Positions 1 to 64,000 of a DNA stretch of 64,000 bases are shown in pieces. A program made the position numbers and the translations under genes. The DNA lies in the NCBI RefSeq assembly GCF_000949475.1, contig NZ_JRHC01000005.1, forward strand, positions 310,001 to 374,000, in the 5' to 3' direction. The stretch's first letter is position 1; each line of letters begins with the position of its first letter. Under the pieces are notes generated by a model, which had not been told where the DNA came from, searched no databases, and saw only the letters and a program-made list of their open reading frames with translations. This DNA is from Draconibacterium sediminis. GTDB lineage: Bacteria > Bacteroidota > Bacteroidia > Bacteroidales > Prolixibacteraceae.

Positions 1-1653
1 GGTAAGAAGTGCCACATCTTCAAGGTAATTTTCCAGTTTTTCTGGTTCCCCGGTTTCTTTGGCGTTGATGCTAAATTCCTGGATACCGTTCAACAGTTCC
101 TGGATGTTTTCGTGGCGGCTCAATCCTTCGGGCGACTTGTCGGTATACAATTCTTTCAGAATACCGGTTTGTTCGGCAATGGTTTTGGCCGTATCAAAAG
201 CATCGCTGTCTTGCGATAGTTGCATAAACCTCTGAATTAATCCCACAAAATGCAGAATTTTACCAGCAGTGCCTTTGTTTAAATTGGCATGGTTAACCGT
301 TGGCAAATCGCTAATAATCTTCCAAATGGATGTTTCGTTATTAATTGCAGCAGCCTCCAACTTGGCAAGGGTAGTGGCCCCAATTCCGCGCGCCGGATAA
401 TTGATAATACGTTTTAGCGCTTCGTTATCGGCCGGGTTTATCGTCATTCGGAAATAGGAGATGAGGTCTTTAATTTCCTTACGCTGATAGAAACTTAAGC
501 CGCCGTATATTTTGTACGGAATATTTCTTTTGCGCAACGATTCCTCAAAAATCCTCGACTGCATATTGGTACGATACAAAATCGCGAAGTCTTCGTACTT
601 GTAATGATCGCGCAGTTGCGATTGGGCAATTTCCTGTGCTACCAAAAATCCTTCTTCATTATCGGTCAAAGCCGAAATCAATTTTATAGGTTTCCCGGTG
701 GCGTTTTCAGAAAATACCTTTTTCGGAATTTGCCTTTTGTTTTTGGCAATAATGCTGTTGGCAGCGTTAACAATGGTTTGTGTAGAGCGGTAATTCTGCT
801 CCAGCTTAAACACTTTATGCTCAGGGTAGTCCGATTTAAAATTCAGAATATTTTCGATACGCGCACCACGAAACGAGTAGATACTTTGCGCGTCGTCGCC
901 CACCACACAAATGTTTTTGTGCGCTGCAGCCAGTTTTTTCACAATCAGGTATTGCGAGTAGTTGGTATCCTGGTACTCGTCAACCATCACGTAACCAAAA
1001 CGCTCCTGGTATTTTTTCAGCACCTCGGGATGATCGCGAAACAACACGTTTGTTTTCAACAGCAGATCGTCAAAATCCATAGCTCCTGAAAGCAAACAGC
1101 GTTTGGCATATTCTTTATAGATCTGCGCAATTTGTGGCATACGCATGCTTTTATCGGCGCTTCGAATTTCTGCTGAATTTTCATACGCATTGGGCGTAAT
1201 CAGGTTGTTTTTTGCCATCGAAATACGGCTGGCAACCACTCCCGGTTTGTAAATTTTATCGTCGAGCTGAAAACTTTTGATGATCGTTTTTATCAAACTT
1301 TTACTGTCGGCACTGTCGTAAATGGTAAAGTTTGCCGGGTAGCCGATGGTTTCGTGTTCAAAGCGCAAAATACGCGCAAAAATACTGTGGAAAGTACCCA
1401 TCCACAGGTAGCGGGCGGTATTTTCGCCTACCACGCTGGCAATACGTTCTTTCATTTCGCGGGCTGCCTTATTGGTAAAAGTCAGCGATAAAATGCTTGA
1501 CGGCTTGGCGCCCTGTTTCAGCAAATTGGCAATACGGTACGTTAAAACACGCGTTTTCCCCGATCCGGCGCCTGCAATAACCAGTGCAGGTCCTTCGGTA
1601 CGAAGAACAGCCTCTCGTTGGGCCTCATTTAAATTTTGAAGATAATCGAACAC
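1..1653 (-). CDS. uvrD: UvrD/PcrA-family superfamily 1 DNA helicase, 5' part (C-terminus off the window)
   Basis: ATP-dependent 3'-5' DNA helicase of the UvrD/PcrA/Rep group, acting in excision repair and in clearing replication blocks. About 551 codons are visible and the frame is still open at base 1; family members are usually 720-780 residues, so the C-terminal quarter is missing. The N-terminus reads FDYLQNLNEAQREAV (Q-motif region), then the Walker A motif GAGSGKT at about residues 29-35, TFTNKAAREM (motif Ia), VDEYQDTN (Walker B/motif II), GDDAQSIYSFRGA (motif III) and EQNYRST (motif IV). No ATG lies near the start; GTG at 1653 directly precedes the conserved N-terminus, so a GTG start is inferred. 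UvrD and PcrA cannot be told apart here. Confidence 0.93.
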   Translation of the reverse strand, partial: MFDYLQNLNEAQREAVLRTEGPALVIAGAGSGKTRVLTYRIANLLKQGAKPSSILSLTFTNKAAREMKERIASVVGENTARYLWMGTFHSIFARILRFEHETIGYPANFTIYDSADSKSLIKTIIKSFQLDDKIYKPGVVASRISMAKNNLITPNAYENSAEIRSADKSMRMPQIAQIYKEYAKRCLLSGAMDFDDLLLKTNVLFRDHPEVLKKYQERFGYVMVDEYQDTNYSQYLIVKKLAAAHKNICVVGDDAQSIYSFRGARIENILNFKSDYPEHKVFKLEQNYRSTQTIVNAANSIIAKNKRQIPKKVFSENATGKPIKLISALTDNEEGFLVAQEIAQSQLRDHYKYEDFAILYRTNMQSRIFEESLRKRNIPYKIYGGLSFYQRKEIKDLISYFRMTINPADNEALKRIINYPARGIGATTLAKLEAAAINNETSIWKIISDLPTVNHANLNKGTAGKILHFVGLIQRFMQLSQDSDAFDTAKTIAEQTGILKELYTDKSPEGLSRHENIQELLNGIQEFSINAKETGEPEKLENYLEDVALLT

Positions 1654-2170
1654 TATAGATTTCTTTTTTCTGCTTGCAAATATAAAATACTGACCGAATT
1701 AAATGTTTGTTAGCCGATTTCCGTGTGTGGGCGATTTTCGGTAAAACATTCAGAATTCAATCGTAGTAAAACAACAACCGACGCGGCAGGTTGTTCTGCC
1801 TGCAAAATTAATGATGTCGGGTGGAATCTTTCCCTTATTGCCGGTGTTTTATTAACAAATTATACCAGTTGTATTTCAAAGTAATCCTTGGCGAGACTTT
1901 GAGATTATTCCGAAAATACGGGAGTTAATGCCGATAGAAAATTAAAGAGCTTTTAGGAGTTTGCGAATCAAAAGCTCGGTTTAATTTCTTATCGGTATTA
2001 TCGAAGACCTCGGTATTTCGAATGCGGTTCACTATTTTTGCGTATAACACCGATGATTGACCATTGTAATTTCGCCGTTTCGCGTAAGCTTTACGTTGAA
2101 AAACAATTGGAATAACACGCAATTAAATGAAATTTATACGTTAATATTGTATCTTAAAGAGCAATAATTT
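1654..2170. other. Intergenic region between divergent genes
   Basis: This 517-base gap separates the divergent helicase and T9SS-protein genes and should carry both promoters. A partial -7-like element (TAATATTG, one mismatch to TAnnTTTG) lies at 2142-2149, about 20 bases before the 2171 start. A 65-codon open frame on the minus strand (1925-2122) has no recognisable features. Nothing else is apparent. Confidence 0.5.
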
Positions 2171-3460
2171 ATGAAGCGAAGTCTTTTTATTGTAACTATT
2201 CTGGTATTTTCTTTTTACGCTCTACAGGCACAAATATCTTCGCCCGGAGCCGATGCCACAGATCTAACACAATACCCGGTATTCCCGGAAACCGACGACA
2301 TTTTTATTTTCTGCAGTAACGATTCTTCGGCGGAAGTTGGTGCTTTAACCGCCACTACTGCACTGGCAGGAACAAAAACGTGGTTGTGGGAAAAGTATGA
2401 TGAAACAAGCGGAACTTTTAATGAAGAATACCAGGAAACTACCGACGCTGCTTCGTCGCAAATAACTGGTTTGGCCGATGGTTGCTACCGGATAACCATT
2501 ACGCAGGGAACAACTACCGAAATCGACCGTGCCTGGGTTTTTAACAACTGGATGTATGCCGGCGGAGAGCTTGCCGTTTCAGACTGCGAACATTTTGTGA
2601 TGAATGGAGAATTGAACTCGGCCGTGCTGACGTATTACGATTTAAGCAACAACGCGCCACTTTTTGTGAATAAAGATGTGCAGGTAGAGTGGCTCGAAGA
2701 TGGCAACCGGATTGCTTCCGTAATTAACTTAACGGTTTATGATCCGCCTGCAGAGAATACAAACTACACTTTGCGTGTTTACGATAAATTTGGCTGCGAT
2801 GCACAGGCAACACTTACCTATGAAACGATTGTTACCAAAGCCAGTTTTACTGCTAGCCCGATGGAAGGCGAAGCGCCGCTTGAGGTTACTTTTTCGAATA
2901 ACTCTGAAAATGGAACACCGGGTTATTATGAATGGTATTTCTACCGTGATTTAAATGCTATAAAAGCGGATTCGGACGGAACCGGAAATCCGGTTGACAG
3001 TATCGATTTTGTAGCTTACGACGATGCACCTGTTTATACCTACGAAAACTCAGGAACTTACATGGTTCGGCTGGTTTCAAAACACCTCTCCGATACTTTG
3101 ACTTGCGCTGATACCGTTTATATGGATGATTATATTGTGGTAGACTCTTCGGATATTGCTATCCCTAATGTATTTACTCCAAATGGTGATGGTGTTAACG
3201 ATGAGTTTGTTGTTCAATTTCAATCGATGCAAAGTTTAGAGATCAGCATCTTTAACCGTTGGGGTAGGCGTGTTCATTACTGGAAAAGTGGCGATGTGCG
3301 TGGTTTTGAGGATACCTGGACCGAAACCGTTTGGGATGGAAGAATTGGAGGGCGTTATGCCAGCCCGGGAGTTTATTTCTACGATGTTGTAGGAACCGGC
3401 CGCGATGGCGAAAAGCGCAAGAAACACGGGTTTGTTCACCTGTTTCGCGAAAAAGATTAG
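2171..3460 (+). CDS. T9SS-exported protein with PKD domain and gliding-motility type C-terminal domain
   Basis: Secreted protein of 429 residues, probably exported by Sec and then by the type IX secretion system. Residues 1-21 form a signal peptide ending ALQAQ. The middle is beta-rich; around residues 215-320 is a PKD-like domain (FTASPMEGEAPLEVTFSNNS, then WYF). The last ~95 residues start at IPNVFTPNGDGVND and contain ISIFNRWGRRV and GVYFYDVVG, the pattern of the gliding-motility-associated C-terminal domain (type B sorting signal). The ligand or activity of the protein is not indicated. It stands alone: the helicase is divergent and the next gene convergent. Family assignment of the C-terminal domain is strong; the function is unknown. 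Confidence 0.9.
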   Translation: MKRSLFIVTILVFSFYALQAQISSPGADATDLTQYPVFPETDDIFIFCSNDSSAEVGALTATTALAGTKTWLWEKYDETSGTFNEEYQETTDAASSQITGLADGCYRITITQGTTTEIDRAWVFNNWMYAGGELAVSDCEHFVMNGELNSAVLTYYDLSNNAPLFVNKDVQVEWLEDGNRIASVINLTVYDPPAENTNYTLRVYDKFGCDAQATLTYETIVTKASFTASPMEGEAPLEVTFSNNSENGTPGYYEWYFYRDLNAIKADSDGTGNPVDSIDFVAYDDAPVYTYENSGTYMVRLVSKHLSDTLTCADTVYMDDYIVVDSSDIAIPNVFTPNGDGVNDEFVVQFQSMQSLEISIFNRWGRRVHYWKSGDVRGFEDTWTETVWDGRIGGRYASPGVYFYDVVGTGRDGEKRKKHGFVHLFREKD

Positions 3461-3556
3461 AGGCTAAAATTTCAAATTAGATTTATTATACACATCCTTT
3501 TCCCATCATGGAAGGGTGGGAGACAAGAGAGAGGATATAATTCAGAAAATTTTAAT

Positions 3557-4504
3557 CTACTCCCTGCTAATTTCATTCCTGTCGTCAGCGAGTTCTACTG
3601 TCGGTGGAAATACATTGTATTCATCGCCAAACTGTGCCAAAAACTCTATGCTAAAGGCTCTGAATGTATAACTTATTGGCAATAATATTACCGCTCCAAT
3701 ATAGGGGATGGCAATAAGCAGCAGACCTATGCAGCAGGTAATCAGTGCAAAGAAAATAATGGCAATGCCAACTGCAATTCCCAATACAAAAATAAACAGC
3801 CCGTAAAGGATAAACGGCAATGCCCTTCTTCCAAACAGCAACAGAAATTTGCCCCAGCCCTTTAATACACCAACACGGTGTTTGTACATGATGGGCACCA
3901 CAAAGTCTTTCAGAAACAGCGATATGTATCCAAACACAATCAGGTATCCGATAAACAGCAGTATCATTTGTGTAATTCCGGCGAAAATAACCGCCTTGGG
4001 AGCATGCGTAAGATATAAATCTTTACCGGTAACAAAACAGTAGGCGGCAATTAATACAAACACGGCAAAAGCGAACCAGCCCCAAAAGAATTGAAAAATA
4101 AAAAGAGAGTTCCCCTGTTTTCGGAAGTCGTGCCAGGGTTTGCTGATCTCGGCTTTGTCGTGCGCAACATTATCCAGAAACATAAATCTTCCGCGCGAAC
4201 TTACCCAAATAACCACCGAAATTATAAGAAACAGAATAACCAACCCTACAAGAATAAGGTTGGCCCAAACCGGGTTATCGAGCAGCCAGTCCCAGGCCGT
4301 TTGCGGGAAGCTGAAAAACTCGTCCCAGTTGGCATTGTTTCCGGTGCTGTTTCCCGATCCGCTACCGCCGCCGCAATCAGTTAGCCCGGCCAGCCAGGCT
4401 GTAAATCCTACTTTCATCCATTTGTTAATATCGAAGGGTTGGAACAAGGCTTTTTTCATGCGGTCCCAACCTGCAGAAAGTGGTTGACTGTAGCTAATTT
4501 GCAT
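3557..4504 (-). CDS. Polytopic inner-membrane protein of unknown function
   Basis: A 315-residue protein with about five to six hydrophobic segments (roughly residues 80-105, 140-165, 170-200, 225-285). The amphipathic N-terminus YSQPLSAGWDRMKKALFQPFDINKWMKVGFTAWLAG resembles uncharacterised membrane proteins of the DUF4013/DUF7544-like kind, which also begin with a region placing an alpha-helix before the first membrane span. A Gly/Ser/Asn-rich stretch (CGGGSGSGNSTGNN) at residues 44-58 looks like a flexible loop. No catalytic motif is visible. It is convergent with the upstream T9SS gene and not part of an obvious operon. Function is not assigned. Confidence 0.75.
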   Translation of the reverse strand: MQISYSQPLSAGWDRMKKALFQPFDINKWMKVGFTAWLAGLTDCGGGSGSGNSTGNNANWDEFFSFPQTAWDWLLDNPVWANLILVGLVILFLIISVVIWVSSRGRFMFLDNVAHDKAEISKPWHDFRKQGNSLFIFQFFWGWFAFAVFVLIAAYCFVTGKDLYLTHAPKAVIFAGITQMILLFIGYLIVFGYISLFLKDFVVPIMYKHRVGVLKGWGKFLLLFGRRALPFILYGLFIFVLGIAVGIAIIFFALITCCIGLLLIAIPYIGAVILLPISYTFRAFSIEFLAQFGDEYNVFPPTVELADDRNEISRE

Positions 4505-4888
4505 GGCAGTAGTTTTTTGGTTTCCTGCAAGTTATAGCATTCGTTAAAAATTACCAAACCAATTGCCCATAAATAGCCTACATGAGCCTATTCATTATTT
4601 TTCCGGCTATTATATTTTGTTTTAATCCTGCATTGCGAATCCTGAAAAATTTTAAACTTCAGGTTGGTATTAGTTTATTTCAATTCCTTATATTTGCTTC
4701 CTCAGGCAAACCTTTATTATATTGTGCGTATATTCACGGAGTGTATATGGTATGTGTACTTCCCGTATTTATCTTTACAGTTGAATAACAAGTGTAGGGA
4801 TTCTGCGTTACGTTGAATAGTTATTGAATTTATTACAGATAATGGGCTATTAAAAGGTCCGACCATTAAATCGAAAATTGTTTGTTAT
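4505..4888. other. AT-rich intergenic region
   Basis: This 384-base gap lies between divergent genes. It is AT-rich and holds a 68-codon hydrophobic open frame (4582-4788) that I regard as chance. No clear TAnnTTTG promoter or hairpin was found. Confidence 0.4.
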
Positions 4889-5491
4889 ATGAAAAGGATA
4901 TTTGCTGTAGTTGTATTGGTTTTTGTTGTTTTTAATTCCTTCGCCAAAAAGGATATAAACGCCTGGAAACAGGAACAATCCTTGCCCAGCCAATACGAAG
5001 TTTTTAAAGAGAACCTTAATTTCTGGAATGGATCTTATTTTTTGAAAGAAGATCAGTTGGATGATTTCTACAACGCACTTACCGATACCATTGGTGTGTT
5101 GGAGAAAAGTGTGGAGCAGAAAAACACACAGATCCGAAATCTAAACAGCGAAATAGGCTCGAAAGATGCAGAAATGAATAACCTGCAGGAGCAGCTTGAT
5201 GAGAGTTTGAAATTGCAGAATTCAATCGTGGTTTTAGGGATGAAATTGGATAAGAATGTTTATTCGGTAACTATGTATTTGCTTATTGCCGGAGTTTTGG
5301 TATTGGCCGGTTTTGTTTTTCTTTTGTACAAACGAAGTCTTTCTGTTACGCGCCGTACCAAAAAAGATTACGATGAGTTAAAAGAGGAATACGAAACGCA
5401 TAAAAAGAATGCACTGGAGCGTTACACCAAAATGAATATGGAATTGCATCAAACGCGCCTGGAGCTAAAAAAGGGTTCGATAAAATCGTAG
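4889..5491 (+). CDS. Coiled-coil membrane protein with signal peptide
   Basis: A 200-residue protein: N-terminal signal peptide (about residues 1-19, ending FNSFAKK), an extracytoplasmic segment with a predicted coiled coil at about residues 70-115 (heptad-like EKSVEQKNTQIRNLNSEIG), one transmembrane helix at about 128-150, then a basic cytoplasmic tail with another long charged helix (165-198). This N-out/C-in bitopic layout suggests a structural or sensory role, but no known domain is recognised. Proteins of this shape are often misannotated in Bacteroidota as tRNA methyltransferases; nothing here supports an enzyme. It is followed at once by a strong terminator, so it is the last gene of its transcript. 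Confidence 0.75.
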   Translation: MKRIFAVVVLVFVVFNSFAKKDINAWKQEQSLPSQYEVFKENLNFWNGSYFLKEDQLDDFYNALTDTIGVLEKSVEQKNTQIRNLNSEIGSKDAEMNNLQEQLDESLKLQNSIVVLGMKLDKNVYSVTMYLLIAGVLVLAGFVFLLYKRSLSVTRRTKKDYDELKEEYETHKKNALERYTKMNMELHQTRLELKKGSIKS

Positions 5492-5514
5492 AGAATTGAA
5501 TTATCAGAAAATAT

Positions 5515-5547
5515 AAAAACAGCCGGACTTTTAGTTCGGCTGTTTTT
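5515..5547 (+). terminator. Intrinsic terminator after the coiled-coil gene
   Basis: The arms AACAGCCGGAC and GTTCGGCTGTT pair around a short TTTA loop and are followed by TTTTG. It begins 23 bases after the stop codon at 5491. The A-run on the left side makes it potentially bidirectional. Confidence 0.85.
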
Positions 5548-5625
5548 GTTTGTAATACTAAAGTATCCGATCAGTATAAGTTGCCGTAAATACAGCTCGG
5601 ATACTTTTTTTTGATTGGCTTGGAC

Positions 5626-5722
5626 TTAAGGGCTAAAGCCCTGCTTTGGTAGTGGGATCAATAACCCCGGCATTAATGCCGGGGTTAAGCATTGCTCCTC
5701 TTAACCGGGCTTTAGCCCTTAA
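5626..5722. repeat. Nested palindrome, REP/MITE-like element
   Basis: A 97-base element bounded by a perfect 16-base inverted repeat (TTAAGGGCTAAAGCCC at 5626-5641 and its complement at 5707-5722). Inside it is a second near-perfect palindrome at 5662-5687 (TAACCCCGGCATT and its complement). There is no open frame. Short related fragments, GGCTAAAGCCCC near 47973 and GACTAAAGCCCC near 48562, flank the second hairpin array. The layout resembles REP elements or miniature inverted-repeat elements; no transposase is present in the window. Confidence 0.7.
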
Positions 5723-5768
5723 ACCTTACTGTAAGCAGCTTCCCGATAGTTTCTTAATTTTGCAGTCT

Positions 5769-6230
5769 TTGTAACTCGCTGATTTTAGGCTTCCTGCATT
5801 CGTGTAATTGCTCAGCAAAAGTTGTAGCTTGCTTGTAACTGCGCTGCGGCAAGCAAAAAAATGTTGTGGCTCGCGCGTTGCACGGCTGCAATAAGCAAGA
5901 AATTTTTCTGGCGACCTTGTCGCACGGCTGCGATATACGAAAAAAGGTTGTGGAAGGCATGTCGCAATGTTGCAGCATGCAAAAAAATATTGTGGAAGGC
6001 TTGTCGCAGTATTGTAATTAGGAAAAAGTTTTGTGGCTCGCCTGTTGCAGGGCTGTAACAGGCAAAAAATATTGTAGAAAGCCTGTTACACGGCTGTAGC
6101 ACGGGTGAAATTTTTGTGGCGACCTCGCTACACGGCTGCGGCATACAAGAAAAAGTTGTGGAAGGCTTGTAGCGGCAATGTAATAGTTGAAAAAAATGTT
6201 GCGGGAGCATGTTGCGTGGCTGCGGTAAGG
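5769..6230 (+). repeat. Hairpin repeat array 1: conserved leader plus ten ~42-bp units
   Basis: A ~52-base leader (5769-5820) is followed by ten units whose 24-base hairpins start at 5831, 5873, 5915, 5957, 5999, 6040, 6081, 6123, 6165 and 6207, a spacing of 41-42 bases. Each unit is an imperfect hairpin with a loop close to ACGGCT, then a run of A, then TTGTGG and three or four variable bases. Stem arms vary between units but often stay paired, for example GCATG/CATGC at 5957, GCTTG/CAAGC at 5831 and GCCTGTT/AACAGGC at 6040. The array lies between the convergent genes ending at 5491 and 6325. Open frames cross it only because the period is near 14 codons. Confidence 0.9.
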
Positions 6231-6251
6231 GAATTTGATTCGGTCGGACAT

Positions 6252-6293
6252 AAAAACAAAACCCCGATCCGTCAGCTGACGAACCGGGATTTA
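6252..6293 (-). terminator. Intrinsic terminator of the EF-G2-like gene
   Basis: Read on the minus strand, AATCCCGGTTCGTC pairs with GACGGATCGGGGTT around AGCT and is followed by TTGTTTTTA. It lies about 30 bases beyond the stop codon of the 6325-8481 gene and separates it from the hairpin array. Confidence 0.85.
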
Positions 6294-6324
6294 TTAGTTA
6301 TAGTAAAATGGATTAGAAAATGGT

Positions 6325-8481
6325 CTATTCTTCTTCCTGCTCGGCTTCGTAAGCTTTCAGCAGTTCTTCCTGTACATCCGAAGGTACTTTTTCGTATCCG
6401 TCGAAACTTATACTAAACACGCCTCTTCCACCGGTAATCGAACTCAACGAAGTGGTGTATTTGTACATTTCTTTTTGCGGTACTTTGGCTGTAATTTTCT
6501 CCATGCCTTTTTCCGAGCCCATACCCATAATCATGGCACGACGTCCCTGAAGGTCACTCATAGCATCACCCATGCGGTCTGACGGTACCCAAACTTCAAG
6601 ATTTAAAATTGGCTCCAGAATTTTAGGACCGGCATTTTTAAAGGCCATGCTAAAAGCATTACGTCCGGCCAGTTTAAACGAAATTTCGTTCGAGTCAACC
6701 GGGTGCATTTTACCGTCGTAAATGTAAACGATAATATCGCGGGCATACGAACCGGTAAGCGGGCCTTCCTCGATTTTTTCCATAATTCCTTTCAGAATGG
6801 CCGGTAAAAAACGGGCGTCGATCGATCCGCCAACAATACTGTTAACAAATACCAGTTTTCCACCCCAGTCGAGTTTGTGTTCTTCAACCGCACGAACCGA
6901 AATCTTTTGTTCCTTATCGCCAAATTTAAACATGGTTTTAGGTGCAGCACCTTCTTCGTAAGGTTCAATAATCATGTGTACCTCTCCAAACTGTCCGGCA
7001 CCACCCGATTGTTTTTTGTGGCGGTAATCGGCCTGAGCAGGTTTGGTAATGGTTTCGCGGTAAGGAATTTTTGGTTTCAGGTATTCCACATCTACTTTGT
7101 GAACGTGGTCGAAATACCATTTCAATACGTTAAGGTGGTATTCGCCCTGTGCGTGTATCAGTTGTTGTTTTAATTCTTTCGAGTACTCAATTACGTAGGT
7201 TGGATCTTCGTATTTGATCTTACTTAAAATTTCGCCTACTTTCTCGTCGTCAGAATCGTTAACAGCCTTGGCTGCTACTGTATGGCGCGGCGTAGGGAAT
7301 ACAATCGGAGCAAATGCAGTTCCGATTTCTTTGGCTGCCAGGGTTTGGTTAAATCGTGTTTCTTTCAGTTTAACGGTACAACCCAGGTCGCCTGCATGAA
7401 GCTCGTCCACTTTTTCGCGGCTTTTACCATCGGGTACAAATACCTGCGATAGGCGTTCTTTGTTTCCGGTTTTCGAGTTGATGAGGTCTAAACCTTCTTT
7501 AACAACCCCCGACATTACTTTGAAATAGGTGATCTCACCAACGTGAGGCTCAACAGCCGTTTTGAACACAAAAAGGCTTGGTGGTTGCGAAGCATCCATT
7601 GTTACCTCTTTTCCGGCAACAATTTTACCCATTTTCTTTTCTTTAGGTGTCGGTGCAATGTTGGTAATAAATTCCATTAAACGGCCAACGCCTATACTTT
7701 TCTTAGCACAGGTACAGAATACAGGCAAAAGCGTAAGGTCGAGCATTCCCAGCTTAATACCTTTGCGCATTTCATCTTCGGTAAGTGTTCCTTTATCGAA
7801 ATAAAGCTCCATTAAGGCTTCTTCGTTTTCGGCAGCTTTTTCAACCAGTTCGTTATGCAGTTCTTCTGCTTTTTCCATTTCCGATTCAGGAATATCAGAA
7901 ATTTCAGGTTTGCCGCTATCGTCTTTGTAGGTGTACATTTTCATTTTAAGTACATCGATAATAGCCGAAAAGCCTGTTCCTGCATCAACAGGGTATTGTA
8001 CTATGGTAGTTTTATTACCAAAAGTAGTTTTGCACTGATCAAGTGTGCTATCGTAATTTGAGTTTTCGTGATCGAGCTGATTAAAAACCACAACAAGTGG
8101 CGTGTGTGCGTTGTCGGCATGACGGGCAGCGGCTTCGGTGCCGGCCTCAATACCGTTTGATGCGTTAACCGTTAGCAAACCAAGCGCTGTAACACTTAAC
8201 GACGAAACAACACCTCCGCAAAGATCGTCCATCCCCGGGGTGTCCATTATATTTATTTTTTTTCCGTTGTATTCGGTATGCATCAGGGTAGAAAAAACAG
8301 AATTGCCATAATCCTGCTCTATCGGGTTGTAGTCGGATACTGTATTCTTCGAACCAACATCACCTTTACGTTTTATAATTCCACCCTCGAACAGCATAGC
8401 TTCTGCAAGGGTGGTTTTCCCACTGCCGGCATTACCAATTAGAGCAATGTTCCGAACTTCATCGGTTTTGTAAACTTTCAT
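6325..8481 (-). CDS. EF-G2-like translation factor with degenerate GTPase motifs
   Basis: A 718-residue EF-G paralogue with the full five-domain length (canonical fusA at 31551 is 704 residues). The P-loop GNAGSGKT (16-23) is intact. The other G motifs are not: switch I has YGNSV where fusA has RGITI, G3 reads DTPGM (80-84) instead of DTPGH, losing the histidine that activates water, and G4 reads NQLD (134-137) instead of NKMD. Domain IV is recognisable at about 470-600 (HKKQSGGAGQFGEV, DWGGKLVFVNSIVGG). Established knowledge: Bacteroides thetaiotaomicron EF-G2 (BT2167) is a ribosome translocase reported to lack GTPase activity and needed when carbon is limiting. Membership of that group is inferred from these substitutions. 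It is monocistronic, with its own terminator; the upstream 450 bases are AT-rich. Confidence 0.88.
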   Translation of the reverse strand: MKVYKTDEVRNIALIGNAGSGKTTLAEAMLFEGGIIKRKGDVGSKNTVSDYNPIEQDYGNSVFSTLMHTEYNGKKINIMDTPGMDDLCGGVVSSLSVTALGLLTVNASNGIEAGTEAAARHADNAHTPLVVVFNQLDHENSNYDSTLDQCKTTFGNKTTIVQYPVDAGTGFSAIIDVLKMKMYTYKDDSGKPEISDIPESEMEKAEELHNELVEKAAENEEALMELYFDKGTLTEDEMRKGIKLGMLDLTLLPVFCTCAKKSIGVGRLMEFITNIAPTPKEKKMGKIVAGKEVTMDASQPPSLFVFKTAVEPHVGEITYFKVMSGVVKEGLDLINSKTGNKERLSQVFVPDGKSREKVDELHAGDLGCTVKLKETRFNQTLAAKEIGTAFAPIVFPTPRHTVAAKAVNDSDDEKVGEILSKIKYEDPTYVIEYSKELKQQLIHAQGEYHLNVLKWYFDHVHKVDVEYLKPKIPYRETITKPAQADYRHKKQSGGAGQFGEVHMIIEPYEEGAAPKTMFKFGDKEQKISVRAVEEHKLDWGGKLVFVNSIVGGSIDARFLPAILKGIMEKIEEGPLTGSYARDIIVYIYDGKMHPVDSNEISFKLAGRNAFSMAFKNAGPKILEPILNLEVWVPSDRMGDAMSDLQGRRAMIMGMGSEKGMEKITAKVPQKEMYKYTTSLSSITGGRGVFSISFDGYEKVPSDVQEELLKAYEAEQEEE

Positions 8482-8856
8482 AGTATATAAGTTTTATTGA
8501 TTTGTTTATACTCGTTTTCTTCATCGTTTTGAAGCGAGGTCATCAAAAATAGTAATAATTAATTAACAATCAAGAGGTAAAAATCAGGAGGAAAAAATAT
8601 ATAATCCGGCCCTTGTTTCGGGGCGTTGTTAATATGCATCAATACAGCTTTTTAAGCACTTTTGTTAATAAATGTTATAGTCTGAAATCATTATAAATAA
8701 GGGGGTGTAGCGAATTATCAGAATAGCATAACAAATATGTCAATTAAAAAACATGTGGGCTGTTTTTCCGGGTTTCAGCGCCTTGTAGCTTTGTTAATTA
8801 ATTTAGAACAAATAAAAATTAGTGATTAAAATTCTTTTTTGTCTGAAATTTTCGTT
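8482..8856. other. AT-rich divergent intergenic region
   Basis: This region separates the EF-G2-like gene (minus) from the sulfite-reduction operon (plus) and must hold the promoter for the former. A short low-AT patch sits at 8605-8625. No repeat, hairpin or small gene stands out. Confidence 0.4.
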
Positions 8857-8864
8857 TACATTTG
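8857..8864 (+). promoter_or_regulatory. -7 element of the sulfite-reduction operon
   Basis: TACATTTG is an exact match to the Bacteroidota -7 consensus TAnnTTTG. A TTTG that could serve as the -33 element lies at 8838-8841, but the 15-base spacing is shorter than the usual ~19, so only the -7 call is firm. Transcription would start near 8870, about 64 bases before the leader peptide. Confidence 0.6.
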
Positions 8865-8869
8865 CACTG

Positions 8870-8885
8870 TGTGATATAAGTCACA
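8870..8885. promoter_or_regulatory. Perfect TGTGA-N6-TCACA palindrome at the expected start site
   Basis: The 16 bases form a perfect inverted repeat, TGTGA then six bases then TCACA, identical in form to the Crp/Fnr-family operator consensus. It begins six bases after the -7 element, so a bound protein would block the start site; alternatively it could act as a small hairpin at the 5' end of the RNA. The binding protein is unknown; a Crp/Fnr-type gene at 57969 is only one possibility. Confidence 0.5.
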
Positions 8886-8933
8886 TAGAAATAATTTTAA
8901 AGCGCAATGGTTAATACTTTCTCTAAAATAACA

Positions 8934-8996
8934 ATGATGAAAATGACATGTATGATGTGTATGTGTTGTGATGTTATTGTTGTGCAGAGGAACTGA
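8934..8996 (+). CDS. Met/Cys-rich leader peptide of the sulfite-reduction operon
   Basis: A 20-codon open frame, too short for ordinary ORF listings. It begins MMKMTCMMCMCC, so ten of its first twelve residues are methionine or cysteine (six Met, four Cys), and ends DVIVVQRN before TGA at 8994. It lies between a -7 element and an intrinsic terminator that precede genes for sulfide production, the classic position of an attenuator leader. The inferred role is regulatory: a ribosome stalls on Cys or Met codons when charged tRNA is scarce. An alternative start is the second ATG at 8937. No Shine-Dalgarno sequence is visible, as is usual in this phylum. Confidence 0.7.
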   Translation: MMKMTCMMCMCCDVIVVQRN

Positions 8997-9040
8997 CCAT
9001 AGATTGAAAATATTACTCGATTTGAAAGGCTCTTCTGTAT
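8982..9040 (+). promoter_or_regulatory. Candidate antiterminator helix
   Basis: Bases 8982-8991 (GTGCAGAGGA, the last codons of the leader peptide) can pair with 9031-9040 (TCTTCTGTAT), which contains the left arm of the terminator; seven pairs are Watson-Crick or standard wobble in the core and three more extend it. CAGAGGA mimics the terminator's right arm CAGAAGGG. A ribosome at the stop codon would cover 8985-8991 and favour termination; one stalled at the Cys codons 8964-8969 would leave it free. This is inference from base pairing only. Confidence 0.55.
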
Positions 9041-9062
9041 TTGCAGAAGGGCTTTTTTTTTT
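9025..9062 (+). terminator. Intrinsic terminator / attenuator before the sulfite-reduction genes
   Basis: AAAGGCTCTTCTG pairs with CAGAAGGGCTTT around the loop TATTTG, thirteen pairs with two G-T wobbles, and is followed by a run of at least nine T. It lies 29 bases after the leader-peptide stop codon and 48 bases before the first structural gene, so it can only act on transcripts that would enter the operon. Confidence 0.85.
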
Positions 9063-9109
9063 AGAAAAATTCAGATGACAGAATGATAGTTTAAACAGGG
9101 ATATGGCGT

Positions 9110-9361
9110 ATGGCAAAAGAAAATGGAAATACAGTTGAGAGGAAAAGAAGGAGTATCGTAAAAACGATTTCGTGGCGTACTATTGGCACCATCGATACCA
9201 TTCTGATCTCCTGGTTTGTGGTGGGCGATATAAATTTTGCGGTTACCATTGGCGGTGTCGAGCTGTTTACAAAAATGGCGTTATACTTTTTTCATGAGCG
9301 TGCCTGGAACAAAATCAGCTTCGGAAGGGTTAAACATACACCAATTGAATACGAAATTTAA
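9110..9361 (+). CDS. DUF2061 family small membrane protein
   Basis: An 83-residue protein with a charged N-terminus (KENGNTVERKRR), the family signature SIVKTISWRTIGTIDTILISWFVVGD, a second hydrophobic stretch (INFAVTIGGVELFTKMALYFFHERAW) and the basic tail. This is the DUF2061 family of short inner-membrane proteins with about two membrane spans. Its biochemical role is unknown. Homologues are often placed beside sulfate-assimilation genes in Bacteroidota (general knowledge), and here it is the first gene of the sulfite-reduction operon, six bases before the next start codon. A supporting role in sulfur uptake or sulfite handling is an inference from position only. Confidence 0.85.
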   Translation: MAKENGNTVERKRRSIVKTISWRTIGTIDTILISWFVVGDINFAVTIGGVELFTKMALYFFHERAWNKISFGRVKHTPIEYEI

Positions 9362-9366
9362 ACAGT

Positions 9367-9819
9367 ATGGCAGACAAGAATTTTTTACCAATTGCAATTG
9401 ATATTGCCAACCAGAAAATACTGATTGTTGGTGGCGGACAAAGTGCTTACAGCAAGCTAAAGATCTTGCAGCGCCACAACGCCGAAGTTGAGATACTGGC
9501 CATTGATGTATGCGACGAAATAAAAAACAGCGGGGTGAAATACATTGAAGCACCATACCACAAAAACTATTTAAAAGACTATTTAATGCTTTATTCCTGC
9601 TCGAATAACGAAGAGCTCGACCGGCAAATAGAAAAGGACTGCCGCGAAGAAAAAGTATTAGTTAATATTCATGATAAACCAGATCGCTGTCAGTTTGTTT
9701 CACCTGCTATCTACCGGCATGGAAAAATTTCGGTGGCGGTAAGTTCGAATGGCGAGAATGTTTATGAATCGATTAGAATAAGAAATTTAATAAAAGATAA
9801 GTTGCAACTTGAAGATTGA
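9367..9819 (+). CDS. Precorrin-2 dehydrogenase-like protein (CysG N-terminal domain)
   Basis: A 150-residue protein related to the N-terminal domain of CysG and to yeast Met8p, which oxidise precorrin-2 with NAD+ and insert iron to form siroheme. The N-terminus has LPIAIDIANQKILIVGGGQSAYSKLKIL, a Rossmann G-x-G-x-x-A motif at about residues 20-25, followed by HNAEVEILA. NIHDKPDRCQFVSPAIYRHGKISVAVSSNG matches the conserved substrate region. It is shorter than most family members (about 190-220 residues) and lacks the C-terminal dimerisation part. Within this operon it would supply siroheme to CysI, working after CobA. Whether it does both dehydrogenation and chelation is not shown. Confidence 0.85.
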   Translation: MADKNFLPIAIDIANQKILIVGGGQSAYSKLKILQRHNAEVEILAIDVCDEIKNSGVKYIEAPYHKNYLKDYLMLYSCSNNEELDRQIEKDCREEKVLVNIHDKPDRCQFVSPAIYRHGKISVAVSSNGENVYESIRIRNLIKDKLQLED

Positions 9820-9860
9820 GTTGGATGCGTTCAATTCAATCTCGTAATTAAAAATCAAAA

Positions 9861-11666
9861 ATGAGTTTAAAAGCAAATCCATTAAATGATGCACAGTTAA
9901 GTGCTTTAAGCCAACTGGTTGAAGGCTTGAATAAAGAGCAGACTGTTTGGCTAAATGGTTATTTTGAGGGGCGATTGGCAGCCCTTGGAGGAGTTGAAGT
10001 GCCAGCCGTAGCAGGAACAACTGTAAGTGCAGCTGCTCCGGCACCACAAAGTTCGATTAATCTTACCATTTTGTATGGTACCGAAACCGGACACTCGCAG
10101 GGACTGGCCGAAAAATTGGGAGAGAAAGCCTCGTTTAAAGGAATGAATGTCCAGGTTTTTAGTTTGTACGATTACAATTACAAAAAGCTGCATGAGGAAG
10201 ATAATGTAGCGATAGTTGTTAGTACGCATGGCGAGGGCGACCCGCCGGATATGGCCGAAGATTTTTACAAATATGTAACCGGGCCGCGTGCGCCTCAGCT
10301 CGAGGGCGTAAACTACTCGGTGCTGGCGCTGGGTGATAAAACCTACAAGCATTTTTGTAAAACCGGTGAAGAAATTGATGTGGCTTTAAAAAACCGGGGT
10401 GGTTACCGAATTACGCCAGCCGTAAAATGCGATGTGGATTACGAACAGCCATCAGAAATGTGGATGAACAACTTTTTGCTGAATCTGTCGGCTACTGAAA
10501 CCCCCGAGCCTGTCGCTTCGGGTACATCATCGACACCATCAGGAGGTTTTGGAGAGGAGTTCTCGAAATCAAATCCATATATGGCAACAGTGTTGGAGAA
10601 AGTTCGGATTACCGGAAGCGATTCCGACAAAGAAGTGTACCATGTTGAACTTTCGTTGGAAGGATCGGGACTGGAATACGAACCGGGAGATTCGTTGGGG
10701 ATTTTTACTAAAAACCCTGAAGCCCTGGTAGAAGATATTCTTGCCTTTACCGGTTTCGACCCGCAACAGAAAGTTGATATTGAAGAGGAGGAATACAGTT
10801 TGAAGGAAGCATTGTCGCACCATCTGGAAATTACCTTACTGACTTTCGATCTGCTGACCAAATACCAGGAGAAAACAAAGAATGCCGAACTGGCTAAATT
10901 GCTTGCCGACGATGAGGCGCTCGACAATTATTTATATGGCCACGATGTGCTCGATTTGCTGGAAGATTACCCATACGAATGGAATGCGCATAAACTGGTA
11001 GAAGTTTTACGCCCTATTCCGCCCCGTTTGTATTCTATTTCATCAAGCATGGAAAGTGTGGGCGAAGAGGTTCATGTAACCGTTTCAGTAGTTCGTTACG
11101 AACGTAAGAATCGTAAACGCAACGGAGCATGTTCGTCGCACCTGGCCGATAGCATTGAGATTGATGAGCAGGTACCGGTTTATATCGACAAAAATCCGTC
11201 GTTTAAATTGCCGGCCAACGGATCAAAAATTATCATGGTTGGTGCCGGAACGGGTGTCGCTCCATATCGCGCATTTATGCAGCATCGCGAGAGTCTGGGA
11301 ATTAAAGGCGAGTCGTGGTTGTTTTTTGGCGACCGTCGTTTTAGCTCCGATTTTCTGTATCAAACCGAGTGGCAAAAGCTGTTAAAAAATGAAGTGCTTA
11401 CCAAAATAGATGTTGCTTTTAGTCGCGACCAGGAAGAAAAAGTTTATGTGCAGCACAAACTAAAAGAGCAGCAAAAGGAAGTGTTCGACTGGCTGGAAAA
11501 CGGTGCTCACTTGTATTTGTGTGGCGATATGAAATACATGGCCAAAGATGTAAACAAGGCTTTGCTTGATATTATTCAAACTCAGGGTGGAATCAGCGAG
11601 GAACAAGCCGAAAAATATGTGAAAAATTTGAAACGTGAGAAGCGTTTCCAAACCGATGTTTATTAG
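9861..11666 (+). CDS. cysJ: Assimilatory sulfite reductase (NADPH) flavoprotein subunit
   Basis: A 601-residue diflavin reductase that passes electrons from NADPH through FAD and FMN to the CysI hemoprotein. An FMN-binding flavodoxin domain spans about residues 65-210 (LYGTETGHSQGLAEKLG, STHGEGDPPDMAEDF, LALGDKTYKHFC). An FAD domain follows (PPRLYSISSS at about 388-397, GACSSHLAD). The NADPH-binding end has GAGTGVAPYRAFMQHRE and YLCGDMKYMAKDV, and the protein ends in the family's aromatic terminus (FQTDVY). Length and order match E. coli CysJ. It lies 41 bases after the siroheme gene and is followed by a 146-base gap with a hairpin before cysI. Confidence 0.97.
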   Translation: MSLKANPLNDAQLSALSQLVEGLNKEQTVWLNGYFEGRLAALGGVEVPAVAGTTVSAAAPAPQSSINLTILYGTETGHSQGLAEKLGEKASFKGMNVQVFSLYDYNYKKLHEEDNVAIVVSTHGEGDPPDMAEDFYKYVTGPRAPQLEGVNYSVLALGDKTYKHFCKTGEEIDVALKNRGGYRITPAVKCDVDYEQPSEMWMNNFLLNLSATETPEPVASGTSSTPSGGFGEEFSKSNPYMATVLEKVRITGSDSDKEVYHVELSLEGSGLEYEPGDSLGIFTKNPEALVEDILAFTGFDPQQKVDIEEEEYSLKEALSHHLEITLLTFDLLTKYQEKTKNAELAKLLADDEALDNYLYGHDVLDLLEDYPYEWNAHKLVEVLRPIPPRLYSISSSMESVGEEVHVTVSVVRYERKNRKRNGACSSHLADSIEIDEQVPVYIDKNPSFKLPANGSKIIMVGAGTGVAPYRAFMQHRESLGIKGESWLFFGDRRFSSDFLYQTEWQKLLKNEVLTKIDVAFSRDQEEKVYVQHKLKEQQKEVFDWLENGAHLYLCGDMKYMAKDVNKALLDIIQTQGGISEEQAEKYVKNLKREKRFQTDVY

Positions 11667-11755
11667 TGAGACTCAACTTTTAAAAGTGTAACGCATTAAA
11701 AGTTATTAGTCGAACGAATCCCGAGAATAAAGTTCATCGGGATAAATAAAAATAG

Positions 11756-11793
11756 CAGGAGCGACTGCAACTACCTTCATGTAGTCGCTCCTG
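11756..11793 (+). other. Stable intercistronic hairpin between cysJ and cysI
   Basis: CAGGAGCGACT pairs perfectly with AGTCGCTCCTG (11 pairs) around a 16-base loop; a competing inner stem ACTAC/GTAGT lies within it. No T-run follows, so it is unlikely to be a terminator. It ends 19 bases before the cysI start codon. A weaker stem TCCCGA/TCGGGA lies just before it (about 11719-11742). It could mark an mRNA processing or stability point that sets different cysJ and cysI levels; that is inference. Confidence 0.6.
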
Positions 11794-11812
11794 AAACTAT
11801 AACCCAAAAATT

Positions 11813-13513
11813 ATGAGTGAAAATATTAACTGGCAGGAGCTTTCAGAAGTTGAAAAGCTCAAATACGATAGTAACTATTTACGGGGAACCTTAACCGAAA
11901 GTCTGGCCGACCCGATTACTGGGGCCATATCGGATGGAGATACGCAAATCTCGAAATTCCATGGTATTTATCAGCAGTGGGACCGCGATATTGACAAAGA
12001 GCGAAAGCGACAAAAACTGGAACCTGCCTTTTCATTTTTGATACGGTTGCGTATGCCCGGCGGAAGATTTACGCCAGGGCAATGGCTGGCAATGGACGAG
12101 TTGTCGGAAAAATATGCCAATGGTACGTTGAAATTGACAACAAGGCAAACATTTCAGTTGCACGGTGTGCTGAAGCGCAATCTGAAGGCCACCATTAAAG
12201 AAATGAACGACCATTTGATGGACACCATAGCTGCGTGTGGCGATGTAAACCGTAACGTAATGAGCCATGCCAATCCGGCGCAGTCATCGTTTCATGCTGA
12301 AGTGATTGAGACAGCTAAAAATATCAGCGAGCATCTTTTGCCCAAAACAGGTGCTTACCACGAAATCTGGTTGGATAAAAAACTGGTGGCCGACAGTAAA
12401 GAGGAAGTGGAACCGTTGTACGGAAACCGTTACCTGCCACGAAAATTTAAAATCGGGATTGTAATTCCACCACATAATGATTGTGATGTTTTTTCGCAGG
12501 ATTTGGGTTTTATTGCCATTGTTGAAAACGACAAAATTGTTGGCTACAATGTTGCTGTTGGCGGTGGTTTGGGAACTACATTCGGGAAACCCGAAACTTA
12601 TCCGAGAACCGGAACTGTAATTGGTTTTTGTACCCCAGATCAAATTATTGATGTTGCAGAGAAAGTGGTGCTGGTACAACGTGATAACGGTAACCGAAAA
12701 GACAGGAAACAGGCCCGTTTAAAATACACCATCGACAGAATGGGAGTGGAAGAATTCGTGGCAGAACTGACAAAATATTTGGGATATGAACTGGAGCCGG
12801 AACGCGAATACGTTTTAGACCGAAACGGAGATGATTTTGGCTGGATAAAAGGCAGCGACAAAAAGTGGCACCTCACATATTTTGTAGAAGGCGGCCGCGT
12901 GCTTGACCGGGGAGAATACAAACTGAAAACTGCTCTTCGTGAGATATCAAAAGTGATCGACGGTGATATTATCTTAACCGGAAATCAGAACCTGATCATC
13001 TCGGGAGTGAGCACAAAAGTGAAAAACAAGGTGGATGCCTTGCTGAAGACTTATGGTGTATCTCCTGAAGATATCTCCGGCTTGCGAAAAAATTCAATTG
13101 CATGTGTGGCTTTGCCAACCTGCCCTCTGGCTTTTGCCGAAGCCGAACGTTACCTGCCTGATTTGGTATCGAAAATTGAAGCGATTCTGAATGAACACGA
13201 GCTGGGCAAGGAAGAAATTGTAATTCGTATGACCGGCTGCCCCAATGGTTGCGGGCGTCCTTATCTGGCCGAAATTGGCCTGATCGGTAAATCGCCTGGC
13301 TATTACAATTTATACCTTGGTGGAAGTTTTAACGGATCGCGTTTGAACACGCTCTACAAACAAACCATCAACGAGGAAGAGATACTGAACGAGCTACGTC
13401 CGATTATTGCTGATTTTGCAGCAAACCGCAAGGACGGCGAGCATTTTGGCGACTTTGTTATCCGCAATAATTACGTGGAGGAAATTAAAGAAGGCAAGGA
13501 TTTTAAACACTAA
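11813..13513 (+). CDS. cysI: Assimilatory sulfite reductase hemoprotein subunit
   Basis: A 566-residue siroheme/[4Fe-4S] enzyme that reduces sulfite to sulfide with six electrons delivered by CysJ. The cluster-binding cysteines are seen as C-x5-C in CVALPTC (about residues 430-436) and C-x3-C in [10 protein letters not shown] (about 473-480). Siroheme and sulfite contacts of the family are present: [24 protein letters not shown] and GDVNRNVM. Two ferredoxin-like half-repeats give the normal CysI length. The start ATG at 11813 follows the AACCCAAAAATT leader. It belongs with cysJ, the siroheme genes and the upstream leader-peptide attenuator. The C-terminus [18 protein letters not shown] is slightly longer than some homologues. 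Confidence 0.97.
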
Positions 13514-13558
13514 TTCCATTAGTAACAGATAGAAATCAAAACTTAAAAGCAAACAAAC

Positions 13559-14398
13559 ATGAGAACAACAGTATCGATATTAGGTTGCGGATGGCTTGGA
13601 ACAGCGTTGGGAAGATCATTGCTCCGAAAAGGCTGGAAAGTTAAAGGATCGGTGGCGTCAACGCAAAGTTACAACAGGCTTGAGGTAAGTGGAATTAGTG
13701 CATTTTATGTGAAAGCCAAAGCGCAATCGCTGACGGTGGATTACAATAGTTTTTTCAATACCGATGTGCTTATTATCAGCATTCCGCCAACGCGAACAGA
13801 TTGTGTGGAGGACTCATACCCAAAGAAAATTGAGCAGGTGATTGCCAAAGTTGAGGAGCTGAACATTAAAAAAGTTCTTTTTATTTCTTCAACGTCTGTG
13901 TACGAATCGAAAAATGCAGAAGTAAAAGAAGGCGATGAGGGAACGCCGGAAAAAGCCAGTGGGCGAGCATTGTTAAAAGCGGAAAAACTGTTGCTGGATA
14001 ATCCGGCATTTCAAACTACGGTAATTCGTTTCGGTGGTTTGATCGGATACGATCGCAATCCGGCACGTTTTGTACAAGGCAAAAATACACCGGTTTTTGA
14101 TGCACCTGTTAATTTGATTCACCGCGACGATTGCATAAATATCATCACTCAAATTATTGAAAAAAATATTTGGGGCGAGGTGTTCAATGCATCGAGCCCT
14201 GAGCATCCCGGACGTAATGAGTTTTATGCAAAAGCTGCAAAAATCAGTGATATGCCAATTCCGGTGTTTTCAAAAGACAAAGGAAGTTACAAGGTGATTA
14301 ACAGCGACAAACTTATTGAGGCGTTGGATTTTAAGTTCGCGTATCAAAGTCCGATGGACTACTTAAAAGAAGTGGAAGAGTGGGCCTACAGAATTTAG
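13559..14398 (+). CDS. NAD(P)-dependent epimerase/dehydrogenase (YeeZ-like)
   Basis: A 279-residue extended short-chain dehydrogenase-like protein. The N-terminus STVSILGCGWLGTALGRSLL-type pattern (here TVSILGCGWLGTALG) is the dinucleotide-binding motif; FISSTSVYES and the following region match the catalytic SSTSVYG stretch of the YeeZ group, although the usual YxxxK is not evident. LIHRDDCINII matches the substrate-domain signature. The substrate is unknown. Its place between cysI and cobA, 45 bases after cysI and 2 bases before the cobA start, suggests cotranscription; a link to siroheme or sulfur metabolism rests on position alone. Confidence 0.8.
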   Translation: MRTTVSILGCGWLGTALGRSLLRKGWKVKGSVASTQSYNRLEVSGISAFYVKAKAQSLTVDYNSFFNTDVLIISIPPTRTDCVEDSYPKKIEQVIAKVEELNIKKVLFISSTSVYESKNAEVKEGDEGTPEKASGRALLKAEKLLLDNPAFQTTVIRFGGLIGYDRNPARFVQGKNTPVFDAPVNLIHRDDCINIITQIIEKNIWGEVFNASSPEHPGRNEFYAKAAKISDMPIPVFSKDKGSYKVINSDKLIEALDFKFAYQSPMDYLKEVEEWAYRI

Positions 14399-14400
14399 CA

Positions 14401-15126
14401 ATGGAACAGTTGGGAAAAGTTTATATTGTAGGAGCGGGCCCCGGACCGGCAGATTTACTCACTGTGAAAGCGCACGATTGTATTAAAGAGGCAGATGTGA
14501 TTTTATACGATGCCTTGATTTCGCGCGATGTTCGGACGCTTTTCCCGGAGAATGCAGAACTTATTTTTGTGGGTAAACGTGCCGGCGATGGCGTTGATGT
14601 AACGGAGCGGCAAAACTCCATCCACCACAAAATTGAAAAGCACGCAAAACAGGGGAAAGTGGTGGTGCGTGTGAAATCGGGAGATCCAATGATTTTTAGC
14701 CGGGGAGCGGAAGAAACCTCGTATCTGCAGGAAAAGAATATTCCTTTTGAAGTGGTACCGGGCATTTCGGCGTTTAATGCGGCGTCGGCAGAATTTGGCA
14801 TTCCGTTAACCGACCGGCGGGGAAGCAACTCGCTGCACCTGCTTTCGGGGCGCGATGTGGCCGGGAAATTACTCAGCGTAAAACAGTTGGTAAGTATTCT
14901 GGAAAACCGCGGAACCGCTGTGATTTACATGGGCACGAAAGTACTGGAGGAAATCTACGAAGCACTGGATGTCGTTCACCGCGAGTGTATTCAGGCAACG
15001 ATTGTGTCGCGTTCCGGCCGTTGGGATGCACAAAAGTTTAAAGGAACATTGCAGGAGATGGTTTCTTTGAATAGTGAAACACCTGTAAAAACTCCTGCTT
15101 TGATTTATCTGAGAATGGAGTGTTGA
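14401..15126 (+). CDS. cobA: Uroporphyrinogen-III C-methyltransferase
   Basis: A 241-residue SAM-dependent enzyme that methylates uroporphyrinogen III at C2 and C7 to give precorrin-2, the entry to siroheme. The family motifs are visible: VYIVGAGPGPADLLTVKA (about residues 7-24), VRVKSGDPMIFSRGAEE, FEVVPGISAFNAASAEFGIPLTDR and TAVIYMGTKVLEEI. The start at 14401 was chosen over an in-frame ATG at 14380 because it gives the standard N-terminus and avoids overlap with the upstream gene. It is the last gene of the operon. It competes with the heme genes of the adjacent minus-strand operon for uroporphyrinogen III. Confidence 0.96.
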   Translation: MEQLGKVYIVGAGPGPADLLTVKAHDCIKEADVILYDALISRDVRTLFPENAELIFVGKRAGDGVDVTERQNSIHHKIEKHAKQGKVVVRVKSGDPMIFSRGAEETSYLQEKNIPFEVVPGISAFNAASAEFGIPLTDRRGSNSLHLLSGRDVAGKLLSVKQLVSILENRGTAVIYMGTKVLEEIYEALDVVHRECIQATIVSRSGRWDAQKFKGTLQEMVSLNSETPVKTPALIYLRMEC

Positions 15127-15727
15127 TATAGCAATTTAATGTTCGTTGCTGTTTTGCAGTACTCAAAAAACTTCGTGGCCAGATTATTTTAGTTTCTTTT
15201 GTCTTCATGCCAGACGGGCAGTTCCTTTTGTTCACAGAAATAGAAACATGAGGTGTTCACGATTTCGCTTTGCTCAATTCCAGTCGATGAAAAGGAACCA
15301 AAAATCTTGTCAAAAAATAACCTTTGCGTTTTTTCAATGTTGTGGGTTAGCCCGACTGACGGATTTTTGACGAGCCCGCACCAGTTTCATTGCTCTGTAG
15401 GTTTAGGGAGAACTAGAATTGCAGCGCCACCTATTATTTGTAGAAATATATTGAATTTTAAAAAGGCGTTTCATTAGTGGAACGGCCTCTTTTGGTCTTT
15501 GTCAGGAGGTGAAATGAAACCTTAATGAGAGCGGGAAGCTCCGAAGAATTGAGGAGATCACCCGTCCGAATTTAGGTTTTATGAAACGGAGGATAAAGAT
15601 CAAAAGCAGCCTTGATTTTTTTGCTTCGTTTTTGCATTAAGGCAAAAATGAAGGCCTCCGGCAGGAGATTTAAATTTTTATGGGTTTCAAAAGATAGTTT
15701 GGCAAATGGCAAATTAATAAGCTACTG
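15127..15727. repeat. Non-coding region with a dispersed repeat (15472-15666)
   Basis: This 601-base gap lies between convergent operons. The part from 15472 starts CATTAGTGGAACGGCCTCTT and ends AAATGAAGGCCTCCGGCAGGA at 15666; both ends recur, much closer together, at 61151-61221. The left part (15180-15310) has weak inverted-repeat character (AGTTTCTTTTG and AAAAGGAACC). No protein-coding frame is supported and no terminator is clear. Confidence 0.5.
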
Positions 15728-16189
15728 TTAGGCGTAAATCGATAACAACGAAATCGCAATAAGAACAACTGAAACAGAATAGTAAACGAGTATTTTTATA
15801 AACCGGCTACGACTCTGTTTTGTCAGGAATGAAGATATTAATCCGAGGTTGGCAATAAAAAGAGCGAACAACATAAGAACAATGTGTTCTACGGGCCACA
15901 ATCTTTTGGCAACCATGTTATTGCTTTCGTCGGGGATGTACTGAAAATCGAAACCTGATCCCAGATTCGTAAACATTATCAACCCTAAAATAAGTTGCAG
16001 GTACAACGCCACAATAAAAGCAATGGCAACATACTTGTCGGTTTTGGCGTAAGGGAGCTGGTTTTTTATTCCACGAACCGAGCGGTAAATCAACGTAACC
16101 GCCAAAAGTAAAAATGATACACTAACAATGTCGTGTATTATTTTTACTACGTCGGATGTGATTATGGCGCTCAGATTCATCATTTTCAA
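15728..16189 (-). CDS. Small four-helix membrane protein downstream of hemE
   Basis: A 153-residue integral membrane protein with four hydrophobic segments (about residues 15-37, 53-75, 95-118, 130-152). Two histidines lie within or beside helices, in KIIHDIV and WPVEHIVLM, about 80 residues apart. That spacing would fit heme ligation by a small cytochrome b-like protein, but there is no family signature I can name. It is the last gene of the heme cluster, 135 bases after hemE, on the same strand. Function is unassigned; a heme-related role is inference from context and histidine placement. Confidence 0.7.
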   Translation of the reverse strand: MKMMNLSAIITSDVVKIIHDIVSVSFLLLAVTLIYRSVRGIKNQLPYAKTDKYVAIAFIVALYLQLILGLIMFTNLGSGFDFQYIPDESNNMVAKRLWPVEHIVLMLFALFIANLGLISSFLTKQSRSRFIKILVYYSVSVVLIAISLLSIYA

Positions 16190-16324
16190 GTATTCAGTCT
16201 CAGTTTACAGTTACAATTCTCAAATTCTCAAACCAATTCAAACTAATCAAACCATTTGAGCAATATCAATTTCATTTTCCGAATTTCATTGAATCAGCTT
16301 TTCTGATCTTTCGTCAATAGAAAT

Positions 16325-17356
16325 TCAACCGTTCCAGTTTGCACTTTTGATCCAGTCGACAACGAATTTAGCATTTTCAACCGGAATGCCGGGAACAAAT
16401 CCATGTCCCACATTAAAAATCCATTTGTCTTCTTCTGCTCCAAACGAAAGGTATTCCTGCAACTTAGCTTCAATTACTTCCTGGTTGGCAAATAAAATAC
16501 GCGGGTCAAGATTTCCCTGAATTCCCATATCTGCCGGGATCATTTCGCGTGCTTCTTTAATTGGTACTTGCCAGTCGACACTGATAAAGTCGGCATCGCC
16601 GGATTGTAATTGTTTTAACCCGGTTCCCAATCCTTTTGGTAAGAAAATAGTTGGGGTGCCTGTTTCCATTACTGCTGCCGATATTTTTCGTACAAACGGC
16701 ATAATCAATTCCATATATAAATCAGCAGGAATAAGTCCGGCGTGCGTTTCAAAAATCTGAAAAGCTGCCACGCCATGTTTTACCTGGTTTAATGCATACT
16801 CAATCGATAAATCGGTAATGGCACCTAACAGTTGTTTTGCCAGCTTTTTGTCTTTATACAACAGCGAAACCGCATCAGGGAACGTGTGGTTTGTTCCCAA
16901 TCCCTGCACCATGTAACAAAGCGTGGTAAACGGAGCTCCGCAAAAACCGATCAACGGGAAATCCGCCGGTTTGGTTTCCTGAATTTTATCGATAACATCA
17001 TAAATGTATTCCAGTTTTGTGGCGTCCGGGTTGATAAGTGACATCGGATCGTCAAGATCTTTCAAAGCTGTTGCAAATCGTGGCCCTGAATCGGTGAACG
17101 TCAATTCCATTCCCATTGCCTCGGGAATTACAAGAATATCGGAAAAAAGAATCGCTGCGTCAACGCCCAAATCGTAAACAGGCAGAAGCGTAACTTTGGC
17201 TGCCAGTTCCGGATCGCGCATCAGTGCTGCAAAACTGTACTGCTTTCTCATTTCAAGGTACGACGGCAAAACTCTTCCCGCCTGACGCATAAACCACACC
17301 GGTGGTCGTTCCGTTTTTTGCCCTTCAAGTGTTTTTATAAATATTCCTTTTTCCAT
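16325..17356 (-). CDS. hemE: Uroporphyrinogen decarboxylase
   Basis: A 343-residue cytosolic enzyme that removes four carboxyl groups from uroporphyrinogen III to give coproporphyrinogen III. Signatures: PPVWFMRQAGRVLPSYLEMR near the N-terminus (residues 19-38), ILFSDILVIPEAMG, GFCGAPFTTLCYMVQG, FETHAGLI, and FNVGHGFVPGIPVENAKFVVDW at the C-terminus. Length is standard. It follows hemL by 123 bases, a gap containing imperfectly repeated GATTGAT/CAATCT sequence, so it could also have its own promoter. Confidence 0.97.
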   Translation of the reverse strand: MEKGIFIKTLEGQKTERPPVWFMRQAGRVLPSYLEMRKQYSFAALMRDPELAAKVTLLPVYDLGVDAAILFSDILVIPEAMGMELTFTDSGPRFATALKDLDDPMSLINPDATKLEYIYDVIDKIQETKPADFPLIGFCGAPFTTLCYMVQGLGTNHTFPDAVSLLYKDKKLAKQLLGAITDLSIEYALNQVKHGVAAFQIFETHAGLIPADLYMELIMPFVRKISAAVMETGTPTIFLPKGLGTGLKQLQSGDADFISVDWQVPIKEAREMIPADMGIQGNLDPRILFANQEVIEAKLQEYLSFGAEEDKWIFNVGHGFVPGIPVENAKFVVDWIKSANWNG

Positions 17357-17479
17357 CTATTTTGGTATTTCTTTCTTATCAACAAAATTTGTGTAACTAT
17401 CTGCAAAATATTTCCAACTGTGTAGATTGATATGATTGAATGGATTGATGAGATTGAGCCAATCTCCATCAATCTGTTT

Positions 17480-18787
17480 TCAATCTTCTCTCAATCTTTT
17501 TAGTTCTTTTAAGGCGTTTAAATTGGCAGCGATGATGTTGTCGATATCTTCGTCGGAGTGTGCGTACGAAACAAACAAACATTCAAACTGCGACGGCGCA
17601 ATGTACATTCCGCTTTCCAATGATAGTTTGAAATATTTTGCATAACGTGTTGTGTCTGCACTCATTGCTTCCTCATATGAGCTCACTTTTTCTTCGTTAG
17701 TGAAGAACAAGGTCATCATCGATCCAACACGGTTCAACACTGCTTTGATACCTGTTTCTTTCAGGTTGTTGCGAATTCCTTCTTCCAGCTTTTTAGCTTT
17801 GCGCTCCAGTTCCGGGTAGAAGTCGGCAGTGTTCCGGATCAGTTTCAACATGGTGCTTCCGGCTGCCATTGCCAACGGATTTCCCGACAGGGTTCCTGCC
17901 TGGTAAATCGGGCCGTTTGGTGCCAGCTGATCCATAATTTCTTTTTTACCACCATAAGCGCCAACCGGCAATCCTCCGCCAATAATTTTACCCAGCGTGG
18001 TAATGTCGGGCATTACATTAAAGTATTCCTGAGCACCACCTTTGGCCAAACGAAAACCGGTGATCACCTCGTCAAAAATTAGTAGTGCGCCATTTTTTGT
18101 GGCGATTTCGCGCAGGCCTTCCAAAAATCCTTTTTCAGGAAGAACAACACCCATGTTTCCGGCAACCGGTTCAACAATAATTGCAGCAATATTTTCTCCG
18201 TTTTCAGCGAATAATTGTTCTACCGAAGCCAGATCGTTATAATTGGCCAGCAAGGTATCTTTTGCATTTCCGGCAGTTACGCCCGGACTATCAGGCAATC
18301 CCAAAGTGATAGCACCTGAGCCTGCTTTGATCAGGAAGCTGTCGCCGTGACCGTGGTAATTACCCACGAACTTTACAATTTTCTCGCGGCCTGTGGTTCC
18401 ACGTGCCAAACGGATGGCGCTCATTGTAGCCTCGGTTCCCGAGTTAACCATTCGTACTTTTTCTATCGAAGGCACCATCTCAACGATCAGCTCCGCCATT
18501 TCTGTTTCGTACAAAGTAGGAGCTCCGTAACTGGTACCTTTTTGTGCTGCTTTGTTAATAGCCGACACAATTTCAGGGTGGGCATGACCAAAAATCAGTG
18601 GTCCCCATGACGATACAAAATCAGTGTATTGGTTACCGTCAATATCTACAACTGTTGAGCCTTTGGCACAGTCGATAAAAACCGGATTTAAATTGACACT
18701 TTTAAAAGCCCGAACCGGAGAGTTTACGCCTCCCGGAATACTTTGCTGAGCTTGCTGAAATGCTTCTATACTTTTTGAAAACTGCAT
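17480..18787 (-). CDS. hemL: Glutamate-1-semialdehyde 2,1-aminomutase
   Basis: A 435-residue PLP enzyme that converts glutamate-1-semialdehyde, the product of HemA, to 5-aminolevulinate. [14 protein letters not shown] at residues 18-31, [39 protein letters not shown] and the PLP-lysine region [21 protein letters not shown] are all visible; [16 protein letters not shown] follows. Length is normal for the family. Its start lies three bases beyond the hemB stop, so translation is probably coupled. Confidence 0.97.
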
Positions 18788-18790
18788 GTT

Positions 18791-19774
18791 TTATCCTTTT
18801 ATTCCATTCAAAATTTTCGCTGCGTCAACAGCTGAATACGTAATAATAATATCGGCACCGGCTCTTTTTATCGAGGTAAGAATTTCCATCATCACACGCG
18901 GCCCGTCGATCCAATCCTTCTCTGCAGCTGCTTTTAGCATTGAAAATTCGCCGCTAACATTATAGGCTGCCGTTGGCATTTTGAATTCGGTTTTTACACG
19001 GTATATAATATCCAGGAACGAGAGCGCCGGTTTTACCATCACAATATCGGCACCTTCGGCAATGTCGAGTTCTACCTCGCGCATGGCTTCGTCTGAATTG
19101 GCCGGATTCATTTGATAAGTGGCACGGTTGCCAAATTTTGGTGCACTTTCCGCAGCTTCACGGAATGGCCCGTAAAAACCCGATGCATATTTAGCCGAAT
19201 AAGCCATGATCGGAATTTTCTCGAATTTATTTTCGTCCAATGCTTCACGGATTCGTCCAACGCGACCGTCCATCATATCGCTCGGAGCGATCATGTCTGC
19301 ACCGGATTCTGCCAGTGAAACCGATTGTGCAGCCAGTGTTTCAAGCGTGGTATCGTTATCCACATCGCCATCAATTATGGTTCCGCAGTGTCCGTGTGTG
19401 GTGTATTCGCAGTTGCAAACATCGGCAATGATATACAAATTGGGAAGCTCTGCTTTTATGGCACGAATGGCTTGCTGTACAATGCCGTTGTGCTGACAGG
19501 CAACTGTTCCATCTTCGTCCTTTTCGGCAGGAATACCAAACAAAAGAACTGCTTTCACGCCTGATGCAACAACATCTTTACATTCCTCAACCAGGTTTTC
19601 AACCGATAATTGAAAGTTACCCGGCATCGAGCTGATCGGGTTGCGAACGTTGGTTCCGGCACAAACAAAAAGTGGCATCACCAAATCGTCAACCGATAGT
19701 TTTGTTTCGGTTACCATGTCGCGTAAAACCGAATTGTATCTTAATCTTCTTAATCTTGTTTCAGGAAACATCAT
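18791..19774 (-). CDS. hemB: Porphobilinogen synthase (5-aminolevulinate dehydratase)
   Basis: A 327-residue enzyme that condenses two 5-aminolevulinate molecules. RLRRLRYN at the N-terminus, the zinc-site cysteines in DVCNCEYTTHGHCG (about residues 119-132), AYSAKYASGFYGPFREAAES with the first Schiff-base region, and the catalytic lysine in DIVMVKPALSFLD are present. The cysteine-rich site points to the zinc-dependent type. It lies 11 bases after hemCD and 3 before hemL in a tight operon. Confidence 0.97.
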   Translation of the reverse strand: MMFPETRLRRLRYNSVLRDMVTETKLSVDDLVMPLFVCAGTNVRNPISSMPGNFQLSVENLVEECKDVVASGVKAVLLFGIPAEKDEDGTVACQHNGIVQQAIRAIKAELPNLYIIADVCNCEYTTHGHCGTIIDGDVDNDTTLETLAAQSVSLAESGADMIAPSDMMDGRVGRIREALDENKFEKIPIMAYSAKYASGFYGPFREAAESAPKFGNRATYQMNPANSDEAMREVELDIAEGADIVMVKPALSFLDIIYRVKTEFKMPTAAYNVSGEFSMLKAAAEKDWIDGPRVMMEILTSIKRAGADIIITYSAVDAAKILNGIKG

Positions 19775-19785
19775 ATAGTGTAGTT

Positions 19786-21498
19786 TTATTTGGTTAGATA
19801 ATAGTCGATTATTGCTTTGTACAGTCCTTCAGCATTTGAATTTTCTGCGGTAACCAATGGTTCGGCACCACCTTGTCGGATAGCTTCCGAGGTTGTTTCA
19901 CCAATGCTGGCCATTTTCACACATGAAATATTTTCAGTGCCATAAAAGTGGCAGAAATTGTTAAACGTTGACGGACTTGTAAATACGATCAGATCGTAAT
20001 TGTCATTCGAAATCGTATCCAGTATTTTCGAATCAGCACCCGAAGGTTTTACCGTTTGATATGTATTGATACGGGTAACAGAATTTGTTTTTGATAATTC
20101 TGTTTCCAGTTTATTACCGGCCAGCTTTCCGAGGGCCAGTAAAATATTTTGGTTTTGCAGATTGTGCTTCTCTGCTAATTCCTTTAGCAGGCCGTCAGAT
20201 GAATTCTCACTTGCCGTAAAATACGGCGCATAACCGTAATAATCCAGTTCTGCTGCTGTGTTTTTGCCAATCACGGCAATCTTTAAATCGTTGGGCAAAG
20301 TGGTATTGCCTAAGGTTTCGATAAGTTGTTTGAAGAAACTAACAACGCCATTTTTGCTGGTGAAAATAATCCACTGAAACTGATCGAGATTTTGTAAAGA
20401 TTGTTCTTCTGCTGCAGTCAGTTGTGTCTGTTCAATTTGAATCATTGGCAGCGAAACAACCGATGCGCCTGCTTTTGTAAGCAGCTCAGGAAGATCATCG
20501 TGAATATCAGCCGGACGAGTTGAAATGATCACCTTGTCATTTAGCGGAAGTTCCGTTTTTGTAACAGGTAAATTCTCCGTGCGGATTGCATCCAGAATTT
20601 CTTTTCCGCCGGCGTTAAATAATTTATTGGCCAGGTTTCTTGCCAATTCATTGGCATCTTCAACCGGTCCGGTTGCTGTTTCTTTCAAAAATTTACTTCC
20701 GTCGATGCTGGCAATAAAACCGGTTATCTTTACCTGATCACCTTCAACTTTGCAGGTGCTTCCCACCGGAATCTGGCATCCGCCTTCCAAAGTATTCAGA
20801 AACACACGTTCTGCCGAACTTGTTATCATCGTTTCCTTGTGATTGATTTGTGCGATAATGGCTTCAATCTCCGGATCGTTATCTTTTATTTCGATTGCGA
20901 TTGCACCCTGTCCGCAAGCCGGAATCATCGTTTCCGGATCAAGAATTTCGGTGATCGCTTCATCCATTTCGAGGCGTTGTAATCCCGCACCTGCCATTAT
21001 CATTGCATCGCAGTAACCTTCATTCATTTTGCGGATGCGGGTGTTTACATTGCCCCTGATTTCGACGATATTAAAGTCGGGATTCAAACGAAGCAATTGT
21101 GCTTTGCGGCGTAAACTTGAAGTGGCAATGGTATGCTCCGAAGTTAATTCCGAAAGTTTTAAGTGATCTTTGCTGACCAGTGCATCGTTAACAGTGCCTC
21201 TTTCCAGCACAGCGCCCAGTTTTGTTCCTTCAGGAAAAATCGTGGGAAGGTCTTTTAAACTGTGTACGGCCATGTCGATTTCGTCGTTGAACATGGCTAC
21301 TTCAAGCTCTTTGGTAAAAAGTCCTTTGTCTCCGATTTTTGACAACGGCACATCCAGAATTTTGTCGCCTTTTGTTTTAATAACGACAATCTCAAATTGC
21401 TTTTCAGGGAATTTCGGTGTCAGTACATCTTTTACCCTATAAGCTTGATATAAGGCAAGTTTACTGCCTCGTGTACCAATGCGAATTATATGTTTCAT
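19786..21498 (-). CDS. hemC: Fused hydroxymethylbilane synthase / uroporphyrinogen-III synthase
   Basis: A 570-residue fusion of HemC and HemD. Residues 1 to about 305 are porphobilinogen deaminase: IRIGTRGSKLALYQA, MAVHSLKDLPT, ATSSLRRKAQLL and the cofactor-binding cysteine in LEGGCQIPVGS. Residues from about 320 on are a uroporphyrinogen-III synthase: VIISTRPADIHDDLPELL, IIFTSKNGVVSFF and LIVFTSPSTFNNFC. The fusion lets the unstable hydroxymethylbilane be closed directly. Its start codon overlaps the hemA stop in an ATGA arrangement (21495-21498). HemD sequences are weakly conserved, so the C-terminal assignment rests on these motifs and position. Confidence 0.93.
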   Translation of the reverse strand: MKHIIRIGTRGSKLALYQAYRVKDVLTPKFPEKQFEIVVIKTKGDKILDVPLSKIGDKGLFTKELEVAMFNDEIDMAVHSLKDLPTIFPEGTKLGAVLERGTVNDALVSKDHLKLSELTSEHTIATSSLRRKAQLLRLNPDFNIVEIRGNVNTRIRKMNEGYCDAMIMAGAGLQRLEMDEAITEILDPETMIPACGQGAIAIEIKDNDPEIEAIIAQINHKETMITSSAERVFLNTLEGGCQIPVGSTCKVEGDQVKITGFIASIDGSKFLKETATGPVEDANELARNLANKLFNAGGKEILDAIRTENLPVTKTELPLNDKVIISTRPADIHDDLPELLTKAGASVVSLPMIQIEQTQLTAAEEQSLQNLDQFQWIIFTSKNGVVSFFKQLIETLGNTTLPNDLKIAVIGKNTAAELDYYGYAPYFTASENSSDGLLKELAEKHNLQNQNILLALGKLAGNKLETELSKTNSVTRINTYQTVKPSGADSKILDTISNDNYDLIVFTSPSTFNNFCHFYGTENISCVKMASIGETTSEAIRQGGAEPLVTAENSNAEGLYKAIIDYYLTK

Positions 21499-22748
21499 GG
21501 AGCAAGCTTGAACAGATCGTTAACGAGTTCGATGTATTCTTTTTTGCGCCCGTTATCGGTAATCGATTTTACATTTTTGATCATCAGGCGGATAAATTTG
21601 TTGGTAATGTGGTCGGCGTACATCGAAGCTTCTTCGGTGTTGTCTTTCGACTGACGTTTTATGAAACCTTCGAGTTCCGCTTCATTTATTTTCCTGAAAT
21701 TATCGCTGATGCTTTGGAAAGTCGGAGTAAGGTTACGGGTGTGTTGCCAGTCGCTAAAATCGGTAACAAACTCGGCAATGATAGCTTCTGCTTTTTCGAT
21801 TTCACCCTTACGAATATCAAATGTTTTATCGACAACGGCATTTAAATCGTCGATATCGTTAACAAAAACATTTTCTATTTCTGCTACGTCCGGTGCAACG
21901 TTATGCGGTACCGAAAGATCGACAAAAAACATTGGTTTATGTTGTCTTTCAATCATTACCTGTTCCACCATTTCTTTTGTAATAAGTGGCTTTTTCGATG
22001 CGGTTGACGTAACTACAATGTCGTTGTGAACCAGTTCATTTTGCAGTTCCGAAAATTCTCTGGCCACACCCTTATAGCGTTTTGCCAGTTCCTGCGCTTT
22101 TTCTGCGGTACGGTTAATAATGGTGAACTTGTTGCACCCTTTTTTCAGCAGGTTTTGCAGAGTTAACTCACCTGTTTGACCAGCTCCAAGCAGCAATGTT
22201 GGATGCGAACTAAGATTGTGCAGTTTTTTGTTAGCCAGTTCAACGGCAGCGTAACTAATCGAAACGGCTCCTTTTGAGAGTGCAGTTTCTGTTCTAACTT
22301 TTTTACCGGCCTCAAAAGCCTTGTTAAACAGGCGAATTAGAGTTGGAGTGTGCAGCTCATATTTGTCGGCAATGGCAAAAGCATCTTTCAACTGGCCAAC
22401 AATCTGGTATTCGCCCAGCGCCATCGAGTCGAGGCCCGATGCTACACGGAATAAATGTTGTGAAGCTTCGTCCTGAAATTTATGGTAAAAATGTGCTCCC
22501 ACACTTTTATCCGCTTTCCTCCAATCAAAAAGCATTTTTGCCAATGTTGATGTACAATCAAAAATGTCTTTTTCCGGGTAGTCAAAATATATTTCGGTAC
22601 GGTTGCATGTTGAAACAACGATTGCACCGTTTATACCTGCGTCGATTAATTGCGGCACAAAACGCTTCACATCTTCTTCGCAAAAAACAAATTTCTCGCG
22701 AACTTTTATCGGAGCAGTTTTGTGGTTTAATCCAAGTAATCCTATCAT
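21495..22748 (-). CDS. hemA: Glutamyl-tRNA reductase
   Basis: A 417-residue NADPH-dependent enzyme that reduces glutamyl-tRNA(Glu) to glutamate-1-semialdehyde, the first step of C5-pathway heme synthesis. GLLGLNHKTAPIKVREKF at residues 3-20, the catalytic cysteine in VVSTCNRTEIYF, LGEYQIVGQLKDAF, LLGAGQTGELTLQNL (NADPH) and FVDLSVPHNVAP are present. ATG at 22748 was chosen because it gives the standard MIGLLGLNHKTAP start; an in-frame ATG at 22844 would add 32 residues that do not resemble the family. It heads the heme operon. Confidence 0.96.
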   Translation of the reverse strand: MIGLLGLNHKTAPIKVREKFVFCEEDVKRFVPQLIDAGINGAIVVSTCNRTEIYFDYPEKDIFDCTSTLAKMLFDWRKADKSVGAHFYHKFQDEASQHLFRVASGLDSMALGEYQIVGQLKDAFAIADKYELHTPTLIRLFNKAFEAGKKVRTETALSKGAVSISYAAVELANKKLHNLSSHPTLLLGAGQTGELTLQNLLKKGCNKFTIINRTAEKAQELAKRYKGVAREFSELQNELVHNDIVVTSTASKKPLITKEMVEQVMIERQHKPMFFVDLSVPHNVAPDVAEIENVFVNDIDDLNAVVDKTFDIRKGEIEKAEAIIAEFVTDFSDWQHTRNLTPTFQSISDNFRKINEAELEGFIKRQSKDNTEEASMYADHITNKFIRLMIKNVKSITDNGRKKEYIELVNDLFKLAP

Positions 22749-22911
22749 GAATGAATTGATTAAGTCTTGATTTTGAAACAATACTATTAAAACAATCTGT
22801 AGAAAATCTGTAGAAAAAACCAGATTTGGAGGGGTATTGAACAAAGGCTTGTAAGTGTTGTGTTAATGTGTCAGAAAAACAGGGGATTATGCGGTGTTGT
22901 TATTCTGATAT

Positions 22912-24195
22912 TCAGTCTTCAAAATTCTTTGCTTCCGGGGTGAAAATAATGCTAAAATTGTGCAGATTATTCTCATAGGAATAAAGGGCCTTAAAACCCG
23001 AAACTTCGCATATTTTCTGAACGATGGCAAGCCCCAATCCAACCGAACTGTCGGAGGATGATGATTTGTAAAATCGTTTGAAAATATCGTCGGCGTTTCC
23101 CTCAATTTTTTCACCGCTGTTGGCAATCGTTAGCTGTTTTTCGTTTGTAGTTATCGAAATCGAACCATTTTTGTAATTGTGACGGATGGCGTTTTTTAAC
23201 AGGTTGGAAATAAGAATGTCGGCCAGGTACGGATTCATTTCAACAAAATATGCTTTGTCGGGGCTTTCCACCGAAATCTTTTTGCTTTCGATAACATCTT
23301 CAAGGAACGAAAGTTGTGTGTTGATAATTTGTGTTAGATCAATTTTTTTGACTTCCGGAAATTGACGGTTACCGATTTTAGAAAGCAACAGCAAGGTATT
23401 GGTCAGACGCGAAAGTTTGTTGGAAGCTTCGTACGCGTCACTAATTGTTTTTAGTTCTTTCTCCTGCATACAATCCGACTGCAGCAAAAGCTCCATTTTT
23501 GAAATAATTACGGCAATGGGAGTCTGCAGCTCGTGCGAGGCATTTTCAGTATATTCCTTAAGGTTATAATAGTCTTCTTTTATGCGCTCGGTCATCGAAG
23601 TCAAAACCTTGTTTAGCTCGTTGAATTCCTTGATGTCACTTTCTTTCAACTGAAAATCTTCGTGGGTGTTCAGGTCGTATTTTTTTATTTTGTTGATGGT
23701 GTCGTAAAACGATTTTAGTGTTTTTTGCGAAATATGCCGGTTTAGCACCAAAAGTCCTACAATAAGGGCAACTACCAGCAGTGTCATCGATAAAATAATG
23801 CGCACCATCAGGTTGTCGGTTTCGGCATGCGATTTAAAGATTCGTACCAGGTATTTTTGTCCGCCAATCTCCGAAACAAACTGCAGTTGACGGTAAGCGG
23901 TGTAAGCACCTGTTTCATTGTTCACAATTAGCGTATCGGAATAACCTTCAACCGGAGTTTGGTTAGCAGGAATCGGAGTTATTTCAACCTTTTTTTCAAA
24001 ATCGGTCGGTGTGGTAGCAGCCGAGTGTGCGGATTTCAATTCGTTCAGAATACTGGTTTGCCGTTTTTGTAACTCAACATTAATGTTTTGGTTTACTTGC
24101 TGACGAAGTAAAAAATAAAAAGCGATTAGCCCTACCAGAAAAATGAAAAGCGAAATGGAGAGGAAATTGAGACTTATTTTGGTAAGTAGTTTCAT
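22912..24195 (-). CDS. Two-component sensor histidine kinase
   Basis: A 427-residue membrane sensor. Transmembrane helix 1 at about residues 10-30, an extracytoplasmic sensor region to about 130, and helix 2 at about 131-152. There is a HAMP-like linker, then the HisKA domain with the phosphoacceptor histidine in NASHELQTPIAVI. The ATPase domain shows the N-box LLKNAIRHNYKNGSI, a G1-like segment (NSGEKIEGNADDIF) and G2 SVGLGLAIVQKICE. The signal sensed is not evident. It lies 24 bases after its response regulator and 163 bases before hemA on the same strand; a regulatory link to heme genes is possible but unproven. Confidence 0.93.
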   Translation of the reverse strand: MKLLTKISLNFLSISLFIFLVGLIAFYFLLRQQVNQNINVELQKRQTSILNELKSAHSAATTPTDFEKKVEITPIPANQTPVEGYSDTLIVNNETGAYTAYRQLQFVSEIGGQKYLVRIFKSHAETDNLMVRIILSMTLLVVALIVGLLVLNRHISQKTLKSFYDTINKIKKYDLNTHEDFQLKESDIKEFNELNKVLTSMTERIKEDYYNLKEYTENASHELQTPIAVIISKMELLLQSDCMQEKELKTISDAYEASNKLSRLTNTLLLLSKIGNRQFPEVKKIDLTQIINTQLSFLEDVIESKKISVESPDKAYFVEMNPYLADILISNLLKNAIRHNYKNGSISITTNEKQLTIANSGEKIEGNADDIFKRFYKSSSSDSSVGLGLAIVQKICEVSGFKALYSYENNLHNFSIIFTPEAKNFED

Positions 24196-24219
24196 TATTT
24201 TTCTTTCTGGCTTTGCCTT

Positions 24220-24903
24220 TTATTCCTGGGTTAAATCAAATTTATAACCAACGCCGTATATGGTTTTAATATAATCGGCACATCCTTTTTTTATCAGCTT
24301 TTTGCGCAGGTTTTTAATATGGCCGTATATAAAATCGTACGAATCGGCAATGTCCATGTAATCGCCCCAAAGATGTTGCGCCAAACCGGTTTTGGTAATT
24401 ACCTTGTTTTTGTTGGCCACAAAAAACTGAAGCAGTTCGTACTCTTTTTTGGTGAGTTGCAACTCATTGTCGTTCACAAAAACCTGGTGCGAATCAGGAA
24501 GAATCTTTATTTCGTTGACCAGAATATGATTGTCGCCATCAAAATTTATTCGCCGGTTAATCGATTTTAAGTGCGCATTTAATTCGGCCAGGTGAAAAGG
24601 TTTTGTGAGGTAATTATCAGCACCGATTTCAAGCCCTTCAATTCTGTTTTCCACCGAATCGCGCGCCGAAATAATAATGATCCCCATTTTTTTATTGTCC
24701 TTTTTTACCTGGCGGATAAGGTCGAGCCCGCTGCCGCCCGGTAAATTAATATCTACCAAAATGCAATCGTAAAAATGAATTTCAATATGTTCGGCCGCCG
24801 TGTTGTAATCGTAGGCTGTTTCGCACACATAACCTTCATCGGTCAGGTACTGAAAAATGGCGTCTGATAAAGCTATTTCGTCTTCTATAATCAGAATCTT
24901 CAT
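24220..24903 (-). CDS. OmpR/PhoB-family response regulator
   Basis: A 227-residue transcription factor. Receiver domain at residues 1-115, with acidic pocket ILIIEDE, phosphoacceptor aspartate in CILVDINLPGGSG, and TKPF lysine at about residue 102. The winged-helix DNA-binding domain has LTKKEYELLQFFVANKNKVITKTGLAQHLWGD and ends with IKTIYGVGYKF, the typical recognition helix and wing. It is first in the two-gene operon with the kinase. Target genes are unknown. Confidence 0.95.
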   Translation of the reverse strand: MKILIIEDEIALSDAIFQYLTDEGYVCETAYDYNTAAEHIEIHFYDCILVDINLPGGSGLDLIRQVKKDNKKMGIIIISARDSVENRIEGLEIGADNYLTKPFHLAELNAHLKSINRRINFDGDNHILVNEIKILPDSHQVFVNDNELQLTKKEYELLQFFVANKNKVITKTGLAQHLWGDYMDIADSYDFIYGHIKNLRKKLIKKGCADYIKTIYGVGYKFDLTQE

Positions 24904-25025
24904 GAATGCTTATTTTCAATTTGCAATATAATAACTTTTCAATCTTATGTCGTCATTTGTTCCAACTGAGTTAGAATATGGCCTTTAAGTTGTACCGTTC
25001 AAAAACTTTATAATTATCTTGCGCT

Positions 25026-25316
25026 ATGCAAAAAAATAAACTTTGTTGCCGTATTTATCCGGTGGTAATTATTCTTGTTTCAGCCGTTATTTCAGCTGCC
25101 ATTTTTTATTTTAGGGAAAGAACGCACCAATTTCGTTTTCTAACTGAAAAGGGGGCATTTTTCGATTTTTTTGGAATAAGTATGGTAATTGCAGTGCTGC
25201 CGGTTGCACTATTTTATTATTTAAGCGAGAAAGAACGATTTCAGAATTCGGCAAGGCCAATATCGTTGCTTGGATTTCTTCCTGCTTTAATTTATCTGAT
25301 CTTTATTCTGTTATGA
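25026..25316 (+). CDS. Small membrane protein, unknown function
   Basis: A 96-residue protein with a short basic N-terminus (QKNKLC) and three hydrophobic segments at about residues 11-30, 46-66 and 79-95. No family recognised. It is divergent from the response regulator and convergent with the tandem secreted paralogues, with a terminator after it. Its hydrophobic pattern and base composition are consistent with a real gene, but there is no homology evidence. Confidence 0.55.
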   Translation: MQKNKLCCRIYPVVIILVSAVISAAIFYFRERTHQFRFLTEKGAFFDFFGISMVIAVLPVALFYYLSEKERFQNSARPISLLGFLPALIYLIFILL

Positions 25317-25347
25317 TATTGGGGAGTTGCAGAGTTTTGTGAGATCA

Positions 25348-25400
25348 TAAAAAACACAATAGAATCAACTTTTTATACAGTAATACTATTGTGTTTTTTT
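25348..25400. terminator. Bidirectional terminator between convergent genes
   Basis: AAAAACACAATAG and CTATTGTGTTTTT form 13 pairs around a 23-base loop, with A-runs on the left and T-runs on the right. It serves the convergent genes ending at 25316 and 25409. Confidence 0.8.
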
Positions 25401-25408
25401 GTATTGTT

Positions 25409-25909
25409 TTATTCCGGGATTGTATCCTGAAGCGAATGCGTTTCTTCTGTTTTCTGGCGTTTAAAGATATAGCGTGTAATAAAAATACCATTGGTGTCAT
25501 CAGCACCGCCGTAACTTTCAACACCGGTATTTACAAAAGCCAGTTCCCATCCCTGGCTCATCATATCGTTAATTTTAGAGGTTAACAATGCATCGTTCGA
25601 AGCAATGTTCTGAAAACGGATACCTCCAACATTAAAAAAGTTGAGCAGTTTTGTTTCGTCGTAATCCTTAATACGAATTTCTTCGCGGTCGCTTTTGTTT
25701 CTGTCGCCGTTTTCGGCTGTTTGTCGTGTGGTAAATTCTTTGTAATCCACTTCGTGGTCGGTAGAAATTAAACGCGAACGGCCAACGCCACTTGGAATAA
25801 TCGATTCGATAGTGGTAATTATTTTTACCTCGTATTGCGGAGTTTCCTGTCCGTTAGCTGCCGGCGATAAAAATATCGCCAAAAGGATGAACATGAGTGC
25901 TTGTTTCAT
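25409..25909 (-). CDS. Secreted protein of unknown function, tandem paralogue B
   Basis: A 166-residue protein with an N-terminal signal peptide (residues 1-20, ending ANGQ). The mature part has a conserved core PSGVGRSRLIS, then ETKLLNFFNVGGIRFQNIASNDALLTSKIN-type sequence and GWELAFVNTGVES, shared with the gene at 25957. The GWEL stretch recalls DUF4177 domains but the match is weak. Probably periplasmic; no activity known. It lies 47 bases after its paralogue on the same strand and likely shares its promoter. Confidence 0.75.
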   Translation of the reverse strand: MKQALMFILLAIFLSPAANGQETPQYEVKIITTIESIIPSGVGRSRLISTDHEVDYKEFTTRQTAENGDRNKSDREEIRIKDYDETKLLNFFNVGGIRFQNIASNDALLTSKINDMMSQGWELAFVNTGVESYGGADDTNGIFITRYIFKRQKTEETHSLQDTIPE

Positions 25910-25956
25910 TTTGTATTTGTTTTTGTGATTTATAACTTGTTCTGGATGACGAATCC

Positions 25957-26481
25957 TTATTCTTTAATTTCTTTTCTGAAATAATATCGTGTAAGAAATA
26001 ATCCGTTCGGATCATTCGCACTTTCGCTATCGTCATTAATCAGTGCCTTGAAGATTTCTTTTTTCACACTGGCATTGGCCATTTTGCTTTCAACACCGGT
26101 TTTTACATCAAACAGCTCCCATCCGTTGGACAGCATTTCGTTAATTTTCGATGTTATCAACGCATCATTCGAGGCAATGTTCTGGAACCGGATTCCTCCT
26201 TCGTTGTAGAAGTTCAGTAACTTGGTTTCTTCATATTCCTTAATGCGTATTTCACTTCGTTTACTTTTGTTTTTGTCGTTTTTTGCTGCCGTTTGTTGCG
26301 AGGTAAAATCCTGGTAATTTACTTCCACAACCGGCGAAATCATTCGCGATCTTCCCAGGCCGCTCGGAACCAGCGATTCAATACAGCTAACAACCTGAAT
26401 GTCGTATTTTGGCTGTTGGGCCAAGGCAAATACAGGCAGGCAAAAAAGCATGAATAAAGAAATTCGAATTTTGAGGTGCAT
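25957..26481 (-). CDS. Secreted protein of unknown function, tandem paralogue A
   Basis: A 174-residue protein with signal peptide MHLKIRISLFMLFCLPVFALAQ. It shares with the 25409 gene the segments SLVPSGLGRSRMIS, ETKLLNFYNEGGIRFQN, ASNDALITSKINEM and GWELFDVKTGVES, so the two arose by tandem duplication. It differs by an inserted stretch (KMANASVKKEIFKALINDD) near the C-terminus. The start at 26481 was chosen over 26511 since it begins the signal peptide directly. It is divergent from the peptidase-ABC exporter; a functional link is speculative. Confidence 0.75.
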   Translation of the reverse strand: MHLKIRISLFMLFCLPVFALAQQPKYDIQVVSCIESLVPSGLGRSRMISPVVEVNYQDFTSQQTAAKNDKNKSKRSEIRIKEYEETKLLNFYNEGGIRFQNIASNDALITSKINEMLSNGWELFDVKTGVESKMANASVKKEIFKALINDDSESANDPNGLFLTRYYFRKEIKE

Positions 26482-26667
26482 TCTGAAACTAATTATGTTG
26501 AGCGTTAGCAAATATAATTAATTATTGTAACCAACTTTATAGCAACGGATAAAAACAAAAACCGATACTGCCGGACCTTGTATGCTGATAACTCTGTTAG
26601 TATCAAATCGTCAATACTGGCGGGAGCATTGAGAATTTTTTCTATCTTTCCGCAACAAAAGAAAGTT

Positions 26668-28857
26668 ATGTCAAAGTTCCCGTTTTATCAACAATTTGAT
26701 GCAATGGATTGCGGCCCTACGTGTTTGCGTATGGTAGCCAAATATTACGGGAAACATTACACCACCGAATTTCTTCGTGAAAACTCATACATCACCCGGG
26801 AAGGTGTATCGTTACTGGGAATCAGCGATGCTGCTGAAGCAATCGGGATGCGCTCGATGGGTGTGAAAATTACCTTTCAGCAGTTAAGGAATGAAGCGCC
26901 GCTGCCGTGTATTGTACATTGGGGACAGGAACATTTTGTTGTTGTTCATCAGTTAAAAAAAGGCAAAGTTTGTGTGGCGGATCCTGCTTTTGGACGGGTT
27001 GAATATACTGAAAAGGAGTTTTGCGAAAAATGGATATCAACCGTTTCCGGTGGCGAAGAAAAAGGAATTTGCCTGCTTTTGCAACCAACTCCCGAGTTTT
27101 ATCAAAGCGAAGACGACAAGGTTAAACGTACCGGATTTCAGTTTGTATTTAATTACCTGAAACCATACAAAAAACTGGTAATTCAGTTAATCCTTGGTTT
27201 CTTTTTAGGAAGCTGTATTCAGCTGGTATTGCCATTTTTAACGCAGAGTGTAGTTGATATTGGTATCAATAATCAAGACATTGGCTTTATCTACCTGGTG
27301 CTTATCGCGCAACTGGTTTTGTTTATCAGTAGGATGTCGGTTGAGTTTATCCGTTCGTGGATTTTGCTGCACATCAGTACACGTATTAATATATCCATTA
27401 TTTCCGATTTCCTGATCAAGTTGATGAAACTGCCGCTGGGCTTTTTCGACTCGAAAATGATCGGCGACATTTTGCAGCGTATTGAAGATCATGACCGGAT
27501 TGAGCGCTTTTTAACGGCCCAGTCAATCGGAGTGTTGTTCTCGGTTTTTAATCTGGTGGTTTTTGCTATTGTGCTGGCTATCTACAGCTGGACAATATTT
27601 TTGATCTTTATGGTTGGTTCGGTCTTGTATTTTGTCTGGATCTATGTTTTTATGAAACGCCGGCGCGAGCTCGATTTTAAGCGTTTTAGTAAACTTTCTG
27701 AAAATCAGAGTAAGCTTATCCAGATCATTAACGGGATGCAGGAGATTAAACTGAACAACTACGAAAAGCAAAAGCGCTGGGAGTGGGAGCGTGTTCAGGC
27801 CGGGCTGTTTAAAGTGAGTGTGAAAAGCCTTTCGTTGCAACAGTACCAGGATGCGGGTTCCGTTGTTATTAATGAAACAAAAAACATTATTATTATAATT
27901 ATTGCTGCAACTTCTGTTGTAAATGATGGACTCTCTTTTGGTGCAATGTTGGCTATACAATATATAATAGGTCAAATGAACACACCTTTGCGGCAGCTGA
28001 TTGGTTTTATGCACACAGCGCAAGATGCTAAAATTAGTTTGGAGCGTTTGGCTGAAATTCACGATAAAAAGGATGAGAGTGAAGCGGGCAAGTCGTATCT
28101 GCGAAACCTGCCTGAAAATAAAGGAATAACTATAAGCGACTTGGTTTTTCAGTATGAAGGTCCGCGTTCGCCCAAAGTTTTAAATCATATCAACCTCGAA
28201 ATTCCTGAAAAGAAAACTACTGCTATTGTTGGAACCAGTGGTAGTGGGAAAACCACATTGATAAAATTGTTGCTTGGTTTTTACCCGCCGGTTGCCGGCG
28301 ATATTAAAATTGGAGGAACTCGACTCGCCAATTATTCGCCGCAAATGTGGCGCGACAACTGCGGCGTTGTAATGCAGGATGGTTTTATATTTTCCGACAG
28401 CATTGCAAAAAACATTGTGGTGAATGACGAACTCATTGATCAGGAGCGTTTGCTGAATGCAGTTAAAATGGCTAACATTCAGGAATACATTGAAGCATTG
28501 CCGTTAAGCTACAATACAAAAATAGGGCAGGAAGGTGTTGGTTTAAGTCAAGGGCAGAAACAGCGAATATTGATTGCCCGGGCTATTTATAAATCGCCGG
28601 AGTACCTGTTTTTTGATGAAGCAACCAATGCGCTTGATGCCAACAACGAAAAAATGATCATGGAAAACATGGACAAGTTCTCGGCCGGTAAAACAGTGGT
28701 TGTTGTGGCACACCGTTTAAGTACGGTAAAAAATGCCGATCAGATTATAGTACTCGAAATAGGTGAAATTGTTGAGCGCGGCACGCACGAAGAGCTGATT
28801 GCAAAACAAGGAAAATATTATCAACTGGTAAAAAACCAATTGGAATTAGGTAACTAA
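26668..28857 (+). CDS. C39-peptidase ABC exporter (peptidase-containing ABC transporter)
   Basis: A 729-residue transporter that cleaves leader peptides from small secreted peptides and exports them. The C39 domain (residues 1 to about 130) has the catalytic cysteine in MDCGPTC (C15), histidine in HWGQEHFVVVH and aspartate in VADPAFG. Membrane helices lie at about 165-420. The ATPase has Walker A VGTSGSGKTT, a variant signature LSQGQKQ, Walker B YLFFDEATNALD and H-loop VAHRLST. The start at 26668 was chosen over an in-frame ATG at 26578, since it sets the normal distance to the cysteine; a -7-like TATCTTTC at 26643 lies between them. The HlyD gene follows after 13 bases. The peptide substrate is not seen in the window. 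Confidence 0.93.
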   Translation: MSKFPFYQQFDAMDCGPTCLRMVAKYYGKHYTTEFLRENSYITREGVSLLGISDAAEAIGMRSMGVKITFQQLRNEAPLPCIVHWGQEHFVVVHQLKKGKVCVADPAFGRVEYTEKEFCEKWISTVSGGEEKGICLLLQPTPEFYQSEDDKVKRTGFQFVFNYLKPYKKLVIQLILGFFLGSCIQLVLPFLTQSVVDIGINNQDIGFIYLVLIAQLVLFISRMSVEFIRSWILLHISTRINISIISDFLIKLMKLPLGFFDSKMIGDILQRIEDHDRIERFLTAQSIGVLFSVFNLVVFAIVLAIYSWTIFLIFMVGSVLYFVWIYVFMKRRRELDFKRFSKLSENQSKLIQIINGMQEIKLNNYEKQKRWEWERVQAGLFKVSVKSLSLQQYQDAGSVVINETKNIIIIIIAATSVVNDGLSFGAMLAIQYIIGQMNTPLRQLIGFMHTAQDAKISLERLAEIHDKKDESEAGKSYLRNLPENKGITISDLVFQYEGPRSPKVLNHINLEIPEKKTTAIVGTSGSGKTTLIKLLLGFYPPVAGDIKIGGTRLANYSPQMWRDNCGVVMQDGFIFSDSIAKNIVVNDELIDQERLLNAVKMANIQEYIEALPLSYNTKIGQEGVGLSQGQKQRILIARAIYKSPEYLFFDEATNALDANNEKMIMENMDKFSAGKTVVVVAHRLSTVKNADQIIVLEIGEIVERGTHEELIAKQGKYYQLVKNQLELGN

Positions 28858-28870
28858 TAACTAGTGACCA

Positions 28871-30175
28871 ATGGCTGATGACAAAAAGATAGAGTTACGT
28901 TCCGGCGAGGTACAGGAGATACTTGGCGGAGTTCCATCGCGCATTGTGCGATACGGGATTCTTGTGTTTGTTGCCATCTTTTCGCTGATCATTATTTTTA
29001 GCTTTATATTTTATTACCCTGATATTTTGCGCTCGAATATTGTGGTTACTACCGAAAATCCGCCGGCTACACTGGTTGCCCGTGCAACCGGAAAAATCGA
29101 GAAGTTGTTTGTGGAAGATAAAGATCATGTGACTGCCGGGCAAACAATCGCTTTAATTGAAAATCCGGCAGATTATACCGATGTGCTTGAGTTGGAGCAG
29201 ATGATAAGTACTGTTCAGCCCGCTTTTGATACGCTCAATTTTTCTGTTTCGCAGCGTTTTAATAAAAGTCTGCAGTTGGGTGCTGTTCAGGAGTATTATT
29301 CGCAGTTTTTAACCCGCTACGAGGAGCTGAATGAGTTTTACCAACGCAACTATTATATATTAAAAGAGGAGTCGTATAAGGAGCAGTTGAAAAACGCCCG
29401 GATTTTATATGATCGCCTTTGGGAGCAAAAAGTGGCCGTTGATAAAGAATATCAGATTAAACAGCGGAATTACGAACGCCAGAAAAAATTGCTGGCCGGC
29501 GAGGTGGTTTCTTCCACTGTTTTGGAACAGGCCGAATCGGAAATGTTGAGCAAAAAATCGGAACTCGACGGTATACGTTCAACACTTGCAGAGCGCCAGA
29601 TGGGTATCAGCGAACTGGATCAGAAAATTATTGAAAACGAAAAAGAATACCGCGATTTTAAAATTCAATACGAATCGGCCCTGATTGAGGCTTTTAATAA
29701 TTTGAAAAGCCAGGCAAGCAATTGGTTCCTTACTTATGTGTTGCGATCGCCAATTGATGGGGTAGTAACCTTTAATAAGTTTTATGCCGAAAATCAGAAT
29801 ATTACTGAGGGCGACCGTGTTTTAACCATCGTGCCCGAAGATGTTGGCGAAGTGATAGGTAAAGTTGAATTGCCTGTTCGTGGATCGGGAAAAGTAAAAG
29901 AAGGGCTTGATGTAAATGTGAAATTCGACAATTATCCGTACATGGAATATGGTTTGGTGCGCGGTAAAGTTAAAAGTGTTTCGCTGGTGCCCGAAGATAG
30001 CTTTTATATGGTAGAAATCACTTTCCCTAATGGTTTGGTAACTAACTACGATAACAAGCTGCAAATGCAAAGTCAGCTGATGGGGCAGGCCGAAATTATT
30101 ACAGAAGACCTGCGACTGATTCAGCGAATTTTTAATCCATTAAAATCGCTTTGGAAAGAACGGATAAAGCAGTAA
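28871..30175 (+). CDS. HlyD-family membrane fusion protein
   Basis: A 434-residue periplasmic adaptor that joins the inner-membrane exporter to an outer-membrane channel. A single transmembrane helix at about residues 29-52 follows a short cytoplasmic start. A biotinyl/lipoyl-like half (ATGKIEKLFVEDKDHVTAGQTIALIENPADY) comes at about 72-103, then a long coiled-coil hairpin (about 105-275), the second lipoyl half (LRSPIDGVVTFNKFYAENQNITEGDRVLTIVP) and a beta-barrel domain. This is the partner of the C39 exporter. The outer-membrane TolC-like component is not present nearby. Confidence 0.92.
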   Translation: MADDKKIELRSGEVQEILGGVPSRIVRYGILVFVAIFSLIIIFSFIFYYPDILRSNIVVTTENPPATLVARATGKIEKLFVEDKDHVTAGQTIALIENPADYTDVLELEQMISTVQPAFDTLNFSVSQRFNKSLQLGAVQEYYSQFLTRYEELNEFYQRNYYILKEESYKEQLKNARILYDRLWEQKVAVDKEYQIKQRNYERQKKLLAGEVVSSTVLEQAESEMLSKKSELDGIRSTLAERQMGISELDQKIIENEKEYRDFKIQYESALIEAFNNLKSQASNWFLTYVLRSPIDGVVTFNKFYAENQNITEGDRVLTIVPEDVGEVIGKVELPVRGSGKVKEGLDVNVKFDNYPYMEYGLVRGKVKSVSLVPEDSFYMVEITFPNGLVTNYDNKLQMQSQLMGQAEIITEDLRLIQRIFNPLKSLWKERIKQ

Positions 30176-30388
30176 ACAGTTTACAGTCACGGTTCGCAAA
30201 ATGCAACAGGCAAAACAAGTTGCCAATTGTTGTTTGCCTATTGCCTGTTTTTCTATGAGTTTGTGCAAGCATTTCTTTTGAGCTTTTGACTTTCCGTGTT
30301 CAACTTCAATCTTCTCTCCCTCAATCCATTTCAATCTTAATTATTTCAAAAAAAAGGTAGAAATCTATTGTACTTTAATAATAATTCG
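30176..30388. other. Non-coding stretch before the ribosomal supercluster
   Basis: This region contains an imperfect repeat of TTGCC/TGTTTG sequence (30215-30250) and a CAATCT-rich stretch (30305-30340) like those at 17425-17500 and 54355-54395. It has no open frame with support and no clear terminator for the HlyD gene. Confidence 0.35.
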
Positions 30389-30396
30389 TACTTTTG
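30368..30396 (+). promoter_or_regulatory. Promoter P1 of the rpsL supercluster
   Basis: TTG (30368-30370), 18 bases, then TACTTTTG (30389-30396), an exact TAnnTTTG -7 element. It lies about 124 bases before the rpsL start. Confidence 0.7.
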
Positions 30397-30441
30397 CGAG
30401 CCGTTTTTAGGGGAAAAGTGCGCTTTTTCGTCTCGAAACGA

Positions 30442-30471
30442 TTGATAATTAAGGATTTTTGCATAATTTTG
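30442..30471 (+). promoter_or_regulatory. Promoter P2 of the rpsL supercluster
   Basis: TTG (30442-30444), 19 bases, then TAATTTTG (30464-30471), matching the Bacteroidota consensus in both elements and spacing. It lies about 49 bases before the rpsL start and would give a short 5' untranslated region. Confidence 0.7.
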
Positions 30472-30519
30472 CAGTCCATTTTGGATAATGATTATTAACT
30501 ATATAAAAAACAGGTAGTT

Positions 30520-30894
30520 ATGCCAACTATTCAACAGTTAGTTAGAAAAGGAAGACAAACTAAAGTTGAGAAAAGTAAATCTCCGGCTTTAGATTCATGC
30601 CCACAACGTCGTGGAGTATGTGTTCGTGTTTATACCACTACGCCAAAGAAACCAAACTCGGCAATGCGTAAAGTTGCAAGGGTAAGGTTAACCAATGGTA
30701 AAGAGGTGAATGCTTACATTCCTGGTGAAGGCCACAACCTTCAGGAGCACTCAATTGTGCTTGTACGTGGAGGTAGAGTAAAAGACCTTCCGGGTGTACG
30801 TTATCACTTAATTCGCGGTGCTTTGGATACTGCGGGTGTTGAAGGACGTTTACAACGTCGTTCGAAATATGGTGCTAAAAGACCGAAAAAATAA
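30520..30894 (+). CDS. rpsL: 30S ribosomal protein S12
   Basis: A 124-residue decoding-centre protein of the small subunit. [11 protein letters not shown] at the N-terminus, [38 protein letters not shown] (with lysine 43-type position in TTPKKPNS) and [13 protein letters not shown], the second streptomycin-region loop, are all present. The KPNS and VKDLPG positions look wild type. First gene of the supercluster, 136 bases before rpsG. Confidence 0.99.
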
Positions 30895-31029
30895 GAAAGT
30901 AAAAAAGAGTAATTAACTACGTTATTTGCAGTGGTTTGGTTGAGTAAGGAATTCTCTCTAATGTCTTCCGGAGATGAACTGAAGACCGCCTTAGGGCAGC
31001 CGATTTGAATAACACTAAAAAGTTTTAAA

Positions 31030-31506
31030 ATGAGAAAGTCGAAACCAAAGAAGAGGATCCTTTTACCGGATCCAAAATTCAACGACACTTTAGTAACAAG
31101 GTTTGTAAACGACCTTATGGTTGATGGTAAAAAATCAACAGCATATTCAGTGTTTTACGAAGCCATGGATATGGTAGAGAAACGCATGAAAGATGCAGAA
31201 CAATCACCTCTTGAAGTTTGGAAAAAAGCATTGGAGAACATTACTCCAAATGTTGAGGTTAAGAGTCGCCGTGTAGGTGGTGCTACTTTCCAGGTGCCAA
31301 TGGAAGTTCGTCCGGAAAGAAAAACTGCTATCAGTATCAAAAACATGATTTTGTTTGCCCGTAAACGTTCGGGAAGATCTATGGCCGATAAATTATCAGC
31401 TGAGATCATCGCTGCTTTCAACGAAGAAGGTGGAGCTTACAAGAGAAAAGAAGATACACACAGAATGGCCGAAGCTAACCGTGCATTCGCACACTTCAGA
31501 TTCTAG
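31030..31506 (+). CDS. rpsG: 30S ribosomal protein S7
   Basis: A 158-residue protein that nucleates the 30S head. N-terminus MRKSKPKKR, then [61 protein letters not shown] and [18 protein letters not shown] at the end. Lies between rpsL and fusA as in the classic str operon. Confidence 0.99.
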
Positions 31507-31550
31507 AATCATAGTTTAGTAAAATTGGTAATAGAAAATAGGTTTAAAAA

Positions 31551-33665
31551 ATGGCTAAACAAGATCTGAAATATACCAGAAACATTGGTATTATGGCGCA
31601 CATCGACGCCGGAAAAACCACTGTAACAGAGCGTATTCTGTTTTATACAGGGTTAACTCACCGTATTGGTGAGGTGCACGATGGTGCTGCTACCATGGAC
31701 TGGATGGAGCAAGAGCAGGAAAGAGGTATTACAATTACTTCGGCTGCAACTACTACATTCTGGAAACACAATGATATTGAGCACAAAGTAAATATTATTG
31801 ATACTCCGGGACACGTTGACTTCACTGTTGAGGTTGAACGTTCACTGAGAATTTTGGACGGAACTGTAGCATTATTCTGCGCCGTTGGTGGTGTGGAAGC
31901 TCAGTCTGAAACAGTATGGCGTCAGGCCGAAAAATACGGCGTTCCCCGTATTGCATTCGTAAACAAAATGGACCGTCAGGGTGCCGATTTCTTTAACGTT
32001 TACAACGAGATTAAAGAAAAATTAGGTGCTAACCCGGTGCCAATGCAAATTCCTATTGGATCAGAAGAAAGTTTCGAAGGGGTAATCGACCTTGTAGAAA
32101 TGAAAGCTATCCGCTGGGAAGACGACGGCGCAATGGGAACAAAGTATGTTCTTGATGAAATTCCTGCTGATTTAGTTGAACAAGCTGAAGAGTGGAAAGA
32201 AAACTTAGTTGAATCGGTAGCAGAAGTAGATGACGCGATTTTAGAGCGTTACTTCGAAGATCCGGATTCAATTACGAAAGAAGAGATGTTGGCTGTTATC
32301 CGTAAAGCAACTTTGGAAGGAGTAATCATTCCAATGATGTGTGGATCAGCATTTAAAAATAAAGGTGTTCAGCGTTTGCTGGATGCTGTTTGTGAGTTCT
32401 TACCATCGCCGCTTGATAAAGAGGAAATTACTGGTAAAAACCCGTTAACTGACGCTGATGTTGTACGTCACCCTGATGCAGATGAGCCTTTGGCTGCATT
32501 AGCATTTAAAATTGCTACCGACCCATTCGTAGGTCGTTTGGCATTTATTCGTGTGTACTCAGGTACACTGAATGCCGGTGATACTGTTTACAACTCACGT
32601 ACAGGTAAAAAAGAGCGTATCTCGCGTTTGTTCCAGATGCACTCTAACAAACAAAATCCAAAAGACTCTATTTCAGCTGGAGATATTTGTGCTGCAGTAG
32701 GTTTTAAAGATATCCGTACAGGTGATACGCTGGGTGATATTAAAAATCCGGTTGTTCTGGAAAGCATGGACTTCCCTGAGCCGGTAATTGGTATTGCAAT
32801 TGAGCCTAAGTCGCAAAAAGACGTTGACAAACTTGGAAACGGATTGGCGAAACTGGCTGAAGAAGATCCTACATTCGTTGTAAATACCGACGAAGATTCA
32901 GGTCAGACTGTAATCCGTGGTATGGGTGAGCTTCACCTCGAAATTTTGATCGATCGTTTGAAACGCGAGTTCAAAGTTGAATGTAACCAGGGAGCACCAC
33001 AGGTTGCCTATAAAGAAGCAATTACCGAATCTGTTGAATTACGTGAAGTATTCAAGAAACAGACTGGTGGTCGTGGTAAATTTGCCGATGTTATTGTAAA
33101 AGTAGAACCTGCTGAAGAAGGAAAAGATGGTTTGGAATTTATCGATGCTGTAAAAGGTGGACGTATTCCTCGCGAATTTATCCCTTCAGTTGAAAAAGGT
33201 TTTAAAGATGCATTATCAAATGGTCCGTTGGCAGGTTTCCCTGTCGACAGCTTGAAAGTTACATTGCTCGATGGTTCGTTCCACCCTGTGGATTCAGACC
33301 AGTTATCGTTCGAGATTTGTGCTCGTCAGGCATTTAAAAGTGCAGCATCAAAAGCTAAACCTGCGCTTCTTGAGCCAATTATGAATGTTGAGATCGTTAC
33401 TCCTGAAGAGTACATGGGTGATATTATTGCCGACCTCAACCGTCGTCGTGGCGAAGTTGCAAGCATGGATAGCAAGGGTAACGCAAAAGTAATCGAAGCA
33501 AAAGTTCCACTGTCAGAACAATTTGGTTACGTAACCGTATTGCGTACACTTTCTTCGGGTCGTGCTACTTCATCAATGGAATTCAGCCATTATGCAGAAG
33601 TTCCACGTAGCCTTGCTGAGAAAGTATTGGCAGATTGTAATGGAAAAGTTGATTTATTAAAATAA
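31551..33665 (+). CDS. fusA: Elongation factor G, canonical
   Basis: A 704-residue GTPase that drives translocation of tRNA and mRNA. All GTPase motifs are standard: AHIDAGKT (16-23), switch I RGITI with T61, DTPGH with H88, and NKMD (138-141). Domain IV (about 485-610) includes [11 protein letters not shown] and [12 protein letters not shown]. It contrasts with the degenerate paralogue at 6325-8481. It follows rpsG by 44 bases and precedes rpsJ by 19; tuf is not present between them, unlike in E. coli. Confidence 0.99.
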
Positions 33666-33684
33666 TTTATAACAATTTTCTCTT

Positions 33685-33990
33685 ATGAGTCAAAAGATCA
33701 GGATTAAGCTTAAATCGTACGATCACAACTTGGTAGACAAGTCGGCTGAGAAAATCGTTAAAACAGTAAAAACTACTGGTGCTGTAGTAAGTGGTCCTAT
33801 TCCACTTCCTACTCACCGCAGAGTTTTCACCGTTTTACGTTCAACCTTCGTAAATAAAAAATCGAGGGAGCAATTTCAGCTGTCGTCTTACAAACGTTTG
33901 ATCGACATTTACAGCTCAACCGCTAAAACAATCGACGCACTAATGAAGCTGGAGCTTCCAAGTGGCGTTGAAGTAGAAATTAAAGTTTGA
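33685..33990 (+). CDS. rpsJ: 30S ribosomal protein S10
   Basis: A 101-residue protein of the 30S head. [21 protein letters not shown] and [29 protein letters not shown] are the family signatures; the latter is the loop that contacts the subunit interior. First gene of the S10 part of the cluster. Confidence 0.98.
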
Positions 33991-34011
33991 TAATTTAAAG
34001 TAGTCGAAAAA

Positions 34012-34641
34012 ATGGCTGGTATTATTGGAAAAAAAATCGGAATGACATCCGTATTCAGTGTTGAGGGGAAAAATATCCCATGCACTGTGATTGAGGCCGG
34101 ACCTTGTGTGGTTACACAAGTGAAAACGGCAGAGACCGACGGCTACGAAGCGCTTCAGTTAGCTTATGGCGAGAAAAAAGACAAGCACGCCACTAAAGCT
34201 GAAGTTGGCCACTTTAAAAAGGCTGGTGTTTCACCAAAGCGCAAAGTAGTAGAGTTTCATAACACCTATCAGGAAGAGTTTGAGCTCGGACAAGAAATCG
34301 ATGTAAGCATTTTCGCAGAAAAAGATTATGTTGATATCGTTGGAGTTTCAAAAGGTAAAGGTTTTCAGGGTGTAGTAAAACGTCACAATTTCCGTGGTGT
34401 TAATGATGCTACACACGGTCAGCACAACAGGTTGAGAGCACCTGGTTCTATCGGTGCATCTTCATGGCCTTCACGCGTATTTAAAGGTATGCGTATGGCT
34501 GGTAGAGACGGTGGAAAAACAGTTACTATCGAAAACCTTGAGGTAGTAAAAATTATTCCTGAGAAGAATGTATTAGTGGTAAAAGGTTCGGTACCTGGAG
34601 CCAAAGGTTCATACTTAATTATTAGAAAACAATGGAACTAA
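34012..34641 (+). CDS. rplC: 50S ribosomal protein L3
   Basis: A 209-residue assembly-initiator protein of the large subunit. [14 protein letters not shown] at the N-terminus and the central-extension signature [35 protein letters not shown] are visible. Its last ten bases overlap the rplD start, which suggests coupled translation. Confidence 0.98.
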
Positions 34642-35261
34642 GTGTACTGAATATAGAAGGAAAAGAAACCGGAAAGAAAGTCACTTTAAACGACCAGATT
34701 TTCGGTATTGAGCCCAGCGACCACGCCATTTATTTGGACGTAAAGCAATATATGGCGAACCAACGCCAGGGAACTAGCAAGAGTAAAGAACGTGGTGAGA
34801 TAGCAGGTAGCACCAAGAAGATTAAAAGACAAAAAGGTACAGGTACAGCACGTGCCGGTAGCATCAAGTCGCCAATCTTCCGTGGTGGTGGTACTATTTT
34901 TGGCCCACGTCCGCGTAACTACGGTTTCAAGCTGAACAAAAAAGTGAAGCAATTGGCCCGTAAATCAGCTTTAACTTACAAAGCAAACGAAAAGAGCATC
35001 GTTGTTGTTGAAGACTTCAATTTTGAAGCTCCAAAAACAAAAGAGATGGTAGCATTACAGAGCAATCTGCAAATAGCTGAAAAAAAGGCACTTTTCGTTT
35101 TACCAACTGAAAATAATAACATATATTTGTCGTCGCGAAATTTGCAAGACGTATCGGTTGTAACTGCTTCAGAGTTAAATACTTACCAGATTTTGAATGC
35201 AAAAGCGATTGTGCTTTGCGAGGGATCTGTTGCGAAAATTGAAGAAGCATTTAAACTTTAA
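34632..35261 (+). CDS. rplD: 50S ribosomal protein L4
   Basis: A 209-residue large-subunit protein lining the exit tunnel. The extended loop [53 protein letters not shown] is the family signature. The N-terminal [18 protein letters not shown] fits the usual fold. In E. coli L4 also represses this operon; whether that holds here is unknown. Confidence 0.98.
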
Positions 35262-35275
35262 CGGATAAAAAAAAG

Positions 35276-35566
35276 ATGGAAATTTTAGTAAAACCATTAG
35301 TTACAGAAAAAATGACCGACCAGTCGGAACGTTTTAACCGTTACGGTTTTGTGGTAGCTCGCAATGCAAGTAAACCTGAGATTAAAAAAGCGGTTGAAGA
35401 TCTTTATAACGTTTCGGTTGAGAACGTTAACACCATGGTTTATGGTGGTAAAGTAAAATCGAGATATACCAAAGGTGGTATTATTACCGGTAAAACAGCA
35501 GCCTATAAAAAGGCTATTGTTACTTTGGTTGAAGGAGATAGTATTGACTTTTATAGTAATATATAA
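35276..35566 (+). CDS. rplW: 50S ribosomal protein L23
   Basis: A 96-residue protein at the exit-tunnel rim, a docking site for trigger factor and SRP. ILVKPLVTEKMT, RYGFVVARNASKPEIKKAVEDLYNVSVENVNTM and the tail YKKAIVTLVEGDSIDFYSNI match the family. Confidence 0.97.
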   Translation: MEILVKPLVTEKMTDQSERFNRYGFVVARNASKPEIKKAVEDLYNVSVENVNTMVYGGKVKSRYTKGGIITGKTAAYKKAIVTLVEGDSIDFYSNI

Positions 35567-35588
35567 TAGTATATAATTAATAAGTATT

Positions 35589-36413
35589 ATGGCAGTAAGA
35601 AAACTGAAACCAGTAACTCCGGGTCAAAGGCACAAAGTAATTGGCGCTTTTGATACCATTACTGCATCTACACCTGAAAAATCATTGTTGGAGCCCATTA
35701 AAAAGTCCGGTGGTCGTAATAACCAGGGACGCATGACAATGAGGTATATAGGTGGGGGACATAAACGCAAATACCGTATTATCGATTTTATGCGCGATAA
35801 AGACGGTGTTGCAGCTGTTGTCGATTCAATTCAGTACGATCCAAACCGTACAGCTCGTATCGCCCTTCTGAAATACGAAGATGGCGAAAAACGTTACATG
35901 ATTGCGCCTAACGGGTTGCAAGTTGGCCAAACTGTAATGAGCGGTACTGGAGCAGATCCTGAAATCGGTAATTGTCTTCCTCTGGCTGAAATACCTCTTG
36001 GTACTTTGGTTCACAACATTGAACTTCACCCGGGACAGGGTGGGGTGATGGCACGTAGTGCAGGTGCTTATGCACAATTGACCTCACGTGATGGCAAATA
36101 TGCAATTTTAAAATTGCCATCAGGCGAATCTCGTATGGTACTTACGTCCTGCAGGGCTACAGTAGGTACGGTTGGAAATACAGAACATAACATCGAGAAA
36201 TCGGGTAAAGCCGGTCGCTCTCGTTGGTTAGGAAGAAGACCTCGTGTTCGTGGTGTTGTAATGAACCCTGTCGATCACCCAATGGGTGGTGGTGAAGGCC
36301 GAAACTCAGGAGGACACCCGAGATCACGTAAAGGTTTGCTTGCGAAAGGTTATAAAACCCGTTCGAAGAAAAAAGCTTCCAACAAGTATATTGTAGAACG
36401 TAGGAAAAAATAG
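35589..36413 (+). CDS. rplB: 50S ribosomal protein L2
   Basis: A 274-residue protein near the peptidyl-transferase centre. [52 protein letters not shown] and the C-terminal [37 protein letters not shown] are diagnostic, including the conserved histidine in the GGGEGR region. Confidence 0.99.
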
Positions 36414-36429
36414 TAAAGAGGAATAAATT

Positions 36430-36699
36430 ATGAGTCGTTCATTAAAAAAAGGCCCATTTATCGATTTCAAGTTAGAACGTAAAGTTTTAGCTATGAATGA
36501 ATCGAACAAAAAATCGGTTGTGAAAACCTGGGCCAGAGCATCAGTAATTTCTCCTGATTTTGTAGGACACACTATTGCAGTACATAATGGAAACAAGTTC
36601 ATCCCGGTTTATGTCACCGAAAACATGGTGGGACACCGTTTGGGCGAATTTGCTCCAACCCGTACATTCAGGGGGCATGCTGGTAATAAGAAAAGATAG
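36430..36699 (+). CDS. rpsS: 30S ribosomal protein S19
   Basis: An 89-residue 30S head protein. [59 protein letters not shown] sequence and FRGHAGNKK identify it. Confidence 0.98.
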
Positions 36700-36725
36700 G
36701 CATTAATATTTAAAAAGTAAGTACA

Positions 36726-37145
36726 ATGGGTGCCAGAAAAAGACTAGCAGCTGAGAAAAGAAAAGAAGAGAAAAAACAACAATATTTTGCTGTTTTACGC
36801 AACTGCCCTACATCTCCGAGGAAAATGAGGCTTGTAGCCGATATGATCCGCGGAATGGAGGTTAATAAAGCCTTAGATGTATTGAAGTATTCTTCAAAAG
36901 AAGCATCACGCAGGGTAGAGAAACTTCTGCTTTCAGCCATTGCCAATTGGCAGGCTAAAAACGAAGGGGTTCGTTTAGAAGAAAGTGAACTTTACGTATC
37001 ACAAATCATGGTAGATTCAGGTCGTATTTTGAAACGTTTGCGCCCGGCTCCCCAGGGTCGTGCACACCGAATCAGAAAACGCTCGAATCACGTGACTATT
37101 TACGTAGATAGTAAAGAAAGTGTTGTTGAAGAAAACCTTAATTAA
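36726..37145 (+). CDS. rplV: 50S ribosomal protein L22
   Basis: A 139-residue tunnel-lining protein. [37 protein letters not shown] in the N-terminal part and [27 protein letters not shown] in the beta-hairpin region match the family. The highly charged N-terminus ([17 protein letters not shown]) is longer than in E. coli. Confidence 0.98.
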
Positions 37146-37150
37146 TATTC

Positions 37151-37867
37151 ATGGGACAAAAAGTAAATCCGATAGCAAATCGTTTGGGATTCATCAAAGG
37201 ATGGGATTCAAACTGGTTCGGTGGTGATAATTACGGCGACAAACTGGTTGAAGACCAAAAGATCAGGAAATACCTGAATGCTCGTTTGGCCAAAGCCAGC
37301 ATTTCAAGAATCGTTATTGAGCGTACCTTGAAGCTGATCACCATCACCGTTCATACTTCTCGCCCTGGTATTATTATTGGTAAAGGCGGTCAGGAAGTTG
37401 ACAAACTGAAAGAAGAATTAAAAAAGATTACCAAAAAAGAGGTTCAAATCAACATTTTCGAGATCAAACGTCCTGAACTTGATGCTAAGATCGTTGCAAA
37501 TAACATTGCACGTCAGCTAGAGGGTAAGATTGCTTACCGCAGGGCAGTTAAGATGGCCATCGCTTCAACCATGAGAATGGGAGCCGAAGGAATCAAAGTA
37601 TTGGTTTCAGGTAGGTTAAACGGAGCAGAAATGGCTCGTTCTGAAATGTATAAAGACGGCCGTACTCCGCTTCATACTTTGCGTGCAGATATTGACTACG
37701 CATTGGCAGAAGCATTAACAAAAACCGGACTTATTGGAATTAAAGTTTGGATTTGTAAAGGTATGGTATACGGAAATCGCGACCTTTCGCCTAACGTTGG
37801 ACAAAAGTCTGGACGTCCGGGTGGAAACAGAGGTGGTGGTGCAAACCGTAACCGTCGTAGAAAATAG
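37151..37867 (+). CDS. rpsC: 30S ribosomal protein S3
   Basis: A 238-residue protein at the mRNA entry channel. [22 protein letters not shown], the KH motif [20 protein letters not shown], and [25 protein letters not shown] identify it. A Gly/Arg-rich tail ([18 protein letters not shown]) ends the protein. Confidence 0.99.
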
Positions 37868-37895
37868 TGGTTTAACACTCACAATCTAAAAAAGG

Positions 37896-38318
37896 ATGTT
37901 ACAGCCAAGAAAAGTAAAATTTAGAAGAGTACAGAAGGGTCGAATGAAAGGTAACGCTCAACGCGGAAACCAATTAGCATTCGGTTCATTTGGAATAAAG
38001 TCGTTGGAAGAATCGTGGCTTACCGGTAGGCAGATTGAAGCTGCCAGGGTTGCGGTAACACGTTATATGCAACGTCGAGGACAAATTTGGATACGCGTAT
38101 TCCCCGATAAACCGATTACCAAAAAGCCAGCCGAAGTAAGGATGGGTAAAGGTAAAGGTGCTCCTGAAGGATTTGTTGCTCCGATAGCTCCGGGTCGTAT
38201 TATTATTGAAGCTGAAGGTGTTTCTATGGAAACAGCAAAAGAAGCTTTAAGACTTGCCGCTCAGAAACTACCGGTAAAAACAAAGTTTATGGTTAGACGT
38301 GATTATGTTGAAGAATAA
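37896..38318 (+). CDS. rplP: 50S ribosomal protein L16
   Basis: A 140-residue A-site-proximal protein. [64 protein letters not shown] sequence and [13 protein letters not shown] are diagnostic; the arginine that is hydroxylated in some bacteria lies in this MGKGKG region. Confidence 0.98.
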
Positions 38319-38331
38319 AATTAGGTGAATC

Positions 38332-38535
38332 ATGAAAGTAAGTGAAATCAAAGAAATGGCGAACAACGAAATCGTTGAGCGTCTGCAGATTGAAAAAGAA
38401 AATCTTGTTCGCCTAAGATTGAATCATGCCGTATCGCCGCTTGAAAATCCTAACAAGTTGAAGGAAACTAAAGCTACGATCGCACGTTTGAATACAATTC
38501 TTCGCGAAAGAGAATTAAACGAAAATCAGAAGTAA
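38332..38535 (+). CDS. rpmC: 50S ribosomal protein L29
   Basis: A 67-residue helical-hairpin protein at the tunnel exit. [40 protein letters not shown] and [16 protein letters not shown] fit the family; [10 protein letters not shown] replaces the usual GQLxNP region. Confidence 0.95.
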
Positions 38536-38542
38536 TTCAACG

Positions 38543-38806
38543 ATGGAAAATAAAGTAAGAAATCTCAGAAAAGAGAGAATCGGGGTCGTTGTTAGTGATA
38601 AAATGGATAAATCGATAGTGGTTGCCGAGAAACGTAAAGAGAAGCACCCAATCTATGGTAAGTTCGTTAACAAAACTACCAAATTCCATGCGCACGATGA
38701 GAAAAATGAATGCAACGTTGGCGATACAGTAAGGATTATGGAAACTCGTCCTTTAAGTAAAACTAAATGTTGGAGAGTAGTTGAAATAATTGAAAGAGCT
38801 AAGTAA
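38543..38806 (+). CDS. rpsQ: 30S ribosomal protein S17
   Basis: An 87-residue primary 16S-binding protein. [75 protein letters not shown] contains the full OB-fold signature. Confidence 0.97.
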
Positions 38807-38808
38807 TC

Positions 38809-39174
38809 ATGGTACAACAAGAATCAAGATGTTCGGTAGCCGATAACAGTGGAGCGAAAGAAGTTTTAGTGATCCGTGTATTAGGCGGAACACGCAAACG
38901 TTACGCAACATTGGGCGACACTGTTGTGGTTACTGTAAAAAGTGCACTTGCCGGAGGCGAGATGAAAAAAGGTACTGTATCACGCGCAATTGTTGTACGT
39001 ACGAAGAAAGAAAACCGTCGTCAGGATGGTTCTTACATTCGTTTCGACGATAACGCTGTAGTACTTCTTAACAACGCCGGCGAAATGCGTGGAACACGTA
39101 TTTTCGGGCCCGTAGCACGTGAATTACGCGAGAAGAATATGAAAATTATCTCACTCGCACCAGAAGTATTGTAA
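38809..39174 (+). CDS. rplN: 50S ribosomal protein L14
   Basis: A 121-residue subunit-interface protein. [64 protein letters not shown] and [27 protein letters not shown] are diagnostic. Confidence 0.99.
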
Positions 39175-39191
39175 TAAGAAAAGAGCTCAAA

Positions 39192-39515
39192 ATGCAGAAA
39201 AAGTTACACATAAAAAAAGGTGACACTGTGGTTGTGATCGCTGGAAACAGTAAAGGCCAAAAAGGTCGTGTACTGGAAGTGATCAGAAAAACCGACAGAG
39301 CAATAGTTGAAGGTGTTAACATGATGAAAAAGCATACCAAACCTAACGCAACAGCGCCACAGGGAGGTATCATCGAACAGGAAGCACCGGTGCATATTTC
39401 TAACCTTATGTTGGTTGATCCTAAAACAGGTGAAGCTACACGTGTAGGAAAGAAATTGAATGACGAAGGTAAATTAGTTCGTATTTCGAAAAAAACAGGA
39501 GAGGAGATTAAGTAA
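39192..39515 (+). CDS. rplX: 50S ribosomal protein L24
   Basis: A 107-residue early assembly protein. The KOW motif [23 protein letters not shown] is at residues 7-29, then [50 protein letters not shown] sequence. Its TAA stop shares one base with the rplE ATG. Confidence 0.97.
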
Positions 39516-40072
39516 TGGCTTACGTACCAACTCTTAAGAAGAAATATCAGGAAGAAATAATCCCTGCTTTAAAGAAAGAGTATGATTACTCTTCTGTAAT
39601 GCAGGTTCCGAAATTAGAAAAGATCATCCTTAACCAGGGTGTTGGAGCAGCAATCGCCGACAAAAAACTGATCGACGTTGCCCAAACCGAAATGACAATG
39701 ATCGCCGGCCAGAAAGCCGTACAAACTTTGTCAAAAAAGGATATCTCTAATTTCAAATTGAGAAAGAAAATGCCAATTGGCGTGCGCGTTACATTGCGTC
39801 GCGACCAAATGTATGAATTCTTGGATCGTTTAATTGCTGTGGCACTGCCACGTATTCGCGACTTTAAAGGTATCGAAAGCAAAATGGACGGCCGTGGAAA
39901 CTACACACTTGGCGTTCCGGAACAAATTATTTTCCCCGAGATCGTGCTTGATAAAGTAAGCAAGATCAACGGAATGAATATTACCTTTGTCACTTCTGCA
40001 AAAACCGACGAAGAAGGTTTTGCTTTGTTGAAAGAATTAGGTTTACCATTTAAAAACGTTAAAAAGAACTAG
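39515..40072 (+). CDS. rplE: 50S ribosomal protein L5
   Basis: A 185-residue 5S rRNA-binding protein of the central protuberance. [66 protein letters not shown] and [16 protein letters not shown] identify it. Confidence 0.99.
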
Positions 40073-40074
40073 TA

Positions 40075-40344
40075 ATGGCTAAAGAATCAATGAAGGCACG
40101 CGAAGTAAAACGTGCAAAATTAGTTGAGAAATACGCCGAAAAACGTGCCCGACTGAAAGCAGAAGGCGACTGGGAAGGTTTGCAAAAACTTCCTAAAAAC
40201 TCCGCCAAAGTACGTTTACACAACCGTTGTAAACTTAGCGGACGTCCGAAAGGATATATGCGCCAATTCGGTATCAGCAGGATTGATTTTAGGGAAATGG
40301 CATCAAATGGCTTGATTCCCGGAGTTAAAAAGGCAAGTTGGTAA
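40075..40344 (+). CDS. rpsN: 30S ribosomal protein S14, zinc-independent form
   Basis: An 89-residue 30S head protein. It is the long C-minus form: it has no CxxC zinc ribbon and includes [41 protein letters not shown]. Two bases separate it from rplE. Confidence 0.98.
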
Positions 40345-40365
40345 TCGTTAAAAGAAACTTGAAAA

Positions 40366-40773
40366 ATGAGTAAAGTAACAGATCCAATAGCAGATTATCT
40401 GACAAGGGTAAGAAATGCAATTATGGCAAAAAACCGTGTAGTTGACATTCCTGCTTCAAATATTAAAAAAGAGATGACTAAACTTTTGAAAGAAAAAGGT
40501 TACATCTTAAACTACAAATTTGAAGAAGGTGTTGGCGTTCAGGGTAACATTAAAATTGCGTTGAAATACAATCCAGAAACAAAAGTATCTGCAATAAAAG
40601 CGTTAGAACGCATTAGTAAACCAGGTCTGCGTCAGTACTGCGACACAAACAGTATTCCACGTGTACTAAATGGTTTAGGCATAGCAATAATCTCTACCTC
40701 AAAAGGTGTAATTACCGATAAAGAAGCTCGCGAGCTTAAAGTAGGTGGAGAAGTTTTATGTTACGTGTATTAA
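40366..40773 (+). CDS. rpsH: 30S ribosomal protein S8
   Basis: A 135-residue primary 16S-binding protein. [42 protein letters not shown] and the C-terminal [22 protein letters not shown] are the family signatures. Confidence 0.98.
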
Positions 40774-40788
40774 TAGGGAGGAACAGTC

Positions 40789-41343
40789 ATGTCAAGAATA
40801 GGAAAATTACCCATTTCAATACCAGCAGGAGTAGAAGTAAAAGTTAACGACAGTGTTGTTAGCGTAAAAGGTCCTCTGGGTGAATTGACTCAGCAAGTTG
40901 ATCCGCTTATCGAGGTAGCTGTAGAAGATGCAACTATCGAAGTAAAAAGAAACGGCGAATCAAAACGCGAAAAGTCAATGCACGGACTGTACCGCTCTTT
41001 GATCAATAACATGGTGGAAGGCGTATCGAAAGGATACGAAATTAAGTTAGAGTTAGTTGGTGTAGGTTACCGTGCAGAAGTTCTGCCAGATAACGTACTT
41101 GACCTTGTATTAGGTTTTGCTCACCATACTTACCTGCAACTTCCAGCAGAAGTTAAAGTAGAGGCATTATCTGATAAACGTAGCACTCCGTCAGTGACCC
41201 TTAAAAGTCACGACAAACAATTAATCGGACAAGTAGCTGCCAAAATCAGATCATTCCGCAAACCTGAACCTTACAAAGGAAAAGGTATTAAGTTTGCAGG
41301 CGAAGTATTGAGGCGTAAAGCTGGTAAAGCAGCCGGTAAATAA
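40789..41343 (+). CDS. rplF: 50S ribosomal protein L6
   Basis: A 184-residue protein near the factor-binding site. MSRIGKLPISIPAGVEVKV, VKGPLGEL and the C-terminal PEPYKGKGIKFAGEVLRRKAGK are diagnostic. The two-domain length is standard. Confidence 0.98.
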   Translation: MSRIGKLPISIPAGVEVKVNDSVVSVKGPLGELTQQVDPLIEVAVEDATIEVKRNGESKREKSMHGLYRSLINNMVEGVSKGYEIKLELVGVGYRAEVLPDNVLDLVLGFAHHTYLQLPAEVKVEALSDKRSTPSVTLKSHDKQLIGQVAAKIRSFRKPEPYKGKGIKFAGEVLRRKAGKAAGK

Positions 41344-41364
41344 TTTTTAAAAAGATTAATTATT

Positions 41365-41721
41365 ATGGCATTAACAAAAGTTCAAAGGCGAGCAAGAATA
41401 AAAAGTCGCGTACGCACAGTTGTTTCCGGCACAGCAGAACGTCCTAGATTAAGCGTTTACAGAAGTAACAAGCAAATCTACGTTCAGGTTATCGACGACC
41501 TGCAAGGAACAACTTTATTAGCAGTTTCATCATCAGATAAAGGTATTGCTGAAACCAGTGGTACAAAAACTGAAAAAGCTGCAATGGTTGGTAAAGCAGT
41601 TGCCGAAAAAGCACTTGCAGCCGGAATTACTGAAGTTGTATTCGACAGAGGTGGTAACTTATACCACGGTAGAGTAAAACAATTAGCTGACGCTGCCCGC
41701 GAAGGTGGCCTTAAATTCTAA
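41365..41721 (+). CDS. rplR: 50S ribosomal protein L18
   Basis: A 118-residue 5S rRNA-binding protein. [38 protein letters not shown], and the tail [26 protein letters not shown], identify it. Confidence 0.98.
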
Positions 41722-41727
41722 TACATT

Positions 41728-42243
41728 ATGGCGAAAGTAAGTAATAAAGTAAAAACAAGCGACCTGGAATTAAAAGACAGGTTGGTAGCCATTAACCGTG
41801 TAACCAAAGTAACAAAAGGTGGACGTACGTTCAGTTTCTCTGCCATTGTTATTGTGGGCGACGAAAAAGGAATCGTAGGCTGGGGACTTGGTAAAGCAAG
41901 CGAAGTAACAACTGCAATTTCTAAAGGCGTTGACGCAGCTAAAAAGAACCTGGTAAAAATTCCGGTTATTAACGGAACTATACCACACGAACAAACCGCA
42001 AAATTCGGCGGTGCAAACGTCCTGTTAAAACCTGCTTCGTCAGGTACCGGTCTTAAGGCTGGGGGTGCGATGCGTGCAGTACTGGAAAGTGCCGGTATTC
42101 ACGACGTTTTGGCTAAGTCAAAAGGATCATCAAACCCACACAACCTGGTAAAAGCAACAATGAATGCTTTAACCGAGTTAAGGGATGCTTATACAGTAGC
42201 TGAACACAGAGGTGTTTCAATGGAAAAAGTTTTTAAAGGATAA
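41728..42243 (+). CDS. rpsE: 30S ribosomal protein S5
   Basis: A 171-residue protein involved in decoding accuracy. [46 protein letters not shown], then [46 protein letters not shown], gives the double-stranded-RNA-like and C-terminal domains. Confidence 0.99.
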
Positions 42244-42250
42244 CACAGTT

Positions 42251-42433
42251 ATGGCTAAATTAAAAATAACACAAGTAAAAAGTGGTATCGGTTCAACAAA
42301 ACGCCAAAAAGCAACGCTTGAGTCGTTAGGTTTGAAAAAACTGAACCAAACTGTTGTTCACGAAGCTACTCCTCAAATTGTTGGTATGGCTAACAAATTG
42401 AGACATTTACTGAGTATTGAAGAAGTTAAGTAA
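42251..42433 (+). CDS. rpmD: 50S ribosomal protein L30
   Basis: A 60-residue protein: MAKLKITQVKSGIGSTKRQKATLESLGLKKLNQTVVHEATPQIVGMANKLRHLLSIEEV-type family sequence. The ATG at 42251, seven bases after rpsE, gives the normal length; an upstream in-frame ATG at 42212 lies within rpsE. Confidence 0.96.
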   Translation: MAKLKITQVKSGIGSTKRQKATLESLGLKKLNQTVVHEATPQIVGMANKLRHLLSIEEVK

Positions 42434-42457
42434 TATTTCAAACTATTGAAATTATGA

Positions 42458-42485
42458 AACGGGTCTCGAGTACTCGAGACCCGTT
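42458..42485. repeat. Perfect 28-base palindrome between rpmD and rplO
   Basis: AACGGGTCTCGAGT is followed immediately by its exact complement, 14 pairs with no spacer. It sits 25 bases after the rpmD stop and 38 bases before the rplO start. There is no T-run, so it is not an intrinsic terminator. The preceding ATGAAACG also precedes the weaker inverted repeat at infA/rpmJ. Confidence 0.85.
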
Positions 42486-42522
42486 CCATCTTATTCAATT
42501 GAATATAAAAATATTTAATAAG

Positions 42523-42969
42523 ATGAATTTAAGTAACTTACAACCTGCAGAAGGATCGACTAAAACATGTAAACGAATTGGTCGTGGCCAGGGCTCAGGC
42601 CGTGGCGGCACGTCAACTCGTGGTCACAAAGGTCAAAAGTCGCGTTCAGGTTACTCAAGAAAAATCGGTTTCGAAGGTGGTCAAATGCCTTTGCAACGTG
42701 TAGTTCCAAAAATGGGATTTAAAAACATCAACCGTGTTGAATACAAAGCAATCAACCTTGATGTACTTGAGAACCTTGCTACAAAAAAGAACCTGACCGT
42801 AATTGACAAAGAATCCTTGGTTAACGCAGGTATCGCGTCGAAAAACGACAAGATCAAAATTCTTGGCGGAGGTACTTTAACTAAAAAATTGGAAGTTAAA
42901 GCCAACGCTTTTTCAAAAAGCGCGAAAGAAGCAATAGAAAAATTAGAAGGAACAACCGAAATAGCTTAA
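42523..42969 (+). CDS. rplO: 50S ribosomal protein L15
   Basis: A 148-residue assembly protein. MNLSNLQPAEGSTKTCKRIGRGQGSGRGGTSTRGHKGQKSRSG-type Gly-rich N-terminus and FEGGQMPLQRVVPKMGF are diagnostic. ATG at 42523 gives the normal N-terminus; the in-frame ATG at 42454 would translate the palindrome. Confidence 0.98.
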   Translation: MNLSNLQPAEGSTKTCKRIGRGQGSGRGGTSTRGHKGQKSRSGYSRKIGFEGGQMPLQRVVPKMGFKNINRVEYKAINLDVLENLATKKNLTVIDKESLVNAGIASKNDKIKILGGGTLTKKLEVKANAFSKSAKEAIEKLEGTTEIA

Positions 42970-42975
42970 ACCGTA

Positions 42976-44307
42976 ATGAAACGATTTATTGAGACCCTAA
43001 AGAATATTTATAAGATTGAAGATCTAAGATTCAGAATTGGAACAACATTGTTTTTCCTGTTAATTTACAGGTTAGGATCGTTTGTTTCACTTCCGGGTAT
43101 TGATCCGGCACAGTTACAAAACCTGCAAAATCAGACTTCTGATGGATTGCTGGGATTGATTAACATGTTTTCGGGTGGTGCTTTTGCACAGGCTTCTGTC
43201 TTTGCTTTAGGAATCATGCCGTATATTTCTGCCTCAATTGTTATCCAGTTAATGGGTATCGCAGTTCCCTATTTCCAGAGGTTGCAGAAAGAGGGAGAGT
43301 CAGGAAGAAGGAAAATAAATCAGATTACACGTTATTTAACCGTGTTAATTCTGATTCCGCAGGCATCGGCATATCTTACAAATCTACACATGCAGTTACC
43401 CGATTCGGCTTTCGCAATGCAAGGACTATGGTTTAACGCCCCTTCCATTGTGATATTAACAGCAGGATCGATGTTTGTGTTATGGTTAGGAGAACGTATT
43501 ACCGATAAAGGAATCGGTAATGGTATCTCGTTAATCATTATGATTGGTATTATTGCCCGTTTACCAATGGCCGTGGTTCAGGAATTTGGATCACGAATCA
43601 ATGGTGGAGGTTTAGTAATGTTCCTTGTAGAGTTTGTTATCCTTTTCATCGTGTTTATGGCATCAATTGCCCTGGTACAGGGAACCCGTAGGATTCCGGT
43701 ACAATACGCGAAACGAATTGTTGGTAACAAGCAATATGGCGGAGTACGTCAGTACATCCCTCTGAAAGTAAATGCCGCAGGTGTAATGCCTATCATTTTT
43801 GCACAAGCAATTATGATGGTGCCTATTACAATTGTTGGTGTTGCTAATTCTGAAAATCTGCGTGGTGTGGCGGCTGCCTTATCAAACATCACAGGTTTAT
43901 GGTATAATTTAACACAATTTTTATTAGTGGTAGCTTTTACGTATTTTTACACCGCTATTACTATTAATCCAACCCAAATGGCAGAAGATATGAAGAAAAA
44001 CGGTGGTTTTATTCCGGGTGTTAAACCAGGAAAGAAAACTGTTGAATTTCTTGATACCGTTATGTCGCGTATAACATTACCCGGTTCTATTTTCTTAGGA
44101 TTGGTAACTATTATGCCGGCCTTTGCCATGATGATTGGAATCAGCCAGTCGTTTGCCCTGTTCTACGGTGGTACATCGCTGCTAATTCTTGTTGGTGTAG
44201 TGTTAGATACCTTACAGCAGATTGAAAGTCACCTGTTGATGCGCCATTACGACGGTTTGATGCAATCAGGCCGAATTAAAGGTCGTCCGGGACTCGGAGG
44301 AATGTAA
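42976..44307 (+). CDS. secY: Preprotein translocase subunit SecY
   Basis: A 443-residue, ten-helix channel subunit of the Sec translocon. The N-terminal LRFRIGTTLFFLLIYRLGSFVSLPGID, the plug region after it (LLGLINMFSGGAFAQASVFALGIMPYISASIVIQL) and the cytoplasmic loop KIVGNKQYGGVRQYIPLKVNAAGVMPIIFA-type sequence are clear; the C-terminus is YDGLMQSGRIKGRPG. It lies seven bases after rplO. The adjacent gene is infA, with no map between. Confidence 0.98.
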   Translation: MKRFIETLKNIYKIEDLRFRIGTTLFFLLIYRLGSFVSLPGIDPAQLQNLQNQTSDGLLGLINMFSGGAFAQASVFALGIMPYISASIVIQLMGIAVPYFQRLQKEGESGRRKINQITRYLTVLILIPQASAYLTNLHMQLPDSAFAMQGLWFNAPSIVILTAGSMFVLWLGERITDKGIGNGISLIIMIGIIARLPMAVVQEFGSRINGGGLVMFLVEFVILFIVFMASIALVQGTRRIPVQYAKRIVGNKQYGGVRQYIPLKVNAAGVMPIIFAQAIMMVPITIVGVANSENLRGVAAALSNITGLWYNLTQFLLVVAFTYFYTAITINPTQMAEDMKKNGGFIPGVKPGKKTVEFLDTVMSRITLPGSIFLGLVTIMPAFAMMIGISQSFALFYGGTSLLILVGVVLDTLQQIESHLLMRHYDGLMQSGRIKGRPGLGGM

Positions 44308-44369
44308 GACAAATTGTAAAAAGAGATATTTAGTATAAACTTATTCAAAAAAAATTAAAAGAGAATTTT

Positions 44370-44591
44370 ATGGCAAAACAACCTTCCATAGAACAAGATG
44401 GAACAATTATAGAAGCATTATCAAACGCAATGTTTAGGGTTGAACTGGAAAACGGTCATGTTATCACAGGGCACATTTCCGGGAAAATGAGAATGCATTA
44501 TATTAAAATTTTGCCAGGGGATAAGGTTAAAGTCGAAATGTCTCCTTACGATTTAACTAAAGGTAGAATTACGTTTAGGTACAAAAACTAA
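44370..44591 (+). CDS. infA: Translation initiation factor IF-1
   Basis: A 73-residue OB-fold protein that occupies the A site of the 30S subunit. It reads [74 protein letters not shown] family sequence throughout. Confidence 0.98.
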
Positions 44592-44599
44592 AGATTGTA

Positions 44600-44635
44600 T
44601 ATGAAACGAGTCCCGACAAACGTCGGACATCGATA
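44600..44635. repeat. Imperfect inverted repeat between infA and rpmJ
   Basis: ATGAAACGAGTCCCGAC, AAAC, GTCGGAC forms a 6-pair stem (CCGAC/GTCGG plus a neighbour) and shares the ATGAAACG-GTC start with the palindrome at 42458. There is no T-run. It may be a decayed copy of the same element. Confidence 0.5.
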
Positions 44636-44659
44636 CAAAAAATTAAAAAAATAATTAAG

Positions 44660-44776
44660 ATGAAAACTCGTGTTTCAGTTAAAAAACGTAGCGAAGACTG
44701 CAAAATTATACGCAGGAAAGGACGTTTGTATGTGATTAATAAAAAGAACCCGAAGTTTAAACAACGTCAAGGGTAA
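44660..44776 (+). CDS. rpmJ: 50S ribosomal protein L36, zinc-independent form
   Basis: A 38-codon gene, too short for usual ORF listings: [19 protein letters not shown] at the N-terminus and [10 protein letters not shown] at the C-terminus. Only one of the three zinc cysteines (Cys14) remains; the others and the histidine are replaced (Ser11, Asn27, Phe33), so this is a C-minus form that does not hold zinc. It lies between infA and rpsM. Confidence 0.96.
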
Positions 44777-44800
44777 TTAATCTATTAAAAGAAGAATTTT

Positions 44801-45178
44801 ATGGCACGTATAGTAGGTGTTGATATTCCAAGTAATAAAAGAGGTGAGGTTGCTCTTACCTATATTTATGGTATTGGCCGCAGCAGAGCCATCACTATCC
44901 TTGACGAAGCAGGTGTAGACAGAAACCTGAAAGTACAGGATTGGACTGATGACGACTTGGCAGCCATCCGTGGAGTTATCGGCGATAACTTCAAAGTTGA
45001 AGGTGAGCTAAGATCTGAAGTTCAGATGAACATTAAGCGTTTAATGGATATTGGTTGTTACCGTGGTATCCGTCACCGTATCGGTTTACCGGTTCGCGGA
45101 CAGAGCACAAAAAACAACGCACGTACCCGTAAAGGAAAACGTAAAACTGTTGCTAACAAAAAAATGGCCACTAAATAA
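44801..45178 (+). CDS. rpsM: 30S ribosomal protein S13
   Basis: A 125-residue head protein touching the P-site t[36 protein letters not shown], then the C-terminal [31 protein letters not shown], is diagnostic. Confidence 0.98.
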
Positions 45179-45190
45179 GGAATTTGAGTT

Positions 45191-45580
45191 ATGGCAAAAA
45201 AAACAGGATCAAGTAGAAAGAGAACAGTGGTTGTTGAAGCCAATGGTATGGCTCATATCCACTCGTCTTTCAACAATATTATTGTTACGCTGACAAACAT
45301 GAACGGAGAAGTGATCTCCTGGTCGTCAGCAGGGAAAAAAGGATTCCGTGGTTCGAAAAAGAATACTCCTTATGCTGCTCAGGTAGCATCAGAAGAGTGT
45401 GCTAAAACTGCTTATGACCTTGGACTACGTAAAGTTAAGGTATATGTTAAAGGACCTGGTAACGGTCGTGAATCAGCAATCAGAGCTTTGGCTACCATCG
45501 GTATCCAGGTTACTGAAATTATTGATGTAACACCGCTTCCGCACAACGGTTGCAGGCCTCCTAAAAGACGTAGAGTTTAA
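45191..45580 (+). CDS. rpsK: 30S ribosomal protein S11
   Basis: A 129-residue platform protein. [48 protein letters not shown] sequence and [19 protein letters not shown], with the tail [18 protein letters not shown], identify it. Confidence 0.99.
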
Positions 45581-45598
45581 TTTTAAAACGAAAAGGAA

Positions 45599-46207
45599 AT
45601 GGCAAGATATAGAGGACCAAAATCTAAAATCGCTCGTAAATTCGGAGAGCCTATCTTCGGACCGGATAAAGTGTTCGAACACAAAAACTACCCTCCGGGG
45701 ATGCACGGTTTAGCTTCGAAAAGAAGAAAAGTATCGGAATACGGGCAGCAGTTAAAAGAGAAACAAAAAGCAAAATATACTTACGGTGTATTAGAAAGAC
45801 AATTCCGCACACTTTTCAAAAAAGCGCAAGCTTCTAAAGGTGTTACCGGTGAGGTACTTCTTCAGTTGTTAGAGTCTCGTCTCGACAACGTAGTATTCCG
45901 TTTGGGTATTGCTAAAACTCGTGCTGCGGCACGTCAGTTTGTATCACACAAACATATTACTGTTAACGGAAAATTAGTAAATATTCCATCGTACACGGTT
46001 AAATCTGGCGACGTTATTGGTGTTCGCGAGAAATCAAAATCGCTGGAAGAAATTACTGGCTCATTGCAATCGCGCAGAAGCTCACAGTACGAATGGTTGG
46101 AATGGGATGGCGCACAAATGGCCGGAAAGTTCCTGAACCGTCCGGAACGTGAAGAAATTCCAGAAAACATCAAAGAGCAACTAATCGTAGAGTTGTATTC
46201 AAAATAA
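45599..46207 (+). CDS. rpsD: 30S ribosomal protein S4
   Basis: A 202-residue protein that begins 30S assembly and can repress its own operon in some bacteria. [23 protein letters not shown] lacks the zinc cysteines. The S4 domain includes [50 protein letters not shown] sequence. Confidence 0.99.
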
Positions 46208-46226
46208 TAAAATTACTTAGAATATT

Positions 46227-47219
46227 ATGGCAATATTAGCATTCCAAAAGCCTGACAAGGTAATAATGTTAGAATCCGATGACAAGTTCGGACAATTCGA
46301 GTTTCGTCCCCTGGAACCGGGATACGGTATTACAATTGGTAATGCACTTCGTCGTATTCTGTTATCGTCGTTGGAAGGCTATGCAATTACAACTGTTAAA
46401 ATTGAAGGTGTTGACCATGAGTTTTCTACGATTAAAGGAGTTATTGAAGATGTAACTGATATTATCCTTAATCTGAAGCAAGTTCGTTTTAAAAACGAGG
46501 TGGAAGATTTTGACAGCGAAAAAGTATCTATCTCAATCAGCGGCCAGGAAGAATTTACTGCCGGAGACATTAACAAATTTATGACCGGTTTCAGAGTACT
46601 GAATCCTGAGTTGGTAATTTGCAGAATGGAGCCGGATGTAAAAATTCAAATGGAGTTGAACATCAGCAAAGGACGTGGTTACGTTCCTGCTGTTGAAAAC
46701 AAACCCGTTGAAGAAGAATTTGGTGTAATTCCGATCGACTCGATCTATACGCCAATTAAAAAGGTAAAATTCGCGGTTGAAAACTATCGTGTTGAGCAAA
46801 AAACCGACTACGAAAAATTAGTTCTGGATATTGCTACCGATGGTTCTGTTCACCCAAAAGATGCATTAAAAGAAGCAGCTAAAATTCTTATCTATCACTT
46901 CATGCTGTTCTCAGACGAAAAGATCACTCTTGATACGGATGAGAAATTTGCAAACGAAGAGTTTGACGAAGAAGTACTGCACATGCGTCAGTTGTTGAAA
47001 ACTAAACTGGTTGATATGGATCTTTCGGTTCGTGCTTTGAATTGTTTGAAAGCTGCGGATGTAGATACATTAGGAGACCTGGTTACCTACAACAGAAACG
47101 ACCTGCTGAAATTCAGAAACTTTGGTAAAAAATCGTTAACCGAATTGGATGACCTTTTAGATAACATGGGACTGAATTTTGGAATGGATATTTCCAAGTA
47201 TAAACTTGATAAGGAGTAA
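46227..47219 (+). CDS. rpoA: RNA polymerase subunit alpha
   Basis: A 330-residue protein. The N-terminal dimerisation domain (about residues 1-230) has [30 protein letters not shown]. The C-terminal domain (about 250-315) has [46 protein letters not shown], the region that binds promoter UP elements and activators. It lies between rpsD and rplQ as expected. Confidence 0.99.
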
Positions 47220-47225
47220 AAGGCA

Positions 47226-47849
47226 ATGAGACATAATAAGAAATTTAATCACTTAGGCCGTAAAGCACCACATCGTAAAGCGATGTTGGCAAACATGGCA
47301 AGTTCACTTATCGCGCATAAGAGAATTTCAACTACTGTTGCAAAAGCGAAAGCATTGCGTATGTACGTTGAGCCGCTTATTACAAAGGCAAAAGAAGATA
47401 CTACACACTCTCGCAGGGTAGTTTTTAGCTACTTGCAAGACAAAGATGCTGTATCGGAATTGTTCCGCGAAGTAGCTGTTAAAGTTGCTGACCGTCCGGG
47501 AGGATACACTCGTATTCTGAAAACCGGTAACCGTTTAGGCGACAACGCCGATATGTGTATCATCGAGTTGGTTGACTTCAACGAAGCTATGTTGGCTGCA
47601 AAAGAAGAAGCTGCTGCACCTAAAAAACGTCGTTCACGTCGTGGTGGTGCTAAAAAAGCTACTGAAGTTGCTGCACAAGCTGCACCTTTAGCCGATGTTG
47701 ATACTGCGGTAGAAACAAAACCGGAAGAAGGCGCAATGGATAAAGAGGAAAATGCAGTTGCTGCACAAGCCGCACCATTAGCTGATGCTGAAACAACCGA
47801 GGAGCCTAAAGCTGACGAGTCAGCTGACGAAGCAAAGAAAGAAGACTAA
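47226..47849 (+). CDS. rplQ: 50S ribosomal protein L17 with acidic C-terminal extension
   Basis: A 207-residue protein; the conserved core ([29 protein letters not shown] to about residue 118, ending [16 protein letters not shown]) is normal L17. The last ~80 residues are an extension: a basic patch ([13 protein letters not shown]), then an Ala/Glu-rich acidic tail in which AAQAAPLAD occurs twice, 36 residues apart. Long L17 tails are common in Bacteroidota. Its role is unknown. It ends the supercluster before two terminators. Confidence 0.97.
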
Positions 47850-47869
47850 TAATTTTCTTTACCATATTG

Positions 47870-47905
47870 AAAAGCCGATCCGTCAACTGACGGATCGGCT
47901 TTTTC
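47870..47905 (+). terminator. Terminator T1 of the ribosomal supercluster
   Basis: AAAAGCCGATCCGTCA and TGACGGATCGGCTTTT pair perfectly (16 pairs, two-base loop) and a T-run follows. It lies 20 bases after the rplQ stop; symmetrical A/T flanks could stop transcription in either direction. Confidence 0.92.
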
Positions 47906-47911
47906 ATTTTT

Positions 47912-47961
47912 AGGATGTCATCTGTATGATTTGCAACATAAACAGATGACATCCTTTTTTT
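47912..47961 (+). terminator. Terminator T2 of the ribosomal supercluster
   Basis: AGGATGTCATCTGT and ACAGATGACATCCT make a perfect 14-pair stem around a 16-base loop, followed by seven T. It lies six bases after T1. Confidence 0.88.
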
Positions 47962-48052
47962 ATGTTCCAATGGCTAAAGCCCCATGTCTAACGACTCTTA
48001 ATCTTGCGGCCGGGCTTTCCGCTTTGCGACTAAGTAGCCACTAAAATTTCTT

Positions 48053-48515
48053 GCTTGCCGCAGCCGTGCAACATACGAGCTACAATATTTATTTGCTTGC
48101 CGCAGCCGTGCAACATACGAGCTCCAATATTTATTTGCCTCCTGCAGCCGTGCTACACGCTTTCCACAACTTTTTTTCGCCTGTTGCAGCTGTGCAACAT
48201 GGTCGCCAACAAGTTTTTTTGGCTGTTGCAGCCGTGCAAGAGGCCAGCAAATAAGTTTTTTGCTTCCTGCAGCCGTGATACACGCCTTCCACAACATTTT
48301 TTCGCCTGCTGCAGCTGTGCAACATGGTCGCCAACAAATTTTTTTGGCTGTGCAGCCGTGTAGGAGGCGAGCCAACAAGTTTTTTTGCTTGCCGCAGCTG
48401 TGCAACAGGCCTGCAAATAAGTTTTTTCGCTTGCTGCAGCGCTGCAACAAGACAGCCAACAAGTTTGCTGAGCAATTACACGGCTGCAGGAAGCCTAAAA
48501 TCAGGGAGTTACAAG
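48053..48515 (-). repeat. Hairpin repeat array 2: conserved leader plus ten units, inverted relative to array 1
   Basis: On the minus strand a leader (48515-48464) about 94% identical to that of array 1 (5769-5820) is followed by ten units with loop hexamers, on the plus strand, at 48062, 48104, 48146, 48188, 48230, 48271, 48313, 48354, 48396 and 48438; spacing is 41-42 bases. Each unit is a hairpin with ACGGCT-like loop (AGCCGT or AGCTGT on the plus strand) and an A-rich linker. Units here are more alike than in array 1. A degenerate eleventh copy may end at about 48010. The array lies between the rplQ terminators and the lipoprotein gene at 48821. Confidence 0.9.
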
Positions 48516-48820
48516 GTCAGCTTAAGCAAGCTATCTGAATACCGCCTGCAGCAAGGCTTACGGACTAAAGCCCCGTTCTGCTTTCAAAGTTGGGCATTTG
48601 CCCCCCTGGTTCATGAACTCTGCAACATGAGGCTTAATAAAGCCAAAGAAGAGATAAACCACGTATGAGGACAGGCATGATAGCTGGGGATGCGGAAACG
48701 GTTCATACAGTGGTGGCTGAGGTCAGAAAAATCGAGGTGAAATTATTTTATATTCCTTTTAAGCGATTAAATTAATTCAATTAAATTTAAAGCAGCAAGA
48801 ATCAACTAATCTAATAAACC
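48516..48820. other. Intergenic region upstream of the sugar isomerase-like gene
   Basis: It holds a short GACTAAAGCCCCG fragment related to the palindrome element at 5626 (about 48562). The stretch at 48640-48745 is relatively GC-rich and resembles no known gene. No clear promoter was found for the gene at 48821. Confidence 0.4.
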
Positions 48821-49798
48821 ATGATTAAGAAAGATCAATTTTCCAGAAGAAATTTTATTCGAACAACTGCCGTTGGTGCAACTACTTTGGCGTTTGCACC
48901 GCTGTCGTTTAGTTGTGCTCCCAACGAACCGGGTTCTACCTTTGGAGGTGTTCCCATTGGCGTTATTACTTATAGCTGGCGCAGTATGCCCAACTCGGTA
49001 GAAGACATTATAGCCTATTGTAAAGCCGCCAATATCACTTCACTTGAACTCATGGGGAATACGGCAGAAGAATGGGCCGGAGTACCGGCAACACCGAGCC
49101 GGCCCGGAAACGATGCAAGTGAAGAAGAACGTAATGTGTACCGAATAGCCATAGAAGAAGCCTCACAAAAACAAAAAGAGTGGAGAACCACCCTTGATAT
49201 TAAAAAATACGAAGAGCTGAAGAAGTTATTCGATGACGCGGGCATACATGTTCATACGGTAAAGTTTGCACCTGCCAACTGGAGCGATGATGAAATTGAT
49301 TATGCATTTAAAGCCGCTAAAATATTGGGTGCCGGAGCGGTTACCAACGAAATTGGTGATGAAGCGTGCCGTAAACTCGGAAAATTTGCCGAAAAACATG
49401 GAATGATTGCGGCCTATCATAACCATTCGCAACCCGGGCAGCCCGGTTTTGACTTTGAAACCTTTTTGGCACATTCTCCGGCCAATAAACTGAATTTTGA
49501 TGTGGGCCACTATTTTGGCGCTACAGGTAAGCACCCCAACGATATAATTGAAAAGTTACACGACAGAATTTACAGTATACACCTTAAAGATAAAACCGGT
49601 AAAGAAGCCGAGCCTGCCAATACTAACAAAGTTTGGGGCGAAGGAGAAACGCCGCTGGCCGATATTCTTGGATTGATAAAAGAAAAGAACTGGAATATAT
49701 ATGCCGATATTGAATTGGAATATCCTATTCCGGAAGGATCAGATGCACAGCAAGAGATTGTTAAGTGTGTGGAATATTGTAAGGCTATTTTAGTTTAG
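48821..49798 (+). CDS. Sugar phosphate isomerase/epimerase-like (AP-endonuclease family 2) protein, Tat lipoprotein
   Basis: A 325-residue TIM-barrel protein of the xylose isomerase-like family. The N-terminus has a twin-arginine signal (SRRNFIRTTAVGATTLAFAPLSF) followed by a Cys in SFSCAP that could be a lipobox, so it is probably exported folded and anchored to the membrane. Barrel features include ITSLELMG, HTVKFAP, AYHNHSQPG, LNFDVGHYF, IHLKDK and YADIELEYP, the metal-binding residues (Glu, Asp, His, Glu) of the fold. In Bacteroides, homologues act on 3-keto-sugars together with DUF1080 proteins; one lies at 61393. The exact substrate is unknown. Confidence 0.87.
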   Translation: MIKKDQFSRRNFIRTTAVGATTLAFAPLSFSCAPNEPGSTFGGVPIGVITYSWRSMPNSVEDIIAYCKAANITSLELMGNTAEEWAGVPATPSRPGNDASEEERNVYRIAIEEASQKQKEWRTTLDIKKYEELKKLFDDAGIHVHTVKFAPANWSDDEIDYAFKAAKILGAGAVTNEIGDEACRKLGKFAEKHGMIAAYHNHSQPGQPGFDFETFLAHSPANKLNFDVGHYFGATGKHPNDIIEKLHDRIYSIHLKDKTGKEAEPANTNKVWGEGETPLADILGLIKEKNWNIYADIELEYPIPEGSDAQQEIVKCVEYCKAILV

Positions 49799-49826
49799 CT
49801 ATAAGTTTCGAACGACTAGCCAATAC

Positions 49827-49866
49827 AAAAATCAGGGATGAACAACCGTTCATCCCTGATTTTTTA
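49827..49866 (+). terminator. Terminator of the sugar isomerase-like gene
   Basis: AAAATCAGGGATGAAC and GTTCATCCCTGATTTT pair around AACC and are followed by TT; it begins 29 bases after the stop codon. Confidence 0.88.
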
Positions 49867-50203
49867 TTATGCCAAATGATCTGTCATCCCGGCGGTTGTC
49901 GGGGCAAGTTCCGTCAACTCCTTACAGTTCCATTGCAGATGCAGGTTTATAATCTTTAACTTTTTGAATATTGAGCAAGAGACAGATTCCACTCTCGTTT
50001 CTTGTTCGAAATGACAGCCATTTCAAACGATCAGCGACCAGTACCTCCGCTGCCGAACGATTGTATCGTGTGGCTTAGCACAGGCTGAAGAAGAAATATT
50101 GCTTGAATATAGGAACGTGCAGTGGCAGAGAAGCAAAGTTATCATAATGGCACAGTAATTGCAAAACATAAAAATAATTTCAAAAAATTAAAACCCAATT
50201 AGC
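49867..50203. other. Non-coding region, possible dispersed repeat remnant
   Basis: This 337-base gap has a CTGTCATCCCGGCGG / GAAATGACAG inverted arrangement (49880-50013), typical of dispersed intergenic repeats of this phylum. GTACCTCC at 50041 also occurs near 61055 and at the right edge of the window. No gene is supported. Confidence 0.4.
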
Positions 50204-50776
50204 ATGAAAAACTCAAAAAGACACAAGTTTTTAATCGCAGGTTTCATTTTTATCTTATTCACATCAGTAAATACACTAAACGCCCAAAACAAAACCTATT
50301 TGGGAATTGATTTTGTGAATGAAGTTGCCGACAAAGAGCATATACTTCCTGGTGTTGGACTAAATATCGCCAGAACTGTTGGCAAACATAGTGGAATAGA
50401 AGCCGGAGTTTATTATCGTACTTACTTACAACCAATATCGTTTAGCTTGGAAAGGTATTATTTCGATACCGATATTCGCGAAAGCCATTTGTCGATCCCC
50501 ATTCTTTACAAGTTTTCCTCACGAATTGTAAATTTCTCTGCCGGCCCAAGCTTTGAGGTTTTTCTTGGTTGGAAGCAGACGTCGGAGACCGGAGAGGTAG
50601 AAGTTGAATCGTATGAGATTGATCCCAAATACAATTTAGGGGTTATGGCAAAGCTCGGAAAAGACATTAAATTATCGGAGAAATTAGTGTTTGAACCGGA
50701 GCTTCGCTTTAATCCGATTTTCAATCTTGAGCGCGTTTATGTGGGCTTAGGTTTAAGGTTAAAACTTGATATATAA
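50204..50776 (+). CDS. Outer-membrane beta-barrel protein, PorT-like
   Basis: A 190-residue protein with signal peptide (about residues 1-27, ending NTLNAQ). The mature part has alternating hydrophobic strands (GIEAGVYYRTYL, HLSIPILYKFSSRIVNFSAGPSFEVFLGW, KLVFEPELRFNPIF, YVGLGLRLKLDI) that end in an aromatic/hydrophobic residue pattern typical of small outer-membrane barrels. Function unknown. It lies upstream of another barrel gene with a hairpin between. Confidence 0.75.
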   Translation: MKNSKRHKFLIAGFIFILFTSVNTLNAQNKTYLGIDFVNEVADKEHILPGVGLNIARTVGKHSGIEAGVYYRTYLQPISFSLERYYFDTDIRESHLSIPILYKFSSRIVNFSAGPSFEVFLGWKQTSETGEVEVESYEIDPKYNLGVMAKLGKDIKLSEKLVFEPELRFNPIFNLERVYVGLGLRLKLDI

Positions 50777-50860
50777 TATTTGAGTAAGCCGGGAACTTTC
50801 TAAAGACACTACATTGGAAGATAATTAGCAACAAATAACTGAATTTGTATCGTGGAATTT

Positions 50861-50895
50861 AAAAGCTGTTTCTTAATTTAGGAACAGCTTTTAAT
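50861..50895 (+). terminator. Hairpin between two barrel genes (terminator or attenuator)
   Basis: AAAAGCTGTTTC and GGAACAGCTTTT pair over 12 positions with an 8-base loop and are followed by AATATAAT, a weak tail. It ends only 11 bases before the next start codon. Confidence 0.6.
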
Positions 50896-50906
50896 ATAAT
50901 ACGCTG

Positions 50907-51515
50907 ATGAAAAGAAGCCTGGTAATCCTATTCCTGTTGATTGTTGGTTTTAATGCAGCTAATGCTCAGTTTGCTCAAAATAATGCTATTTATTATTCCG
51001 ACGGTTTGAATTTTGGTAACTACTATGGCGTGGATGTCAATTTGAACTATGTATATAAAGAAAAGTATTCAGTAAAGGTTGGATACATTTATAACCGACG
51101 TAAACCGAAGTCTCAACCCGATGACTATTCAACAGGTTTGGCCAATGCTCTACTTTTTGGAGCAACCAGTCCGCACGACCGAATGGAAAATTACCAACTG
51201 GCTATTGGGAAAATATACCGTATTAACGAAAATAGATCGATAAGGCTCAATTTGTCATTCGGATTGGCTTACACCGTAATCAGGGAACCTGAAAATTGGC
51301 AAAAAACAACGTCGGGATTCTTAGCTGAAAATTATAGCTGGAATTACGAAAAACAAAATACGGTTAGTTTGGTAATAAATCCACGAATTGAATTTCCATT
51401 TACAAGAGTTTACGGATTTTCCGTATCTCCAATGGTTCAGATAAATAAAGACAGAACCTGTTTTGGTATTGGCGTAGGGCAAATGATTGGCTTATTAAGA
51501 AGCAGAGACTACTAA
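50907..51515 (+). CDS. Probable outer-membrane beta-barrel protein
   Basis: A 202-residue protein with signal peptide (residues 1-20, ending NAANAQ). The rest alternates short strands with Tyr/Asn-rich turns (YYGVDVNLNYVYKEKYSVKVGYIYNRRK, SIRLNLSFGLAYTVI, TVSLVINPRIEFPF, FSVSPMVQINKD, FGIGVGQMIGLL) as in outer-membrane barrels. No conserved family named. The hairpin just upstream may reduce its expression relative to the gene before it. Confidence 0.7.
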   Translation: MKRSLVILFLLIVGFNAANAQFAQNNAIYYSDGLNFGNYYGVDVNLNYVYKEKYSVKVGYIYNRRKPKSQPDDYSTGLANALLFGATSPHDRMENYQLAIGKIYRINENRSIRLNLSFGLAYTVIREPENWQKTTSGFLAENYSWNYEKQNTVSLVINPRIEFPFTRVYGFSVSPMVQINKDRTCFGIGVGQMIGLLRSRDY

Positions 51516-51566
51516 ACACAACCACAATATTGTGCGAACTGAGCTGGTGAAGAACAATTACCAGTT

Positions 51567-54125
51567 TTATAAATTATTGTTCGAATTCAAATGTTTGTTA
51601 ATAACCGCAAGCAACTGTTCGCGGGTAAGTGGTTTACCCACAAAATCGTCGCAGCCGGCTTCAAATGCTTTCACTTTATCATCGTCGGAAACATAGGCCG
51701 TTTGTGCAATGATCTTAATTCCGGGAGCCACCGTTTTTATTCTTCGTGTAGCCTCGTAGCCACTTATGTCGGGTAGCCCAATATCCATCAGCACCAGAGC
51801 GGGCAATGTCGCACAGGCTACATCAACAGCTTCTTCTCCGTATTCGGTGCACTGTAGATTGAGACCGGTATCGGAAAGTATTTTTTCAATCAGGCGTGTG
51901 TTGGCAAGGTTATCTTCCACCAGTAAAATGGTTTCATTATTAAAACGGTATTCTTTCCCGTTAACGGTGGTATTTTGTTTTACCGCTTTTGCTTCGGCTT
52001 TCTGGTAAGGAATGCTAAAATAAAAGGTGGTTTCTCCGCTTTGCCCACTTGTCTGGTTTTCCTGTACCGACTCGAGCGTGATTGTTCCTCCCAGCAGATC
52101 CAGCAAACCTTTTACAATCGACAATCCCAATCCGGTGCCGCCGTATTGTTTCTTTTTATCGGTATGCAATTGGGTAAACCGTTCGAAAATGGCTTGCTGT
52201 TTTTCTGCCGGAATACCAATTCCTGTATCGCGCACATAAAACTGTATGGTGTTGTTATCAGCAACGGAGCACCCTCCTTCAATTCTTCCTTCGTTGGTAA
52301 ATTTAAAGGCATTACTGATCAGATTAATCAGTATTTGGCGCAGTTTGCCTTTGTCAGTAATAATGGAATCGTGCAGATTCGTGCAGGTTTTTAAATCAAA
52401 CTGCACGTGCGATTTGTTAATCTGGCGTTGGTATTCCTGAAAGAAGGTTTTGAGTTCGGTAAACAGCTCGTTTAAACAAAACGATTCTTTAAATAGCGGC
52501 AGTTGCCCCGATTCTATTTTGGCAATTTCAAGAATATCGTCGATAATACCCAGCAGGTTGTTCGAGCTTTGATTAATAATATCGGAGTATTGTATCAGCT
52601 GTTCCTTGTTGTTGTACGAATACGGCAGCAACGACGAAAATCCGATAATAGCATTCATGGGGGTGCGAATCTCGTGGCTCATATTCTGTAAAAAGGCGGT
52701 TTTCAGACGGTTGTTTTCTTCGGCCTGTTCTTTTGCAACAATTAATGCCCGGGCCGCTTTTTTTCGTTGGGTAATATCGTGTATAACCGAGTGGAAAACG
52801 ATCTTGTTATCAATTTCAACCCGGCTGCTGAAAACTTCAACATCGCGTATTTCGTTGTTTTTTAAACGGTGCCTGAACTCAAAACGGATACTTCCTTTTT
52901 CTTTCAGATTTGTAAATTCTTTTTTGATATTTTCTTCCGATAGTGTATTGATTTCATTAATGGTCATATTCTGAAGTTCCTCTCTGCTCCAGCCATAAAA
53001 GCGGGTTGCCGATTTGTTGGCATCAACGATTCGCGATGTTTCGGGGTCGATCAATAATTTTATTGCCGAATGATCTTCAAATAACTTCCTGAATTTTTCT
53101 TCGCTTCTTTGTAATGTTTTTTCTGCCTCACGCCGCTTAGTTTCTTGTTTTAAAACATTTCTCACTTTAGCCAGCGAATAAAAGTAGAATGCCAGGGCAA
53201 GCAGTAACAGGAAAAAGGCAATAAAAGAATGATTTCGGAAACGGGTAAGGGCATTAAAAATATCCGCTTCGCGCGATGATATGAGTATGGTCCAGTAGGT
53301 ATTTCCCAGTGATGTGCGATAAAAGGTAACATATTGTTCTTCAACAACAGCCTCTCCGTAACTGGTATCAACACTATGATAACTTTTAATAATTCCGCTG
53401 CTGTCGCGGGTAATATCTGACATTAGTTGCCCGGCAATTCCGTGGTGCTCTGTGTTATCAATATATGTTCGCCCGGTGTGTTCTTCATTCGAGCAGTAAA
53501 TTTCAGTTCCATTTTCGCTAAGCAGCCAGGTTTGGCCGGTGCCGCGGGTTTTAATATTGCCCAGGTATAATTCTCCTAATTTATGCATTGGTATAAGGAT
53601 GGCAAGACTACCTTCAAAATCAGATTCGTTAAACACCGGGTAATGATACGCAATGCATAAATAGCCCTGAACCGACATAAATACATCGCTGATAACGGGT
53701 TGGTGCGTTTTCATAACCTGTTTTACATGCTCCTGGTACGAGATATCGTTGCCAATTACATCCGGGTTTTCGGGGTAGGTAGACAGAATGACACCCGAAG
53801 AGTCGATGCGGGTGATGGCTGCCAAAACAGAGCCGTGTGCATTGTAGTAGCTTTGTAATATTTTTTTGCTGTCGTTTGTTCCGCTAATAACATCTTCGAG
53901 GTTTGAGAGGAATTTTAAATCGGCTTCCGAGTCGCTAAAAAAAGAGCTGATTCCCATCGAGGCTGTCCGGGCCAGAATCAATTGCTCGTTATTGAATTCG
54001 TTAATTGTGGTGAGTTTAATATTGCGGTATACTAAAAAGAAAACAATGGAGAATAACGTTAGCAGAATTGGAATAAACAGGTAACGGTGAAACGATTTTA
54101 TTTTTGTGATTAACGAGTAATTCAT
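51567..54125 (-). CDS. Hybrid sensor histidine kinase with PAS and receiver domains
   Basis: An 852-residue membrane sensor. Transmembrane helix 1 at about residues 15-34, a large extracytoplasmic region of the Cache type to about 290, and helix 2 at about 295-315. A PAS domain follows (EEKFRKLFEDHSAIKLLIDPETSRIVDANKSATRFYGW), then HisKA with phosphoacceptor histidine in NMSHEIRTPMNAIIGFS, an ATPase domain (NLISNAFKFTNEGRI, DTGIGIPAEKQQAIFERF, GGTGLGLSIVKGL) and a C-terminal receiver with the phosphoacceptor aspartate in LVLMDIGLPDISGYE. The receiver may pass phosphate on to an unlinked partner. No regulator gene adjoins it. The ligand is unknown. Confidence 0.93.
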   Translation of the reverse strand: MNYSLITKIKSFHRYLFIPILLTLFSIVFFLVYRNIKLTTINEFNNEQLILARTASMGISSFFSDSEADLKFLSNLEDVISGTNDSKKILQSYYNAHGSVLAAITRIDSSGVILSTYPENPDVIGNDISYQEHVKQVMKTHQPVISDVFMSVQGYLCIAYHYPVFNESDFEGSLAILIPMHKLGELYLGNIKTRGTGQTWLLSENGTEIYCSNEEHTGRTYIDNTEHHGIAGQLMSDITRDSSGIIKSYHSVDTSYGEAVVEEQYVTFYRTSLGNTYWTILISSREADIFNALTRFRNHSFIAFFLLLLALAFYFYSLAKVRNVLKQETKRREAEKTLQRSEEKFRKLFEDHSAIKLLIDPETSRIVDANKSATRFYGWSREELQNMTINEINTLSEENIKKEFTNLKEKGSIRFEFRHRLKNNEIRDVEVFSSRVEIDNKIVFHSVIHDITQRKKAARALIVAKEQAEENNRLKTAFLQNMSHEIRTPMNAIIGFSSLLPYSYNNKEQLIQYSDIINQSSNNLLGIIDDILEIAKIESGQLPLFKESFCLNELFTELKTFFQEYQRQINKSHVQFDLKTCTNLHDSIITDKGKLRQILINLISNAFKFTNEGRIEGGCSVADNNTIQFYVRDTGIGIPAEKQQAIFERFTQLHTDKKKQYGGTGLGLSIVKGLLDLLGGTITLESVQENQTSGQSGETTFYFSIPYQKAEAKAVKQNTTVNGKEYRFNNETILLVEDNLANTRLIEKILSDTGLNLQCTEYGEEAVDVACATLPALVLMDIGLPDISGYEATRRIKTVAPGIKIIAQTAYVSDDDKVKAFEAGCDDFVGKPLTREQLLAVINKHLNSNNNL

Positions 54126-54394
54126 GAGCTATGGTTATTTACCCACTTCCATTCTGCTATTTGGGTAAAGGGTTGTTTTATAAACGATAAAGCTATATAG
54201 AATTATTGTTGTACACAATACCGGGCAAATAAAATTGTATTCGTTGCTATACTTCTTCCAAATACACAAAAGCCATTCATCGAAACAGGTTCGCTACTTG
54301 TTTCATTTTATAAATCAAGTTGCGAGTTACGAGTATTGAGCAAAAAGTGTTTTCATCAATCTCCTCAATCTTATTCAATCTCTATCAATCTTTT
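54126..54394. other. Gap with CAATCT-rich stretch
   Basis: The part near 54355-54395 is rich in CAATCT-like units (five within ~40 bases). Similar stretches occur at 17425-17500 and 30305-30340. No gene or hairpin seen. Confidence 0.35.
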
Positions 54395-56632
54395 TTAAAA
54401 GTTAATCTCCAAAACTCCGCCTTGTACCAATTCAGTGTGGTTAACGAAGAACGACTTTTGCTTTTTACCGTTTAGCGAAATGCTTTTTATTTTATCGCCC
54501 GAGCCCGATTTTTTGATGATAAGTTCCGATCCGGGGTAGAAGTTCTGATCCAGCTGAATCTTCACTTCATCAAAAACAGGTAAGGCAATGGCATAATTCA
54601 TATCACCCGGCAAAACGGGGTAAATACCCATCATCGAATACACGATCCAGGTCGACATGGTACCGGTATCGTCGTTACCCGGCAGCCCGTCAGGTGCATT
54701 TTTAAAGTAGGTGGCCATTAATCGGTTCAATTCTTTTTGGGCGCGCCACTCTTCACCTTTTATGTAGTTAAAAAGCCAGGGGTAATGAATATCGGGTTCG
54801 TTGGCCATATCAAAATGACCGTCATCAAAAATAGCCTGCAGTTTTTTTACAAATTCCTTTTTGCCGCCGTTTAAGGCGATCATTCCATCCATGTCGTGGT
54901 GTGCACAAAAGGTATACTGGTAGGCATTTCCTTCGTGGAATCCCGGACTTGGCTCAAAATTCTCTCCCTGACGCGGGTTAAAATCAGGCATAAACTCACC
55001 GTTCTCCAGTTTCGGACGGATAATTCCAAACTCCTTATCGTAATAGTTTTTGTAGCCTCTCGATTGTTGCAGAAAACGTTCGTAATCGTCATCTTTACCC
55101 AGTTCTTTTGCGAGTTGTGCCAGGTTCCAGTCGGCAATGTAATACTCCAGTGCATGCGACACCGAATTATCGTACTGCGACATTAGCGGCACATAACCAT
55201 GCGAAATATAATGGTCGATATCCGGGCGGATTTTGTTTTCAGCACCGGGAGTGGTTGCCGATTTGTACATGGCTTCATAAGCCTTTTCAATGTCAAAATC
55301 GCGGATGCCACGAAACCAGGTGTCGACAATTACCGGTAGGGCAGGGTCGCCTTCCATAACGTGTGTTTCGGTGCTGTTTAGCTCCCAGCGCGGCAGCCAG
55401 CCACTTTCGTCGTACATTTCTATCATCGATTGAACCGCATTCAGTTGCTGCTGGGGAAATGCAAGGCTCATAAAAGGATGCAAATTCCGGTAAGTATCCC
55501 ACAGTGAAAATACGGTGTAGCGTTCGCCGTTTGGGTGGGTTTTTATCTCAAACGACTCCATAGCCGGATACTGTCCGTTCACATCGCTTAAAATATTTGG
55601 ATGAATCTGAATGTGGTACAAACCGGTGTAGAAAACTGTTTTCTGATCATTGGTTCCGCCTTTTACGGTAATCGTCGACAATGCTTCGTTCCACTTTTTT
55701 TCCGCTTGTTTGCGGGTAGCTTCAAAATCAAAATCTTTCGATTCGTAGTTCAAATTCAATCGGGCGTTTTCGATACTTACGTACGAAATACCCACTTCAA
55801 CCAGAATTTCTTCATTGGCTTTGGTGTTAAAAGTAAACCAGCTTCCAATGCTGTCGCCCGCCATTTCGGCCTTGAAATTTTTATAGTATTTTATTTTATC
55901 ACTTGTTGCCGACCAGGCTGCTTCGGGCCCCATTTTTGGCATTTTCTTCCACACACCAAATTCTTCGGCCGGTTTGCTAAAACGGGCCACAAAATAAACC
56001 GGGCGTTCGGTGCCGTCGTTGTAACAAAAAGTACCGGTCATTCGCCAGCCTTCAATTTCACGATTGTTTACAATTTTAATTGATGCGCCGCTTTCGTTGG
56101 TTAAGCCGTTGCCAAGGTCAATCAGAATATTCGATTGCCCGGCCGGAAAGGTAAAACGGCTGATTCCTGTTCGTTCCGTTGCCGAAACTTCAGTATTGAT
56201 AGCGTATTTATTCAGGTAAGTAGAATAATATCCCGGGTGGGCTACCTGCTTGCTCATTTCCGATCCGTATTCGCGGTGATCACCGTTAACATCGCCCGTT
56301 GTTGGCATCAAAAGAATTACGCCCAACTCGGGGCAGCCAACACCACTTAGGTTTACGTGCGAGTAGCCTGTAAAATATTTATTGTCCCACGAATAGGGTG
56401 TTGACCACCAGCCATTGTCCTTGTCGTGTTTGTTTAAGGGCGAATTGCCGCTCACATTAAAAGGCACCACCGATACAATTCCGCGCGGAACTACAGCCCC
56501 GGGATTGGTTGTTCCGTAGTTGGTTGTTCCGATAAAAGGATTCACCCAATCAGCCGGAGTTTGTGCCAAAATAGTTTGTGCGCAAAACAAAAGGGCGAAT
56601 AACTGGAGGGCTATCTTTTTTAGATTATTCAT
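54395..56632 (-). CDS. GH92 family alpha-mannosidase
   Basis: A 745-residue glycoside hydrolase of family 92, calcium-dependent exo-alpha-mannosidases. Signal peptide MNNLKKIALQLFALLFCAQTILAQ. The N-terminal region has WVNPFIGT and NPGAVVPRG, then YSHVNLSGVGCPELG. The (alpha/alpha)6 domain has FSLWDTYRNLHPFMSL, GNAYQYTFCAHHDMDGMI, and GLPGNDDTGTMSTWIVYSMMGIYPVLPGD, the family's catalytic region. The start at 56632 was chosen over 56680 because it begins the signal peptide. Likely periplasmic. It is divergent from a GH18 gene. Linkage specificity cannot be told. Confidence 0.93.
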   Translation of the reverse strand: MNNLKKIALQLFALLFCAQTILAQTPADWVNPFIGTTNYGTTNPGAVVPRGIVSVVPFNVSGNSPLNKHDKDNGWWSTPYSWDNKYFTGYSHVNLSGVGCPELGVILLMPTTGDVNGDHREYGSEMSKQVAHPGYYSTYLNKYAINTEVSATERTGISRFTFPAGQSNILIDLGNGLTNESGASIKIVNNREIEGWRMTGTFCYNDGTERPVYFVARFSKPAEEFGVWKKMPKMGPEAAWSATSDKIKYYKNFKAEMAGDSIGSWFTFNTKANEEILVEVGISYVSIENARLNLNYESKDFDFEATRKQAEKKWNEALSTITVKGGTNDQKTVFYTGLYHIQIHPNILSDVNGQYPAMESFEIKTHPNGERYTVFSLWDTYRNLHPFMSLAFPQQQLNAVQSMIEMYDESGWLPRWELNSTETHVMEGDPALPVIVDTWFRGIRDFDIEKAYEAMYKSATTPGAENKIRPDIDHYISHGYVPLMSQYDNSVSHALEYYIADWNLAQLAKELGKDDDYERFLQQSRGYKNYYDKEFGIIRPKLENGEFMPDFNPRQGENFEPSPGFHEGNAYQYTFCAHHDMDGMIALNGGKKEFVKKLQAIFDDGHFDMANEPDIHYPWLFNYIKGEEWRAQKELNRLMATYFKNAPDGLPGNDDTGTMSTWIVYSMMGIYPVLPGDMNYAIALPVFDEVKIQLDQNFYPGSELIIKKSGSGDKIKSISLNGKKQKSFFVNHTELVQGGVLEINF

Positions 56633-56714
56633 TTTGGTATTGTAGTTTTTAAATATTTTACAAAGTGCAAATATAAACATATCTTTAGCCTATAATAACG
56701 AAAGTGCAGTTATC

Positions 56715-57911
56715 ATGAACAAGTTAATTACATTTTTATTGGCCTGTGTATTTTTTGTTTCCTGTGGTGTACAAAAAAAGGCGAATGACGAAACAGCATC
56801 AGCAATAAACGTGATGGCCTATTACGTTCCACGCGAAGGCTACATGCCCGATCAGTTGCCGCTGGATCAGTTAACGCATATCATTTTTAGCTTTAGTAAA
56901 GTTATTGATGGAAAGATGCAGTTTAGGAATGAGAAAGCCGATTCAATTATGAAACAGCTGGTGGCACAAAAGGGAAAGTACCCACACTTAAAAGTAATGA
57001 TTGCTTGTGGCGGCTGGACGGCCGATGGTTTTTCCGATGCAGTTTATACCGAAGAAAGCCGGACAAAGTTTATAGCCAGCACCATCGATTTTATTGAGAA
57101 CTACCGGTTGGATGGGGTAGATATCGACTGGGAATATCCGGGAATTCCGGCAGGTGGCACAAAAGCACGCCCCGAGGACAAAGAAAACTTTACCCTTTTG
57201 ATGAAAGGTTTGCGTGAAGCACTGGATCAACTCGATCGCCCGCAAACACTAACTTTTGCTTCGGCAGGGTGGAAGCGCTACTATAATAATGTGGAATTGC
57301 TGGAGGTAATGAAATACGTTGATTACATGAACATAATGACCTACGACCAGGCCGGTGGAGCAACAAAGTTTGCTACACACCACACAGCCCTGGGGCACCG
57401 TTCACTGGCAGATATTGCCGAAACTCCTCTTGGCGTGGCAATGACATTGCAAAATGCGGAATTGGCTGAAGGCGAAGACATGTGGGAACCTCAGTCGGCC
57501 GAAGAAATTATCCGTTTTTGTGTGGAAAAAGGTGTCGATACGAAACAGATAGTAATTGGTGCCGCATTTTACGGCCGTGGCTGGAAAGGTGTTCCACCCG
57601 AAAACAATGGTTTATACCAACCCAATACCGGCCCCATTAGCGGAGGAACATCGTATTCCGTTCTCTTAACTGATTTTACTGAGGCCGATGGTTACGAAAA
57701 ACACTGGGATCCGGTGGCCAAAGCGCCGTTCCTTTATAATCCAACTGATAGCATTTTTGTTACCTACGACGATACCGTTTCGGTAAAACTAAAAACACAA
57801 TACGCCAAAGAAAATAAGCTGGGCGGAATTATGTTCTGGCAACTCAGCAGCGATAGTAAAGACGATGCCAGTTTATTAAAGGCAATTTACACCGAGGCAG
57901 CAAAAAAGTAG
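56715..57911 (+). CDS. GH18 family glycoside hydrolase (chitinase-like lipoprotein)
   Basis: A 398-residue GH18 enzyme. The signal peptide ends in a lipobox (FFVSC at residues 14-18), so it is probably a lipoprotein. The catalytic DxxDxDxE is seen as DGVDIDWEYPG (about residues 134-144), with glutamate as the acid. Other signatures: HIIFSFSKV, MIACGGWTADGF, YMNIMTYDQAGG and GIMFWQLSSDS. Likely chitin or chito-oligosaccharide hydrolysis; endo-beta-N-acetylglucosaminidase activity on N-glycans is an alternative since a GH92 mannosidase lies next to it. Divergent from the GH92 gene with an 82-base gap. Confidence 0.92.
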   Translation: MNKLITFLLACVFFVSCGVQKKANDETASAINVMAYYVPREGYMPDQLPLDQLTHIIFSFSKVIDGKMQFRNEKADSIMKQLVAQKGKYPHLKVMIACGGWTADGFSDAVYTEESRTKFIASTIDFIENYRLDGVDIDWEYPGIPAGGTKARPEDKENFTLLMKGLREALDQLDRPQTLTFASAGWKRYYNNVELLEVMKYVDYMNIMTYDQAGGATKFATHHTALGHRSLADIAETPLGVAMTLQNAELAEGEDMWEPQSAEEIIRFCVEKGVDTKQIVIGAAFYGRGWKGVPPENNGLYQPNTGPISGGTSYSVLLTDFTEADGYEKHWDPVAKAPFLYNPTDSIFVTYDDTVSVKLKTQYAKENKLGGIMFWQLSSDSKDDASLLKAIYTEAAKK

Positions 57912-57941
57912 CTTCAGGCATGGCACATCGTTTTTGATTGC

Positions 57942-57949
57942 TAAATTTG
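57942..57949 (+). promoter_or_regulatory. -7 element of the Crp/Fnr regulator gene
   Basis: TAAATTTG, exact match to TAnnTTTG, about 20 bases before the ATG at 57969; no well-spaced -33 element is seen. Confidence 0.5.
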
Positions 57950-57968
57950 TGCTAGAAGCTATAGCCAC

Positions 57969-58544
57969 ATGGAGGACTTTTCTTTACTATATTCTTATTT
58001 CGAAAAAATTGGTAATCGCGAATTGACTGATACCGAAAAGGAGGAGATCGTGTCGGTTTTCAGAAAAGAAACGTTTAACAAGAAACAACGGATTTTTAAT
58101 GCCGGTGATGAAAATACACGTCATTATTATATCGAAAAAGGATTGCTTCGCATGTACATTATCGACCAAAGCGGGAAAGAGTTTAACCTGCTTTTTGGTA
58201 AAGAACGGCAGTGGCTGGGCGATTTAAGTACTCCCGCAACCACATCGTATTATTTAGAGGCCGTAGAGAAAACCACCGTGTTTTCAATATCAGAATCTGC
58301 TTTTGCTTCCATTATGAGCAAATACACCGAATTAAGTGCAAATATCAGGCGCTCGTATATCTTCCTGCAAAAACGATTCGTGGCTATCCTCTCCAAAACT
58401 GCAGAAGAGAATTACGAGGAGCTTTTAAATAATGATCCCGATCTTGTTCAGCGCCTTCCGCAATACCATATTTCGTCTTATCTGGGAGTTACTCCCGTGT
58501 TTTTGAGTAAAATTATCGCTAAAAGAGCAAGAAAAAAAGACTGA
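57969..58544 (+). CDS. Crp/Fnr-family transcriptional regulator
   Basis: A 191-residue regulator. A cyclic-nucleotide-binding-like beta-roll spans about residues 25-115 (FNAGDENTRHYYIEKGLLRMYII and DQSGKEFNLLFGKERQWLGDL), then the dimerisation helix and a C-terminal helix-turn-helix (YHISSYLGVTPVFLSKIIAKRARKK). No cysteines for an iron-sulfur cluster. Effector and targets unknown; similar proteins often regulate adjacent genes such as the YceI protein 94 bases downstream. Confidence 0.9.
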   Translation: MEDFSLLYSYFEKIGNRELTDTEKEEIVSVFRKETFNKKQRIFNAGDENTRHYYIEKGLLRMYIIDQSGKEFNLLFGKERQWLGDLSTPATTSYYLEAVEKTTVFSISESAFASIMSKYTELSANIRRSYIFLQKRFVAILSKTAEENYEELLNNDPDLVQRLPQYHISSYLGVTPVFLSKIIAKRARKKD

Positions 58545-58591
58545 TAGGTGTTTTATTAAACTAGTTTATTTTTTTCGTGTCAAATCCCCCG

Positions 58592-58599
58592 TATGTTTG
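58592..58599 (+). promoter_or_regulatory. -7 element of the YceI gene
   Basis: TATGTTTG, exact match to TAnnTTTG, about 40 bases before the yceI-like start; no clear -33 match. Confidence 0.5.
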
Positions 58600-58638
58600 C
58601 AGTAGAAATTTATTAGTAAACATTAAACAAAATTGAAA

Positions 58639-59247
58639 ATGAAAAAATTAGCTACATTATTAGTACTTGCAATAGCGATAACAACAGCAAGTTTTGCATC
58701 GAATGGAAATGGCGATAAAACAACTTACAACGTTGACACAAAAGCCAGTAAAGTATATTGGACAGGTAAAAAAGTTACAGGTGAACATACCGGTTACCTT
58801 AACCTGGCCGGAGGAGAAGTTTTTGTTGAAGGCAAAGAGGTTACCGGCGCCAACCTGAATATGGATGTAACTTCAATTGAAGTGACCGACCTTCAGGGAG
58901 AGTGGAAAGACAAATTGGTAGGTCACCTGAAATCAGACGATTTCTTCTCAGCAGAAAAGCACCCGGTGGCCAACTTTAAAATTACTTCATACAACAACGA
59001 CAAAGTGGTTGGAGACCTTACCATTAAAGGAATTACAAACGAAGTATCGTTCCCTGCAGAAGTAAAAGTTGACGGCGATGTGTTAACCGCAACAGGTACA
59101 GCCACTATCGACCGTACAAAATGGGATATTAAATACGGTTCAGGAAAATTCTTCAGCGATTTGGGTGATAACATGATCAAAGATGAATTCGAGATTAAAT
59201 TTGAATTGAAAGCTACAGCCTCAGAAGGAACAACTTCGAGCAAGTAA
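58639..59247 (+). CDS. YceI family protein
   Basis: A 202-residue exported lipocalin-like protein that binds hydrophobic isoprenoid-type ligands in known homologues. Signal peptide of about 20 residues ends ASFASNG. The YceI core includes VDTKASKVYWTGKKVTGEHTGYLNL, LKSDDFFSAEKHPVANFKITS and DGDVLTATGTATIDRTKWDIKYGSGKFF. The start ATG at 58639 was preferred to a TTG six bases earlier. Followed by a terminator. Confidence 0.92.
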   Translation: MKKLATLLVLAIAITTASFASNGNGDKTTYNVDTKASKVYWTGKKVTGEHTGYLNLAGGEVFVEGKEVTGANLNMDVTSIEVTDLQGEWKDKLVGHLKSDDFFSAEKHPVANFKITSYNNDKVVGDLTIKGITNEVSFPAEVKVDGDVLTATGTATIDRTKWDIKYGSGKFFSDLGDNMIKDEFEIKFELKATASEGTTSSK

Positions 59248-59331
59248 GATAATACGCCATACGAAAACAACAAAACAAGTAAGGTTCGGAAGAAGGGAGT
59301 TAGTGAGGAGTTTGTGATGGAGAGAACCTTG

Positions 59332-59383
59332 GCCGGTGTCTGAAAATGCTATTAGTGCATAACCGGGCACCGGCTTTTCTTTT
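59332..59383 (+). terminator. Terminator of the YceI gene
   Basis: GCCGGTGTC pairs with GGGCACCGGC around a ~24-base loop; TTTTCTTTT follows. It starts 84 bases after the stop codon. Confidence 0.7.
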
Positions 59384-59528
59384 AAAGAAAGTATCGAAAA
59401 AATTTGATTACCACCCCGGATGCCCAAAGCGGGACTGTTCCTCGCCGCCGGTTGGCGGAAGGTTTGCAATGACAAAAGTTTTACAGATGCGGATTCCCAA
59501 ACAAATGAATGATTAAAAAGAGAAAGCA

Positions 59529-60245
59529 ATGAAAACAATAGTATATAAATCAGATTCGAGAGGATATGCCAACCACGGTTGGTTAGAGGCAAGACACAGT
59601 TTTAGTTTCGCGAATTATTTCGATCGCGAGCGAATGAATTTCGGGGTGCTGCGCGTGTTAAACGACGATGCCATTGCAGGCGGACAAGGTTTTGGAACAC
59701 ATCCGCACGATAACATGGAAATCATAACCATTCCGCTGGAAGGCGATCTGGAACACAAAGATAACATGGGCAACCAGGCCGTTATCCGCGAAGGCGATGT
59801 ACAGGTGATGAGTGCCGGAACAGGTGTTTACCACAGCGAGTTTAACCATCATCCGGATAAAACATTAAAGCTTTTCCAGATTTGGTTGTTTCCCAACAAA
59901 CAAAATGTACAGCCGCGTTACGATCAGATCTCGATTCGCGACGTGGCCGAAAAGAACAAATTGTACCAGGTGCTTTCGCCTAACCCCGACGATCAGGGCG
60001 TGTGGATCCACCAGGATGCATGGTTTTTCCTGGGTAATTACGATGCCGGAAAAACAGATTCGTACACGATTAAAAAAGCCGGAAACGGAATTTATATAAT
60101 GGTTATAGAGGGAGAGGTGAACGTTTCAGGTACCGATTTGTCGAAACGTGATGCAATAGGAATTTGGGACGTGGAATCGGTTGATATTACGGCTTCATCA
60201 GATGCCCGGATATTGCTGATGGACCTGCCCATGCAGATGAACTAA
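59529..60245 (+). CDS. Pirin family protein
   Basis: A 238-residue bicupin of the pirin/YhaK family. The N-terminal cupin (about residues 1-120) has GFGTHPHDNMEIITIPLEGDLEHKDNMGN and VYHSEFNH, which supply the metal-binding histidines; a second cupin follows with weaker motifs. Family members include quercetinases and redox sensors; the activity here is not clear. It precedes a nitroreductase gene by 12 bases, so the two probably form an operon in stress or redox metabolism. Confidence 0.92.
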   Translation: MKTIVYKSDSRGYANHGWLEARHSFSFANYFDRERMNFGVLRVLNDDAIAGGQGFGTHPHDNMEIITIPLEGDLEHKDNMGNQAVIREGDVQVMSAGTGVYHSEFNHHPDKTLKLFQIWLFPNKQNVQPRYDQISIRDVAEKNKLYQVLSPNPDDQGVWIHQDAWFFLGNYDAGKTDSYTIKKAGNGIYIMVIEGEVNVSGTDLSKRDAIGIWDVESVDITASSDARILLMDLPMQMN

Positions 60246-60257
60246 AGAATAAGTAAT

Positions 60258-60821
60258 ATGGAAGTTATGACGAAGTATAAGATTCATCCTTTATTGGAGA
60301 AAAGATGGAGTCCGCGGGCCTTTTCGCCCGAACCCATTGCCGAGGAGGATGTGAATGAAATTTTTACAGCAGCATCGTGGGCAGCCAGTGCTATGAATGA
60401 GCAGCCCTGGCAATATGTATATGCCATGCGCGGCACGCCGGGGTTCGATGCCCTCTGGGATTGTCTGGCAACAGGTAACAAACCCTGGACAAAACATGCG
60501 GCCGTTTTATTTGTGGCCATAAAGGTTGATACGTTCTCGGATACTGGTAAGCCCAATAAATGGGCGATGCACGATGTGGGTATGGCCAATGCCCAGTTGT
60601 TGCTTCAGGCAACCAGCAAAGATATTTACGGTCACCTGATGGCCGGTTTTGGCAGCGATCAGGTTAAAGAGCTTTTACAGCTGGATGATAATCTTACTCC
60701 GGTGTGTATGGGTGCCCTGGGATATTTGGGCGAAGCCGATGAGCTGGATGAGCCATACCGCTCGAGAGAAAAAGCACCGCGTACCAGAAAAGATTTAGAT
60801 GAATTCGTGAGGAAGATTTAG
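60258..60821 (+). CDS. Nitroreductase family protein
   Basis: A 187-residue FMN-dependent oxidoreductase. Signatures: LLEKRWSPRAFSPEPIAEEDVNEIFTAASWAASAMNEQPWQYVYAMRGT (N-terminal FMN-binding part, arginine in RWSPRAF), then HDVGMANAQLLLQATSKDIYGHLMAGF and VCMGALGYLGEADEL. Substrate is unknown; the family reduces nitro compounds, quinones or flavins. Cotranscribed with the pirin gene. Confidence 0.92.
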   Translation: MEVMTKYKIHPLLEKRWSPRAFSPEPIAEEDVNEIFTAASWAASAMNEQPWQYVYAMRGTPGFDALWDCLATGNKPWTKHAAVLFVAIKVDTFSDTGKPNKWAMHDVGMANAQLLLQATSKDIYGHLMAGFGSDQVKELLQLDDNLTPVCMGALGYLGEADELDEPYRSREKAPRTRKDLDEFVRKI

Positions 60822-61392
60822 AATGAATCATGTGAAATCCCCGGTGGAGAAAAAATATCTTATTCAAAAAGTTTTAAGATTAAAATAGGCTACGAATCAG
60901 AAGAAAGATGCTTATGTCTTATCAGACCGATTTTACTATTTGGCTTAGCCCAAATAGTAAACACAAAACCCAAGGCTGCGCCCGCTTCCCACGGAAAAGC
61001 TACGCAATGCCGGCTAAAATTCCTGAAACTTCCCGATGCTACGATCGGGACAGGCAGTCGTACCTCCTCAAACATCAGTAATTTTTAACGCCGTCACCGC
61101 TTATTTTCCGGCTCACCGGACGAGGCCAGGCTCGGATGTCGCTAACGTTGCATTAGTGGACGGCCTCTTTTGGTGGTTGCCCGGAGTTGAAGTAAGACAA
61201 AAATGAAGGCCTCCGGCAGGAAAAATAACAATTCCTCGACTGCTCTTAAATTTTACTCCAGCGGATTTTTTAAATTGATCCTTTGTAATCGATTTCTGGT
61301 ACGCACTTCACGAAAAATCCCGGCTTGTTTTCAAGCCGGGATTTATTTTGTACTTTATAAAAAGTGTTCTTCTTTATCGATACAAATTCAGT
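60822..61392. repeat. Repeat-rich gap with dispersed element (61151-61221) and a hairpin
   Basis: This 571-base gap holds a 12-pair hairpin at 60931-60960 (TTTACTATTTGG and its complement), and the short dispersed element at 61151-61221 that shares CATTAGTGGA-CGGCCTCTTTTGGT and AAAATGAAGGCCTCCGGCAGG with 15472-15666. A 61-codon minus-strand frame (60890-61075) looks like part of a repeat and is not called a gene. Confidence 0.5.
61313..61350. terminator. Bidirectional terminator
   Basis: AAAAATCCCGGCTTG and CAAGCCGGGATTT form about 13 pairs around TTTT; T-rich and A-rich flanks allow termination in both directions. It lies 43 bases past the end of the minus-strand gene at 61393. Confidence 0.8.
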
Positions 61393-62130
61393 TTATAATT
61401 CTCTGATTTTAACGTTTTGGAACCATACGGTATAACCATGGTCCTGCAAACCGATAAAACCATCTTTAGCAATTCCTTCCTGGAAACCTTCAAAGCTTTT
61501 GAATTTGCTGTTTTCCACCAATTGGTCCCACTCATCGGTCCAGTGGCTGTACGAAACAACTTCAGTACCATTCATTGATACGGTAACTTTTCCGTCTTTA
61601 ACTTTTATTACACAGGTATTCCATTCACCTGCCGGATTAACGGTTTCAGGATCGGCCGCAATCATATCGTACAACGAACCGGCCAGGTGGCTGTCTATTT
61701 TATTGTCCGTAGCGTCTTTATTGTCGAGCACCTGAATTTCCGGAGCGGCATAATAAATCGGTTTTCCGGGCAACTCGCGTACATAATAGAAAATTCCGGA
61801 GTTGGCCATTTTACCGGCTTTCCAATCAATCGAGAATTCAAAATCCTTGTACTTCTCTTTCTGGAAAATAATATCGCCATTGGCTCCCTGTCCCGGCTCT
61901 TTACCTTCTCCGGTAAACACTTTCATAGCGCCGTCTTCTATCTCCCAGTTAGCAGGCATAGCTGTTCCGTTGTATTGACGCCAGCCGTCAAAATCTTTAC
62001 CGTTAAACAGCAAAACCCAGCCTTCTTTTTTCTCTTGCGAGGTCAGTTTGTTTGCTTTTTTCGAAAACGCAGGATTGGCAATCAGCAAAGCTGCCATCAC
62101 GGCGAAACTGTAAAAAATACTTTTTCTCAT
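61393..62130 (-). CDS. DUF1080 protein (3-keto-disaccharide hydrolase domain)
   Basis: A 245-residue exported protein. Signal peptide MRKSIFYSFAVMAALLIANPAFS. The single DUF1080/3-keto-disaccharide hydrolase domain (concanavalin-like fold) has WVLLFNGKDFDGWRQYNGTAMPANWEIEDGAMKV, FEFSIDWKAGKMANSGIFYYVRE, GEWNTCVIKVKDGKVTVSMNGTEVV and GFIGLQDHGYTVWFQNVKIREL. Family members cleave 3-keto-glycosides formed by dehydrogenases. A sugar isomerase-like Tat lipoprotein of the same pathway type lies at 48821, but the two are not adjacent. Confidence 0.92.
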   Translation of the reverse strand: MRKSIFYSFAVMAALLIANPAFSKKANKLTSQEKKEGWVLLFNGKDFDGWRQYNGTAMPANWEIEDGAMKVFTGEGKEPGQGANGDIIFQKEKYKDFEFSIDWKAGKMANSGIFYYVRELPGKPIYYAAPEIQVLDNKDATDNKIDSHLAGSLYDMIAADPETVNPAGEWNTCVIKVKDGKVTVSMNGTEVVSYSHWTDEWDQLVENSKFKSFEGFQEGIAKDGFIGLQDHGYTVWFQNVKIREL

Positions 62131-62317
62131 GATAAATTTATTGAAATTACGGTTTAATTGATATGCCTTAAAGATAGCAAAAACAATTGCTGCCTGCCAA
62201 GAAGATCGGGCCTTTCTGTCGATAAATATTTTTACAGCGGATGGCTTTCCAAATTTAGCCGGGTAGCGAGGCAGAAAATTAGGAGGGGGCTTTTACTTCG
62301 GTTTACAAATCTTCTGG

Positions 62318-62920
62318 TTAGGCCGGTGGTAAACATTTGGTCTCTTTTAGCTGGCAAACCACGTGGTGTTTGTTTTCGCTGTAGATGCATAAAAGCCCCG
62401 ATTCTTTAATCTTTTTTAGGGTAAGCTCACGAGGCTGATGCCCGTCTTCAATAACAATAATACCGTTAAACAGTACGATACGTGCCAGTTCGCGGATCAG
62501 CTCCGTTGGTTGTTCAATCATATGAAACATATCGAGGGCGTAAACCACATCGGCAATGCGGTTGGGCAGGGCACACGAATAAGCGTTGGCCTGAATGGCT
62601 TCCACATTACTCAGCCGGTGTTTTTCAATTTTGCGGTTTACGTTGCTGATGGCCATGGGATGAATATCGACGGCAAAAACCTTTCCGCCGGGGCCAACTT
62701 TCTCCGAGGCATTTTTTATGTAGCGTGCCGGCCCGCAGCCATAGTCAACCACAATTTGTCTCTCTTTTATCGGTAGGCGGCTAAAGTTTCGCTCCGATTG
62801 TCGGGCAAATAAATCCCTGAGTTTCATGGTAAAACTCATCAGCTTAAAAAACAGGTTGGGAATATTCTCGCGGCCATGGCCGGTAACTCTGTTAAGGTGT
62901 GTTGTGTGTGTAGTTTCCAT
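62318..62920 (-). CDS. SAM-dependent methyltransferase, class I
   Basis: A 200-residue protein. SAM-binding motif I is VVDYGCGPARYIKNASE (about residues 52-68), followed by KVFAVDIHPMAI (motif II acidic residue) and VVYALDMFHMIEQP. The substrate is not evident; the family includes ubiquinone/menaquinone and small-molecule methylases. The start at 62920 (METTHTTHLNRVTG) was chosen; a frame starting at 63184 would extend through repeat-like DNA that is unlikely to be coding. The next 400 bases are non-coding. Confidence 0.85.
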   Translation of the reverse strand: METTHTTHLNRVTGHGRENIPNLFFKLMSFTMKLRDLFARQSERNFSRLPIKERQIVVDYGCGPARYIKNASEKVGPGGKVFAVDIHPMAISNVNRKIEKHRLSNVEAIQANAYSCALPNRIADVVYALDMFHMIEQPTELIRELARIVLFNGIIVIEDGHQPRELTLKKIKESGLLCIYSENKHHVVCQLKETKCLPPA

Positions 62921-63409
62921 TATTTCTTTTGTTTTTTGTTTGGCTGAAACAAAGGTAGGTAAGTGTCTGGAAATGAAAGAATATTTTGGATAAACAGGGG
63001 AGATTTTTCGATGAATGGCAAAGGAGCGTAGCGATGAAAGCAGTGCAAACGGGAAGTTGTTCCGGCTTGTTGGTGGCTTGCACCGCAATCTCCTTAACGT
63101 TACATCAAAACCACCGACCGAACATTGCAGCTGATTCCCCTCGCGAGGGAAAATGTCGATAGACAAAAGGGTAGGGAGATTCATATGTCAGTAGCTTGCA
63201 CCGCAATTTTGGAGAGATTGCTTCTCTCGTTCCTCGCTCGCAATGACGATATGTTGTAATAGAATAGGGCAGCGGACAATAAATTAATTCATTCCGGCAC
63301 GATTCACTACTGTCCGCTGCCTTGTACCAATAATAAACAAGTCATTACGATACCGATGAGTGAAACGAATCGGGAGAAGCAATCTCTGTTTTTGTCGATC
63401 AATGACAGG
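62921..63409. repeat. Intergenic repeat-rich region with a long-armed hairpin
   Basis: The hairpin at about 63269-63321 has arms GGCAGCGGACA and TGTCCGCTGCC separated by ~30 bases. GAGAGATTGCTTCTCTCGTTCC-type sequence (about 63212-63236) is common as dispersed intergenic DNA in this phylum. No gene or promoter is firmly seen. Confidence 0.5.
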
Positions 63410-63648
63410 TAATTGCCCTTCTCCCCAAGGGAACCATAGATATTTCCTAAGGGATTGCCTTGATTGCTTAGGGAATATCTATCATCCCCAAGGGGATCAT
63501 CGTTCTTCCCTTGGTAATTGCTCTTCTACCCAAAGGAATCATAGAGATTACCTAAGGGGGTGCCCTGATTACTTAGGGAATATCTATTATACCCAAGGTA
63601 ATTATCCTTATTACCTCGGTAATAATTGTTCTACCCAAGGGTATTATT
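63410..63648. repeat. 21-bp palindromic tandem array with 105-bp higher-order period
   Basis: Eleven copies of a ~21-base unit, each with a small palindromic core such as CCCAAGGG, CCTAAGGG, CTTAGGG or CCTTGG. The third bases of the cores fall at 63430, 63452, 63472, 63493, 63514, 63536, 63557, 63577, 63598, 63619 and 63640, so spacing is 20-22. Groups of five units repeat every 105 bases (TAATTG starting at 63410 and 63515; TAATAATTG at 63620). An open frame runs through it only because the period is seven codons. Confidence 0.85.
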
Positions 63649-63708
63649 GCTCCGACAAGGACTGAATTCCTTTGTTGATGGCGGATTTCGAGATTGCTTC
63701 AGGCGTTT

Positions 63709-63868
63709 ACCACCCCATCCGTCAGTCGACGGATACCCCCCTCCTGAGAGGAGGGGAAATTGGGCTTATGGTAGATCGGTTTTGTCATTGAGATATGAAG
63801 GTGAGCACGAACGTTTCTCCTCCTGTCGAGGAGGAGTACGCCCCGACGAGTCGGGGTGGGAGGTGGTG
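63709..63868. repeat. Block of four hairpins within an outer inverted repeat
   Basis: Hairpins at 63717-63734 (ATCCGTC/GACGGAT), 63738-63756 (CCCCTCCT/AGGAGGGG), 63817-63836 (CTCCTCCT/AGGAGGAG) and 63841-63856 (CCCCGAC/GTCGGGG). The ends, ACCACCCC at 63709 and AGGTGGTG at 63868, are an imperfect inverted repeat. It looks like an intergenic mobile or structural element; there is no protein evidence. Confidence 0.6.
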
Positions 63869-63889
63869 TTGATTTTCTAACTCATTTTC

Positions 63890-63922
63890 AAAAGGCTGTT
63901 CCGGAGGGCAGCCTTTTGTTTT
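63890..63922. terminator. Terminator-like hairpin near the right edge
   Basis: AAAAGGCTG and CAGCCTTTT pair around a 10-base loop and TTGTTTTGG follows. The gene it serves is not clear and may lie beyond the window on the minus strand. Confidence 0.6.
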
Positions 63923-64000
63923 GGCCGATGCCAGCGGCATCAGATGATTATAGCCAATGTGATTAGCGATTTATTCGAATCCGGCCGGAGTCGTACCTCC

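Follow-up and report, generated by a model that had tools for sequence, protein, structure and literature searches.

The window analyzed here, a 64,000-nucleotide stretch of DNA, carries a sulfite-reduction/siroheme operon with a short reading frame dense in Met and Cys codons just upstream. We asked whether this frame is a leader peptide through which ribosomes control entry into the operon and, if so, whether Cys alone or both sulfur amino acids are read. On balance, we favor transcription attenuation of the trp type, governed by the ribosome and responsive to the supply of charged Cys-tRNA and, probably, of charged Met-tRNA.

The operon begins with a gene for a DUF2061 membrane protein (9110 to 9361; PF09834, E 8e-22), one nucleotide later than the start at 9109 given in the initial annotation. 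It is followed on the same, plus strand by genes for a siroheme-synthase-like NAD(P)-binding protein (9367 to 9819; PF13241 NAD_binding_7), a CysJ-like sulfite reductase flavoprotein (9861 to 11666; PF00258, PF00667, PF00175), a CysI-like sulfite reductase hemoprotein (NIR_SIR; 11813 to 13513; PF01077, PF03460), an NAD(P)-binding protein (13559 to 14398; PF13460 NAD_binding_10, at a subthreshold 22.4 of 27.2 bits), and a tetrapyrrole methylase resembling uroporphyrinogen-III methyltransferase (14380 to 15126; PF00590 TP_methylase).

A conserved Met/Cys-rich leader ORF precedes the operon

The initial annotation had described a 20-codon frame at 8934 to 8996 (MMKMTCMMCMCCDVIVVQRN, then stop), with Met or Cys at 10 of the first 12 positions. 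This richness held up: the frame is extreme among the 819 ATG-started frames of 10 to 60 amino acids in the window, with nine Met/Cys in the 11 residues past its start and five in the next independent frame. The start codon did not hold up, because N-terminal codons conserved in relatives place it at the ATG at 8907. The plus-strand leader ORF is therefore 29 codons long (8907 to 8996; MVNTFSKITMMKMTCMMCMCCDVIVVQRN, then stop), and both its start region and its Met/Cys core are conserved in relatives. The putative sensor codons are codons 13 to 21, Met-Thr-Cys-Met-Met-Cys-Met-Cys-Cys (8943 to 8969). The last Cys lies 24 nt before the stop codon, which occupies 8994 to 8996 and adjoins arm 2 of the RNA structure described below.

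Relatives were searched, blind to the leader, with the DUF2061 protein, which matched in 26 of 61. This gave 24 orthologous loci from 37 same-genus genomes, the other 13 having no DUF2061 match; the DUF2061 protein of the closest relative is 99% identical. The leader was present at all 24 orthologous loci, so the Met/Cys codons are conserved in close relatives, as the check proposed in the initial annotation had asked. Constant throughout are the motif [CY]MCC, its spacing of exactly 14 nt to arm 2, a palindrome pattern, and a TAnnTTTG element. The codons between the Cys core and arm 2 are variable. Across 72 core Cys positions, the codon is TGT in 63, TGC in 8, and TAT in 1; the leader of L014 has Tyr for one core Cys, an extra Cys beside the core, and its Met codons retained. 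A chance origin of the frame is ruled out by its extreme rank among the 819 window frames together with this conservation.

We found no convincing Met/Cys leader at a DUF2061 locus from another family (L025) or around the cysC/DUF2061-paralogue loci L064 to L066. Among the ORFs listed at L123 (Mariniphaga) and L139 (Tangfeifania), none that lies between the leader and the siroheme/cysJ-like genes resembles DUF2061, and the leader is therefore independent of DUF2061.

The TAnnTTTG element reported upstream is indeed there, as TACATTTG at 8857 to 8864. We take it to be a Bacteroidota-type promoter motif; with a tentative upstream TTTG (8838 to 8841), the candidate plus-strand promoter would span 8838 to 8864. 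The element lies at most 110 nt upstream of the leader start at all 24 genus loci. Directly downstream is a plus-strand palindrome, TGTGATATAAGTCACA (8870 to 8885), with a relaxed GTGA-N6-TCA(C/T) match at all 24; in the loci whose listing includes the true promoter copy, the palindrome lies 11 to 14 nt past the start of TAnnTTTG. In our view it resembles a CRP/FNR-family operator, and it looks like either such an operator or a 5'-end hairpin. It is perhaps a second control layer.

Predicted RNA folds fit ribosome-controlled attenuation

A strong terminator had been claimed at 9025 to 9062. We recovered it on the plus strand at 9024 to 9062, with a stem of 15 pairs at 9024 to 9057 and a T-run to 9062 (dG −19.2). 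The alternative helix proposed between 8982 to 8991 and 9031 to 9040 also proved sound. Its core pairs arm 2 (GCAGAGGA, 8984 to 8991, overlapping the end of the leader ORF) with arm 3 (UCUUCUGU, 9031 to 9038), both on the plus strand, and the wider version adds two flanking pairs. Arm 3 can partner either arm 2, forming an antiterminator, or the 3' arm of the terminator, and the two folds are, as modeled, mutually exclusive.

For the window, 3.3% of 300 dinucleotide shuffles reached the energy of the antiterminator duplex. The helix was found at all 24 genus loci, its eight core pairs being paired in 192 of 192 cells of the alignment (slid controls, 48 to 65%), with AU/GC exchanges at one position (7 cells). 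The terminator is paired in 98.1% of cells (slid controls, 46 to 63%) and shows no covariation beyond shuffles, its 2 double-change cells being reached by 254 of 500.

A further element, absent from the initial annotation, is arm 1 (UUUCUCU, plus strand, 8918 to 8924), which sits in codons 4 to 6, can pair with 8986 to 8992, and by fold prediction would bind arm 2 in a leader that is not being translated. Untranslated, 8907 to 9003 is predicted to form one hairpin (−30.1 kcal/mol; z −5.55; none of 200 shuffles as good). The hairpin z ranges from −1.3 to −7.3 across the 24 genus leaders and from +0.1 to −4.8 in 19 other leaders, in many of which it is weak. Helix 1:2 is paired in 91.1% of cells of the genus alignment (slid controls, 53 to 76%), and its last pair is missing in 10 of the 24 rows. 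Covariation does not single it out, because the register slid by +1 has nine double-change cells and the real helix six. Tested as an isolated duplex, it gave a p of 0.447 in the window and a p of <0.05 in 11 of 23 leaders; in L015, as in the window, the test settles on arms other than these. In a 22-row consensus fold of the genus (L023 and L024, which have insertions, were left out), an apical stem of nine pairs is built from the Met/Cys codons. Covariation of codons 22 to 26 with codons 8 to 12 was considered and rejected, as the consensus fold gives it no support.

These arms suggest how the switch might operate. With Cys and Met plentiful, the ribosome would reach the stop codon and cover arm 2, and the terminator would form. 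With Cys or Met short, the ribosome would stall on the Met/Cys codons and leave arm 2 free; arm 2 would then pair with arm 3 once the latter was transcribed, and RNA polymerase would enter the sulfite-reduction/siroheme operon. If the leader were not translated at all, arms 1 and 2 would be held together in the one long hairpin and the terminator would form again. That the ribosome stalls, what it responds to, and which way the operon is switched are what we infer here, namely, that low Cys or Met charging would turn the operon on.

Folding with a masked ribosome, for which we assumed a footprint of 13 nt from the first A-site base, gave results consistent with this scheme. With the mask at Cys15, Cys18, Cys20, or Cys21 or at Met13 or Met19, arm 2 pairs with arm 3 as soon as the latter has emerged; with the ribosome at the stop codon, the terminator is the first structure to form. 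The spacing, earlier judged to fit ribosome-controlled attenuation, thus does so in the masking model. As read from the alignments, codons, spacing, and pairing are all conserved, and we consider it very probable that the leader is a ribosome-controlled attenuator.

Leaders of the same layout precede other sulfur genes

Leaders that differ in sequence but have the same layout stand before MetY, cysH, and rhodanese-sulfite reductase genes and, in the genome that contains the window, before an OsmC gene (OsmC, cysH on L185, and rhodanese on L102 were named by Pfam, and the sulfite-reductase-like and MetY-like genes from sequence alone). The own-genome OsmC leader, MNKSLSIANNIMCMCCCMFSKHVEGDTMR (L052/L061; G000:C12 near 185588, minus strand), has its own arms and terminator and lies directly before OsmC. 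The own-genome MetY and cysH genes have no convincing Met/Cys leader.

We found the pattern ATGTGYATGTGYTGY at 49 places, spread over 45 of the 395 phylum genomes, and at 9 in the backward control; TGYATGTGYTGY, a short pattern, gave too much noise to serve as a search. Judged by eye, 19 of the 49 are leaders followed by a terminator (L114 being doubtful), 3 are MCMCC-stop peptides before TonB-receptor-like genes (L071, L078, and L079), 2 are similar peptides (L073 and L074), and the remaining 25 are chance-like or were left unjudged. The antiterminator outperformed shuffles (P < 0.05) in 21 of 23 leaders, of which 7 come from the genus and several are near-identical; L085 and L114 fail. Of 26 named loci recovered with the CMMCMCC pattern, 13 belong to Draconibacterium, Maribellus, Mariniphaga, Tangfeifania, and one other member of the Prolixibacteraceae. 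The rest fell in Balneolaceae (6), Flavobacterium (4), Saprospiraceae (1), a Bacteroidetes MAG (1), and an Anaerolineae MAG (1; L130, rejected as a true leader because it was judged chance-like).

Two sets were assembled by enzyme. The MetY search in Balneolaceae matched 52 of 58 genomes, and 25 of 30 inspected loci had a Met/Cys leader. A filter for ATG frames whose first two residues were MK, MN, or ML and that had three or more Cys within eight residues dropped L143 and kept 24 leaders (23 distinct), 17 of which had an antiterminator with a p of <0.05 against shuffles. The cysH search matched 39 of 198 genomes, with Cys-rich leaders at 7 of the 30 loci inspected. On L185 (697 to 1060), two tandem Met/Cys leaders, each followed by a terminator-like hairpin, stand before a cysH-cysD-...-cysJI cluster. 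These similar leaders with terminators, together with the codons and helix conserved at the 24 genus loci, argue for the attenuation reading put forward at the outset. To the initial annotation we add that the ORF is longer, that a fourth arm may exist, and that such leaders are more widely distributed.

Peptides of a related kind were also seen elsewhere. In Flavobacterium (L122, L136, and L138) and at L071, L078, and L079, MCMCC-stop peptides lie shortly before TonB-receptor-like genes, with no obvious terminator, and at L136 a gene resembling Rrf2-type regulators is just upstream of the peptide. A KCMMCMCCCC-stop peptide in a Bacteroidetes MAG (L140) lies about 210 nt before a redoxin-like gene, again with no obvious terminator. 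The TonB-receptor-, Rrf2-, and redoxin-like genes were named from their sequences only.

We give an even chance to the broader proposal that these loci belong to a Bacteroidota-wide sulfur regulon of ribosome attenuators reading Met and Cys charging jointly, with composition kept rather than sequence. Its proposed members would be sulfite reduction in Draconibacterium and relatives, MetY in Balneolaceae and Saprospiraceae, rhodanese/sulfite reductase, cysH-cysJI (once in tandem), and OsmC; the regulon possibly includes a terminator-less form before the Flavobacterium TonB-receptor genes.

Cys is common to the leaders, with Met a frequent partner

The initial annotation had proposed a combined Met and Cys sensor. 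Around the Cys cluster of the MetY leaders, which were chosen on Cys density, Met makes up 74 of 186 non-Cys residues, compared with 34 of 1,287 in control ORFs, a contrast that is somewhat overstated since the 168 Cys-rich control ORFs had MCMCC-like motifs excluded in part and are biased to low Met. Strong enrichment of Met thus speaks for the proposal, but Met is not universal: in other families, some cysH leaders (L184/L188, L206, L208, and L210 to L212) have Cys as their sole or predominant sulfur amino acid. Cys is therefore the common denominator of the leaders, with Met a frequent partner. The cysH leaders of L206, L208, L210, L211, and L212 have a Cys-dense tail with up to seven Cys codons (MTPIKQHHSSIASNRMMCCCCCCC). 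No intrinsic terminator was seen by eye in L188 or L210.

The Cys-only cysH leaders invite the explanation that the same switch reads only Cys codons, Met being kept by the apical-stem structure, by descent, or because AUG is cheap beside UGU. The conserved apical stem formed by the Met/Cys codons in the genus points the same way and could explain part of the Met conservation there. Against this, the Met-enriched MetY leaders vary in residue order from species to species and mostly have weak hairpins, and the L014 leader lost a core Cys yet kept its Met codons. We regard reading of Cys alone as rather unlikely and think it probable that Met is read as well as Cys.

The leader peptide, rich in thiol and thioether and with a core conserved at all 24 genus loci, might instead act as a nascent chain that stalls the ribosome, as arrest peptides do, on binding a metal or on reaction with an oxidant or sulfide. 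Peptide order and length differ widely between families while composition stays, poly-Cys versions exist, and the neighboring genes are those of sulfur assimilation, all of which make a nascent-peptide sensor very improbable. Least credible is control by the RNA itself, as a riboswitch or a protein-binding leader with the ORF a bystander, as the stable leader hairpin and conserved 5'-end palindrome might suggest, since the coding composition recurs with different RNA sequences and the 64-kb window has no Rfam match at gathering score (riboswitch, T-box, and leader families included), the best hit within 8750 to 9120 having an E value of 0.06, far under the cutoff.

If attenuation by both amino acids is correct, the leader would be a two-amino-acid sensor of reduced sulfur, and such leaders would keep amino acid composition over sequence. 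Members of a large phylum would tie sulfide production and sulfur amino acid synthesis to translation itself, and a Met/Cys leader with antiterminator and terminator would be a readable signature for finding the sulfur regulon.

Comparison with known systems

Ribosome-mediated attenuators of the trp type are a classical means of controlling amino acid operons. The arrangement described here is like them in its leader ORF with end-product codons, its competing antiterminator and terminator, and its stop codon adjoining arm 2. It differs in its mixed Met and Cys codons, its sulfite-reduction operon, its occurrence in Bacteroidota, and the apical position of the sensor codons in the 1:2 hairpin. 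Canestrari et al. reportedly described Cys-codon leader ORFs of Mycobacterium in 2020, and a survey of attenuation by Lopatovskaya and colleagues, said to date from 2010, may overlap with the Met/Cys leaders.

Classical attenuators of amino acid operons have Actinobacterial examples, and Cys-codon-rich short ORFs stand before cys operons in Mycobacterium and other Actinobacteria (PMC1262725). As described there, the Actinobacterial Cys leaders have Cys runs near the stop codon and no conserved terminator hairpin. Ours shares with them a Cys-codon-rich short ORF upstream of a cys operon but has Met mixed in, its last Cys well before the stop, and a conserved terminator and antiterminator. For uORFC-8-2 before cysS in Rhodobacterales, which has tandem Cys codons and an intrinsic terminator, attenuation mediated by the ribosome has been proposed; that alphaproteobacterial leader has Cys codons and a terminator in common with ours but differs in its two Cys codons and its cysS target (PMC8632094).

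Within Bacteroidota, leader-peptide attenuators have been suggested before amino acid operons of Flavobacterium psychrophilum (PMC9723704), and short ORFs occur in long 5' untranslated regions of Bacteroides thetaiotaomicron (PMC7366714); the accessible portions of these two articles name no Cys, Met, or sulfite-reduction case. The accessible portions of PMC2965389, PMC4833913, PMC6429828, and PMC13236596 yielded no Met/Cys attenuator of Bacteroidota, and our search, limited to open-license literature, found no description of a Met/Cys sensor on sulfite reduction. The mechanism is a classic one; what is new, as far as that literature shows, is a Met/Cys sensor before sulfite-reduction genes, and one switch reading two amino acids for one element would be an unusual logic.
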